Shown here in pieces: positions 1-64,000 of a DNA stretch of 64,000 bases. This DNA is from Romanomermis culicivorax. Its lineage: Eukaryota; Nematoda; Enoplea; Mermithida; Mermithidae. The notes under the pieces were generated by a model that did not search any database, had not been told where the DNA came from, and was given only the letters and a program-made list of their open reading frames with translations. Made by a program: the position numbers and the translations under genes. The stretch's first letter is position 1, and each line of letters opens with the position of its first letter. Location of the stretch: the NCBI GenBank assembly GCA_963922205.1, contig CAWUHX010000030.1, positions 248,001 to 312,000 on the forward strand. The letters run 5' to 3'.

Positions 1-1925
1 CCAACAATCATAATAGCATTAATAATATGGCCGCGGCAAAGGAACTATTAACTGCTGAAGATAGAGATGCTCAAATTATTGCACCTATCGATAGAAGGCC
101 GAAATTGGCTGAGGATCAAATTGATCCATTTATTGATCAAATGAAAGATGAATGTTTGTGACAACCTTGACAAGGATTTGATACGTATCATGGAGAGTAC
201 ATCAATCATAATTTTGATATGGTTCGAGATGATTACTGTCTTGATCCATTGGACAAATTATGATTCGAAATGAGCCAAAAGGACAACAAAATCGGATGAT
301 TAAATGTCGAAATTGATAAAATGGCTGATTCAATAATCGGAGTCCAAGTTCTATTGGAAAAGTTCGTCCTGGATCAAAGGGAACAGGATATCTGAGTGAG
401 TAGGACTAGTGATAGACCATTGCAAACTCAGAGTATAAGTGGAACTTTGCCAATGATGTCTGCAACCTGTATTGCCAATGACCGAAGGTTAGGGCAGATG
501 GAAGTGGATGGGTCAGAGCAAAAGTTCACAGTCAAACCTGGTGTGAAATCAAGGGTTTCTACCGAAAAATGGGTAGCTGAACTGCTTGCTGTTTGAGAAC
601 AAGCAAGTGATATAGTTGCTCAATTTCTCCAAGAGGCTGATGAGGAAGCAGCAGGCAGTTATCTGGAAAGCAAACATACTACATCGAAGCACAAATGATC
701 CAAGAAGTCCACATGAGGAAATTCATCAGATTCTGATGACTCCTCAGTGGATGGATTGGAGCCTACTGTGTCAGATATAGTGAAGGCTGTAAAGCCAAAG
801 CTACTCCTAGATGACATGACTGAAACACAAGTTCTCAGTTTCCTAAATGATTTAGAAGCAGAGTTTTTATCAGAGACTACCGAAAAAAGGAAGCTGGCTG
901 CATTACAAGCACTTTCTAAGGGAGTACTGAAAGCTACTGCCAAAAGGTTCAAGAGTTACCAAAAAGCCTGAAGAAAGTTACTCAAAGTGCAGGCTCCAGA
1001 TTCAAATGTCAGAATGCAAACTAGGGAACTGATGAACATAAAGTCGGTGTTTTATGAACCTCCAGTGAAATTTCTCAAGAGAATTAGTGTGCTAGTGAAC
1101 AGATTATATCCTAATAAGACTGAAGAGTTCAGAGATCCCTTTATTATTGATACTTTTTTGTATAAGGCATCTGCGGAGTATCAGATGGAACTGCTGGATC
1201 AAAGAGATAAGTATGAAACATGGCATGATCTGGCAGAGGATGTCCACAAGATAGATAAGTGGAATACAGCTGCTTATAAAAAGAGATGAACTGCGGAATC
1301 TCCAATTGTGATAAATGAAGTGACCATGGGTGAAGGGCAAGCTGAAGTGGCTTATGTTGGTAGGAATAAATTTGGCAAAGCCCCACAAAGGTAGTTCCAA
1401 AATAAAGCCATGGGACAGCAAGCAAGGAGAGAGAAGAAAATCTGATCCTAGCCTTAGAAAAGAAGGATTCCGATACTTCTGTAGAGGAGAATAACTCACA
1501 GGGGACTCAAATGGCTACTACTCCCCAAAAGGGAAAAGGGCCTGAGGAACCTAGTAGTGATTCTGTTCTAGCAAAATTATCACAGGAGATTATGAAGTTG
1601 ACTCAATGTTATCAGGAGATAAGCCAAAAGACTGATGCCAAATTGAATGAAATTTCTGCCAAAGTTAATAAGGGCAAACCCCAAAAACCTGGTGTAAAGG
1701 AGTTCAGGAAACCATATTGTCGATACCATAGAAATAACTCGCATGACATGTCCGAATGTAAAACCCTTCAATGGAAAAATGTGCAAGGACGTAATTGGGA
1801 TAATCAATATGGTATGTTGGCTATGTTGGAGGATATATTGGCGGGAGCAGTAGAGGAGCTCATGCCCTAGGTTATTATGGTGATAATGTGGATTATGATA
1901 TTTATCAACAATTCACTGTTTACCA
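1..1925 (+). pseudogene. Decayed gag region of a Ty3/gypsy-like retroelement
   Basis: The plus strand carries a retroelement Gag broken by many in-frame stops. Readable blocks are 396-596, 747-971, 987-1289 and 1511-1870. The middle blocks look like a capsid region rich in charged helices. The last block holds a cysteine/histidine knuckle of the form C-x2-H-x4-H-x4-C (CRYHRNNSHDMSEC) near 1708-1755, as in many invertebrate and plant Ty3/gypsy Gag proteins. The start lies outside the window. The stops show this copy cannot make a full Gag. The placement before RNase H and integrase supports the assignment; the exact family is not determined. Confidence 0.7.
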
Positions 1926-2074
1926 GAATAGATTATAGAATGAGCAACTCTATATGGCACTACATCTGCCACCGCCTAGCCAACAGCTGATGATCACAAC
2001 TCCCCCTTAAGGTCAGGTTCAAATCAGTAACCCTAGCCCAAGTGTTCAAGTCATTTCCAGTAGTTTTGGATGGA

Positions 2075-2963
2075 GTCCTGTTTTGGATGGAGCTGCTGAG
2101 TTTGTTCTCCGAACAGATGCCAGTGGAACAGCACTGGGAGCAGTACTTTATCAGAAGACTAAAGATGACCATTGGTAATAGCCTATAGCAGCCGAATCCT
2201 TAAGGAAGATGAGAGGAAGTGGTGTGCTACAGAGTGAGAATGCCTAGCAGTTGTCTATGGTCTTAAAGTTTACCAGCACTATTTGTTTGGACAAAAAGTA
2301 TTGATCAAAACTGATCATAAACCTCTTTTATCAATGAAAGTCAATACTCAAACCAATGATAAATTGAAAAGATGGTATTCAATTATAAATCAATTTAATC
2401 ATAGATTGGAGTATGTGCCCCGTAGACAAAATGTGATGGCTGATTTCCTCTCAAGGAAGGATGAACACGAAGATGCTAAGGATAAGAACCCACCAAAATG
2501 GGAATATGTCTTCAAAATTCAATTTCGTAATTCTAGAACTCAAACCAATGAAATTGAAAGCCAAGAATTGGTACAACAATTTCAGAGGATAAGGGACGAA
2601 GAAGTTGAAAGTAGAGATGAAAAAGTTGTCCCTAAGCAGACCAAGGAATTGATGGATATCCAGGAATTGATGGTAGGAAAGGAGAATATTGCACCAACTA
2701 CCAAAGATACATTGCAGATCAGAAATGAAGTGCAGAAGCTTACGGTAGTTGATGCAGTTACAACTAGAAGACAAGGAAAAATTCAGGATCAGAGTGCAGC
2801 AAATCAAAAACTAGGTACATCAGTACCAATTGATCCTAAAAATATTGCTTGGCTTTTCCCAAACAGAGAAAAAGAATTTGAAGAGGTGAAAGAAGGAGAA
2901 AATGATGGAAATGATGATGATGATAAAGTCAATTATCCAATTGACTTAAAAGTTATAGCTTAA
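2075..2963 (+). pseudogene. RNase H and linker of Ty3/gypsy pol, reverse transcriptase missing
   Basis: The translation shows the Ty3/gypsy RNase H hallmarks in order: TDASGTALGAVLYQ near 2105-2150, YSSRILKEDERKW near 2180-2215, a TDHKPL block near 2310-2325, and an RRQNVMADFLSR end near 2420-2455. At least two in-frame stops interrupt the front part, and 2283-2963 is open. No protease or reverse transcriptase motif (no YxDD) lies between the gag knuckle at about 1750 and this domain, so an internal deletion has removed them. After RNase H follows an acidic linker of about 150 residues. It is non-autonomous and not functional as it stands. Confidence 0.8.
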
Positions 2964-4063
2964 TTGAAAAAAGAAGACACTAATCTTACCCCTATTTGGG
3001 AAAAATTAGGTGTCAAAAGCACTATGAAGTATCATAGTGGATTCTACGAGGATAATGGAGTTCTTTATAGGGAAACTGAGCGACATGGTCATGATCAGAT
3101 CATCGTCCCGAAGTCCCTCAGAGACAGCATTCTTCACCAATATCACGGACCCATTATAATGACACACCAAGGGTTCAAAAGAACTCTGAGTGTTGTCAAA
3201 CAGCGGTTCTGGGGGCCTGGCATTGAAAAAAATGTCAGAAATTGGTTGAAGTTTTGCCCTGTCTGCCAAGTGGCTACTCTGGGTAAAAGCTCCATATCCC
3301 CATTGATACCCATTATACCCGAGGGTCCCTTTGATATTGTGTCTGTAGACACAGTAGGGATTGCTCCCTTGAGGGAATGTCACCTATATGTCATTGTCTT
3401 TCAAGATTATTCCACTAAACGGGTTGAAGCTATATTAATTCCTGATCAGACAGCTTAAACCATAGTGGATGCATTCTTAGAGCATGTAATATTTAGGCAC
3501 TGTACCCCAAGAAAGCTTCTTAGTGATAATGGATCTAGATTTAATTCAGAAAAATTTCCACAACAGCATACCACCCACAGGGTAATGGTATGGTTGAGAG
3601 ATTTAACCAAACTCTAATAAAGCAGCTGCGAAAAGTAGCAATTGAGGATAACAACAAATAGCCAAGGTACCTCAGCGCAGTGGCATTTGCATATAATGCC
3701 ACACCCTATGCAGCAACAAAATGTTGGCCATTTTCACTGCTGCATGGGCATGAAGCTAATTTTGTTATCAATTTCACTGCTGCCCTTAGAATAGTCATGC
3801 CTAATGACTATGAAGCTTACAAGTATGTTTTGGCTACCCATCTTACAAATTTGTACAAAAGTATCGCCGAAAACATACAAAAAGCTGCTAAGGACAGCAA
3901 GAAATACTTTGATGACAAAATTAAGGCTTCTGGTTTTAAAAATCAAGATTGGGTTATATTGAAAGTTGACAGACATAAAAAACTGGGGTTACCTTGGCAG
4001 GGACCATATATCATCATTGATGATAAAAGATTGAAGGAGAATGTGCTCACAATAGTGCATTGA
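2964..4063 (+). pseudogene. Integrase of Ty3/gypsy pol, broken
   Basis: The order matches a retroelement integrase: an H-H-C-C zinc-binding region (HQYHGP... H ... CPVCQ near 3135-3270), a catalytic core with VDTVG near 3345 and SDNGSRFN near 3520 (two of the three acidic residues), and a C-terminal block with a GPYIIID element near 4000, like the GPY/F module. Stops at about 3457 and a frame change near 3550-3680 break the core. It lies directly after the RNase H block on the same strand, in the usual pol order. Confidence 0.8.
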
Positions 4064-5745
4064 AACAATCTGCTTAAAAAGCAGGTTGCATGGGCAAGTA
4101 GGCTAAAACACTTTCGATACGAAGTTACCAGATGGTCTTGACACGAAAAGTTGCAGGTCTTCTGGGATACTCCAGTTACTGTAACTGGAAATCTTGCAGA
4201 GACTGAAGATTATCCAGTCATTATTTCTGTGTCTTAAAATTTTTAGCAGAAAATACTGTATAGGTGTATTTTTTGTGAATAAAATTTTCAATTTTTGTGT
4301 TATTTAACCTATTTATATTCCTTTAATACCTTTTTTAAATTTGTTTAGCAAACGGTCAAATTTTCAGATTGATATTGTTAATTTGTGCACCTGATGCTAA
4401 AATTTTTGGTTTACATTTTGGGGAGGTTTACAACCATTTTTCATTCTCATTTTCAAGAGTTGTGTTTTCCTTCTGCTCCACACCACAGATTTTTTTCCCA
4501 GCAAAATTTTTGTCCAGCCCAAGGACCGGGAAAATATTTTTGGTAATTTCGTATATTGTATTTATATTGAAGTAACGATGAATGTTCTTTTACATTTTGC
4601 TTGCTTTGGAAAATATGTGAAAATTTTAAAAAATTTAATTGTATTTCTTGATGTCAAAATTAGGCATAGCCCCATTCGTGCAAAATTATTGTGTGCAGGC
4701 TGATCACGTGAAGGCCGACCAACCGCAAGGCCACCAAAATAACCAATATTTTTTGACCGACCGTAAATTTTATTTAATTATTGTTTGGTAAATGAGATGA
4801 ATTTGCCCATTTAGGTGTCTTAGGAATGATTTCTTCACGCTGAATTTTCTGAATGGGCCAACCAAGGGGAAGATGAGTTCGAAGAAAAGTTTCTAAAAAT
4901 GTTAGGATAGGTGAAAAGAAAAAACCTAATTGATTTACAGCCCTAAAAAGCCAAAATCTAATGTTTTTTAACTTGGATCTGATTCCGAAGCATTTATTTT
5001 TGGTATTTATTAAAGCCCCTGGTTTACTAAATTTATTTCTTGACTAATTAAAACCTTATTTGGTTATTTATTCATCATTCAATTTTGGTACCGAGGCATG
5101 GAGTTATTGCTAGGGTGTGGTAAATTGACGGCGGCTGATCTGGAGAAGCAAGAGGTGGTCCAAATGTGAGGTTCCTGAAAAATTGGTGTAGCATTGCCTT
5201 AATCACTGGGCCTGCTTACTTTATGACTTTGACACCTAACCTATCTAACTAATTTATTTTCCCCCATGCTAAATCTTTTTTTTCTTTCCATTTTGGTGCT
5301 GGTCAATTTAGGTTATTTAATTGGTGGCCTAATGCTTGATTTTTAAAGGGTCAAGGGGCAAATATTTTTTGATTTTTAGACTACAACATCAAACGTCTGG
5401 TCCAAGTTGGCGAAATCAAACAATGGTTCACTGGCGCCATAGGATATTGGCCGCAAGGACCAATGGAGCCGGAAGGGGTCTATTTGGTTACGCTTGCATG
5501 ACAAAATAGGATCTCCAATTTCAACAGAAAAAGCAAAGGACAATATAACCCATAATAGGGATTATTGGGCCAATTGCTTTTTCTATATAAGGTTCTACTA
5601 TGCAGAATTCAGAGCCAAAACCCCGTTGCTGCGATATGGCCTGGCACCAGACATGCCTACTCTGCAAAATTAGATGTATACCGGCTGATTACCTGATGTA
5701 TACATATGATTTCCTGAAAAGTTTATTCACTGGAGGCCTCTGCCG
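4064..5745 (+). other. Noncoding retroelement flank (possible LTR/UTR)
   Basis: No gene is seen here. The stretch lies between the integrase end and the next gag-like ORF, where an LTR and leader would be expected. I could not find a second copy in the window to define LTR ends. A TATA-like element sits near its right end, about 160 bp before the next ORF. Confidence 0.35.
5584..5590 (+). promoter_or_regulatory. TATA-like box upstream of gag-like ORF
   Basis: TATATAA is followed 156 bp later by the ATG of the gag-like ORF at 5746. The position fits a retroelement promoter inside an LTR, but in AT-rich DNA the match alone is weak. Confidence 0.3.
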
Positions 5746-7528
5746 ATGGAATTACCTATGGTTACCTATACTTATGGTAACGAAACCAAACAATCTGATT
5801 TCAGGATGAAATCTGATATACTTGACCCTGATGATGAACCAACAGTTCCGTCAGGTCAAGTGGATGAGGACATCATGGAATTAGAGAGTGAGGAAGAGGT
5901 AGATTCCGCACTCCAGGGAGAGAAAAGTTGCCAACAGGTTGATCCTGAAGACGCACTATTGTATATTTCTATCGCTGACCCCGAGGTAGCTGAATCAGCA
6001 ATGACAGCATCTTCTGTTATGCAGCTGCAACGGCAAACACAAGTTGTGACCCAACTGCAGACAGAAATGTTGCCACCACCAGGCTTACCTACACCACAAG
6101 TGATACAAGCATCTACTATGGATGCAAGTCAGTACTTGTCCACTGTAGAAAGTCAGGCTCACTCGGAAGAAATTCCGATTGCCCAGGATGAGCAGAACAT
6201 GTATGGCCAAGCTTACATTAGTCAATACATGGATGCCAAAGGTGCAAAAAAGAAGGAGCAAGACCAGACAGCTGGGACACCTATCCATACTGTGGTGGAA
6301 ACACCACAAGAGTTAGCAGCCCAGCTGGCTGAAGAAGATAAGGAAATTCAGGTTTTGGCCTTGACCTGGGATGTAGAAGGTGTTCCTGGATACTATACTG
6401 CTGAGGCTATAAAAAATATGAAAGAAAAAGGATTAAATGATAGGCAGATTTTTGTTAACTTAAAAAAGAAACTGAAAACAAAAGCCTGTCAGGAGAAGAA
6501 AAAGGTAAAAAAAAAACTTTTCCAGTTTCAGCAACGGTATCTGTGACCACCATATCTTCAACTACTCCTATGTCGCAGACTGCCTCTACAGATATTTTAT
6601 CTACTGCTACAAGTCCCTCCACACAATTTGTGTCACAGGCTACAGACACCTCTGCTTCCGGATGGCATCAGCCTAAGGTGCAGGGAGCTCCTAGCAAGCC
6701 ACAGGTTGCAGGACAAAAAGTTCAAATCTTTACACCTGGAAAAATAAAGCCCTTAACTCTGGTTACTGTTGACACAAATCAACAAACACCAGAAATGATG
6801 GTGGACTTATTCTGGGATGTATTGTTGGATTTTTGGCAAGTTACCAAGGATAAAAGTAAAGCCAGAGGTCTAATTTCTTTTGCTACATTGGATTGGCTAA
6901 TTTGTTCTGCAATGAGCAAATTGAAGATCCAGAGATTTGGCTGATGGTCAATAAAGCAGTGAGGACTATATACAAACTGTATCAGCCACAGTTTGATGTC
7001 CAAGGAGGATTTTTATACAACTTGCGAAATATTCCAGAGCCACTATGGGATAGGATCATTAATGAAATTGTTCTTGAATGGCTCACAGAATATCGAGCGA
7101 ATGTCGTATTTGGAGCAGTCAGATATTTGTGTTTAATGATATTCCTTATGCTTGACTATGCGCCGCTTGTGGCTGAGCAGATTGGTAAATGATCAGTCTC
7201 AGCCAAAGTGTTCACAAACGTCATGCTGTTACAGGAATATCAGAGTGCCACTGCTTCTGATGTTTTTAAGACTGCCTATCGCTTGGTGATGTATAATTAC
7301 AGTCAGCAAGTGGCGGAGATGGATGTCAAAAAGTCAGGTAGCCCAAGTCCTCTGACTACTGCTAAATTTAGCAAAGTTCAGAATGATGCGGGACAGACCT
7401 TTCGGGCACCCAGACTGGCAAGTAGTCAAGCTGGTGGTCAAGGAGCCATGGTTTGTGTAACCAACCAGGTCTCCACTGGCCCCAGTATTGGCACTGGGCA
7501 AGCCTCCAGAACTGTTCCCAAACAACAG
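5746..7528 (+). pseudogene. Gag-like ORF, 5' part, split by the LINE insertion
   Basis: An open frame of 266 codons (5746-6546) is Gln/Glu/Thr-rich and acidic. It continues after frame changes as 6543-6944, 6893-7192 and 7208-7528. The later part is helical and capsid-like, and ends in a proline/glutamine-rich stretch (PKQQQPI). The protein reading resumes across the LINE at 13444 with the same Q/P repeat, so the LINE landed inside this ORF. It shares no clear similarity with the gag at 1-1925, so it probably belongs to a different retroelement. The frame changes mean it is decayed. The exact class is not recognised. Confidence 0.55.
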
Positions 7529-7536
7529 CAACCTAT
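7529..7536. repeat. Target-site duplication, left of LINE
   Basis: CAACCTAT directly abuts the LINE poly(A) tail (seen as T on the plus strand). A perfect copy sits at 13436-13443, right at the LINE's 5' end. The last T is shared with the T-run. Confidence 0.85.
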
Positions 7537-7985
7537 TTTTTTTTTTTTTTTTTTTTTGGAAAACAATTTATCATGACACGAAAAACATCAATAAACAATA
7601 TAATATCTACGAGATTATAGGCGAGAAAAAAAAAATTCTTTTCCATAAATTTTACATATATCATATAACAACGAAACTTTTGAGATTGGATATTCGCCAA
7701 ATTTTTTCCCGAGGCGTCTTTAAAACAGAAACATACGATTCTGAATATAAATTTAAATTATACACTGAACTCCTTTGAAAAAAAACAAACAAAGAAAAAA
7801 CGTAACTCTAAATGGAGGAAATAAACTTACCAAAAGATGCATAAAGAAAACACCAAAAAACGAATTGCTATGAAATTGACGAAAAAGTTTATCCTGAAAG
7901 TATTAAAAGGATGTTCATAACGGATTAAATAATGAGAAAAAAGAGAAAAATTATTACAAATACATACAATATTGGGGTAAGTGGC

Positions 7986-10900
7986 CTACATAATTAGTGT
8001 TATCTTATACCTGCTTTTCTTACAAATTTTATTCTTCAGAAAAAACGATTCAAAAGTTTTGTTTTCTAAAATTTCAGATTGCCTCATAATCAATACTTGA
8101 AAATTTTTCCTAAAAATTTCCCAGGGATCTTTCAATTCATTTTTCTTTTCGTAAAACATTCTTGACTGCCAAATACTTTTTTGAGAAGTACAAATTATCA
8201 GATTTAACACTACAATTTTCTCACGACTTGCATATCTAGGCTTTACACCAAAAATGAAATTTTCAATATTCATATTTAAATCCTTGTCTATGCCCTTCAA
8301 GGCTATAGCAATTTTGATCCAAAAATCTGTTATTCTAGGACAGAGGGCAAAAATATGATAAACATCTTCTCTTTCAGATCTGCCTTCATGTAAACAAAAC
8401 TTACAACTTGCATCGAAGTTTGGGTCCATGTGATTTATTTTTGATCTGGTCAACAGAAACCTGTGAATATTTGAAAATCTAATGTTTCTCCCATATCCAT
8501 CTAAAAATTTAACTGGACTACAAGTTAATAATTCTAGAATTGTTTTCCTAGGTACTCCAATTTTATGTTCCCAATAATCAGTGATTTTTGGTTGGCACTT
8601 TTGTACAATTTTGTCTAGAATTATAAGATAAAATACTTTTGTAGAAACATGATCCAAATGAAGAGATCTCCCTCCTACTTCAACTACATTATTGTTTAGG
8701 AACTGGAACTTCGTATCTATCTCGGCAGTTCTGATCCTCTTATATAACTCAGGGACTTGCATTCTTGCCAACTGTCTTTTTGACTTACTTTTTACTTTAT
8801 CTAAAAAGAAAAAACTAATATCAAGATTCCTTTTTTCCATCTTTATCAAAAGCATCAAATTCATTGCTTCAATTTTTGAAATGACATCAACCATACCTAT
8901 ACCTCCTGCATTGGGGGGTAATTTTAGCTTCTCAGTTGCTACTAGATTTCTATTAGATCTATTTGACCAGATAAACTTTGTGGCAAATTTTTCAATGTAT
9001 TTAACAAAATCCGTCTTTATATCACAAAACAAGGCTGAATACCATAGTTTAGACAAAAAATATGTATCAATAATTTTAGCTCTGGCATAATATGAAATTT
9101 TACTTGATGCTAGGTTTCCTCTAAATTTACTGATTTCTTCTTTCAATGCTTTAACATTTTCATCTTGTTCAGCTCCCTGCTTATTGAAGTAGATTCCATA
9201 GATTCTCATCTTTTCAACAAGGAAGTCTTTATATTCATGTGGAATATTTTCTTTCATGTCACCAATGCAAAGAATTTTAGTCTTTTCTTTTTTCAAAGTA
9301 GCCCCAGAGGCTTTTCTGAACATTTCATACACATCAAAAATTTTTCTGACTGATTCATAATCTCTCAAGAAAAAATTTGTATCATCAGCATAACAATTTA
9401 TCTTGAATTCTTTCCCTAGAACTTGTAATCCTCTTATTAGACTATTTTTCCTGATGTGATTGCATACTGTCTCTGATACAAGCACATAAATCAAAGGTGA
9501 TAATGGACAGCCTTGTCTTATTCCTCTGCTTACATTAAATGGAAAAGTTTCATAGCCATTCACCAATAATGATGATTGCAATTCCCCTAAATTATAAATT
9601 ATTTTTATCCATTGTATGAATTTTGGATCAAAGTTGAAAAAAGCTAGAGTATCAAAGATATAGTCCCATTCAACAATGTCAAAAGCTGACATGTGATCTA
9701 CTGATAAAATTAAAGCTTTTTCTTCTGTTTCATTTTGATAATGAATCAGATTATAGATGGACAACAATCCATCTCTGATATCTCTTCCTTTCACTGCACA
9801 TGTCTGGTTTTCATCTACAATGTCAGGCATGATACTTTTCATTCTATTAACCAAGATTTTTGCCAAAATTTTATAATCAACATTTAACATTGTTATTGGT
9901 CGCCAACTACTTCTTTCAGACTTATCATGTTCTCCTTTATATATCTGAGATATAATACCATGATACATTGTATTAGTCATTTTACCTGAATCATATATAA
10001 TAGAGAATAATGTCTTCAATATAGGTACCAAAGAATCAATAAACTTTTGATAATACTCAATAGGAATTCCATCACTTCCAGGTGATTTTCCTTTCTTGAA
10101 TGAAAAAATTGCCTTTCTAATTTCTTCTTCTGAAAATTCTTCTCTGAGTAACTTGTTTTGATCATCAGAAACCATTTTAGTTGATTTTTCTTCCAAAAAA
10201 ATTTGTTTGTGTTCTCTACTTGTGCCAACTGTTTTGAAAAGCTTCTCATATTGTCTTCTATACTCTTCTAAAACTTCTAATTGATCCTCTAATATATTAC
10301 CATACTCTGTCTTGACTGAAGTTATTGTTCTATTCTCAGCAGACCTTTTTTGCAAAACTTTTGCAGTTGCAAGTGAACATCTATCAGCAAGAATGTCTTG
10401 GTAATGAGTTTTACTCAGCTTTTCATTAATTAGACCCTTGATCACTATTTTATACTCATTCTTAACTTTTCTATATTCTTTTCTCAATCCCATATCCTGA
10501 TTATTACATTTCAATTTTTCTCTTATCTCATTCATTTTGTTTTCACAATTCTTCCTTATTTTAAAATTCTTCTTATCAATTTTCTTTTTGAGATATATAA
10601 AATCCTGCTTTATGTTTACTTTGAAATTTTCCCATTTATTAATTAAGGATTTGCCTGAAGTGTCCGTAAGATCTTCAAAATTTTTCTCAAAAGAATTTCT
10701 AACTTCTTTTATGATCTCATTTTCTTTTGTACTAAGATAACTACTATTCATTTTCCAAAAAGAAGGCCCAAATGTAACTAGCAAAAAATTTAATTTGATA
10801 GTTACCATAAAGAGCTTGTGATCACTTATTCCTAGATCAAGTACTCTGTAGTTCTTGAAAGAGTCAGACAAAAATCTTGTTGTGTAAATTCTATCAATTC

Positions 10901-11516
10901 TTGAAGCAGATTTATGAGCATTGGAAATATGTGTGAAAATTTTCAGCTTTGGATGGTTTAGTCGAAAAATATCATACAATCCCAGCTTACTTTTCACAGC
11001 CTCAAACTCTTCTTTTCCTTTTTCTTCTTCTTTGAATCTGAATGAATCTCTGTCAAGAAGACCACACTCTGTAAAATTGAAGTCACCTAGGATGATTGCC
11101 TCATCGTGATGCCTAAAGGAATCATTAATTTTTTTGTAAAGACTGTCATAAAAATTTGCTCTGTCAGCTTCTTTCGCAGGAGCATAGATTACCATAATAT
11201 AAAACTTTTTCTTTTCCAGTTCTGCAAGATATGCTAGTACCCTGCCTTTCATTTCAAAAACTTTTCTCTTCAATTTTAGTCTACAAGTATGGTTAACTAA
11301 GAAAGCTATACCAGTACAGTTTGTGTCAGCAGAAGAAAGTTTATAAGCAAAATTTTTCTCAAAAGTACACTTAAATAGGAATGAATCTTTTTTAGTTTTA
11401 AAATGTGTTTCCTGTAAAGCTAGAATATCTATATCTTTTGTTTGCTCATAAATTTTGCTCAGTTTCAAATCATTCCTCAATAACCCTGCACAGTTCAGAG
11501 TCGCTACTCTGAGCAT
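7986..11516 (-). CDS. LINE ORF2: APE endonuclease-reverse transcriptase
   Basis: This ORF encodes 1176 aa and is uninterrupted. Residues 1-245 form an APE-like endonuclease: N8, QETH at 35-38, YAP at 111-113, GDFN at 144-147 and an SDH near 230. The endonuclease nicks the target DNA. The reverse transcriptase follows at about 450-780, with a GKSPGSDG block, WRPI, an acidic SVDHMSAFD motif near residue 606, RGIRQGCPLSP, and the catalytic YADD at 709-712. Near residue 1036 a C-x2-C ... H-x4-C motif (CKFC ... HIFALC) matches the zinc-like region of related LINEs. All listed catalytic residues are present. The start is the first ATG, 92 bp after ORF1 stops. Confidence 0.95.
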   Translation of the reverse strand: MLRVATLNCAGLLRNDLKLSKIYEQTKDIDILALQETHFKTKKDSFLFKCTFEKNFAYKLSSADTNCTGIAFLVNHTCRLKLKRKVFEMKGRVLAYLAELEKKKFYIMVIYAPAKEADRANFYDSLYKKINDSFRHHDEAIILGDFNFTECGLLDRDSFRFKEEEKGKEEFEAVKSKLGLYDIFRLNHPKLKIFTHISNAHKSASRIDRIYTTRFLSDSFKNYRVLDLGISDHKLFMVTIKLNFLLVTFGPSFWKMNSSYLSTKENEIIKEVRNSFEKNFEDLTDTSGKSLINKWENFKVNIKQDFIYLKKKIDKKNFKIRKNCENKMNEIREKLKCNNQDMGLRKEYRKVKNEYKIVIKGLINEKLSKTHYQDILADRCSLATAKVLQKRSAENRTITSVKTEYGNILEDQLEVLEEYRRQYEKLFKTVGTSREHKQIFLEEKSTKMVSDDQNKLLREEFSEEEIRKAIFSFKKGKSPGSDGIPIEYYQKFIDSLVPILKTLFSIIYDSGKMTNTMYHGIISQIYKGEHDKSERSSWRPITMLNVDYKILAKILVNRMKSIMPDIVDENQTCAVKGRDIRDGLLSIYNLIHYQNETEEKALILSVDHMSAFDIVEWDYIFDTLAFFNFDPKFIQWIKIIYNLGELQSSLLVNGYETFPFNVSRGIRQGCPLSPLIYVLVSETVCNHIRKNSLIRGLQVLGKEFKINCYADDTNFFLRDYESVRKIFDVYEMFRKASGATLKKEKTKILCIGDMKENIPHEYKDFLVEKMRIYGIYFNKQGAEQDENVKALKEEISKFRGNLASSKISYYARAKIIDTYFLSKLWYSALFCDIKTDFVKYIEKFATKFIWSNRSNRNLVATEKLKLPPNAGGIGMVDVISKIEAMNLMLLIKMEKRNLDISFFFLDKVKSKSKRQLARMQVPELYKRIRTAEIDTKFQFLNNNVVEVGGRSLHLDHVSTKVFYLIILDKIVQKCQPKITDYWEHKIGVPRKTILELLTCSPVKFLDGYGRNIRFSNIHRFLLTRSKINHMDPNFDASCKFCLHEGRSEREDVYHIFALCPRITDFWIKIAIALKGIDKDLNMNIENFIFGVKPRYASREKIVVLNLIICTSQKSIWQSRMFYEKKNELKDPWEIFRKNFQVLIMRQSEILENKTFESFFLKNKICKKSRYKITLIM

Positions 11517-11608
11517 ATTCCCTTGCCTAGCAGTTGTTGGAAAAAAATAAAAGAGCTAAGTCAAAAAGTTTGAATCAATGCAGGGTTAGAAAATTCTGAC
11601 CAGAATAC

Positions 11609-13108
11609 TTAGATTGTAGGCCGCTTACTATCATTTACATCAGGTGATAAAACTTCTGGGCCTCTTTTAACTTGCCCATTCAAAAAACGAGTTGACGGCT
11701 CTGCTTCTTTTTGAAAATCAACATTCGATCGCATCTCGTCCCGTAACTTCATCAAAATTTTGCCGAAATTATTTGCTCCCCAATTATTGCAGTTGTTAAT
11801 ACGAGGGTCGTCCATTCGTATACCGATACCCCAATATGGATCAAACGGGTTTGTTTCGACTAATTCGTAATCGAGCGTATTAAATAAGGCACGACGTAAA
11901 TGCTTCGACTGGGAATATTTATACCAATTTGCCTCGTACAATGTCCTAGAAGCAAATTCGGCCCAAGGTGTTGTCGGGTTGCTCCAATCGAATTGTTCGC
12001 CAAGTCGCTTCGCTATGGCTGCGTTATCACAATTTATAATTTGATTTTCTTTCTCAGGAAGATTCATTGCGCTGGCTTTTTGAGCAAATAGATAATGTTC
12101 GGTACTCTTATAAGTTTGACCATGGACGGTAAATTTACACGGGAAATGGTTCGACAAAATACATTTGTAGGTATAGAATGGTATGTAGTCCCATTTTTTT
12201 TTCGACATCAATGTGAAATTAAATAGATCGGGGTAATTATTCATCGACGTGTTTTGTTTTTCTTCGACATTAATTTTTGAAATTGGTAAATCGGAGTTTA
12301 CACTTGCTATTGATGAACTTTCTGAAGTTGTTGGATTACGTACTTGTGTTGTCGCGGTAACAGATGCGTAGGATTTGATGTTTGTCGGTGGTTTAGGAAG
12401 ATTTTCGTAAGTAACGCTGCAATCTTTCCGCATGTGGCCCGGCTGCATACATTTTCGGCAATAAGTCTCCATGCCATAAAACCAGAGTTGTAATTTAATA
12501 GGTTTAATCATCGGTTGAACGTGGAACCAAACAACACCAGGGATTTTAATTTCTGGTGTAATCTCGATTTTAATAGCGCGAACATTTGAATGGATCAATT
12601 TGCAGTCTTTGATTGGCAAAAATTTTGTATTATTATCTTCTGCAATTTTAAGGCCAGGAAATTTAATAGTTAGCCAATTTTCTACTTCAGAATGTTTAAC
12701 GTATTCGGGTATGGTATTACCATATAAATGTCCTAAGTTTAGAATTTTTGTAATTCGAGATGGACGTGGCTTGATTACTTCTACTTTCAAGTTGAATATA
12801 TTATATTTCATCATTACGGCTTGATCACGCTTTTCTCGTGTCTCGAAATGGAGTTTTAACGTATTGTTATTTAGCATGGATATATTACTGGGCAAAATAT
12901 CATTAGCATTTTTCGTTTCGAGTTCGACGCAAATATTAATTAATGTCTTTTTCTTAAAAATTTCATTATTCAAAGATATAAAACCAATTTTACCGCTTTC
13001 AGACTCGTATATTTCTCGCGGGGTCGGCGTATTATTATCCACCGGACCAATTTCGTCTAAACGCATTGGGGCTTGATCCCCATCTTCTTCATCGCTGTTG
13101 TCCGCCAT
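11609..13108 (-). CDS. LINE ORF1: zinc knuckle plus NADAR (YbiA-like) domain
   Basis: This ORF encodes 499 aa, intact. Residues 30-200 resemble the RNA-binding front of Tx1-type ORF1 proteins. A CCHC knuckle (CRKCMQPGHMRKDC) lies at about 216-230, followed by a Ser/Thr-rich linker. From about 300 to 458 lies a complete NADAR domain: LSNHFPCKF, then YKSTEHYLFAQKA with the family's conserved glutamate, the W/R/A/K helix region, then VETNPFDPYWGIGI and NWGANNFGKILMKLR. NADAR proteins are known to remove ADP-ribose from guanine or process related metabolites. A C-terminal basic tail follows. The fusion lies in one frame without introns. What the domain does for the element is not known to me. Confidence 0.93.
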   Translation of the reverse strand: MADNSDEEDGDQAPMRLDEIGPVDNNTPTPREIYESESGKIGFISLNNEIFKKKTLINICVELETKNANDILPSNISMLNNNTLKLHFETREKRDQAVMMKYNIFNLKVEVIKPRPSRITKILNLGHLYGNTIPEYVKHSEVENWLTIKFPGLKIAEDNNTKFLPIKDCKLIHSNVRAIKIEITPEIKIPGVVWFHVQPMIKPIKLQLWFYGMETYCRKCMQPGHMRKDCSVTYENLPKPPTNIKSYASVTATTQVRNPTTSESSSIASVNSDLPISKINVEEKQNTSMNNYPDLFNFTLMSKKKWDYIPFYTYKCILSNHFPCKFTVHGQTYKSTEHYLFAQKASAMNLPEKENQIINCDNAAIAKRLGEQFDWSNPTTPWAEFASRTLYEANWYKYSQSKHLRRALFNTLDYELVETNPFDPYWGIGIRMDDPRINNCNNWGANNFGKILMKLRDEMRSNVDFQKEAEPSTRFLNGQVKRGPEVLSPDVNDSKRPTI

Positions 13109-13164
13109 TTAACATAAATCCAAAAAATAAGTCATTGAAGAAATATGAACGTTCGATTCGATGT

Positions 13165-13400
13165 TTATTTTTCAAATCGATGTAAATCAAAGTTGATGCC
13201 ACAAGTAGCTGTGGGTCCTTGTGGCAATAATTTTTCAAATCGATGTAAATCAAAGTTGATGCCACAAGTAGCTGTAGATTCTTGTGGCAAATAAATAACT
13301 TGATCAGCAAATAAGTTAAAATCGGAGAAATTCAAAGTTGATGCCACCAGTGGCTGTTGATCCTCGTGGCAAATAAGTAACTTGATCAGCAAATAAATTA
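13165..13400 (-). repeat. Three tandem repeats in the LINE 5' UTR
   Basis: Three diverged units lie at about 13165-13229, 13230-13310 and 13317-13400. Each contains the block TCAAAGTTGATGCCAC, a short arm of the form GTAGCTGT or GTGGCTGT, and CTTGTGGCAA or CTCGTGGCAA. The second and third also share CTTGATCAGCAAATAA. Tandem 5' UTR monomers act as promoters in some L1 elements; here that role is inferred. Confidence 0.8.
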
Positions 13401-13413
13401 ACGTTTTTCCGAT

Positions 13414-13435
13414 CTTAATATTTTAGGGTAAAAAC
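13414..13435 (-). other. 22-nt leader-like 5' end of the LINE, shared with NDC1 retrocopy
   Basis: On the minus strand this begins GTTTTTACCC and ends ATATTAAG, and it directly abuts the 8-bp target duplication. It is therefore the true 5' end of the transposed RNA. The same 22 nt occur at 16696-16717 at the start of the NDC1 retrocopy, followed there by unrelated sequence. The match stops exactly after 22 nt in both directions. Confidence 0.75.
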
Positions 13436-13443
13436 CAACCTAT
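13436..13443. repeat. Target-site duplication, right of LINE
   Basis: CAACCTAT matches 7529-7536 perfectly and marks the LINE 5' boundary. Confidence 0.85.
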
Positions 13444-13678
13444 ACAGCATCCACAGCAACCTATACAGCATCCACAGGGTGCTAGGCGAGCTCATGGAGG
13501 ATGGGGAAGGGGTGCCCAACCAGGCCAGTTTCATTTTAACAATCCAAACAGGGGTAGAGCTGGTTATGTTGGTGGCTGAGGTATATACTGAGGACAACAC
13601 TCTCATGGTGCATTCTGAGGTCACAGAGGTCATCAACAAGGCCAGCAGCAAGGCCACTGGCAACAACAATAATTTTTA
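13444..13678 (+). pseudogene. Gag-like ORF, 3' part after the LINE
   Basis: This continues the Q/P-rich reading interrupted at 7528 (CAG CAT CCA CAG codons), then turns glycine/arginine-rich (HGGWGRGAQPG, NPNRGRAGYVGG) and ends Q/H-rich. Several in-frame stops are present. An RG/Q-rich tail suggests a nucleic-acid-binding Gag C-terminus. The split is explained by the LINE and its 8-bp target duplication. Confidence 0.5.
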
Positions 13679-14966
13679 GCTACAAAGATTTCGGTCCAAA
13701 ATCCTCCATTCTTGATTCACATTTCATTTATTCAAAAAATATAAAAACATAATAAAATCACAAAAATCCAAAAACATTATAAAATACAAAAATACAAAAA
13801 TATCATTTGAACTTTTGGTTGTGTTGTTGCTCAAAAATCTCGTCTTGGCCAAGCTCATCGCTTGAGTCCACTTTTTGGTTCAAATTTTTCACTTATTTTT
13901 TGGTCATATTATGTGCCTCGTATTTTGTGCCTTTCATTGTTATCTTTTTTTTCTTGTCAGTATTTTGCCCTGTGTGTTGTATATTTTATTTTCTTGTCAT
14001 TTTGTGCCTCCTATTTTAAAAATTTTTGCTCAATATTTTTCACCCATACTAGTTTTGTAAATACTGGTCTGCCATTTAGTATTTTAATTTTTTCATATGA
14101 AAATACGTTGGCAAACCAAAAGAGTTAGAAGCGGATGACAGTAGCTGATTACTGCAGGGATTGGGAAGCTGCTACCAAAGACAATCCACATCACTCAATG
14201 GGATGAAATGATTGATTGTGGAGGAAGGTAGCTAGGAGCCTCAAGGCATGCTGGCCGAGCCAGGGAAAGTCAAGCCCGCGCAGAGTTGTCGATCAATCAG
14301 ATGCTGCATCAATGATTGATCATGCCGCAGCATCTCACTGGACAGACCTGGGTAACCTTGTAAAAGACTTGATGTCGGAGGTTGTCATGAAACCGTACAC
14401 CCTTTGGGGTCAGGTCATGACGATTATGACCCATACTCTCTTCGGGGTTGGATCATAATCTTTTTATGGAGTTGAGATCCAGTAGTAGGTCACACTGTAA
14501 AAGGTGAAAGTCCTGCTCACTGTTTCCTTCTTCACCTCCCCTTGGTCAGTTTCAAGGCTGGAGGGATGTTGGGGAAGTACTTACGGCAGCAGTAATCCCA
14601 CATCTATGCAAAATTGGAGAACCCACAAAGTCACAATTCAACCAAGAAAAGGAATGTTTATCATTCTGAAAATTGTTTGGGTTGTGGGTGAGTCACATCC
14701 ATGTACTTTTATTTTTATACTGTTTTGCCCAATAAACTGGAATGCTGACAGCCCAGGACAAGTTGAATAATATTTTCATTTTATTACCATTATTATTTTA
14801 TTATTACTTACTCCCACATTAAGCGGAGGCAGGAGCCTATTTACATGGGATCATTACCAAGGAGAGTCACCAGCTTGCCTGGACATCGGTGTAGTGAGTT
14901 CTTTATATTTGTGTAAACCTTTAGGAAGCATCTGGGGAGAGCCTGATTGCTTTCTGATTGCAAGAG
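13679..14966. other. Noncoding retroelement-like stretch, no gene seen
   Basis: This follows the gag-like C-terminus and runs up to the poly(A) end of the NDC1 retrocopy. Only short ORFs without recognisable motifs occur, and I could not match it to the flank at 4064-5745. It may be the remaining untranslated part of the host retroelement. Confidence 0.3.
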
Positions 14967-14992
14967 TTTTTTTTGAACATTCGAACTTTATT
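14967..14992 (-). terminator. Poly(A) signal and A-tail of the NDC1 retrocopy
   Basis: AATAAA (14987-14992, minus) is followed by 12 nt and then eight A residues (14967-14974). This marks reverse transcription of a polyadenylated mRNA. No convincing target duplication flanks the copy: the left flank ends in AAGAG and the right begins AGTTAC. Confidence 0.8.
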
Positions 14993-16695
14993 ACGACTGG
15001 AATCATTTTCATATATTTACCTAACTATTTCAGAAACCCGCAAACAGACAGTCCCAACTGAATGCACAAGTAAAAAATACAATCCTTTTCGTCAAAAACT
15101 TCGCATTAATGTTTTATGCTCGTCTTTCAGATCGACATTCCATAAATTTTCGCCGTAAGTAGACTTTATACACTGCAAACTTTTGATCAACTCGGTTTTT
15201 AACATCACACGACTAGTGTCAATTAAACGTCGTTTTGAAGTTTCAATACATTGTGTCGTCGATAATCGCCCGAATTTCTCCAATTGCAGGTAAGAGTCAC
15301 AAAAGAGTCCCAGAACGTTTGGTAAGTCAATTTGGACAACGCCTAAACGATCCTCGGTATAGGCGACGCATAAAATGTTACCTAAACCTTCAATAATTCA
15401 TTTAAGCAATTGAACATGATGGAACACGTTTGTTTCGGCCAGAATCTTCTCTAAATCTTGTAACGAACTCTTTTTGGAATCGACTTTACGTAGAATGTCC
15501 ATCTTCGTTGATTCCGTTAAATCTTTGAGACTGAAGGCTGCTTCCCAACGCAAGGCTAATTTGGAATTCACATCCGACAACGTGTTAAGAAAATTTTCTA
15601 TCAATCTTGAACATTCGTTTCTCAAAGCATTCCACGGTCTAGGATGGCCACCGGGACAACTAACTAAAAATACTTGATGTGCTCGAACTTTGTCAATATG
15701 TGTCAGTTGACTGAAGTCCCAAAAAGCTAAATATTGGATCAATTCAATATCATCACAGGCCATGGCGTCCGAAATACTTGGTACAAATAATTCATCGTCC
15801 AAAGCAGTGATTTTATGAACATCCGGCGACGGAATCTCAAACTTATAAGGTTGACACAACCATATATTGAAGGCACACTCCATGAATTTTCGACGGAAAA
15901 TGGTCAATACAAAACATACTAAGGTCAGCCAGGTGATGGAAATTGCATTCGAAATGCTGAAGGGGCTAATTTATAAATTTCCAACTGTATCGGGTAGAAA
16001 ACTCTTCACGGAAGCATCCACGAGATAATGACCAAAAATAAAGTAACTGAAAAGAACTGCGACAAATGCCTTCCAACCGCTCCGAAACAAATAAAGAAAA
16101 ATGCGCTCCGAATTTTCCGTGATAAGATGAAATTTGGGCTTATAATCCGGAAAGTTCAAAATGAAGGCGCCCGAATAGAAATACTGGGAGATGAGTAAAT
16201 ACTTAAGACAGCTATAAAATAATAAGAGACGTATTTTGCGTCCAACGACAAGCTATAACTCAAGTTTGCCAATATAGAAAGCAAAAATATCAAATCGGCT
16301 ACTAAATTGGTCAAAAAATACAGCAAAATCCACGACCCATCTGTCTTCAATTGGAATTTTCACGAGGAACATGAAAAATTCTTCAAACGTGTAAAAACCA
16401 CGGGGAAACAGGTGGTCGATAAAATCACGACCAAGAAAGCATTTAGTGGATCAAAATGTGTTGAAAACACATTTTCTATGAATGTAATCGGATGAAAAAA
16501 CGTCAGCTCTAATAATATAGAACATAAGAATGACGTCGAAATGAAGATAACGCATGATACAACGACTGACTACAAAGTTCGAAAAAGCAAGATCTCTTTG
16601 TGATAGAAATTATCCATAAGTTTGCATATTTGTATCGCCGAACATGAGTCATCTTTGAATGTCATAATAATGTTGATTTTTTTAATTGCGGCTAC

Positions 16696-16717
16696 CTTAA
16701 TATTTTAGGGTAAAAAC
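16696..16717 (-). other. 22-nt leader at the start of the NDC1 retrocopy
   Basis: This is identical over 22 nt to the LINE 5' end at 13414-13435. It is followed on the minus strand by GTAGCCGCAATT and the NDC1 5' UTR, with the first in-frame ATG about 28 nt downstream. It is preceded by RFC1 3' flanking DNA. It behaves as a spliced leader joined to two unrelated RNAs. Confidence 0.75.
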
Positions 16718-16758
16718 AGTTACAGTTTCCAGTTACTAATTAGTGACTGAAGGTTGTG

Positions 16759-16764
16759 TTTATT
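16759..16764 (-). terminator. RFC1 polyadenylation signal
   Basis: AATAAA on the minus strand lies 38 bp after the RFC1 stop codon and about 42 bp before the NDC1 retrocopy begins. The retrocopy therefore sits at or just beyond the RFC1 cleavage site. Confidence 0.7.
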
Positions 16765-16801
16765 TCTGCTTAAGAACTGTTGCACTGTGTTTAGTTGATT
16801 G

Positions 16802-17144
16802 CTAATAGGAAGCTCCTTTGAGTGACCTACAGTAGTCAGTTGGATACAAGCCGATAGTGTCTTGAGTTATATTGCTGATGTCTTCTGACCTAAGCAGAGA
16901 AGTAAACATAACACCATGATTAGTTTTTACCTTAGTTGAAACTTTGCTAAATGAATCTTTAGTGTCCGGATACTGCGTCAATTCCAGAATATCATCCATA
17001 TCCTCTTTGGTCAAATCGTAATACTGCAAAACGTTGAAAGACGTTCGAGGACCATCTTTTTCAGACTTAAGCAATGGTTTGAGCAATTTTTCACGAAAAA
17101 CAGGGGCATAATCTAGGTTGAAACTTTTCGTGTTGCACGAGATC
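16802..17144 (-). CDS. RFC1: RFC1 exon 14 and stop
   Basis: A 343-bp exon with NLDYAPVFREKLLKPL, YYDLTKEDMDDILELTQYP and DSFSKVSTKVK, matching the C-terminal YYLMKEDFENIMEI region. It stops at TAG (16802). The long acidic/basic tail of vertebrate RFC1 is shortened. Confidence 0.93.
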
Positions 17145-20100
17145 CTAAAGTCAGAACGAAAGTAATTTTTCCAAACGGACAGCTAATAAGTACAACATTA
17201 CTTCAGACATGTGTGCATTTGAATTTGTCCCAACATGCGGCTAAACTTATTTTGCTTCGAATTTTTACCGAACCACTGTGGAAACTGGGCAGCGCCTTTC
17301 AAATAACCTTTCACTTTTTCAGCTGGGGCAACAACACTGAAAATAGCCTAAAAGCAAAACAATTAGCTCGATATTTTCATTTTTAAAACAAAAAAACAAA
17401 ATGACGAGAAGCAGTATTTTTCTTTGTACGACAAAAATATCTTCAGCTCCGTATGAAGACTTTTTCGGAATTGTCTGGTCGGAAAACGCTTTTTCGGGCT
17501 TCAAGTCCCTCTTACAAGGGGTTTGTTCAGAAAACATGCAAAATTCTTGATTTTTAAAGTGTACAGAGAAATTGTCTCCGTAACACTCATATAAAAATTT
17601 TTGGTCGAATTTTGTACAAGTTAAAAGACTCGTATGAAAAAAAACACCGGCAAGAAGTGTATTTCATTCTAATAATAAACAACAATGAATTACTTGATCA
17701 TTCAACAATGACCAATTTCCATCAGTCCGAATTTGTTTTTCAATGATATCGCCGATCGCAAGATAAGAAGCTGCCGAAGATATTGCATCGAGCTTTTTGT
17801 TAACTTTTCTAGGAAAAGTTATAATTGTGAAGTGTACATGTTCGTTTTGGTTAAGCACTTAATCTGCACAGGAATGGTGAGTGCTCTTCAGTTTAGACAC
17901 TAGTGAAATCACTGAAAGTTTTAGATTTCTCATATGACACGCAAAGATTCATCATAAGAGCACAGCACACTACGACCTTCTAACGGCTGAGGTGAGTGAA
18001 GCAAATTTTAGAAAACGACCTTTTTCTAGAATGTGAGATAGTCTAATAAATGTTGAAGAAACATCAAGATTGGCCAAGAAATCTACGTAGAATATTTCAT
18101 AAGCAAAAAACGAACACTAGATATGAATCCAACTGGCATACATACGTGTAATTGGGGGGGGGAAGTGCTATAGGAACCCCCCCCCCCCCAGAAATCGTTG
18201 GCCATATGGCTAGCCAGAGGTCTCCAAGGTCAGATTTTTCAGGTAGGGGTAAAGTTGAAAATTTGCGGCGGTAGTGTAGCTATAAATTTCCACTAAACAC
18301 GTCATTTTATATCAAAATTAGGCAACTAGTGATCAATTTTGAGGACTTTGGGCAGAGGTAATACCCCTACATGCACAGCATAGAGATTCTGCTGGGGGTC
18401 AGCCAGGACAGGGGTTGGGATACAAAAAAATTTTTTCGTTCTTGATAACGAAAAAAAGGTCTCAGAAAGTCTTCTAACATCCAAGCAGCCTATATTCAAC
18501 CTATATTAGTCAGATGAGTGAAATTATTTGCTAACACAGCACTTTTTAAAGTTTTCATGCTACCTTCTTGGAATCAAGTATGATTTGTTTAGAAAAATTG
18601 TCAAACTACAGCATCATTTCCATTTTCATGACGACTTTCTCTACTCTCTTGCTCATTTTCCTTCGTCATCTTCCCAACCATTGTTCGGGAACTCAAATCT
18701 GCTGGGGGTCAGCAAGAATCTGCTGGGGGTCAAACCCCCCCCCCCACGTGCATGTATGGTAATACCCCCTCATACCCTTCTCCATGGGGTAGTCTGTGGC
18801 TAGCCATTGGGCTATCTCCCCAAGATTTTTCAATCCTATGATCATACATGCACAGCATAGAAATTCTACTGGTTGTCGGCCAGGACAGGGGGTGGAATCA
18901 TACATGTAATTGGGGGGAAGTGCTATGGGAACCTCCCCTCCAGAAATCATCAACCATATGGCTAGCCATTGGGCGAACGCCTCCCCAGGATTTTCCAATC
19001 CTATGGCTAGCCATATGGTAGCCGTAGGAAACCCCATACTTTTGGTCGGAAAAATACCGAATCATGTCACTTTTTCAACAAAAATGGTCAAAAATGTGAA
19101 TTTGCTGCGCGCTTCGCGTCATGAATACATTTTTTCGGTCTTTTAGAAGAAATTACTATTTTTTTACTATTTTTCAGACTTTTTTCGCGAAAAATTCGAT
19201 TTTTTTCCTTGAGAGATCCCTCCCTCAAAAATTTGAGAATTACTGACCCCCGGCCGAAAAAAAGTCGTCCGACCCCCAAGACCTCGGGGCTCCGTTACAT
19301 GTATGGGTGGAATACAATTTTTTTCGTTCTTAATAACGAAAAAAGATCTTAGATAGGTCTTCTAACATCCAAGCAGCATGTTCTTCATTTTATATTAGTC
19401 AGATATGTGAAACTATTTGCCTAGACTGCACTTTTTAAAGTTTTAATGTTACTTTTTTGGACTTCAAGTATGCTTTGTTTAGAAAAATTGTTAGGCTACA
19501 GTATCTTCCTTCATCATCTTTTCGATCATTGCTGAGACAGTCAAATCTGCTGGGGGTGAAACCCCCCGCCCATGTGCATGTATATGCCTATGGCCAGCCC
19601 TATGGTAGTCATAGGAACCCCGAGTGCGGATTTAGGGGGGGCGGCCTACCCCCGAACTTTCGAAATACGATTTTTTCTGTATACCTATTGGCAATTTTGA
19701 GAAATTTTTGAATTTTGTTTTTGGAAAAATACTTAATTTTGAGCACCGCCCCCTGAAAAAAATTTCTGGATCCGCCAATGAGGAACCCCCATATTTTTGG
19801 TTGGAAAAATACTGAAAATGTCAATTTTTTGATGAAAAATGTCAATTTTCAGAATTTTTTCGCTCCACGCCATATATAAATTTTTTACAGCTTTTTTAGA
19901 GAAAAATGAGTATTTTTTCAACCATTTTTCAGACCTTTTTGGTGAAAAAATCAATTTTTTTCAGAATTCCCTTCCCCTAAAATTTTGAGAACCAGTGATC
20001 CCCACCCCAGACCTCAGAGTCCCGTTACATGTATGCCAACTGGTACATCTAAAATTGAAAATCATTGCCAAAGTTTCAATTTTCATCAAAATACAGGACG

Positions 20101-23100
20101 AATTTGAGCGATTAAGGAAGCATATTGTTAAAATCAGGGCCGTAGCTAGGAATTTTTTAAGGGAGGGTGGACCAAGCAAAAAAAATTTTTTTCGGCGCAC
20201 TGCGCTGGGAACATTTTCAGGTTTTTACACTCTGGAAGGATGGAAAATTAATCTTCATAATGATACTAAATCGGAATGAAACTAATGGATCGTAATACCC
20301 TTCTTATTTCGGCGCGTAGCGCCGAAAAATTTTTTGTATCTTTGCGTTCCAAAATTCTGGAAAATGAATGTTCACAACAATTATTCCTAGATAAAAGCTC
20401 TAAATTTTCAGTCCTAGAATAACGTTTTTATCAGTTTTCAATGCGGATTGCAAAGGCTCACGTTTCAAAATGTTTGGAAAACTCCAAACGAAGTAGGAGA
20501 ATAAAATTTTAAGAAGTGATCAAAAACCTCAATTACCAGTAAAATATTGGCTCTTCACAAGTAAAAGAAGAGATGAAGTGAATCAGTTGATAGAAACTGA
20601 TGAAAGTTAGTTAGTAAATGGAAGTATATATCTTAATGGCCGCGCCTAATAGGGAACAATGACTATTATACTCAGGACCGGCGCGAAGCGCCTGCGAATT
20701 TTGAGGGTGTGACCTTCCGAAGTTCACCAAAATGCATCATTTCGGTTTTGGAATGAAAAAAACTTTTCCATGAGTGAGAAGCATGCCCAAAATTTTGTCT
20801 TGTAACTAATGAAAAAAGAGATGACGTAATCCAGTTGATTGAAACTGTTGAAGTTTAATTAGTAGGTCGAAGTAGATATGCTAATGGCCGTGGCTAGGGT
20901 TTTTTTCGACCTACGAGTCACAAGCCAAGTGGCTTGTTGACCCAAAATGTTACGAGCCATTTCAAATTTTTACAAGTCAATTTGATAATATCAGTATACG
21001 TGTATAAATTCCAATGCTAGGTTATTTTTTAAAGAAATGTGTATATTGAGCATCATGGCAATCGATCAACATTTATTCAATAACATTTTAGAGCCGTTAA
21101 TTCATTAAAATTCACGAAACATTTGAAATTTTTGAGTTTGATCGAAGTCTAATCTACAAGCATTGTGGAAAAAATTTTCCAGCAAACTATCCAAGAACAT
21201 AATGACTTTGAATTACATGAGAAATCGACGGTTAAGTCCTCTATGATGACAAGTGAGAGCCCAAAAAAGCTATTAATCTTTCCTGCCTGAAACGCCGGAA
21301 AATTTTTTTTGGGTATTGACATTCTGCGATGCTGGAAAATCAATTTTCCAACCACTTATTTGAAGAATTAGTTTCGAATTTTCTGTTCAAAGTCATAATT
21401 TCTGGAATTTTATGTTTGAAAAATTTTAAAACCATCAATATATTCACACATTCACACACTCTCATGAACTTGGCCAAAAAGATATGAGTAGGAAGAGTAG
21501 AAATTTCCGAAAACTACTTCCATGAAGCTTTTGGATTGATTTTACGTTGAGAAAGGAATAATCGCTCCAAAAAGTTTACAGACTTGACGTATTGATCTTT
21601 CTCAAAAAATGTGTCAAGGGAAAAATGTGAATCTTCATTAAATATCAAGATGAAATATTGAAGATTACCAATTAAAACATGAGATAATACGTTTAAGATG
21701 ATTAAAACTATTAAAGATTAAATGATAAATGAAGGTAGACATGTTAGAAGCAGCGCCTGAGCTAGGAAATAAATAATAATGCTTATTTAAGTTATAACCG
21801 GCGCGAAGCGCCGGAAAATCCTGAGATTATGACCTTCTAAAATGCACCAAAATGCATCTTTTCTGCATCGGATATGATCTAACACATGACTCAAAAAATT
21901 CCGACAAGCCATTTTGGCTTGTTGGACTAAAATTCTACAAGCCATTTTGTCAGTCCAACAAGCCATGGCTTGTAAAATGCTTTAAAAAAAACTATGGCCG
22001 TGGCTGATAGAAAACAATGACTGTTACACTCATTGACCGGCGCCAAGCGCTGGAAAATTTTGAGATTTTTCTGTGATAGACACAAAATCGACATATAACA
22101 AAGTCCCAAGGGGGTGGCGGCCGCCCCCTCCCCGTGCCCCCTAAATACGGTTTTGGTTACAATGAATCATGCTGATCGTATTGTATTGTACAACTGCAAA
22201 AAGACAACTCGGATAGAGACATACACATAACGAGGCCCCGAGGTCTGGGGACGACTCTTTTGGGACCGGGATCTCTGATTCTCCAAAATTTTAGGGGGCT
22301 CCCTGAGGGGAACGATAGTCAATTTTTTCATCAAAATGTCTGAGAAACTGTTCGAAAAATAAAAAATTTTGTCTAAAAAAGTGTAAAGAATGTATTTATG
22401 GCGCGAAGCGCCGAAAAAAGCTTTCGACCATCTATGTTCAAAAATTGACATTTTTCAGTATCTTTTTCGACCATAAGTATGGGTGTCCCTCGACTACCAT
22501 ATGGCTAGGCATATGTAGGATCGAAAAATCCTGGGGGGTCGCCCGGTGACTGGCCATCTATAGAGGGTTTCTATAGCACTTCCCCAATTACATGTATAGA
22601 GTAAAATTTATCGAACATTTACACAAGCTTGATAAAACTAACTTGATGTCTTTCATTTCGACGTTCAAATAATTTTCAAATACGAATAAAGGCGTTAGAC
22701 TGTAATCGCTGAAAAATAATTCGCATCTTTCGTGCAACGTTCTAATTTTTTGCCCGTCACGGTTATCAGAAAATATTTCGCGAACTGTTTCGAATATATT
22801 CTGGAACACGCAGTTTGAAAACAAATTGAAAAATCTGAATTTTATGGATTGCTTACCGTAGTAAGATCTTTCCTGCATAAAGCAATACCGTGAGAATTAG
22901 AATCACTGACAGAAGATTTTACGTCTGTATTCGGTGTGAGCAAACTCAATCTATGCATAACTTGACGAACATCGTGATTTGAAGCTTCGATCAATTGCTC
23001 GAGTTGCTGAGGGCTAATTTTTATGTTTTCCTTGAAGGCGACGCTTAACATGGGGCCCTAAAAATGATTAAATCTGTGTCTACTAGATTTCTTGACATAA

Positions 23101-26100
23101 ACAGTTGAAAACTGAGCGCGACTTCGTGAAATATTGAAAACAAGTAACATCAGAAAAAGGTAACTGCCATCTGGTTTCGTGACTGAATATTTTCTACGAA
23201 AACACATAGTCAAGTTGTGTTTTGATTCAAGTTAATTTTTTGACAGTTTCTCGGTTTCCTGAAATGTGAGGTACATATACCAATCAATCAATAAAAACTT
23301 TGGCAGTTACGGCGGCAGTAAAAATTTTGAAACCTGTCAAAATGATCACGAAAGTTTCCCGCTCATTATCAACTTGATTGTTAGACTTTGGGCTTCCAAC
23401 AATACATTTTCGATTTTATTCTTGATAAATCTGAACATTTCTGATGATGAGACAACTCAAGTTAAACACAAAAGGAGTCTTGAGCTTGCCAGCGGACTTT
23501 TTTTCTGAGAATAATTCATATTTCTACACTCTCGCTTACTTTAATTTGCGAAACTTGCGGTCTATGAAACCGTAGATCGAAGCAATAATTGGCCAATGAT
23601 CGGATTTTTTGTGCTTGACGATCGTTGCATATACAAATAATGGGGATTTTCGTATTTTTGACAAAAGTAATCAATTCCGAAATACCAGCTCGGTCCTCAT
23701 TACCAGCCATACCGTCGACTTCGTCCATAATCAAGGCATGCGTAGGCACAGTGGTTTTGTTACTGTTAGATTCTGAAGCAAGGTAAAAAACCATGAGAAG
23801 CAATCATTGGTAAAAATTGGGTAATTCTACTGGAGATATACCGAGTAGCATATTTTTAAAATATGGGCTTCGGATCCAAAATTTTAGGAACATCGGGTTC
23901 GAGTCAAAAATTTTAAAAATATCGGGTCCAGGTCGAACAAAATGATGGGATAATTTCTAATCTTGTTTCGGGTTCGGGACTTGATACATCTTTCTAGTAT
24001 CGGGTAGCACGTTGGGTCCAGGTCTGGGTCCAAAATTTTGAGAATATCGGGTTCGGGTCCAAAATTTGAAGGATATCGAGTCCGGGTCCAACAAAATAGT
24101 CGGGTAATTTCGAGTCTTGTTTCGGGTCAGGATACCCGATACATGTCTAAATTCTACCATTATTCCAGTCGAAACACTGATCAATGTTCTTGCTCGATAT
24201 GGTCCCTATAACGCGTTGCTCCAACGACTTTTTGTTTCTTGTGTCCGAAGCATTTTGAGCAATAAATTTTATTCCCAATTCCTGGGGCAGAGAAATCAAA
24301 TGAGGTTGTTAATTTGGGCATTAAATTCTAGCAAAAAACTTTCTTTACAAATTTTAAAATTTAATGAAAAAATTTTTTGTACCTAAACCACTCAAAAGAT
24401 ATTAAAAAGAAGAACTTCCGAAAACCGTACAAATAAAATTTCATAATTGGCGTATTAGCGAATGTAGGAACGCCGATTTCCGGTGTTATCAAATCTGCGA
24501 CCTGAACTATTTGCCTATAGACAATTATCAGAAATTCAATAAATACATGATTTTAATGATTTCCTCAAGTTTTAGAAATTTGAATCGATAATCGATAAAA
24601 TGTTACCTTGCAACATAATTCGGCACTTGTTGTTTTCCCAATACCCGGCGGCCCTGATAGAAGTATGCACTTTGTCCATGACCCGTCATCATTGGCACCA
24701 AAACCTTTTTCTGGAAAATTTCGAAAAACAGTTTATCACGTGTAAATCAAAAATTCTAAATAATAACCGGACTATTTCAGAGCCAGTCAAACTGACTTCT
24801 AGTCAGGGTTCTTGTTCCGTACTGGTCGACCAAAACCCTACGGAATTCTAGTGAAAAAATTTCCGTGCGATCCTGCCCATTTCCGTACAATTATCATTTT
24901 CTACATGCTTCACATCTTGCAGGTACTTCAAAGTATACGTCGTAACAATACGAACATGGTTGCTCACTCTAAACTGATAAATTCCTTTACTTTCATCAGA
25001 AAAAAGATTAAGCACTCATTTTCTTGAACTTCATTCGAATCGCATCAGTTCTAAACTTTTGCAACTAGATTTCATGAGTAAGAATGAAAAAAATGAAAAG
25101 TCTGGCAAGACTACCGATATATTTTCATTTCAAGGCTTGTAAAATGTTCGAAAATGCATTTCCAGCTTATTCTTCTGCAACCATAGGTTACCAATCGTAA
25201 TTACTGTTTTTCAGCGGGGTATTCTTATGTCAGCGGTTCCCAAGTGAGCGATTCCTAAGTGAGTGATTCCCAACTGAGCGATTCTTAAGTGGGCGAATTC
25301 CCAAGTGAGCGAATTCCGAATTGGGCGATTCTCATGTGAGCGATTCCCAATTGAGCGAATTCCCAAATGAGCGAATGCCCAATTGGGCTATTCCAAACGA
25401 GCGATCGAGAATGCAATAACATTTTCTTCATATTTTCCTTCTCTACCTTATATTTTTCAATGTATGTATTTTTTCTTTCGTTTTTTTGTGTGCATTTTTA
25501 ATCTTTTCGTTCATGTATGTTTTTACGTTTCCATCTTTTGTCTCTGCTTTCTTTCATTTTCGTTTTTCTTTTCATCTACTTTTTTCTTTTTACTCATGAA
25601 ACAACAGATTATAAGTTGTCATTTTTAATAAGCATAGTCTTCCGTATAATTCTTATACAATTCGGCACACTCTATTTCCTATATAATTTTATCCTTTGTT
25701 ATTTTTTCTTCATTACTTTTCATCTAAGTTTTTGCTTTCAGTCTCGCCTGATTCTTTCTTTTTTGTTTTTTCTAAGATTCTCTTTATTTCTTTCTTGCAG
25801 CTTTCTCAATTTTGCTTCTTCTTTCTTTTCACTGTTTACATATTTCCTTTCTTTTTCTAATGCTTTTCCACTTCCTTTCACTTATTCTTAATGTCATTTT
25901 TGTTGACGTTCCCTTTTTGTTGATTTTTTGTTTCTTCCAGCATTCTTTTATGTTTTTATGAAGATTTTCACACTTACAAAGACAAAAGATTCAAGCATGT
26001 CGAGCTGTACAAGTATCATACAGGCGACTACGGTTATCTAAAATGACAACTTGTAATGTGTTGTTTCATGAGCAAAAAAGAAAAAAGTAGATGACAAGAA

Positions 26101-29100
26101 AAACGAAAATGAAAGGAGGCAGAGATAAAAGATGAAAACTTTAAAACATACATGAACGAAAACATTAACGATACCCCCAAAAAACGAAAGAAAAAAGAAA
26201 TGCATTCAAAGAGAAATATAACGTAAAGAAGGAAAACATGAATAAAGTGTTATTATATTCTCGATCGCTTGTTTGGAATCGCCCAATTGGCAGTTCGCTC
26301 AATTAGTAATTCACTAAATAGGGAATCGCTCACATGAGAATCGCTCACTTGGGAATTCGCTCAATTGGGAATTCGCCCACTCGGAAATTTGCTCACTCGG
26401 GAATTCGCTCAATTGAGAATCGCTCGCACGGAAATTCGCTTACTTGGGAATTCGCTCACTTGGGAAATCGCTCACTTGGGAATCGCTCGCTTGAGAATCG
26501 CTTTCTTGGGAATTGCTCACTTGGGAATAGACCTTTTTTAGCATAGATAATCATAATAATGCATCAAAAGAATGTTTTCAGATAAATGAAACCACGAGAA
26601 TGAAGGTTGCAAAAAATTCAGCGGCAGATATTTGTGAAGTTTCTATGTATGGGTTGCAGGGGGTTTGATTAGAGCATTTGAACGTAAGGTTAACACATCG
26701 GAATACTGTAGCTTAATTCAGAATTCAGTTTAGGAAACGTGATTCATACAGGCATTAGGATTTTATGTATAAGACATGACGATCGATTGGATGGTGACTT
26801 GGTGATCACAGAGAGGACATAAAGGCCCTATCGTACTTCATCGCACGGTACCGCGCGGAGCCGGCTGTTCTATCCATACTAAAAAGCGGCGCCGGCCCGC
26901 GCAGCTCGGTACCACCTTTGAAGTATGAATAGGTTTTTGCAATTTTTGCGGCGCTGCGCGGCGCCGAAATCAAGTTTCAACTGAACCGAAATTTTCGAAC
27001 AAGCAATGTGTTGAAAAGTTGCAGCATAATGTTGTTGTAACATACTGTTGCATACTGTGACATCTATACATGTAGTTGAATCATATTTTTCACTCGAATG
27101 GTGAATTCTGACACTTGTCAAATTATTTTACCAAATTGATTACTTAATTTTCAATTAAAATTTACTAAGAAGTTGATCACTTAATTTGCAATGAAGACAT
27201 TAATGTGTAAAAATTATGAATATGCAAATTAGGTGTAAACATGTTCCTACAGCAAGTGTACTCGCACATTTTGGTTGTGTCTTTATTCCCCCAACGTCTC
27301 TTTTGCGCAAATATCCCGATTGTCCGAAAGTCCGTATTCCCCGTAGGTCCCAATTCCCCGAATAATGAATACATTTTCTATTTCCCCGAAAAATACATTA
27401 GTTCCTATTCCCTGAACGTACCGGTTTCCCGAATACTAGGGAAAGGATGGATCCACTTTGAATCTGGGTCCTAAACAGCAGGTCCGACCGGACCCAGATC
27501 GGATCTGGATCCTGTATATATCACATATGTGAATGAATAATCGTGTATATATTCAATTTTTCAAAATCAATTTATATAAATTGATCTTTCTCAGCAGTTC
27601 AAGAGCTATTAATCGTTGCAATGAGAAGCAAATTGAAGCAAGAGCCCAAAATCTCGTTGGAACGAGAAGCAAATTGAAGCAAGAGCCCAAAAGCTTTTTA
27701 GCAAGCTTCTATCTCCACCGTGCAGGAATGATTGATTTTTATTTTTCTTTTGCGCTTTTTATTTTTCGATTTTTTTCGTATTTTTCATCTTTTTCGCATT
27801 TTTCGTATTTCGCATTAGTCGAGACGAACAATACACATTTTTTGAGAAGAGCCAAATCCAAAAGTAAAAAAGCGGCGCCATATGGCGCTGCGCGGTACCG
27901 CGGGGCGAAGTATGACAAGCCATCGCGCGGCACCACGCGGCGCCGCTTGTTGGTATGAATAGGACAACTGGCGCCGCGCGGTACCTCGCGGCGAAGTATG
28001 ACAGGGCCTTAACCCAATAGACATAATCGACCATTATTAGAATACGGAAGATGTATGCATTAAACGAAGAATAGTAGAATATTATAAAAGAATATCGAAC
28101 AATCACTATATGACGGACGAAAGGAAATATACAATAGAAAGAGAGGGATCCCCTCTTGTAGAGGTTCCCTGGACGACGGACGAGCGGGCTGACGAATCTA
28201 ACGGATGACTGACTGACTGACTAACTGACTAACGATTCTTCTCTTGGGCATGTCATTCTATATCAGAATTTTGGGCGGAGATTAGAGAGATTGTTTCTAG
28301 AAAGTTCTAAGAATGTTAGTAGCTTTCATGGGTGACGTTAAGAGAGAGAATAGTTCTATGTCGGACTTCAGAATGTGATTCACGGAAAATGTGTAGTTGA
28401 AGGAAGAAATTATATTTTTTAGAGAAAAGTTATAGATCAGGATAATTCAAAAAGTTAGCTTCCAAAGATCTGTGGGCGAAAGTTGGACAAAATGATGATG
28501 TTTCATAGAAATGACAAAGTTAAAAAGGGATTTGAGGCCTAGTTAGGCGTCTTTATAAAGAGTTCGGGAGAAAGTTTTGATAGCATGAGAAGTTGGAAAA
28601 ATAAACAAAAGTAGGACAGTGTTTCTGAAAGAAACTTTTATTGCGCAGTAAGTTATGGTGCGAGTTCAGATTATTACACATTGCATGTTTTTCGTTGATA
28701 CCGACGCGTAGCGCCAGAAAATTTTCTAAATTTCAATACTGTAGAATGCGGGAAAATGAATATTTTTTGAACATTTATTTAGTACAAAAATTAGGCACGC
28801 AAAAGAACATCTGTCATTTTTCTGCGGTGATGACGTTTGAATCTATTCCAAGTGGGAAGTTTATGTTCAAAAAACACTAACATATTCAAACACTGCAAAA
28901 AGATTATTAGAAAATGATCTTTTAATTTTTTTTTAATCATGTCAGGGAACAATACAAGATCAAAATTTCATCCATGATGTGTTGATGTTTGAAATCTATA
29001 AGTAGAAGATAGGACGACATTTTTTAACCGTGACCTAGAAATAATATGCAAAATTACAAATCACCTAAAATCCGGCGCGAAGCGCAGGAAAATTTTCAGG

Positions 29101-32100
29101 ATATTTCGTTTTAAAACGCAAGAAAATAAATTTCCGGACAATTATGCCTAAAACTTAATTAAAAGGGTCGTGAGGCTTTAGGTTGCACTGAGCATCAAAA
29201 AATCCATACCGTAAGGAAAACTCAGTAAAAATTTTCAGTACTAGCCGAAAAAATCCCTCTGCTACGGAAAAAACGTTGCCTCTACTTGATTTTTATTGTT
29301 TCTCTAACGGGCTGAGACACAGTGTAACGCATAAATACATGTAATTAGGGGTATGACCATACATACAGATAAGGGGGTCAGGGAGAGGTAAACCCTCCTA
29401 CCTGAGACCCTGGAGACCGTTCACTGGCCCGAAAAATCGTCAAACACCCTTCCCTAAACTTTTTCGAAAACAGTTTTTTTTATGATTTTTATGCATATTT
29501 TGTATGAAAAACATGTTTCAGGGCTTTTTTTGTATTTTTGCTCACGTACCTCACCCCTTCGATGAAAAGTCCGAGGACCAGTGAGTATGACGTGGACCCT
29601 AGCCTAGCAACATATCGTGGTATCGGTGACTATCTCAGCACGGGAAGACAACAGGACGCATAAACTTAGGGCACCTGGTAGCTACTCGAACCACCAGTCT
29701 TATCAGACTGAAACCTAGAAAAAATGTCAATTTTTAGGCTAAAAATAACAATTTTGATCAAAAAGTCGTTTGGGACTTTGCGCCGTAAAGGGATTTTCTA
29801 TAGAATTTTCAGGGCTTAAATGTGCATTTTGGAGACATTTTAAAAAATTTTGAGCTCAAAATTTGGTTTTTACACCGTCGGTTTAGAAAACGTGCTTACG
29901 GAATAGAAAGAAAAACTCGAGGGAGCAAAGAGTTCGAGACTTAAGGAGGAAAAGCGTGTTCTGCGTTACTGATGAGGAAAAACACATATTGATCAGGTTC
30001 AACATTTATTCGATAGTTCCAATGAGGACATTCTTACTGTTGATCCAAAATTTGATCACTTCCATCATTGGAATCTTCAACCTTGAGATGTGATCCTCGT
30101 TCCATAGAAGGCAAATTCATAATGTCATATCTGACAGCTAGTCAGGCCTTTTTCCGCACAGTGAGAATCTTTTTCTGCCTGTGCAAAAATTTTTTTGACA
30201 TTTTCCGCACAGAACGGTAATTTTTGGGGGAATTTCTACGGTCGGCAATAATAAAAGGGTTCATTTTGATGCGATTTCGAAATATACATTTATATGTAGT
30301 AGTCACTAAAATTCAGTGAAACACGGTCAGAAGGAAGTCTACATTCATTGCTGTTATAATTGAATGCTTCAATGAATCTACTATGTCTTATCTACAATAT
30401 TAGAGTAAGTAAAACTCGATACTTCCTTCGAAAATATATTGAAAATTTGAATTTTGCGACTGCAGTGAATATCAAACCGCTGATTTTGACCAAATTCTTT
30501 ATTTAATATCATTTTTCGACTGAAAATCAAAACAGAAAGTATCACAAATATCTATAGAATACATTTTCTAACATTTCAGAAACTTCTGTGTTCACAAATT
30601 CTACAAGTTAACATTCCAGAGATTTTCACACCTTGGCAATATGCTCAGCTGAAAGCAACTGGCTAGTTTCCAGCACTAGAAAAGATAGGATGGCCGATTC
30701 GTGTCATGGCCAGTTTGATTGAATAACTGGCTAACGGTACACGAAATTGAATTTTATCTTCAACAACGACGCTAATTTTGTTCTACTGACGTCCTGAAAA
30801 GTGTATAGACTTGAAAATTCACTTTGATTGCACTTTTTCTGTTTCCTATTAGATAAATGTAGTACTATATCGAGTTTAGTACCCCGATTTGGCTTGACAA
30901 TCATAAAAAAGATTTTTTCAGCGACCAAATTTATTTACTGACTGGTATCAAATGAACAGAGAGAGTTTACCTAGCTTTGGTATTTGGTTTTGATTTCGTT
31001 GGAAATTGAGATTTTTTGATTGATCTTCACAAAATTTTGCTCTTGGGAGGTTTTCTGAACTTTGTGAACACAAATCGCTTTATTGGGAAACGATGAAGAC
31101 ATCATTCTAGACTAGAAATATAAAGCTTTCATTACAGAGATAAGTGTTGAGAAGACTCATTCTTCAGCATTCTAGAATATAAATAATCTAAACATTTTTT
31201 GAAACGAAGGAACAATAGAGATTTATAAAATTTCAGCTCTAATCACAGAAAATCAGCAGCAATAATTTTTTTGCTCAATAACTCTAAAATAACGTTGCTG
31301 AGTTCGAAAAACAGATATGTTTGAAGATTTTCTTAGTAATCTACAATTATCGCCAATTTTACACATTTTCAAATGATTTCAATAGGGAAGGGAAAACATT
31401 CTAAGTGATTTCTGTACGGTGTCGACGACGGCGTGCGGAAAAAAGCCTGTTGTAAATAATGCTTGAAAGATAGAAGCTTCACAATATTGGTCGGCAGAAG
31501 TCAAACATTATCACCATTTGCAATATTATGAGCGCATTTGGACTGGTGACTTATGAACATTCTAGAATTTACGATATGTCTAACTTCAACCAATTTTCAG
31601 AATTTCTACCGATCATTTTTTCAAAATGATGCAGGAAATCCATCACCGCTAATTTCGTATTCCACCCGATGATAGTTTTTATCTTTTCGTAGGAATTCTG
31701 TTGATTCATGTATATGATACATAATGTACATAATATACATAAAAGCAGTATTTATTAACATCATTTATGCCCTATGTTTATTTCCTTATAAACATAAAAA
31801 ACAAAATATTTTAATTCGTTGATCTAAAAACAAAAAGACGAATGTTCTTTGACTTTTCACATCTAATCGCAAAATGGAATCCTCCGCCCTTCAGCCATGT
31901 ATTGTCCCATCTCCGGCACGGAGGTCCAAAAACGGCCAGAGACATGAGCTCTGAGCAGGGGCAGAGTAGTGAAGAAAAGTAGTATAACCATGGAAGCGTA
32001 TGGGGGGTCGGAATAACGCCCCTGTGATGCAACATACAGTGACTAGATACTGCATGGTTAAAAAATCCCGGTTTCACCCCGATTTAAAGTTTAGTCTTTA

Positions 32101-35100
32101 AGGATTTATGTGATCAAAGTATATTTTTCTTACACTGAAATACATCCGCATCCTTATTATACAGGTCATTGCAACTTTATTTCGTTCATACATGCACGCA
32201 AGGGGAGTGGAGCGGGGGTAAATCCTCTTACCCGAAACACTGGATACAATACCTGCGCATCATGCATGCAACGGGGCCCCGAGGCCTGGGGGGATCGGGC
32301 CACTTTTTCGGGGCCGAAGGTCGGTAATTCCCAAAATTTTTGGGGAAGGAGTCTCTGAAAGAAAAAAAATCGATTTTTTCACCAAAAAAGTCCGAAAAAT
32401 AGTTTTAAAAAATAGTAATTTTTTTTCTAAAAAGACCGAAAAAATGTATTCATGGCGCGAAGCGCCGATAAAATTGACGTTTTTTGACAATTTTTTGTTC
32501 ACAAGTTTACATTTTTCAGTATTTTCCCGATTAAAGTTATTTGGGTCCCTACGGCTACCATATAGGATTGGAAAAGGATTGGAAAATAGGATTGGAAATA
32601 GGATAGGAAAGTTAGGATTGGAATATTCTAGGGAGGGGTCGCCCAATGGCTAGTCATATGGTCGACGATTTCTGGGGGAGTCCCGTAGCACTCCCCCCCC
32701 CCCCCCCCCCATTACATGTATGCTGTGCATGGTCTATCAGCTTGAGGAAGTAAACTGCGATTTTTTTCAAGGTAATAAATATATATTAGCTGGTTTTTTC
32801 TAAGGAAACCCAAGCAGATAGCTTAAACGGTAAAAATCCTTTGATAGTAACTGGGCTCCTGTCAAAAAAGTGCAAGTAGGGCAGCTTCTGGGTTGAGAAG
32901 AATAGTATCACCTATGTTCAAAAAGTAAAGGCAGTAAATGCTGATCTGCCCAAAACATTATTGATAGTAAATGAGCATCAACCAGGCCTGGCAGAAATAA
33001 TACCCCCGCCATACCCACCAGTGCACAGGTATGCTAGATACCCCTTCCTGGCGCCGAAAAATCCTCAAAAACTCCCATTTTTATGCGCAGGTGTTATAGA
33101 TGATAAACATGTTTGTGGAGATCTTTTTTTTTTGTTCATCCAGCCCCACTCACGCTCGGTGAAAAATTTGGGAACCCAACCACATGGAAAATTCTTGCCG
33201 CGCAAATTCTTCGTTACTTACTTTTTTCTTTCGTTTTGGTTACGTGCCACGCGTTCCAATTTTTCAACCAATTAAGCAATTTATTTACGCAACTTTTTTC
33301 GCCTTGTTGCCCGATAATCTGCTTAACGGATTTGGGCTTATATCGGTCGACAAATTGAGCGAACGAATCTGATGGCGTTTGTTGCGACGATTTCAAAGAA
33401 ATTTGTGATAATTGTGACGAAGAGGCTATGGACGGGCAAAGCGTTTTGAGTGATGTAACTGATAAAACTTGCTTTTTATGTGAAGTTTCTGGAAAATTGA
33501 AACAATAATTTAGGTTGGGCAATTGGGAATTTGAAATTCATGGAATTTACTTTTGTGCACAGACAACCAGGTCTATCTCAAAAAATAAATCTCAATAAGA
33601 TTTTGAGTTTACCAAAACATTCATTTTAATTTTTCTAACGAAAATCTCAATCTAGCTCATTCAAACTTTGGTATTCTCATGTGAGCGATTCCCAAATGAA
33701 CGATTCCCACGCGAGCGACTCCCAAGAGAGCGATTCCTAAGAGCGAATTCCCAATTGGGCGATTCTCAAAGAAGCGATCGAGAACGTGATAACCCTTTCT
33801 TCTCATTTTCCTTCCTTATCTTATATATTTGTTCGTATTTAGTCTTTTCTTTCGTTCTCTCTCTGTGTATCCGTTTTTATTATACTTTTGTATATGTATG
33901 TTTTTACGTTTTCATCTTTCGTTCTTGCTTCCTATATTTTCTTTTTTCTCGTCATCTACTTTTTTCTTCTTTTGTTCATGAAGCAATACATTACAAGTTG
34001 TCATTTTTAATAAGCATGGTCACCCGTATAATTCTTATAAAGTTCAGCGTGCTCTATTAGCGATTTAATTTTCTCTTTTGTGATTTTTCTATTATTTTTA
34101 CTTTTCACCTTGGTTTTTTGATTTCATTTTCATCTTTATTTTTTTTCTATTCTCCCACTCCTTTCTTCTTCTCGTTCTTTTTCACATAATTTTCTTTCTT
34201 TCTTGCTGCTTTCCCTGTGTTGCTTGTTCTTTCTTGTCACTTTTCTACATGTATTCTTTGTTTGTGTAACGCTTTTCTACCTATTTTCCCTTATTCTTAA
34301 TGCCTCGATTTTTGTTGACGTTTTGTTTCTCTCGATCTTTTGTTTCTTCCAGCATTCTTTTGTTTATGTTTTTCACACCTACAAGAATGAACTGAACTGT
34401 ATAACAATTATATGGAATAATACGGTCATTTAAAATGACAACTTGTTATGTATTGTATCATAAGCAAAAAAAGAAAGAAGTAGATGACAAGAAAAAAGAA
34501 AATGAAAGAAAGCAAAAACAAAAGACGAAAACGTTAAAACACACATAAACGAAAACATAAGCAACAGACATAAAAAAACGAAAGAAAACAGACATACATA
34601 CAACGACAAATATAAGATAAAGAAGAAAATATGAAAAATGTGTAATTACATTTTCGATCGCTCGTTTGGGAATCGCCCAATTGGGAATTCCTCCGCTTGA
34701 GAATTCGCTCAATTGGGAATCGCTCAATCGGAAATTCGCTTCCTTGGGAATTCGTTCGGTTGGGAATCGCTCACTTGGGAATAGACCATTCAAACTTGAT
34801 TTCCAACAAGAAATCTCAAAACTTTCTCGGGAACCATATTTTACATTTTGAACAATTTTAAATAATTTATATATAAATGCACTCGGCTACCTACTCTCTA
34901 AACTTAAAAATTAATTTCAAAAAGTTGAGCATTTTTCTGCCAAACAATACAACTAGATACGCTTTTTCATTTCATTGATGCAGTACTGATTATATTAGCT
35001 TACCAAGCATTGAAAACTTTTTCTCGACTTGCACGGGCACTTGAACTTGTTTTTCAGCACCCACGAGCTTTAGAGGCGAAATTTTGTCATCGTCTTCGAT

Positions 35101-37342
35101 TTTAGACCGACTTTGTGTAACATTTAGAGCAGCATTTTGTTTATTACTCGCTATTCTCGGACTTTTTCGCGGGTTTTTTTGCTTAAATTCCTCATCGTCT
35201 GAAGTATTGGCATCGTGTTCCTCGTTGGATTTCTTCTTGACGGGAGTCACTAACGCACTATGCTTCAGAGTGCTAGCAGGCGAAAGCTAAAAAATGTAAA
35301 TAAGCGAAGAAAAATAAAAAAAATTACTAGCGAAGCCGAGCGAAAAAATGAGGAATTCTCATTGTTTCAACACAATAAATCACCATTACCAAATCGGCTT
35401 CAGCTTGCTCCAAAGCATCACCAAAACTGTCATCCTCGCATTTCTCTTTCTTTTTGCATTCTGCGAGCTTTTTCCGGTCGTCCAAATTTCTCGACCTTAT
35501 TTTCGTACCACCGAAAAAGTCCGAAACGCTAATAGGGTTCAGTTTCACCAACGCATGTTCGTCAGTGCTATTTTTCCTAGTTTCTTCTCGCTTATTCGAT
35601 TTTTTGAACTGTTCATGTTCGTTAATTTTCCTCCGTTGCCCACCTTCTTTTTCCCCCTTCCGAACAGTTTCTATATCAAGAGACTGCTGTTTCTTCAACA
35701 TTTTCGCCACATTTTCTTTTAAAAGACCACATTTCAAGGCATGGTATTGACTTTGTTTACGATACCTCTTTATTGTTGTACCATCGTCAGATTCTTCGCT
35801 ATTAGAAGCAATTTCCACAACTGGTAAAATATTATCCTTATCACGTTTTTTCTTTTTTTCTACGACTGTTACGGGTAATTGAGTTTTGGATTTTTCGCTA
35901 CGTTTTTGAATTTTGGTATAAGAATTTACTGGCTCCTCTGTGACAGCACCGCCATCTGGAAAATGATCATAACATAAGCACAAAAAGTTTTTCTTCGACA
36001 GCCGTAAATAATTTTATACCAGATAAATCAGAATCATCGATTAAAATACGTTTTTTGGTTGACTTTGGGTGGTTGTTTCTGTTTTCAATTTTATCATTTT
36101 TCCTCGGTTTTGCTAACTTTGACGGAATCGGGTTTTCGGCGTCTGAATCTGAAAAAAACGATATGGTTACAACGTGTTTTTGATAGCAAGAAAAAAATTG
36201 AAATGCGCAATCTTTTTCTCGGTAATTTTAAGAGCCTGGGGCAGTTTAAATTTAAGTTTTTCAAACTTATGAAAGTATGAGTCAGTCTGTCCCATATGGA
36301 GGGGTATGAGGGGGGTATTACCCCCACCTAAAGACCTAAAAATTGATCGCTGGTTGCTTAATTTTGAGACAAAATGATATGTTTAATAGAAATTTAGCAA
36401 CAATACCCCCGCAAATTTTCAACTTTACGCTTACCTGAAAAATCTGACCTTGGGGACCTATGGTATGAGTGTATGTATTCTTTTAATTTTTTGAACAGAT
36501 AATTTGAGCTTTTATGGTTATTGAATAAGCTACCCTTAAATTTATTTTCCAACGTTTTAGAATGCTAGAACCTAAAATTTTTCGGCGCTATGCACCGGAA
36601 AGATAAGAGACAACAGAAGTAATAAGAACAGAAGCTGCATTTTCAATACCCTGTACTTGTATATACATATGTATGAAGAACATGAACTCAGACGTAATTC
36701 AGAATTCTTGTGTAAAAATACACGAAAAATCGTGTTTTTATGCCCGCACAGATACAAAAAGGCTTGTACAGAAAAACACCGTTACGAAATTTTGAAGTCA
36801 TTTTTCAACACATACTATCTCATTGTATATCCACATATGTAATTTTATTAAAAGATGCGTAATAAGCCCATACTTCAATAATCTTCTATTCTAGACTTTT
36901 GACTTCTAATTTTAAATTTGGCTGCTAAAAAATTAGGCCATTTATTAGGCCCATGAACGGTAAAATATCCAACAGCCTAACAGAATAGACATCCATTCGA
37001 AATTTGTCGAACTAAATGAATAAAAAAATTACCGGAAGACATCGGAACGGGCGCACTTTTGCGCTTCTTGATGTTTTCGGTGATTGATGGTGTGATAACC
37101 GGAGCAGTCTTTTTTCTCAAAACTTTCTAGTATGAAACAAATTGAAGAATAAGAATACGGGATACCATGATTCAAATATAAGACATGCTAACCGAATCTC
37201 TTTCGACAACTTCGTTCTCTTTGAGAGATCGTAAACTCTCGTTGAAACTATTTTTTCTTTCTGGTGTCGCTAATTTGTCTTTAATGCCGGCATTTGGCGA
37301 CTTCCTTGCAGCCGATCGATTGAAAAAGCTTCTTATGTCCAT
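16802..37342 (-). CDS. RFC1: RFC1, large subunit of replication factor C (14 exons)
   Basis: This is the clamp-loader large subunit, which opens PCNA and loads it on primer-template junctions in the nucleus. Fourteen exons join with consistent phases to 970 aa: 37193-37342, 37033-37126, 36020-36148, 35390-35955, 35004-35286, 33222-33488, 24607-24710, 24158-24281, 23540-23772, 22857-23057, 22643-22800, 17694-17808, 17202-17347 and 16802-17144. It opens with MDIRSFF, the conserved RFC1 start. The AAA+ core has FVDRYKPK near 453, Walker A GPPGIGKTT at 516-524, NASDTR at 541-546, Walker B DEVD at 589-592 and sensor CND at 621-623. The C-terminal RFC1-specific region is complete. No BRCT domain is seen in the N-terminal half. 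Human RFC1 is about 1148 aa. Introns range from 56 bp to 8.5 kb. Confidence 0.95.
17202..17347 (-). CDS. RFC1: RFC1 exon 13
   Basis: A 146-bp exon encoding VKGYLKGAAQFPQWFGKNSK then MLGQIQMHTCL, the conserved FPxWxGK block. A 57-bp intron follows. Confidence 0.93.
17694..17808 (-). CDS. RFC1: RFC1 exon 12
   Basis: A 115-bp exon encoding LDAISSAASYLAIGDIIEKQ and then IRTDGNWSLLNDQ, matching the RFC1 AAD-S-GD-x-QIR-x-NWSLL block. It joins exon 11 across a 4.8 kb repeat-filled intron. Confidence 0.93.
18215..18796. mobile_element. MITE family B nested in family 1
   Basis: It begins CAGAGGTCTCC and ends GTAGTCTG, between perfect 8-bp duplications TGGCTAGC (18207-18214, 18797-18804). The core matches the stand-alone copy at 36283-36462 in inverted orientation. 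It is interrupted by a family 2 copy. Confidence 0.8.
18366..18758. mobile_element. MITE family 2, copy 1
   Basis: A 393-bp element with ends CCTACATGCAC and GTGCATGTATG, between 8-bp duplications GTAATACC (18358-18365, 18759-18766). It sits inside family B. A second copy lies at 18843-19586. Confidence 0.8.
18843..19586. mobile_element. MITE family 2, copy 2, itself interrupted
   Basis: It has the same termini and body as copy 1 (CATACATGCACAG start), but is split by a family 1 element at 18899-19305. The duplications CCTATGAT and CCTATGGC are eroded (6 of 8 match). It is inserted into the outer family 1 element. Confidence 0.75.
18899..19305. mobile_element. Inner hAT-like MITE family 1 copy
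   Basis: A 407-bp element, CATACATGTAA to TTACATGTATG, between perfect duplications GGTGGAAT (18891-18898, 19306-19313). The unoccupied version of the same site is visible in family 2 copy 1 near 18412-18421. Confidence 0.88.
19621..19780. mobile_element. 160-bp MITE (family C) with GCGGAT ends
   Basis: It begins CGAGTGCGGATTT and ends GGATCCGCCAATG, between perfect 8-bp duplications AGGAACCC (19613-19620, 19781-19788). It sits inside the outer family 1 element. Confidence 0.8.
20045..22140. repeat. Dispersed-repeat mosaic in RFC1 intron 11
   Basis: No gene is seen. This mosaic contains GGCCGTGGCTAG-type ends, the hairpin GGCGCGAAGCGCC at 20690 and 21800, a variant at 20311, and ACAAGCC/GGCTTGT palindromes at 20920, 21904 and 21958. 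The part from about 21140 to 21830 is a relative of 42900-43062 joined to 46643-47230 and supplies the empty-site view for insertions there. Confidence 0.6.
22220..22597. mobile_element. hAT-like MITE family 1 copy
   Basis: It starts CATACACATAACGAGG and ends near ATTACATGTAT, about 380 bp, with hairpin GGCGCGAAGCGCC at 22400-22412. Flanks share only TAGAG, so the duplication has eroded. It ends 45 bp before RFC1 exon 11. Confidence 0.7.
22643..22800 (-). CDS. RFC1: RFC1 exon 11
   Basis: A 158-bp exon encoding FETVREIFSD and ELFFSDYSLTPLFVFENYL, matching the conserved FFxDYS-x-PLFVxENY block of the RFC1 collar region. Ends in phase 2. Confidence 0.94.
22857..23057 (-). CDS. RFC1: RFC1 exon 10
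   Basis: A 201-bp exon with MLSVAFKENIKISPQQ and NHDVRQVMHRLSLL, the lid subdomain with the RFC1 D-x-RQV-x-H motif. A 56-bp intron follows. Confidence 0.94.
23540..23772 (-). CDS. RFC1: RFC1 exon 9 (Walker B, sensor 1)
   Basis: A 233-bp exon with HALIMDEVDGMAGNEDR (Walker B DEVD), KIPIICICNDR (sensor 1) and CFDLRFHRP, almost unchanged from vertebrate RFC1. Donor GTAAGC. Confidence 0.96.
23860..24140. repeat. Degenerate tandem repeat in RFC1 intron 8
   Basis: At least six units of the type TATCGGGTTCGGGTCCAAAA, about 25-35 bp each, fill most of the intron between exons 8 and 9. A related GGACCCAGATCGGATC-type motif appears at 27480-27515. Confidence 0.7.
24158..24281 (-). CDS. RFC1: RFC1 exon 8
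   Basis: A 124-bp exon encoding ELGIKFIAQNASDTRNKKSL, the conserved NASDTR box after Walker A. It ends in phase 1 at donor GTAGAA. Confidence 0.93.
24607..24710 (-). CDS. RFC1: RFC1 exon 7 (Walker A)
   Basis: A 104-bp exon that encodes GFGANDDGSWTKCILLSG and then PPGIGKTTSAELCCK, the P-loop that binds ATP. Acceptor TTCCAG and donor GTAACA flank it. Confidence 0.95.
25216..26533. mobile_element. Foldback-like element with minisatellite arms, copy 1
   Basis: The left arm has about ten 15-16 bp units of the type GAGCGATTCCCAAGT. The right arm holds the same units inverted. Inner arms are T-rich on the left and A-rich on the right and also pair. Duplications are TTTTTCAGC (25207-25215) and TTTTTTAGC (26534-26542), 9 bp with one mismatch. 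The poly-Phe ORFs inside are a consequence of T-rich DNA, not genes. It lies in RFC1 intron 6. Confidence 0.8.
26822..28010. mobile_element. 1.2 kb element with GC-rich terminal inverted repeats
   Basis: The ends AAGGCCCTATCGTACTTC and GAAGTATGACAGGGCCTT are inverted repeats with 2 mismatches in 18. Subterminal DNA is rich in GGTACC and GGCGCC palindromes (26850-26965, 27870-27995). No transposase is seen, and no clear target duplication. The middle holds a cluster of ATTCCCCGAA-like motifs (27285-27440). Confidence 0.6.
28011..32252. other. RFC1 intron 6 interior, no gene seen
   Basis: This is AT-rich intron sequence. Visible are a short GACT repeat (28205-28235), hairpin variants near 28702 and 29073, and a family 1-like fragment near 29335-29620. 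Short ORFs have no recognisable motifs. Confidence 0.5.
32261..32722. mobile_element. hAT-like MITE family 1 copy
   Basis: CATGCATGCAACGG to ATTACATGTATG, 462 bp, with the hairpin at 32454-32466. Duplications are CTGCGCAT (32253-32260) and CTGTGCAT (32723-32730), one mismatch. A small tandem repeat of GGATTGGAAA type extends it relative to other copies. Confidence 0.82.
33222..33488 (-). CDS. RFC1: RFC1 exon 6
   Basis: A 267-bp exon ending at the strong donor GTAAGT. It encodes the start of the AAA+ module: FAQFVDRYKPKSVKQIIGQQ followed by SCVNKLLNWLKNW. Phase 1 joins exactly to exon 7, 8.5 kb away. Confidence 0.93.
33669..34788. mobile_element. Foldback-like element with minisatellite arms, copy 2
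   Basis: This belongs to the same family as 25216-26533. It starts TGGTATTCTCATGTGAGCG and ends TTGGGAATAGACCA, and is flanked by a perfect 9-bp duplication TTCAAACTT (33660-33668, 34789-34797). It fills most of RFC1 intron 5. A 9-bp duplication is the known size for Drosophila FB elements; kinship beyond architecture is not shown. Confidence 0.85.
35004..35286 (-). CDS. RFC1: RFC1 exon 5
   Basis: A 283-bp exon after acceptor TTTTAG: LSPASTLKHSALVTPVKKK, then an acidic/basic stretch. A BRCT domain would be expected at about this point in other RFC1 proteins, but the sequence has no BRCT-like hydrophobic pattern. Confidence 0.85.
35390..35955 (-). CDS. RFC1: RFC1 exon 4
   Basis: A 566-bp exon, charged and lysine-rich. 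Near its end lies NPISVSDFFGGTKI, matching the conserved S-x-x-DFFG region of RFC1. It ends in phase 0 at donor GTAATG. A 64-bp intron separates it from exon 3. Confidence 0.9.
36020..36148 (-). CDS. RFC1: RFC1 exon 3
   Basis: A 129-bp exon (SDAENPIPSKLAKPRK ... ILIDDSD) after acceptor TTTCAG, ending at donor GTATAA. It is acidic/basic low-complexity sequence typical of the RFC1 N-terminus. Confidence 0.85.
36283..36462. mobile_element. 180-bp MITE family B, stand-alone copy
   Basis: CAGTCTGTCCC to GGGGACCTATG, between perfect 8-bp duplications GTATGAGT (36275-36282, 36463-36470). It lies in RFC1 intron 2 and matches the interrupted copy at 18215-18796. Confidence 0.85.
37033..37126 (-). CDS. 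RFC1: RFC1 exon 2
   Basis: A 94-bp basic exon (VLRKKTAPVITP, KKRKSAPVP) between acceptor TACTAG and donor GTAATT. It continues the lysine-rich disordered N-terminus and ends in phase 1. Confidence 0.85.
37193..37342 (-). CDS. RFC1: RFC1 exon 1
   Basis: Fifty codons starting MDIRSFFNRS. The ATG at 37342 lies just after a T-rich tract ending AAAG, and a second good acceptor (TTTTCTCAG) lies about 45 nt upstream, so a leader exon or trans-spliced leader could join here. The donor GTTAGC follows. Confidence 0.88.
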
Positions 37343-37983
37343 CTTTCATGCGAAAAAATACAGCCAACCGTATATAATTCAATTCACCAGCAGACACTGA
37401 GAAAATGCATTCAAAAAATAAACAAAGATTCTACCAAATGATAAATCTCATCAAAAAAACTGTTTCAGCGGTCTAATTTGACTTTTGATCGAATTCTGAA
37501 GGTCAAACGTTTTATAAAATGCGGATTCCTACCAGGCGAGTCCAAGCCAACGAATATGATATACAACCTGTAAAAACTCAGACTAGTTGGATACCCGACT
37601 GCAGGTTAATTTCAGGAAAGAAAATTTTTTTAAATCGGCAATCCTCTCCCTTAAAATAGGGTTGCACCCGGGTATCCAACTACTCGGAGAGGGTCCACAA
37701 ACACTTGAAAAAATTTTTCCGTATGAAAAATGAAAAAAATTACTAATTAAAGATTTTTTATTCAAGATACTGATGTCCCGGTGAACCAAGATATTGGTCG
37801 GTACACGTTAACAGTGTCTTGGGTAGGGGCCCAAGCATCGCTATCTGAGACGTCATTATCTAAAAATTACTCCAGAATGTTTAATTCGACGCAAAGCGCC
37901 GAAGAAATGTCGATTTTTGAACAATTCTTGGAATTGAAAGATAATTTGGAAATAAATAATTTGAAACATTATGTAATTCATTG
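37343..37983. other. RFC1 upstream region
   Basis: No gene is recognised. It holds a 14-bp perfect inverted repeat, TAGTTGGATACCCG at 37584-37597 and its complement at 37669-37682, which could form a hairpin about 240 bp upstream of the RFC1 start. A short 68-codon frame near 37781 has no motif. Confidence 0.4.
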
Positions 37984-38345
37984 ATTTTTCGGCGTATTTC
38001 CAACCTTTCTAAGCATAGTTTGTTTAAACCCTTGTCATAATACGTACAAAGGATAGACCTAAAGCCAAGTAATCTCCTTAGTGAACTCTCTCTCTGGACC
38101 CTTTCAATGAGATTTATATCAGAGGCATAAAAGGGATTCCCAACAGTAGATCCGTATTCAAACAGAGGTCTAACATATACTGTAAACTCACGTTCAAGGT
38201 TAGCGGTATCATTACACGTACTCTGATTATTAAAGAACTTAAGCTGTGGGCCTTCTTGGCATATAAGTGATCTCTAAAACTCAAGTTTTGAGATATGAGT
38301 ACACCAGGGTCTCTGACATACGGGTTTTTGCCCGGAATGAGAGAT
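37984..38345 (-). pseudogene. CR1/Jockey-type LINE reverse transcriptase fragment
   Basis: The minus strand reads RDPGVLISQNLSFRDHL, then after a frameshift TVYVRPLFEYGSTVGNPF and INLIERVQR, the usual C-terminal part of reverse transcriptase in CR1/Jockey-like LINEs. No start, no upstream catalytic part and at least one frameshift: a dead fragment of a different LINE group from the one at 7537. Confidence 0.75.
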
Positions 38346-39656
38346 GATCCTAAATTGTACTGGAGCTTAGCATTTGCATTATGAAAGATCGACTATTTTC
38401 TGATATATAAGTGCCAACTTTCACCTTTTTAGACACTCTACTAATAATTTTACAGCAAAACAACATTAATTTTTTTGAAAAAATGGCTCAAGTCAACCCC
38501 ATACGACACTGAAGAATATCGAAATATTTCCAAACAATGTTTTTTTCAGTGAATTTAATGAGTTTTCAGTCGGGCAAACTGAAGTTCAAAAATTAGGCAA
38601 GCAAACAAGAATTTGGATTTTTCAGCCAGTAAGGACTTCTACCATTGTCCCATGCTAATGATGTTTTAATCATTTTCGAAGTGCATCCATTTTATCCATT
38701 AAAGCATGCCGATGTTTCAAAGCTGAGCTTAAGCTAAAACGATATTTTCTAACCGAGCAACAGAAATAATACCAAAAATCATAAATGATTTAAAATCCAG
38801 TGCGAAGCGCCGAAAAATTATCGTTTTTTTTTTAAATTTTAAAACGCATAAAAATGCATCTTCGGACAAATTCATATTAGTCAGGATTTTCTCCCGAGAA
38901 GGGCACACTCATTTCAGGGCCAACACCTCAGCCAATTGAAAAAATGTGAAGGCAGATTTGATCGTATCTCGACGAGCTCAACGAAAAGCACTACTACACA
39001 CACATGTTCAAGACAAAAAAATTTACGGATTCTAGGTAGTATTATGGGTGAGAAACTGCTCAACTGCCTTAAGTCATGTGGGGCGGAAGCAGAACAAAAA
39101 ACATTTGAATATTCAGATAAAATGTCAGAATAAATATGCGAAAAATAGTCAGATGTGATATGTAAAATACTTATTGCAAAACACGCAAATAACTGCGTTA
39201 TTTATCAGAATACTACGGATTATGTGTTACTTTAGTCGCTTTTATTGTTTTTAATGTTTCACTTATTCTAATTGATTATTGCGCTTTGGGTACACTGTTT
39301 ATTCCCGACGGCCTTTTCCCCAAATAAAAGAGTCAAAATTTTTTTCCACATTTTCCCTACAAGTCTTTTTTCGATTAAAAAAGCTCGTAGATACTTTATT
39401 CAAGTGTTTTTGAACTTTTTTAAACATTCTGATTTTTTGTACAGCGGTTACAGATTGAAGTCTAATTTTCAAGCATTGTGGAACAAATTTTTCAGTAAAC
39501 TGTCCAAGAGCAAAGTGACTTTAAACCAGGGTTTTTTTTTTGTACATGACCCATTTGCACATGTACAAACGGCAGCCAATATTTCATTTGTACAATTTGT
39601 AAGCGAAAATAGATATAAATAAGTAATCTGTGTTCCTTTACATCATGGCCACGGGG
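38346..39656. other. Intergenic repeats, no gene seen
   Basis: This contains a hairpin variant near 38799 and a fragment at about 39455-39530 related to the repeat at 21140 (AAGCATTGTGGAA-type). No coding motif is recognised. Confidence 0.4.
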
Positions 39657-40509
39657 GAACGACATTAGACCGCAAGACATTAGACCGCGGACATTAGACC
39701 GCAAGACATTAGACCGCAGACATTAGACCGCAAGACATTAGACCGCAAGACATTACACCGCAGACATTAGAACAAAAAGATATCAGACAGCAGACCAAAA
39801 AGAGGCTGCAGGGTTTCTTAACTTAATTCAATAATAACAATCATTATGCTAACTTATAAAAACTTGATAATTGAGCAAAATTCACTTTAGGCAACAAACC
39901 GGCAAACTTGATAATTGAGCAAAATTCACTTTAGGCAACAAACCGGCAAATTTTAGGCAACAAACCGGAAATTACTGCAGAACAAGTTTTCGATCAGTTA
40001 TATCGCACAAAAACGGGCATCCGTTATTGCCGATCACAGACACGATTGTTGATTTTTTAAAATGTAGTGCAATATTTATAATAAATAAGATATGAAGGAC
40101 AACTTATAAAAAGTCTTGCGGTCTAAAAAAGTCTTGTGCAATATATATAATAAATAAGATATGAAGGACAACTTATAAAAAGTCTTGCGGTCTAAAAAAG
40201 TCTTGTGCAATATTCATATTAAATAATATATGAAGAACAACTTATCTTGCGGTCTGAAAAAAGTCTTGTGCAATATTCATATTAAATATGAAGGACAACT
40301 TATAAAAATTCTTGGGGTCTATTGTCTTGCAGTCTAATGTCTTTGCGGTCTATTGTCTGCGGTCTATCGTTTTCAGTCTAATGTCTTTGCGGTCTATTGT
40401 CTGCGGTCTAATGTCTGCGGTCTAGTGTCTGCGGTCTAGTGTCTGCGGTCTAATGTCTTTGCGGTCTATTGTCTGCTGTCTAATGTCTCACGGTCTAATG
40501 TCTTAGACC
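39657..40509. mobile_element. Second Foldback-like element (GACATTAGACCGCAA arms)
   Basis: The left arm has about eight units of GACATTAGACCGCAA; the right arm has about ten inverted units (TGCGGTCTAATGTCT type). The centre holds two direct repeats of a 48-bp block (from 39859 and 39908) and about four copies of a roughly 67-bp block starting GTGCAATAT (from 40069). No ORF. Target duplication not identified. Confidence 0.7.
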
Positions 40510-40946
40510 CATTAAACTCAATAATGAATTTATTGTTACGGTAAGCTTTTTGATTTTCTTAGCTCGAAATTTCAAAATAAAAATGAGACAACAATAATAG
40601 AATTTTATACAGATCAGTTAAGCATACTGTAGGTTAACAAAGAGAGGAGCTTTTGAGTGGTTCATTTATATGGGACTTGACGTCGCTGCTAAGTAGAAAA
40701 AATCGTACAAAAATATGTATCTATCATGCAAGCGAGAATAGTATATATAATAAGACCCATTTGCTATAGTTTGTAGCTCGCAGAAAGGTTTGAAAAGCAA
40801 AAATTTGGAAACATCTGAAATGTCTATGTGTGACCTTTAACTGCAGTTTGTGATATTGATAACATATGTAATAATCTATCAATTTAAAACCCTCTTATCG
40901 AAAACGGTATAACTTAAAAATTGTGTCCCGAACATATGTACCAAAC

Positions 40947-41350
40947 CATACATGTAACGGAGCTCCGAGGTCTGGGGGGGGGGGGGGGTTGGAGCACTTT
41001 TTTGGGGCCGGGGGTCAGTAATTCCCAAAATTTTGGGGGGAAGGGTCCCTGAAGGAAAAAAAAATCGATTTTTCCATGAAAAATGTCCGAAAAACGGTTT
41101 GAAAAGTAGTAATTTTTGTCTAAAAAATGATAAAATATGTACTTATGGCGCGAAGCGCCGAGACATTTTTCATGGAAAAAAATGACATTTTTCAGTATTT
41201 TCCCGACTAAAACTATGAGGGTTCCTAGGGCTACCATATGGCTAACCATAGGATTGGAAAATCCTGGGGGAGTCGCCCAATGGCTAGCCATATGGTCGAC
41301 GATTTCTGGGGGGTTCCCATAGCACTTCCCCCACCCCAATTACATGTATG
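40947..41350. mobile_element. hAT-like MITE family 1, best-preserved copy
   Basis: 404 bp, CATACATGTAACGG to AATTACATGTATG, between perfect duplications TACCAAAC (40939-40946, 41351-41358). The hairpin GGCGCGAAGCGCC lies in the middle at 41147-41159. It makes no protein. Confidence 0.9.
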
Positions 41351-43062
41351 TACCAAACATTCTAAAGAATTAAACCAGAAAAAACCACTAAAAAACCATA
41401 GAAAAATAAAAAAAACTATTAAAAAACCGTAAAAAACCACTAAAAACCAAAAAACCAAAAAATCGAAATTTCAAAAGTTTGGTTTTTGCCAACCCTGGGC
41501 TGGGCCCAGTGTTTTTTTTTGTGCCAAAACATGGTTTTTGGCACCAAAAAATTTGGGATGGCACAAAAAATTTTGAGCGTTTGTGCCAATTGGCACAAAT
41601 TTTTTGACTGGTCCAAGAATAAATTTCCTTAATTTTTAGTCTTTTTAAGGGCTGAAAACGCAAAATTTTCTCGGCGCTTCGCGATTCAATGGGTTTGATA
41701 TTGACTACTTTCCTTTGTCTCGAACGCGAGCGGATCCTATTCGAATAATTTATTTGTATTATCGCAACAGACTTTGAGATTGTCAATGACCGGCTAAAAA
41801 ATAGAAATTGTTAACTTCACTTCGTCTGTTCATTCAGTTAGATTGAGAACCGAAACTTATATTTTAAATGATTGATTCAAAGAAAAAAGTGGACATTTTT
41901 GGCACAATTATTCAACCAAAAGTCTACGTGAAGCGACTTTCGACTTAACTTTCTTCAGGAGAAAACAATTATCGACAAGACATCCTAATTTAATCTTTAA
42001 TATAGTTGTTAGGAAGGAGGCCGAAAAGTAAAGGAAAACTTCATGACAAAAAGTCTATAAAAATATCTGAATTTTCGAAGCATTCAATTTATTTTCGGAT
42101 CGTAGAAACCGTTTTTTAGATCAGTTTTTCTTATCTCGCTGACGTGGTTAAAGAAAATAGAGCGAACACGATTTTTACGCAAATGAATGCGATGAAAGTA
42201 TCTGTAGTTAGTTTTTATCAAACTTGAAAGAAAAAAGAAAAGAAATTTATTAAATGCAAAGAAATACAAGAAATATCAATAATACAGGAAAGCTCATGAC
42301 ATGACAAAAGCACGTGCGCATTGAGCTTTAAAAAATGACTCAATTTAGATCGAAAACAGGGCATATTGTTATAACTTTTGGAATTTTTAGGGATGGCGGT
42401 GGTCACGCCGAAATTTCTCTGACGCCGGTTTTTGGGGGTTTTCATGATGAAGGGAAGAAATAACAAGTGAAATTATGCATGGGAAAAGCGCCAAAGCGAA
42501 ATTATGGGAAAAAATTCGCATCACTTATGCAATGATGTCCCATATTCGTCTACCTTTTCTTCTTCATCGTTCTTCAAATTATTCATTTGGAAGAGCCTCA
42601 ACAGCGCTGCGCCCTTCGGGCGCAGCTGCTGTACCCTAAGCCTAAGCCTAAGGAAAATTTTAAAGGTAGGGTAAATTCGGCGGCCACTGCCACCCCTGAT
42701 TTACCTTAACTTTTAGCAAAAAACAGTTTTATGGTTTTCAGTACGTTTTTAGAGTGAAAAAATTTGTTGTGCCATTGGCACAAATTTTTTTGGCTCTTTG
42801 TGCCAATTGGCACAAATGTCCGCACTGTTTTTTTTCCACGAACTTTTTTCCACAAATGTGGAAAGGGGTCAAATTTTTTTTCCACATGTGGAAAAAAATT
42901 TTTTCGAAAATTTTTTGGGTATATTGTCATTCTGGGATGCTGGAAAATCAATTTTCCGAACATTTATTTCAAGAATTAGATTCCAATTTTGTGTTCAAGA
43001 GTCGTAATTTCTAGAATTTTACTTGAAAAATTTTAAAATCTGTAATTTATTTGTAAATTCTC
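41351..43062. repeat. Repeat mosaic with short perfect palindromes
   Basis: No gene is seen. Palindromes include TTTGTGCCAATTGGCACAAA at 41580-41599 and 42797-42816, a shorter form at 42767-42783, and TTTCCACAAATGTGGAAA at 42847-42864. The right end (from about 42900) is half of a repeat that continues at 46643 after the DNA transposon. Confidence 0.6.
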
Positions 43063-43799
43063 ATGAGGGTCATTCCATGTCAAGTGATCAAGGGTTCCCT
43101 GCTCGACCCTCCCAGATTTAGCTGAAATTTTGTATGAAGGATCCACCATGTCTCAAATGAACACCTGTGAAATATTAGCATCCTCTGTGAAATATTCGTG
43201 GAGTAGGAGTTCCATGTTTGACACCATGTCTGAAGATCTGACCATGGACAATAATAAATCGGCTACTTTGGAAAGAATTAGTTCGATGGTATTCATCCCC
43301 AAATGGATGAAACTGCTTCCTCTCATAGTACAAGACATGCTCTATCAGATGAAGCTAAAGAGGGTTTCTGTATCCACCCAGGAAAAATTGTAAACTACCC
43401 CAAAAAATAGGAAAATGTATAGTGCTGCAAAATTAATGGGATTTTCAGATAGCTACAGTAACCCAACTGGTCGAGTTATGAGTCTGCAATTTTGTGTATT
43501 CATTGTACATCCGATATAGTTCAAAAGTGTATAGTTTCAGCCTTCTAGGTTCTTTTTTGAACTTACACTTTGAATCTAAAATCATGAATTTGTGTAAAGT
43601 AGTGAAAAAAAGGGTGTTTTCAACATCATTTTGCTAAAAAAAGACTCCAGATAAAATTTTGAAACTAGTCTCATTTGAAAGAGCATTCCTTAAACTACTT
43701 TGAAAACCCAAGTTGATTTTTCATTGCTCGCGGTTAAGAGTCCAAATTGATAGTTGAAATTGGCAGCCGTTGTCATGGTAATGGTACTATTAGTAACGT

Positions 43800-44193
43800 T
43801 ATAATAACGTTATTAGATTATATGATTTTTCCAACAGGTACATTAATATTTGGAATGAACTTTCAGCTGAAGTTCTTAGTTCTTCCAATTTACACACATT
43901 CAAAACAAAAATCTCTAAGATTGATTTTTCTGATTATCTCGGGGGGAGCGCGTTAGCCTGTTACAAATATGTAACCTGCGCTTCCTATTACCGTCATTAA
44001 CTTGTTTACTGTAGCACATATTTTCGCTGCGATATTGTATTTGTCGGTTTGAAGTAGCCGTGGATTGAGTTTTCGAAACTTTTCTTCGTTTTCTTATTTC
44101 ATTTTAATTGTTTGTTCTCGCGTTTTTTTTTCTTCTTGTGTTATATTTCGCCTGACAGGTAATAAATCTTCTTCATTCATTCATTCATTCATA
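43800..44193 (+). mobile_element. LINE 3' end inserted in the DNA transposon
   Basis: The plus strand reads INIWNELSAEVL, SSNLHTFKTKI and a stop near 43955, the typical last residues of CR1/L2/RTE-like reverse transcriptases. A 3' UTR with AATAAA and a (TTCA)n tail at 44172-44192 follow. It is 5'-truncated. It lies just inside the left arm, so it arrived after the transposon. Confidence 0.7.
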
Positions 44194-44457
44194 CAAATGA
44201 ATCATGCTTTAGATCCCTTATATGGTAGTCGTTTATAGTAGTTGGCTCATATGGTAGTAGTTGACATTCTAGTTATCTTATCTTTGTGAGGTGGGGTAAG
44301 TGGGGAAGGGGGTCAGAATTAAAAAAATTGTGATATTTTTTTCAAAATTTTTTGTGATCGAAACAAAACACCAGTAGGAGTATTTTATTTTTGAGACATT
44401 GTTTGATAGTTATTATAATAATCTTATCGTCATATTATCATTCAATCGACCATAGAT

Positions 44458-45830
44458 GATCAGTCATCCTCAAAATGCGCAATTGGTCAAATTGTTACAT
44501 CAAGTTGTAAGAGTCAATTTTACTCCAGAAAAATTGGCACTATTGAGTTCAGAAGCCTTACACCTGATGAAAAAGTCCTAGTCAATTGTAGATTAGAGTG
44601 CAATTTAACTGATAGTGACCAATTATGCTTGGATCATAAAGCAAAGTATTTGGATAAATATGAAATGGAGCAAAGATACTGCTGTAATCCATTCCGAAAA
44701 AGCAAGCATTCTGTTAAAACTGGATTGGTCAAAGTAGATTTGGAAACAGCCAAAAATTTGAAAAACTACTCCCAAACAATTGTGAAACCAGGTAATTTGG
44801 TGTGTTAATATTTTGGTAAAATTTATATAATTATATTACATGTTCTATTATTCACAAAGTCAAAAGTTATATTTGGTATGTAAAGCAAATTATGTCGCTG
44901 TTTCTGAAGCGGATGTCGCTTCATCAGATGAAATTGACAAAATGCAAATTGAAGAGGCTGTAAATGAGAGTTTGCGCCTATTAGACACTTCACCCTTGAA
45001 AGTATGACCATTGAGTGGACGTGATAAACCTGGATATGTTGTTCAAAAAATTCAGCGAGTTCAAAAAGTTATTGTGGAGAAAACAAGATGGCATCTGGAA
45101 TATCTACTACAGTTGTTGAAAAAAGCAAGCTACCGATTGTTCATCATGCAAAGACTTTGAAAATTTGATTGAACAAATAAAATCGAAGTTTTCAGTTTCC
45201 AACTGTACAAAAAAAATTCAGTTACCAACAATTGTGCCAGATAGTTGGTCGATTAGAAGAATTGCACAAGAATTCAGTGTTTACATCAAATGGTCCGACT
45301 GGCTCGCAAGTCGAAGAATGAACAAGGCATATTGGCTGTTCCTGACCAAAAAACTGGAAAACCGCTGTCTGATAATGTTGTTGAATGAGTGTGACGGTGT
45401 TATGAAGATGATGAATTCAGTCACTTGTGCCTGGGCAGGAAAGATTACGTTTCGGTTCTTGTCAATCGCATCAAAATTCAAAAGTAAAAACGATTGATAT
45501 AGTGCAATTTAAAAGAACTATATGTGGCCTACCGAACAAAATATGGTGCTGAAATCAGTTTTTCGAAGTTTTGTGAACTTGGCCCGAAGTGGTGTGTCAG
45601 TGTAGGTGCTGCAGGGATGCACTGTTCGATCAAATTCATGCACCCGCATGGTCCCGCTGTTTTGTTTCACTGGCCAGAATGACAAGATGTTTGTTGGGTG
45701 CCAGATCAACATTTATTGAGTGTTTTGCTGCCTCCATCAGTGATGTCATCTGGCCGTTTGTATCAGTTTGAAAATAGAGCATTGGACATTGTTGCTCGCA
45801 AATTTGTTAATTTTTAGTGTACAATATTCA
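44458..45830 (+). pseudogene. Broken transposon-encoded protein, probable transposase
   Basis: Segments in shifting frames read LTPDEKVLVNCRLECNLTD and LDHKAKYLDKYEMEQRYCC (44540-44690), then KIQLPTIVPDSWSIRRIAQE near 45215-45265, and ISFSKFCELGPKWCVSVGAA near 45555-45615. From memory, a family of invertebrate transposon-like proteins with a PxSWS block followed by an FSKFCELRPKWC block has this layout; I have no name for it. Frameshifts and stops break the reading. Cys/His pairs suggest metal binding. Its position between the inverted arms makes it the likely transposase. Confidence 0.6.
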
Positions 45831-46642
45831 ATCGACTCCTTCTAACTTGTTTACGTTAAATAAACTTTTGCCGATTGAAGACGTTTTGTTCATAATTACA
45901 CGTTTTAATACACCTTTACCATGACAACAGCTGCCAATTTCAGTTATTGATTTTGACTCTTGACCGCGAGCAATGAAAAATCAACTTGGGTTTTCAAAGT
46001 AGTTTAAGGAATGCTCTTTCAAATGAGACTAGTTTCAAAATTTTATCTGGAGTCTTTTTTTAGCAAAATGACGTTGAAAACGCCATATTTTTCACTACTT
46101 TACACAAATTCATGATTTTAGATTCAAAGTGTAAACTTAAAAAAGAAGCTAGAAGGCTGAAACTATACACTTTTGAACCATATCGGATGTACAATGGATA
46201 CACAAAATTGCAGATTCATAACTCGACCAGTTGGGTTACTGTAGCTATCCAAAAATCCCATTAATTTTGCAGCACTTCACATTTTCCTATTTTTGGGCTA
46301 GTTTACAATTTTTTCTGTGTGGATACAGAAACCCTCTTTAGCTTCATCTGATAGAGCATGTCTTGGACTATGAGAGGAAGCAGTTTCATCCATTTGGGGA
46401 TGAATACCATCGAATTAATTCTTTCCAAAGTAGCCGATTTATTATTGTCCGTGGTCGGATCTTCAGACATGGTGTCACACATGGAACTCCTACTCCACGA
46501 ATATTTCACAGAGGACGCTAATATTTCACAGGTGTTCATTTGAGACATGGGGGATCATTCACACAAAATTTCAGCCAAATCTGAGATGGTCGAGCAGGGC
46601 ACTTTCTGAAAATTTGATCACTTGACGTGGAATGACCCATGA

Positions 46643-47260
46643 ACTTGGTCGAAAATATATGAGTAAGAAGAGTATAAATTTCCGAAAGATATTTTCATGA
46701 AGCTTCTGAATTGATTTTACGTTAGCAAAGAAATAATCGCGTCATAAAGCATAGAGACTTGACGTATTGATCATACCTGTAAGACCTCCGACCAGTTGGG
46801 GGGGGGGGGGGTAAATCCGAAATTTTGGTGGGGGGGGGTAGGAAAAAGTCGAAATTTTTCCCAAAAAAGGCCAAAAAACATACACTTTTTGAAAATTTTT
46901 TTAATTTTTTCCAAACTGGGGGGGGTTGGGGGGGAAATGATTTTGGGTACAGGGTTGGCCGAGTTGGGGGGTCCCCGCCAACCCCCCCCCCCCCCAAGTA
47001 CAGGTATGGTATTGGTCTTTCTCAAAAGGAAAAAATGCGAATCTTCATTAAATATTATGATAAAACATTGAAGATTACCAATTAAAACATGAGATACTAC
47101 GTTTAAGATGATGAAAACTATTATAGATCAAGTGATAAACGAAGGTAGACGTGATAAAAGCCGCGCCTGAGCTACTTAATGAATAATGATGATTATTAAA
47201 GTTATAACCGGCGCGAAGCGCCGGAAAATTTCGAGATTTGGACCTCCTAAAATGCACCAA
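46643..47260. repeat. Right half of the repeat split by the DNA transposon
   Basis: ATGAACTTGG onward matches 21465-21830, including the hairpin CCGGCGCGAAGCGCCGG at 47208-47224 (as at 21798-21814). It is further interrupted by the G-rich element at 46772-47008. Confidence 0.7.
46772..47008. mobile_element. 237-bp G-tract-rich hAT-like MITE
   Basis: Ends CATACCTGTA and TACAGGTATG are perfect inverted repeats. 8-bp duplications are GTATTGAT (46764-46771) and GTATTGGT (47009-47016). The empty site GTATTGATCTTTCTC is seen near 21589. Long G runs on the left and C runs on the right bracket a short body. Confidence 0.85.
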
Positions 47261-49660
47261 AATGCATCTTTTCAATATGAAAACCCCAAATTTTTCTTCC
47301 ACATTTGTGGAAAGACCTCAAAAATTTTTTCCACATTCCAGATTTTTTTTCCACATTATAGTGCAAATGTGGAAAAAAAACAGTGAATGTCCGTGCACAG
47401 AAAAAACGCTGGTGGGCGCCCATAATTGACTAACAATCAAGGAACTTTAGTCTTAGACCAGTCCAAAAATTTGTGCGAATTAACACAAACGCTCAGAATT
47501 TTTTGTGCCATTGCAAATGCTTTTGTGCCAAAAACCATGTTTGGGCACAACGAACAAAAAAACACTGATCCAAATATTTTCCTTGATCCTTCCATTTTAA
47601 AATTTTATCCACAAAATATTCTACTACAGTCAACTTTATAACTTCATATTTAAAAGTAACGGACGAAACATCTTGCTTTTTTATGAGAATGTATTAACAA
47701 AAGGACAGAAACGCTGGAGAAATGTCTCATAGTTTTCATGTTAATATCTGAATCAAAAGTCAATATTCGTCGTTTAAAATATTCCTGAGATAATAAGATG
47801 AAATCAAAGCTCAATTGGAATAACTCTCAGTAAACAACGCTGCTGGTCAGATAGTCAAATTCGGTCAATTTTATGGAGAAGTTTAATGTTCTTTAGTCCA
47901 TCGTCTGATGCCACGACTTTTTCTAAAAAACACTTCCAATGCAATTTCTTCGCCATGAGTCGCAAAACATATGACGTTCTGTTGGGAAGTATTCCCACAG
48001 TTTTTTATATTTATTTATTTATTTATTTACCACTTTCCTAATGTTCTTGTAGTTAGAATTTATTATGCTTTTATTCTGCTGATTTTTGTCATCCCCCTCG
48101 CTGGATGATGAATGAAGCGACGATTTTATGCCTTTTCTGTTGACCAACATAAAAATCCTCGCCAGATCCCGAATTATTGGAAAGAATTTTTGGCGGTTTT
48201 TTTGCTAAAATATGGCTTTGCATGCACGAGAGCACGGTTATAAAATAATGACGTTTTTATGAGTGACCAGTCGACGACCAAACAATAAACAGAGAAAGAA
48301 AAAAGAAAAGCTCTTTCAGGCTGACCATTAGCAATGACCATTCGAAATGGAAGTTGTGTGTGGGTGGCAAACCTATAGTCGGCCGACTGCTTCGATCCAT
48401 TAATGTCACGTCGAACATTTTTGACCATAACTGGCACGTAGGAGTAGAATATTGAAAGTTAAGGCTTTTTTGCATGCAGACATCAGGTCTTTTTGAGCCG
48501 CCGTTTCCCCATTTCCTAATTAGTACAAATTTTGTAACGAAGCACTCATGCATCAGACATCAACGATATTCAGAAACGTCGTCATCAGAAGTAAGTGACT
48601 GAATATTGAACTTTTTTGGCTATGTCATTGCAATACTCTATGACCACTGCAAAAGAGAAAATCGACTGCCCGAACAAAACGAACGAAATCATCGAACTCA
48701 TCAAATATGAAGGTACAATATGTCGAATTGTCTAAGATCCCTCCATAGTGAATCAAAATCGATGCTTTTTTTAAAACGACTGGACATTTTGAGCCTTAAA
48801 ATATGGTGTCTCGAACGTCCTGTCACTTCGACGTGAGCCTAGGATATCCGAAAACCACTTCTTAAATGATCTAAGGCTTCGAAAAGAAGGTTTTATTGTT
48901 GAACGAAATCACAGGTCGTTTTCTCATGAACGGGTTTTATCTTGCAGCGTTACTTCCCCGGCCAAATCAAGTAATTCGTATCATAATGAACAAATATCTC
49001 CTACAACACTGAAATGCTCCATTATTTTCGTTTTGCTGCTTAAATACAGAGGCACATAATCTGAAAACATAATGAGTGTATTCGACTAAAGCATTCCAAG
49101 CCATTACAAATCATTGCATTTCAAATGATGCAGAATGTATTCGTTCTCTAACCCTCGAACAATTTTCTTAGTTCTGGAAATTCTATATTATAAGTCTTGT
49201 TGACGTAAAAATTCAGCAGCGCATAAACAGGGCTCTAAAAGGCGGGGCTTATTTTCGAAAAATATGGGATTACTGTAAGCCGAATTTTTTCCGCATGGTT
49301 TTTGCTCTCGTCAGTTGTTGAAAGTTCTTAAAGAAAAGTTACTGGCGGAAGAATATCGCTCTTCCCAGCAGCTGTGACCTCTATTTTTGACCATTAGTCG
49401 CTAAACCGACATAAGCTCTCATTATTTGCTGTATCTAACAACGTGAGTTGATAATTTTTCTACAGAAGTTGGACAAACAGTTGCTTACCTAGCTCGGGGA
49501 GTGGGCGGATGGGAGCCAAAGGCATCATTTGACACGGCGCCAAGCGCTCCTCTTTTGACCCTCTCTGACAGATGCGTAACAGGCGCTCGGAGTGATAAGG
49601 AAGGATTGACGCTATTAATTTTTGGTGATTAGTGTTGAACAGTCGGGCCATAATTTGATC
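47261..49660. other. Upstream intergenic region, no gene seen
   Basis: It includes palindromic TTCCACATTTGTGGAA at 47297-47312, a TTTA microsatellite near 48007-48030 and ORFs under 100 codons on both strands without motifs. It separates the repeat-rich block from the myogenic gene. Confidence 0.45.
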
Positions 49661-49669
49661 CGTTGCCTA

Positions 49670-49836
49670 CAACTGCGCCACCATGATTATAGCAAACCTC
49701 TCATTCTTTAAATATAAAGTTTTTCATACCACCGGTGGCGGGGCTGTTGTGCGCCAAAAGTTCATCATTAGGCAACTGTTCGCATGGCAACTGTGCCCTT
49801 GACGGGCGAAGATGTTTATGTGAAATTCTACAACTG
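49670..49836 (+). promoter_or_regulatory. E-box cluster with MEF2-like site upstream of the MRF gene
   Basis: Four CAACTG E-boxes lie at 49670, 49773, 49788 and 49831, and TTAAATATAA at 49708-49717 fits the MEF2 consensus (also TATA-like). The cluster ends about 150 bp before the coding start. Myogenic factors bind E-boxes and cooperate with MEF2 in known myogenic promoters; autoregulation is inferred here. Confidence 0.4.
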
Positions 49837-49963
49837 TCGCCATTATCTGCCAGTCTTGAAAATTGTCTTTTTCTTGTACCTGTTGCTTTAATGAACTAAA
49901 TTTTGTTGAAAAGTAAATTTTTTTGTTATTCTGTTATGATATTGTATTGATTCACTAAATTTT

Positions 49964-49968
49964 TGCAG
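49964..49968 (+). other. Splice acceptor just before the MRF start codon
   Basis: TTTTTGCAG precedes TGGGAACATCAAGTC and the ATG at 49984. An acceptor 15 nt before the start means an upstream noncoding exon or trans-splicing of a leader. Confidence 0.5.
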
Positions 49969-49983
49969 TGGGAACATCAAGTC

Positions 49984-50139
49984 ATGAATCCATCCGATAT
50001 TGGACATTGTCAATACGACCCATCTATATACGGTTACGTTACTCAGCAACAAGGCCACCATAATCATCAAAGGAGCGGCGCCAACGATTTTATAAATCTG
50101 GGGCCGGCTTCCGCACCGTCCAACGGCATACCCTTTCAG
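49984..50139 (+). CDS. MRF exon 1
   Basis: 52 codons, [18 protein letters not shown] then a Gln/His stretch, ending at donor GTATTT in phase 0. Start chosen as the only ATG after the acceptor at 49968. Confidence 0.85.
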
Positions 50140-53100
50140 GTATTTTGTCAGTCACATCAAGCTTACAATTGTTCGAAAATTGGATGACTATAGTCCATTT
50201 ATTTTCAAATGAGCCTCGCAAAGTTGACACCGTTCACTATTCTTCTCCTAGATCAATTTCTCTCTGAATCACTCGTAAAAGATTTCTCAAAATTCTACCC
50301 AGAATTGATACTTTCATTATTAGGTGTCGAAAAAAACATCGCTCATTCATTAACTGCCGAACCATATACACGGCCTTCAAATGAGGTCTACAGGCTCCAA
50401 TTTATTAACCATTTGGGATATGGATAAATCTTGAGCTAATTGGTTTATTCTGCATGGCACTTTCCGGGGATGTCACCGTGAAAGGTCGACTATGTGAATC
50501 AGAAATATTTATAGTCTGTTGACGCATTGTATTTTTCCAGTGTGCGGTCCTTTTAAAACAGTTAATTAAAGACATTATGCAATTAGTTACATAGCATTTT
50601 TCTTCGAAGCTCAAACCTAGGAAAGCACTGTTGTTTGAAGGCTATGTACTTTTTTTTTAATGAAACATTTCCATAAAAGTGCTATGTAAATCGAGCACAC
50701 TATTTGACTGTAAAACTTTTATTCAGACTCTGTCAATGTTTAGGGTCAGTAGTTTTCAGTAAATGACAAAAATATTAATCAGCACTTATCAGCGGAGTCC
50801 GTAATTTGTGATAGCTTTTTTCAGATAAAAGGATTTCAAAAAATGTAATCGAAGCTCAATTGTTTTAGACACCCTGTTGCAGTGAATTGAATGTACGTTA
50901 ATCAAACAGCAGTTATGCTGATAAATAATTTTGAAGCAGTTCAAATTTTTATAGACTGCCGGTGTTCAATCATCCGATTATGCCGCGGTCGGTTTGGCCG
51001 CCGCGGCCACCGGCTACGATCCGTCGCAGCTTTACCGCTGCGCCTATTATTCGCCGTACGGCGCTCAGGTCGCTTCGACACCCAATTTTTATACGACGGT
51101 CAGCGCAGCCGATTTGTCGCCCTTCTCTTCTTCGTCAGCAGCGGCTGTGGCCGCCGCCGTTTCGGCATCGTCGTCGTCGACGACGGCGCTCGGTGGCAAA
51201 GCGTCGGCAGTCAGCAATGCGGACAATTATATAATAACGCAAATATCGAGCGGCGGCGGAAGCGGCACTGATTTACTCCAATCAGGGCTGCAAAGTACGG
51301 TTGGCGGCAAGAAATCGTCATCCTATGGACACGCAGATATACTAGGAAGACAGGTGAGAAACACTGAATATTTCTATACAAAGTTACTGTAAGATTAAAT
51401 TTTAGGGCGTTTTTACGTTTTCCACTTTCATCGTTCAGAGGCGTTTCAGACTATAATTTGTTTAACTGACCCGTGTTTTTGATTTGGGACATTAATTTCG
51501 GGAATTTTTCATGTAAATGAGTTTCGATGCTATCATGAAATTTATGACTCGAACTGAACCTCCTGAATCATCGTCCGTTTTGAGATAACAATACACTTAG
51601 TTCTCGCATCTATACTTACTTTCGCTTCTATGTTTCAAGTGCACTCCTGGCCTTCCTAGCGCGGTTAAAGAAGAATCGTCGGACGACAATTCACCGACGA
51701 GCGGTGGCGTTTTAATGTGCAAACAATCGATGGCCGACGGCGCCGGGTCGTCGACCGACGGCGGTGCTATGGGCGGAGTGGACGACCACGTGCAGCACGT
51801 TTTGGCCCCAACGACGGACGGCCATCAACCCCGGCGGTGTCTGCTCTGGGCTTGCAAGGTGATGCGAGTGCTGCTATTCAGTGCTGGTAGACCGGCATAC
51901 GCGCACCGTGAATCGTTTGAGATCCTAAAAACCAGGAACCCAATTGATTGCAACTGAATGGCCTGATCCACGACAGAAATTAAATTTTCTGACACAATAG
52001 CGCTAAAAAAATTTCTGCGGACTGTGAATGGCCCTCCGCCCTTACAACTTTTTCCGTGAATGTGTGATCAGGCACTAAAGATAAAGTTAGATCAAACTAT
52101 GGCCCAGAATCTCATTTTTTCGGCCATATTGGAACCCAGTCCGTGGGCCATTTGAGTTAACTAAATCCTCCCGACTACTGAACGTTCTAGGGTGCTTTTC
52201 ATGCTTTTCAGGCGTGCAAGAAAAAGACAGTTACCGTAGACAGGAGGAAAGCAGCCACGATGCGAGAGCGGCGCCGACTCCGCAAAGTCAACGAAGCTTT
52301 CGAAATTTTGAAGCGACGAACATGCGCTAATCCAAATCAAAGATTGCCCAAGGTGGAAGTTTTGAGAAACGCAATTGATTACATAGACAGTTTGGAGGAG
52401 ATGTTACAGGTAACGAGTACAGGCCTTGTGGATGATTTCGTGATTTGGTAAAAAATCAGATGAGGAAAAATGGGTGATGTGCCGTATTTCACCTCAAATC
52501 TGTGTAATTTTTGAATGCAGGCTACGGGAAAACTGAGCAAAATTTCACCCAGCTCCATTTTGAACCCGTCGGTCATTTCGGGCCAGTCCCAAACCCCAGG
52601 CGTTTCGTGCATGGAACTTGGTGCCGCTGGACCCATGGACCAGATGATTTTACAACCCGCGGGACTAATAACCACTACGAGTGCCGGCGGCGTCAATCCT
52701 TACGATATGGTAAGGTTAGTGGAACTCTGGTGGACATGAGCAAAACTTATGCTTTTACGAAAAGTTCTGGAAACACTTATTGACTTCATGATGAAAAGTA
52801 ATGTATTTAATTGCGTCTTCACTTATTCAATGAACTGTTATGAAAATAAATCCGCCCATCACAAGGCTTCAAATTTCTCAGTGAAGTGTCTTTATTATTT
52901 TCTACGTTAAAAGTAAGCTCATTATTATTTTGATCTAAATTTTGGAATCATAACCTGTCATGCAACATGTATATTGTTTGCGTTAGCATATTTCTTAGTA
53001 TAATCACATTGATGATAAATCTCTAATCCAGGTTTTTATGGTGTTCGTTCTTTTAAATTTGAGGGGTAATTACCGATGGAAGTCTATTGCAAGTTTCTAC

Positions 53101-56100
53101 CACCTGACAACAATTTTAGCAATATTAACATTCTACGCACAAATTATACAGTGTTTACTTTCACTCTATCAAAAGTTTTCCCGATTTTTCTAACTTTTGC
53201 ATTTTCACTTACGAAGAACGACTATCACTTTCTTTCTAGTCTTCCAGAAATTTTAAAATTCGTTAATCCCGAAAATCGAACGAAGAGCTATTTTTATCAA
53301 TAATAAACATTCTTTCAAGACCTCTCAACAACACATGATGCCATCAATCATCAATTTTTCTCATTTTCTAAGATTCTAGCTCAAAACATTGTTCTTCTTC
53401 GTCTTTCTACCCCATAGCTAACGATATTCTAAATTTTTAAAAGGGAAAAGATTATTAGGACTATTGTCTGTATACGGCTTTAACACCAATTTATCATCGA
53501 ATGTTTCTGCTACAGTATACTTGTTCGATGATATATGATGCTCCAAACATTTTGCATTATGATACGCGTGCGAATGGTAAAAAGTCATAAGTCAAGATGT
53601 TAGGCGCCACACACAATGTTGGAGAAAATAAATCAGTGAAAAATAACGCAATAGAAACAAAACAGAAAGGGAGAAAATGAGACTGACAGGAACTTTAAAA
53701 GCGAACAGCTTACAGCTGAACTTCGAATCCAGACAAAGGGGAAATCTGGTAAAAATATTCACTAATCATCAGAAAGGAAGTCGAAACGTTATTATGGTTG
53801 CTGTATTCTTCCATTTAGTGACACTTTGAATTTGTAACTTACATTCAGAAATCACCTGCATGGGATTTTCAGAGTACTGGTAGAACTGTCTGCGGTCTTT
53901 TTATTCTGTTAACGGGTTTCTAAACGCTGCTACTGACGATTTCACAATCATTTCATAAGAAGTCACTGTCTGATGCATCTGCAGTGTTCATGAGTTACGA
54001 GTATAATCGTACTTTCTGTTTTTTTATTGCAGTGATGAATTTCGCACATTTTCCTGGTATAAGTCGTTGAAATTTTCTCATTTTTATATCTTATATTTTT
54101 TGCGGCAGTGGATTGCAGAGTAAATGGTCCAATTTTAAATTTTAAAACTTACAGGATGCTTAGTTTTCTCTTAGTCGCATAACGTCAAGACAAACAGAAA
54201 AGCAGATAGGTCTTTCGAATTACCGAACCATTATCACTTTTTGATTGAAAAATCGTATCGTAAAATAATTTTGATATCGGTACTAATTTTGTCTTTTTTT
54301 TCACTTTAAACACATTTAAAAAAGAAGGGACTATGCAGTAAACGCTCTGCATAAATGTATTAATGCAAAACAGAATGATCCTTGAGAGAGAACCTTATAG
54401 TTTATTTTTTAAACGCTTGTAAATATTGTGGGTATAAAACACGAAGAATTTTTATCATTTCTTGCTAAACCAATGTCACATAAGGCCGGAAATCATGACA
54501 GTACTCAAATATAACCATTACCAAATTTTTCAATAAAAATTCCTACAGTTAAAGCTAACTTAACGGGCAGCGCTTATTTTTTGTTATTTTTTAATTTACA
54601 AGCGGAAAAACATGCTCTCGCTATTCTGTTATTGGGAAACGTCCTACAAAAATGATTTAGAATGATCAGGAATTGCTGAAAAGTAGATCTTGTTCGTAAT
54701 GAGTTTTCACAGAAGTGTCAAAACACTCCTACTACTAGGGTTTGGTGCGCAAAAATCTGAAGCCTATAACTGGGATTTTTCTAGGTAGCGGGCAACAGCC
54801 ATTTTTACGGCACCGGAGGCGAGAGCAAGAACCTTCTGGTCGTTGGTCAATCTTCGGCATCGCCTTACGTCAGCGAAAGTCCGAAATTGACTTCTGGTGG
54901 CAGCGCTGCCACGTCTTTCAATTCGGCGGTGGGCAGTCAGCGCGGGTCGACAATAGGAACAGGAAGTAATGATGCTATTCTGCCCAGCTCTTTTGAAGTT
55001 TTAGTGTCATGTTCCTTTTTGTTCTGCTCGCTAGAGTAGTGCTTTTGCGGACCAAAGACATATTTTCGAGGAAGTTTAGAGGAACAGTTGTTCTGGAAAT
55101 TATATATTTTTTTGCTTTCGAAAATATAGACGATCGTTATTTCTGCGGTCGTTAAAGACGGGAAGAATATTCGAATGTTTCTAGGAAGATTTTTGAGATA
55201 TAAACGTCTTACTGTAGTGCCTACTATACTTGAAAGTTTTCATATTTTTGCTGAATTTGACGGAATTTCTTGCATGCTAGACGTAGTGAAGAAAAGCCCC
55301 GCAATATGGCGAAACCACTACTATAGCCTGTTTTTTGGTAAAATACTACCAAATTAAAACTGGTACTTATCAGTACTGTCGTCAAAATCGTCTACATAGA
55401 GCTCTTACGGTAGAATTTTTCAAACGAAAAATTGTCAATTGTTAGTTCAGTATCCTCACGAATTTTCAGTCCTGTATAACATATTGTTTATCGGAAAATA
55501 GTGAAAATGTGAAATACTACTCGCTTTCAACTTTCATTATTCAGAAGCATTTCAATAAACACATACTATAAAAATGGTATTGGTTTCATGCAATCAAAAA
55601 TTCCGGATTTGTTGAATGTCATTCAAAGGTTCCCCTTTGACATAGTACTTGCATTCTTCTGATGTCTGATTCCTTATCCTCTTATCTTTGTGATACTTTT
55701 TGCACCGGAATCGAAGTGAAAATTTATATTGAATGAAAAATAACTGCTTGCATCATAGAATAGGAATTGAACAACTGCTAAAGTAACGGAAAACAACAAA
55801 ATAGGTGACCAATCAGACTGCGCTACTAAAAACTGACGTTAAATATGATTGCTTGCACGTCACGTGCACTGAAATTCGATTGGTCACGGCTGCCGTAACC
55901 GTGGCCGTACCGTGAAGTATAAATGCGGCTTTACTGTTGTTTACTTTCTTAAATGATTCCAGAAAATGAAACACTGGAAAGTAAGTACTATTTCTGTTAT
56001 TTTCTGCTGAACAACGCTACAGACTGAGCAGCAAATTCACAAAGTTAACTAGCTAACCCTTAAAAATTTAATTGTAAGAAATTACACATTAAAATAACTT

Positions 56101-59100
56101 TCGGAACATTCTTATTTTTGTCATTTTTTGATTTACTCTAGTCTGTTTTTATTGAAATGCTTCTAAATAATGAAAGTGAAAAGCAAGTAGTATTTCAAAT
56201 TTTCACGATTTTCTGATTAACAGAATGAGGACTACAAATTTATGAGCCACTGAGAATTTTTCGAGTGGAAAATCTTACCGCAAGAGCTCCACGTCAGCGA
56301 TTTTGACGACAGTACTGATTTGTGTCAGTTTTCAATTTGGAAGCATTTTATAAAAAACAGACTATACCACTATATAACAAACGGACCATATATCCATACG
56401 TGGTTTTCGCATTGTGTGTAATGAAACTTATGACGGATTTATCTCATTTATAACACAGACAATCCCCGAATTGCACGGAACTGTGTTTCAGTTTGATTCT
56501 AATTTTGGACGATATGGAAGCTTCTAATGACGAGATGATCGAAATTAAAAACTGTCTTGTCTATAGAATTAAAATTTGCCGAGGTAAAAGAATTCCAGAC
56601 TGTTCATTACTCTATTCAATTCTTTATTCATTATTCAATTCATTTACAACAAAAATTATTAGCTTTGACGGATACCTTTATTTTTTAACTGTGATTAGCA
56701 GCTCAAATCCAGCCGTAGCTGTAAGCATAAAATTTTAAAAAATAGCGTAAAAATGGGGTGAGTTGAGCAAGCTCACAAATTTCCATTCCTATCTGACATA
56801 TGGTTTTTTGGCAATGTAAAAATATGAAATAGCATTTGCTTTACACTCCCAATATTTAAGCCGTAGGTATAGTTGGCCCGCACATTTTTGTGCGGCTTTC
56901 AAAAATTGCGGCCCGCAAGTCACTCGCAACCAGAAAAAATTTTGCGGGTCGCTACCCGCAACCGCATTGCAGTCTGGTGCAGTTTTTGAATCTGCAATGA
57001 GTTCTCGAGTGGAGTACTTTTTGCGGTTCCGGTAGCCGCAATCGATACAGTATATGCAATTCTGCGCTGAATAGATACGCTGAATAGAATAGAGATGTGA
57101 ACAGTACAGCAATATGATCGTGTTATCGATTAGATACCCAATTTTTTTTAAAACCCGTTCTGTCTGAAATTCGTATTTTGCGATGAACCATTTCATATTT
57201 CTTTGTGAAAACTTCTCTACGGCTTTTAGGTACCTATATTGAAGAAAAATATATGTCCAAACTTAAGGGTCTGGGGCCGATATTGCTATAAAGCTGGAGC
57301 TTAAGTTTGAGCTGAAGCTTAAGACCGTCTTGGTTAAGGGGAAGCTTAAGTCGGTATTATTAAAACTTAAGCCGGTGCTGAGCATGAGAGACGAGTTAAG
57401 CTGCAGTTTAACTACATTTTTATATCTTTAGCATGGAAAGTTAAGATGGAATTGGGTTAAGCTACAGCTTAAGTCGGTATTACTAAGAAGTTAAGCTGCA
57501 GCTTAGCGAAGCTGCTGCTCAGCACGATCTTAAGTTCCAGCATAACTTTTTCCTTTGTTTTGCGTTGGGAGTTAAGCTGCAGCTTAGAAAAACTTTAATT
57601 GTAGCTTAACTTTTTTTATCAACATTTTTTTGTGCCTCTGCAATGTTTATTAGTTTATTCTGTCTCTAGATGTTTATTTTCTTCTATGTGCATAATCCGA
57701 CAGTAGTACCTAGTATCCATATGCATTGAACATATTGAAAAATACTAACATGGATAGCATATATAAGTAAAGCGATTAGTCATTATCGATTTTCTAGGAA
57801 AAATTTTGCAATTTTTGTCGTCATCTTTTACGTTGTCACTTTTTTGTCCTTGCTTTTTGTGGTCATTTTTGTCATCAAAATTTCGTTAATTTATTCATTC
57901 ATCGATCTTCTTGCTGATCTTCTTAATGAAAACGAAAAATGAAAAAGAAGTTCACGAAAAATATGATTTCTTGACGTTCTCCTTCATCAAGCAATATAAT
58001 CAAACGATCAGTCAAGCCGTAGGCATACTTAGCCGCAACGGGCAAAACAGTGTGCGGCCCGCACACCTTTTGCGGTTTTCAAAAATTGCGGCCCGCAAGT
58101 CACCCGCAACCGAAAATTTTGCGGGTGGCAACCCGCAACCGCATTGCGGTTCAGTGCGGTTTATGGATCCGCAAAGAGTTCTCGAGTGGAGTACTTTTTG
58201 CGGTTCTGGTAGCCGCACTTGATACAGTATATGCCGTTTTGCGCTGAATAACACTGAATACCTGATCTTTATCAACTAGAAAACTCAATTTTTTCCAGAA
58301 TTTGCTCTGTCCACCGTTTTTTTTTCTGCAAAGGAGTCTTCTGAGGAAAGAAAATCAGGAATGAGGAAAAAAATTTATGCAAGGTTCTCATTGTCGAAAA
58401 AATTTTGGGGAATCGAAAACTGAAAAGATGTATTTTGGTGAACATTGGAAGATTATAATCACTGTTTTTCCCGCCGGCTTTTTCGTCAAATGGCGATAGG
58501 GGTAAAAATTTTTTCCCTAATTTTCTCAAAGTCTTTTTTCGCTTAAAAATGCTCATAGACGGTTTATTTTAGTTTTTTTAAGCTTTTAAAACATGATGTT
58601 TTTAGAGCGGTTGATTTTTCCACATGAGAACCGGACCCAAAATTTGTTTCCTCATTTTCCAAAAATTTTCCCCATTTTTAAAAACGTTTATAATGTGCCT
58701 ACGGATGCTTTTCCATGCAATTAGGAGCATACCCAAGCATTTTGACGCTTTTGGATTCGGATACCTACAACCTTGCATCTCTTTAGTAATTTCCGGTTCG
58801 AAATTGCGGTTAATTATGCTTACAATTGCGGTTTTCCGGTTCCGCATTTTTGCGGAACCGCACAAAAGTATGCCATTGTGAGAGCCGCAACCGACCCGCA
58901 ATTGCGGGCCGCAGAATTTGCGGCCGCAAAAAAACCGGTCAAGTATGCCTACGGCATCTTTATCGTATAACAACATAAAATACGAACTTAAGACAGCTAC
59001 CCTCCAGTCTTGACTTTTTTTTTAAATTAAGCTAGAGCTTAAGCTCTTGCATCTTGAGCCTAGCTTAAGTCGCAATAGTAATACCGGCCCCTGATATATG

Positions 59101-60770
59101 ATTTTTTAAAATTATTATTAATTGCCTTAAGAGCATCCCTTTTTAACAATGTACAGTAAATGCTTCATTTTCCGCATGTGTTATGTGAACTTACCATGAA
59201 CAACCTCGCATCTCTTAAATAATTTTTGGTTTAAAATTGCGATGAACTGTGCTTGCCATTGCGGTTTTCCGGTTCCGCATTTTTCCGGAACCGCACAAAA
59301 GTATGCCATTGTGAGAGCCACAATCGACCCACAATTGCGGGCCGCAAAATTTGAGTTGTCTTTTCTACGCTTTGATATTTCAAATCTCATTAAAGTATCA
59401 GAAATGCTGAAAAATTAAAAAATTCCAAATTTGTACGATTCTGTATAGCTATGCAAATTTTGACTTGCATGGGAAGTAAATCCCTTGAGCCGTAGCATAG
59501 TTGGCTGCAACGGGCTAAAAATTCTGCGACCCGCACATTTTTTGCAACTTTCAAAAATTGCAAATTGCAAAAAATTGCAATTCAATCCACTTGCTTTTCT
59601 GTTATGATTTTTGATTTATCATTGACATGGTCAAACTTCTCAGAAAGTGCAAGCAGAAGCCAGGAGATTATGTCGCACTGTCAGGCTAATCATTAGAAAC
59701 CTCTAACGCAAAAGTAGAGAATGCGTACACGTATTTTCCCAGATCAGAAATATGTTTCAGATTTTTTGCGTATTTTTCTGACACGATAATTGCGAAAGTT
59801 TTGCTGTGGTTTTCATCATCCTAGTTCTAGAGAAGCTGTTTGCGTTTTTCAGCTATAATAATCCCGAAATACAGTACACCTGCTGATTTGAATTATTGGA
59901 ATAGAATTCATTGCTTCGACAAATCTTACGTTTCTATCAGCTTCTCAATCTTTTAGTGTACGACGAAGTGCCGCAAAATTCCACCAATAGCGGTCATCAG
60001 CAGCAATTACCGCCGCCGCAATCGTCCAACGACGGTCAGCGAGTGACCTCCTCGTCGCCCAACGTCTCCAGTTTGGATTGTTTGTCGCTTATTGTGGAAA
60101 GTATACCGACGAAAAAAGGTGCTGGTGGTTGTAATATGGACGCCAATACGCCACCGGGCCTTGTCAGTCATTCCGGAGGTATTATAGTCTATTTATTCTG
60201 AAATAATAGATGCAGAGATCTCGTTAAAGTGAGTTACATATGGAAAACTATTAAGCATATTGCTGTAATCAATGTAGAAAAAAATTATGGTCCTAAAGCG
60301 GCAGACAGAACAACTGAAGATTTTATTCAACAACTTTAGATAAGATAAATTGTCAACGTTTCTCGAGTAGCGTTCAGGTGTCGGCACAGTCTTAACCAAG
60401 TAACGATTTTGGCATCACCATTGTCATGACGAAATTCAACTTTTTTTTGCGGTACGTCTTTTTGGTTGTCGCTGTCTTGTTTCCAAAAAGTTATACATTT
60501 GGACATCTGTCGGTAGATTTTGGAGGACTCTGTTTGAACATATAACTTTTGGCACTGCGTGTACCCCATCTCAACTTTGGCTCAATTATTGGCTCAGAAA
60601 AAAATTCATCTCCTGTCCTGCAAACAGATCGCACCCGCAGAGGCAGCCAACAACATTCGACCAACAGCGACTACGAATCCACCGGTCGATCGCCTATCAG
60701 TCGTGGTTCTTCTTGTTCCGAAGGCGCCGGATCGTCCATCGCCTCTTCGCCTGAACACGGAGATGATTGA
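49984..60770 (+). CDS. MyoD-family myogenic regulatory factor (8 exons)
   Basis: This is a muscle-determining bHLH transcription factor (the invertebrate MyoD/Myf5/nautilus/HLH-1 homologue). Exons 49984-50139, 50955-51353, 51640-51858, 52212-52409, 52521-52709, 54785-54965, 59957-60178 and 60628-60770 join in phase to 568 aa. Residues 53-185 are Ala/Ser-rich. HVLAP ... [14 protein letters not shown] (exons 3-4) is the Cys/His-Trp motif known to contact PBX-type cofactors. The basic region [12 protein letters not shown] (269-280) has the Ala-Thr pair that marks myogenic factors, and the helix-loop-helix runs to about 324. Exon 7 has [13 protein letters not shown] (485-497), the MyoD helix III. 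It is longer than vertebrate MyoD (about 320 aa). The GC-rich coding bias stands out from AT-rich flanks. Confidence 0.95.
50955..51353 (+). CDS. MRF exon 2
   Basis: 133 codons between acceptor TTTATAG and donor GTGAGA. Tyrosine-rich start ([18 protein letters not shown]), then long Ala and Ser runs: a likely activation or linker region. Two other-frame ORFs over the same DNA are shadows. Confidence 0.9.
51640..51858 (+). CDS. MRF exon 3
   Basis: 73 codons with [16 protein letters not shown], then [20 protein letters not shown] at the end, the family's Cys/His-rich motif. The intron splits ACK|ACK. Confidence 0.93.
52212..52409 (+). CDS. MRF exon 4 (bHLH)
   Basis: 66 codons holding the whole b[23 protein letters not shown], then [22 protein letters not shown] and IDSLEEMLQ. 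Almost identical to nautilus and HLH-1. Confidence 0.97.
52521..52709 (+). CDS. MRF exon 5
   Basis: 63 codons after TGCAG, Ser/Pro/Gly-rich ([29 protein letters not shown]), no known domain. Donor GTAAGG. Confidence 0.88.
52710..54784. other. MRF intron 5
   Basis: 2.1 kb of AT-rich intron. I see no gene or clear repeat boundary in it. Confidence 0.5.
54785..54965 (+). CDS. MRF exon 6
   Basis: 181 bp after TTTCTAG, Gly/Ser-rich ([18 protein letters not shown]). The donor GTAATG was chosen because phase 1 matches exon 7. Confidence 0.83.
55311..56385. repeat. Inverted repeat in MRF intron 6
   Basis: About 260 bp at 55311-55575 recur inverted at 56135-56385 (shared blocks include CAGTACTGTCGTCAAAATCG and GAAGCATTTCAATAAA). 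A related stretch lies downstream of the gene at about 61520-61770. Probably a mobile repeat. Confidence 0.65.
56860..57070. repeat. GCGG-rich repeat, partial copy
   Basis: Starts GCCGTAGGTATAGTTGG and matches 58016-58250 (CCCGCAAGTCACTCGCAACC, GAGTTCTCGAGTGGAGTACT). A third partial copy begins near 59488. Rich in TTGCGGCCCGCAA-type palindromes. Confidence 0.7.
57272..59092. mobile_element. Element with AAGCTTAAG-rich ends
   Basis: GGGGCCGATATTGCTAT at the left and ATAGTAATACCGGCCCC at the right are imperfect inverted repeats; both subterminal parts are full of AGCTTAAG units. A GCGG-rich element (58016-58968) sits inside. No ORF of note. Confidence 0.6.
58016..58968. mobile_element. GCGG-rich MITE nested in the preceding element
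   Basis: Ends GCCGTAGGCATACTT and AAGTATGCCTACGGC are perfect 15-bp inverted repeats. Body GC-rich at both ends. A tail-end relative lies at 59200-59355. No clear target duplication. Confidence 0.7.
59957..60178 (+). CDS. MRF exon 7 (helix III)
   Basis: 222 bp after TTTTAG, with [10 protein letters not shown], a Gln/Pro run and [18 protein letters not shown], the MyoD helix III motif. Donor GTATTA, phase 1. Confidence 0.92.
60628..60770 (+). CDS. MRF exon 8 and stop
   Basis: 47 codons, Ser/Arg-rich ([20 protein letters not shown]) and a [13 protein letters not shown] end at TGA. Confidence 0.9.
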
Positions 60771-60986
60771 AATTTTGTGTCATTTCATGTATAAACTACA
60801 CATACACGCCTAGACCAAAGAAATTCAATGTTTTTTCGCGTTATTTATGATTTCAGTGGAATTTGTACGAATTTTGATGCCTTTATCGCAAATTTTCAAA
60901 ATTTCTGTCTTTTTTGGATTGTTGATTTTTCTAATATTTTTGGCATTTTGGATCCAATTAGCGTGCCTTGTTTTACATTTTAGGTA

Positions 60987-60992
60987 AATAAA
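60987..60992 (+). terminator. Candidate MRF polyadenylation signal
   Basis: AATAAA 217 bp after the stop codon, the first in the 3' flank that I see. Confidence 0.5.
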
Positions 60993-63900
60993 TTTTTTAT
61001 TTGAAATTGTCTTATTCCATTAATTTTGAGATTCGGAACGTCGCGTTCGCAGATGAAAAACGAAGTGCACAACGGCATCAGTTTCCTTTGCAGACAGCGT
61101 TGCAATCACTGACAAAAAAATTTCTTCAGACACAGATGATTTTTTCTCTGCCTTCGTATCTTGCAGTCCAAGTCCCATTTTAGAAAAAATGAACTATATG
61201 GTTAAACGAATTATGCTCGTTAATATTTAAATAATGTGAACTTGTTATCAACATACTCTGTTTTTTAGAAAATGCTTGTAAATCGGAAAATGACAAAAAC
61301 TACGTTGTAGCCGAAATCTTTTATTCAAAAATTTTACCACCGAATTTTTTCCTCAAAAAATTATTGAAGGTTACTTATAAGTCCGTTTTTATCAAATTGT
61401 ACTTCCGCATTGACAATTGACAAAAATCAGTACTATCGTAAAGCATTTAGTTTATTCAGTTTTTGCAGTAGGATTTTCACTCAAAAAATTACAAACTCTT
61501 AGTTTAGTTCACTCACAGAGTTGTAGTAAGTTGTGACATGCGATTCAGCAGAAAATGTTACAAATATTAAATGATACTTGCTTTCCACTCTTATTATTTA
61601 AAAGTATTTGGGGAAAAACAGACGATGTATAGTTGAGTATGCTCACAAATTTTCTGTCCAATGTATAATATTGGTTCAGCAGGAAACCGTAAAAATATAA
61701 GACGGTACTTGCTTTCCAGTACAACTCTTGATATACAAGCATTTCATGAAAAACAGACTGTTGTGTGTCTCAAATGAGCTTCGGCGACGCAACATGCGCT
61801 GACGCCGATCGACGTGTCCCACGCACATCGACGCGCATGGGCGCGCATTGATACCTATGGTCCTAAAAAAGGCCATACGCGTCAATGTGCGTCGAGGAGC
61901 GTCTAGCAAGGCACGTTCACGTGAACGCTTTCGACGCACCATTGGAGTTTTTTCAATTTCGGTTGAGTTGCAATTTTTGACGTTTAGATACGCCTCAAAA
62001 GTGCAAATCTGACCAAAATTGTGTCTAAAATGACCTCCACATTTTTTCATCGGCACAAAACTCCATTTGTAGTTGTCCATTTTTGATGATTTATGGCTTA
62101 ATGAAAAATGACAAAATTTTTAACACCCACGTAGAAGTTTCTGAGTCGGTTATTCTTGTCGTGTATAATGATTAAACACGGCAGTTCACTTTTCGCCACT
62201 TTTCATTGAGCTTGATTATTCAATTCAACATTTTATGCAGTGACATACTTTTCAAAGCGAACGTGCAGCGAAGTTTTGTAATTTCAGAAATTACGTGAAC
62301 TTCTAATTATTGTGATCCTTCATGAACAGGATCACTGAAAATTTGGGGCAGGTCGAATGACCTTCAATACCGTCTGTAACTGTCGGAAACAATGGTTAGA
62401 TTGTAAAAATTTATCGACTAGCAATCAGATGTAAATAAGCTAAAGTGTCACAATAATTATGGGGGATATCTGGCCCAGATATCCAGCTTGTTCCTGATGT
62501 TTTTTGTAGTGATCGAACGATGGACACTTCTGCCCATCAGCCGATGTCGATGGATCGGTCAGAGTCCACCGATGCATCCGATATCCGATGTATCGGCCAT
62601 AACATTTACAAAATATTTAAAACCATGAAAAGTTTTTAAAAATACAAATTCAAAAGAGTTAATTTTCAAAATGGGAAACGACATTTTCAATCATCACATC
62701 AACCCACTATAGGCATCTGACGAGCTTTCTTCTTCATGAGGATGCAGCCCAAAGAACATAATGTGTGAGATGTCAAAACTTGGAATCAAGTAAAGGTCAG
62801 AAAACCAGTCATGGATCAACCACATCTGGATTAACCCCATTGGGGCATCTTAAGTTTTGGTTTGGTGGTTGTCTGGCTGGTTAATTGGTTTATTCCATCA
62901 TAACATGTTTTCCTTCTTTATTATATTTTGTGTTTCTGATCTTTTTTAATCATGTTGAAATTGTTCATACAATCAATAATCTAGTGCTGAAACCCCGCCC
63001 ATCTGCTGCGGTCATCTGGCACATAGGTCTATCGTCAAAATATGAGGTCGACAACCGACCAGACAAAATTTAAGATAAACGTGCTCTCCTTTTTTCCTCC
63101 TTTTTTCTTCTTTTTCTTTGTTTCTTTTTCTACGCGATGCAAAAGTCCTAAAGGGGCCTGGGACTCTCTATTTTCAGGATCGGTGTTTGTTAAAGTTCCG
63201 CTGTTCTTCGAAATAATCTTAAACAGCAGACGTATACTGTCTCCTAAGGAACGATCGTGGATAGAGCGCCTCCCCCAACTTACGAAATATGTAAGATACA
63301 ATGCGGCTCATAAGTTCAGCTGCACTTCGCAAAATATTGTTATGGTACACTACCTTTTCTGCAACTTTTTTTGGAAGAGTCCATTGCAGGCAGATAAACT
63401 GTTTTTTAGTTTCTAGAAAATTGAAAAATCTGCGCGTACTGGTCATTTTCCTTTATAATGTTTTGGTTTCCTTGTTGACCGATCAAGGACAAAAGTCATA
63501 CACCATGAAAAGGTTATATATCGATCATGTTTAGAAATTTGATTTCATCAGAGATGCCCAATCATTTGCAGGTTGATGAAACGGCTGCCCGTTGAGTTCA
63601 TTTTCAAGTGTGAGTTGTTGTGGTTCTTCAGCTTCCATCTAATGACGCCAGGAGATGTAAACTGCCGTTATATTTTTCTTGGTGAAAGACCTTTGGCCTT
63701 GTTCTTTTTACAATGAAACAAAAGCATGACAAATAAAAATAAGCTGCAAGTAGATTCATCCCATTCTGTTTAACAATAACTGATTTTTCTGCAGTTTACA
63801 ATTCCTAACATTTTGGAGAAAAGCTGATACTAAAGTTTGGCTAGGTTTTTGAGTGGCACGTTATTGTCACGGACAGCCGCTCATGTGATATTAAAGTATA

Positions 63901-64000
63901 CCTTTAATCTCGCACTGTATGCGCGTTTATTATTGTATTTGTCCACTTTCATGTTCGCGTCTTTTTGTAACTATTCATGTACTTGACAAATGACCCTAGC
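60993..64000. other. 3' flank of MRF gene, repeats only
   Basis: Holds a relative of the intron 6 repeat (about 61520-61770), a GC-rich palindromic block at 61780-61935 with GTTCACGTGAAC, and a CGATG-rich patch at 62515-62605. No coding motif recognised in the remaining ORFs. Confidence 0.45.

Follow-up and report, generated by a model that had tools for sequence, protein, structure and literature searches.

The question raised by this locus is what a NADAR domain does in the first open reading frame of a LINE. The window (the whole stretch of 64,000 nucleotides of Romanomermis culicivorax DNA that was analysed) contains one such element, with the following features:

7529..7535: target duplication CAACCTA (7 nt), 3' side of the LINE
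7536..13435, minus: full-length LINE of lineage A, 5.9 kb, with CAACCTA at both flanks
7536..7557, minus: poly(A) tail, 22 nt (22 T on the plus strand)
7986..11516, minus: ORF2, 1176 aa
9240..9923, minus: reverse transcriptase, ORF2 residues 532-759 (Pfam RVT_1, E 9.7e-35)
10818..11504, minus: APE-type endonuclease, ORF2 residues 5-233 (Pfam Exo_endo_phos, E 7.4e-9)
11609..13108, minus: ORF1, 499 aa, one open frame
11729..12166, minus: NADAR domain, ORF1 residues 315-460 (Pfam PF08719)
12416..12460, minus: CCHC zinc knuckle, ORF1 residues 217-231 (Pfam zf-CCHC, E 0.0011)
12464..13108, minus: ORF1 front, residues 1-215, RRM-like below threshold only
13171..13397, minus: 5' UTR with three imperfect repeats (repeat search, family D1)
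13414..13435, minus: 22-nt spliced leader (SL) GTTTTTACCCTAAAATATTAAG at the LINE 5' end, a sequence shared with 14 SL RNA genes, as their exon, and with an NDC1 retrocopy, as its head
13436..13442: target duplication CAACCTA (7 nt), 5' side of the LINE

The element is an L1-group LINE with two ORFs 92 bases apart, APE and RT domains in ORF2, a poly(A) tail and a target duplication, and it is full length, and intact as the original prediction had it. The best PDB match of ORF2, over residues 4-877, is human L1 ORF2p (8sxt, E 1.2e-76), whereas the best R2 protein in the PDB reaches E 1.3e-13; since ORF2 is far closer to the former, we placed the element in the L1 group. The ORF1p of L1 is a coiled-coil protein with no NADAR domain. 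Two further copies, L039 and L040, align with the window LINE over almost its full length at 99.3% and 97.8% identity. By eye, the insertion site is Gypsy-gag-like sequence, and Gypsy-like reading frames at 1400-7460 and 13436-13680 of the window are split by the LINE.

Within ORF1, the zinc knuckle and a complete NADAR domain do share one open frame of 499 aa, as had been proposed from the letters alone. Pfam NADAR matches at 112.8 bits (E 2.5e-32, cut-off 35.1 bits) over positions 10-163 of the 163 in the profile, and the matched residues, 315-460, compare with the predicted 300-458 or so. In the PDB, the domain matches the NADAR structure 8bau (E 2.2e-9) and YbiA (2b3w, E 1.5e-6). The knuckle scores 19.4 bits, slightly under the curated cut-off of 20.8, and its C217, C220, H225 and C230 are invariant in our alignment A1 (17 rows). 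The front gave no match above threshold, the best non-NADAR hits with the A1 family profile being nucleolin RRM chains (E 0.06-0.29); it is probably nucleic-acid binding, and the earlier description as a Tx1-type nucleic-acid-binding front is plausible. A chance match or a misread frame was rejected on the Pfam E value together with three more unbroken copies at 98-99% identity; including the window copy, four ORF1s are unbroken over 499 aa at 98-100% identity.

By its Pfam score and its counterparts of 8bau E43, K50 and E125, the domain is assigned to the YbiA-type NADAR superfamily. Window residues E337, K344, K367, W382, E418, D423 and W426 correspond to E43, K50, K75, W89, E125, D130 and W133 of 8bau, as these are named in the accessible part of PMC11543638, where E43, K50 and E125 are linked to catalysis or the distal ribose and E125 is family-defining. 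E337, K344, K367 and W382 are invariant in the 17 rows of A1, and E418, D423 and W426 are nearly so, with exceptions that include K at 418 in L040, N at 423 in L029 and S at 426 in L023; the ORF1 of L040 is unbroken despite this replacement. At the positions of R79 and R93 of 8bau, the window copy has E371 and A386. R79, a contact to the ADP-ribose pyrophosphate, is missing from all 12 of 12 LINE rows, and 8 of the 9 non-LINE rows that cover it retain it, while R93, the second pyrophosphate contact, is absent from the LINE rows, yet also from some others. Escherichia coli YbiA (2b3w) and the oomycete NADAR (8bau) are like the LINE domain in sequence family and catalytic residues, but they are small stand-alone proteins that keep R79.

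These residues bear on the function first proposed for the domain, an active guanine de-ADP-ribosylase that would shield the RNA or cDNA of the element from ADP-ribosylation by the host. The counterparts E337, K344 and E418 speak for it, as does the oomycete NADAR, which has no DarT association and reverses guanine ADP-ribosylation (PMC11543638, accessible part). Because the catalytic residues are mostly kept, the LINE domain may be protective in this manner, but the loss of R79 from every LINE row argues against it, and we regard this role as doubtful. A second possibility is that the NADAR merely binds nucleotides or RNA, having been acquired in a single capture and retained for RNP assembly, with enzyme activity irrelevant. 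This would agree with the loss of R79, with the lysine at 418 in the unbroken ORF1 of L040, and with the varied modules from which other LINE ORF1s are assembled (PMC3905857 and PMC4120745, in their accessible parts). The conservation of E337, K344 and W382, and nearly that of E418, D423 and W426, exceeds the needs of a scaffold, however, and makes a pure binding module unlikely.

To see how far the arrangement extends, copies were sought in the same assembly as the window (359 Mb, 595 contigs). At least 94 ORF1 matches were found (86 of 267 candidates scored), and in 40 of 40 loci, at 38 different places, NADAR sequence follows the ORF1 front, although in some of them it has shifted to a different frame or is truncated where the locus ends; selection was by ORF1 match, and the loci are hence not a random sample. 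A NADAR search of the assembly gave at least 132 matches (150 of 182 candidates scored) and contributed two further loci with NADAR behind the front, a sixth lineage F, for a total of 42 loci at 40 places. Relative to the window ORF1 (lineage A), identity is 51-56% in lineage B, 40-42% in C and 33-37% in D and E, so that at least six diverged NADAR-LINE lineages (A-F) are present in one assembly. Pfam NADAR scores 77.6 to 109 bits in five ORF1s of lineages B, C, D and E. A relative of ORF2 lies downstream of ORF1 in loci of A to E (it is absent in L029 of D), Pfam RT and APE were found in ORF2 of A, C, D and E with the APE score of D barely above the cut-off, and A, C, D and E have full-length open frames for both ORFs; lineage F is known from the ORF1 part of its loci. 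The original prediction held that copies without NADAR would point to a one-off capture. None of the 42 loci, all chosen by ORF1 or NADAR matches, lacks it, and a one-off capture was rejected on its retention across loci of six lineages. A bacterial or viral origin of the window was likewise rejected, the assembly being one of 359 Mb with SL RNA genes and LINEs. Two scans of viral contigs returned no relative of ORF1 or ORF2. As a separate observation made by eye, lineage D copies lie in or near a repeat that resembles a promoter and has CCAAT and TATA boxes (L027, L030, L031 and L038), and L038 apparently holds the L027 target without the interruption.

We then compared the constraint on the NADAR domain with that on the rest of the element, using dN because NADAR dS is saturated in diverged pairs. 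In 11 of 12 pairs, NADAR has a lower dN than the ORF1 front, the exception being the window copy against L040 (A_W vs A_L40), and in five of six pairs it has a lower dN than ORF2, the exception being A vs C (NADAR 0.494, ORF2 0.407). For the diverged, open-frame pair E_L32 vs E_L33, dN is 0.194 in NADAR, 0.351 in the front and 0.218 in ORF2, and between A and D the amino-acid identity is 49% in NADAR, 29% in the front and 41% in ORF2. The dN/dS comparison across copies, suggested with the original prediction, likewise gave, among close pairs, mostly lower values for NADAR than for the front: 0.219 and 0.354 in C_L24 vs C_L26, 0.072 and 0.151 in E_L32 vs E_L34, and 0.372 and 0.456 in D_L27 vs D_L31. 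The order is reversed in A_W vs A_L40 (0.319 and 0.05), a pair with few changes. The NADAR domain in the LINE ORF1 is old and kept; it is a long-kept working part of ORF1 in at least six lineages of one genome and no stray capture.

As to its origin, the NADARs of the LINEs group as a single clade apart from the database and PDB NADARs available for comparison, with support of 99/99, or 97/96 with the C-terminal half only. The only near database relatives found are two fragments of Romanomermis culicivorax, a mermithid nematode, which are 82% identical to ORF1 along roughly a fifth of its length and suggest that the host is probably a mermithid or close to one; the protein searches also returned five other NADAR proteins at 28-33% identity and, by a method that depends on shared 5-letter words, no LINE ORF1 from another animal. 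The literature provides one: according to the accessible part of a 2025 Ectocarpus paper, the ORF1s of several Crassostrea gigas Tx1 LINE families appear to hold a YbiA-family NADAR (PMC12477816), and the original prediction, to which no described LINE with NADAR was known, is not right on this point. The oyster elements are like the window LINE in this NADAR-like ORF1, by that account; they differ in their mollusc host and in that its accessible part describes no SL link, the comparison being one by description. The same source reports NADAR in the Pol of a single Gypsy lineage of Ectocarpus and proposes a contribution to the processing of the RNA intermediates; this too is a retrotransposon with a kept NADAR, but an LTR element of a brown alga with the domain in Pol, unlike the LINE ORF1 here.

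A feature that the original prediction did not mention is the sequence at the 5' end of the element. Its first 22 nt recur exactly at 16696-16717, and these are two exact matches in the window against none in 100 shuffles. The second match heads a retrocopy of a host mRNA:

14967..16717, minus: retrocopy of NDC1 nucleoporin mRNA with SL head, poly(A) end and broken frame
16696..16717, minus: the same 22-nt SL at its 5' end

The retrocopy is recognised by Pfam Ndc1_Nup (E 1.2e-9) across the open stretch 15398-15970. In the assembly, the 22-mer has 79 exact copies and its reversed control none. On contigs C184 and C248, 14 of 14 copies are SL RNA genes, in which the exon is preceded by a conserved block and followed by a GT donor and by the Sm site ATTTTTGA, which agrees with the nematode Sm pattern AT4-6G used in PMC7986045 (accessible part). 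The 5' end of the window LINE is thus identical to an exon that, in these host genes, stands before a GT donor and an Sm site, as in an SL trans-spliced transcript. One SL RNA, L041, has a three-stem fold (z -3.64, with 1 of 200 shuffles equally good). Rfam includes nematode SL families, but it gave nothing in the window at gathering scores, and no match with an E value of 1 or less for L032 and for four of the SL RNA loci, and therefore the SL RNA call is based on gene anatomy.

For 19 of the 79 SL copies, an ORF1 match follows downstream at up to 2.5 kb, and for 18 of these at no more than 600 nt, with 74 of the 94 ORF1 rows entered in this count. Of the 46 copies that are neither among these nor among the 14 SL RNA genes, 24 were examined, and none is an SL gene. 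Among them, L065 and L075 stand at the 5' ends of lineage A and C LINEs, L064, L066, L071, L073 and L074 head one other repeat family, and two more repeats are represented by the SL-headed pairs L047 and L063, and L051 and L054; the rest resemble mRNA retrocopies or unknown sequence. The repeat family of five has an ATG frame beginning MSQSSVTSKRN in four members and is perhaps another retroelement. In L050 and L056, two SL exons stand in tandem at a single 5' end, with a spacing of 81 nt in L050 and with one base missing from the first exon in L056, as though an SL-headed copy had been trans-spliced a second time.

Seen from the LINEs, 19 to 22 of the 22 nt of the SL stand at the 5' end in 16 of the 20 lineage A loci (L001-L020, window included), in three of four of B, where a five-mismatch match in L023 is excluded, and in two of four of C; in lineage D it was found at the 5' end of 0 of 6 copies. 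The sequence right after the AAG of the exon differs between A, B and C, and in the A copy L015 the SL is joined farther down the A leader, at another AG. That LINE copies are made from SL-bearing RNA is well supported. As ordinary mRNA retrocopies bear the same exact exon, there is a strong inference that A, B and C would have acquired their SL by trans-splicing.

Lineages E and F are related to the SL in a different way, in that the E copies L032 and L033 and the F copies L085 and L086, which are the four C184 matches listed in the NADAR search, lie inside the SL exon, behind the upstream block of the SL gene. Past the poly(A) of L032 and L033, the SL gene picks up again with the end of its exon, the donor and the intron, which gives a 15-nt duplication TACCCTAAAATATTA, and a scan of the genome for the E-type 3' junction returned exactly these two. 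L085 and L086 share 1693 nt without a difference, their flanks are 96.7% identical, and they may represent either one copied insertion or two. Insertion in the SL exon is seen for these two E and two F copies only, the window copy lying in the Gypsy-like sequence. The ORF2 of L032 has an APE domain (E 4.5e-10) rather than an endonuclease of the restriction-like type. Two E copies are inserted elsewhere. L034 has SL exon sequence at its 5' end and a 3' flank that matches the target at only 12 of 17 places, suggesting that E RNA can start at the promoter of the SL RNA gene; L035 has CCCTAAAATATT immediately after its A run, and its 5' SL copy may therefore be a target duplication.

The insertions in the SL exon and the exon sequence retained by L034 could also mean that the 22-nt head of A-C is a terminal motif, fixed after an ancestor lived in SL exons and copied by transcription starting there, but this is improbable, since the full exon also heads the NDC1 retrocopy and other mRNA-like sequences, ending exactly at the splice donor, and the sequence right behind it differs among the three lineages.

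The anatomy by itself, a LINE with a NADAR ORF1, SL-bearing ends and copies in SL exons, is in our view very nearly certain. With relatives headed by the SL or inserted in it, the NADAR domain may serve the SL RNA-processing pathway, which suggests a role different from, or additional to, the protection proposed earlier. To our knowledge, SNA-3 is the sole NADAR protein known in animal RNA processing. It is essential, has three NADAR domains and is required for SL1 trans-splicing in nematodes (PMC9303266, accessible part). SNA-3 of Caenorhabditis elegans is thus a likeness, as a nematode NADAR protein tied to SL trans-splicing; it differs as a host gene with three domains, where the window ORF1 has one Pfam NADAR stretch.

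In the mechanism that we favour, the RNA of A-C elements would gain the SL by trans-splicing, and that of E may start at the SL RNA gene promoter. ORF1p would coat the SL-bearing RNA by means of its front and its knuckle, and its NADAR pocket, in the manner of the SNA-3 NADARs, would act on either the SL-bearing 5' end or the splicing complex at that site, whether through binding or through cleavage of an N-glycosidic or ADP-ribosyl bond; this is the weakest step, and we lean to it because an essential NADAR protein, SNA-3, works at that end. We give the whole chain, including the action of NADAR on the SL-bearing end or its machinery, a probability of roughly 0.4, as the leading mechanism. 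The wider proposal, in which the life cycle of the LINE clade would be built on the host SL, through trans-splicing or through the SL promoter after APE-driven insertion in the exon, with an ORF1 NADAR of the same family as SNA-3 coupling the RNP to the SL machinery, we judge rather unlikely in its entirety.

Several results stand against an SL role for the domain. Lineage D copies keep NADAR without the SL, ORF1 has a single NADAR against three in SNA-3, and the kinship of the LINE NADARs to SNA-3 is unsupported: the nearest host fragment, on C341, adjoins the LINE clade at 54/15 support, in a row joined from two open stretches. This fragment (L082) and two further non-LINE NADAR genes, L081 (C32) and L077 (C182), look like intron-broken host genes, and all three are candidates for SNA-3 or its relatives. 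The higher dN/dS of NADAR than of the front in A_W vs A_L40, with E418 missing from the latter, the higher dN of NADAR than ORF2 in A vs C, and the SL RNA genes unrecognised by Rfam also count against it. So does the fact that we know of no SL trans-splicing in molluscs. NADAR-like ORF1s are nevertheless reported from oyster Tx1 LINEs (PMC12477816, accessible part).

As far as we know, the only LINEs that target SL exons are those with restriction-like endonucleases. Nematode LINEs of the NeSL group share with lineages E and F the SL exon as an insertion site, but they are classed with the restriction-like-endonuclease elements, whereas an APE endonuclease and NADAR are found here (PMC4640811, accessible part). 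SL-tagged retrogenes are known in dinoflagellates (PMC12014239, accessible part). The accessible parts of the open-licence literature contained no report of a NADAR LINE with SL ends and none of an APE LINE in SL exons. The novelty is partial: NADAR-like LINE ORF1s were already reported in oyster, and the spliced-leader link is new here, together with lineage E as an APE-type LINE in SL exons. It puts a NADAR domain in the setting of SL-bearing RNA and SL RNA genes, where SNA-3 works, and the function of eukaryotic NADARs thereby becomes testable by a retrotransposition or trans-splicing assay.

Lastly, we noticed a difference in composition between the two frames, compared in the window ORFs plus L024, L025, L027, L028, L032 and L033. 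ORF2 is strongly CpG-poor, with an observed/expected ratio of 0.17 in the window copy and of 0.32-0.48 in those of lineages C and E. No such depletion is seen in their ORF1 (1.50 in the window copy and 0.99-1.46 in C and E, against a window mean of 0.92). In lineage D, the ratio is similar in both ORFs (0.67-0.70 and 0.74-0.76).
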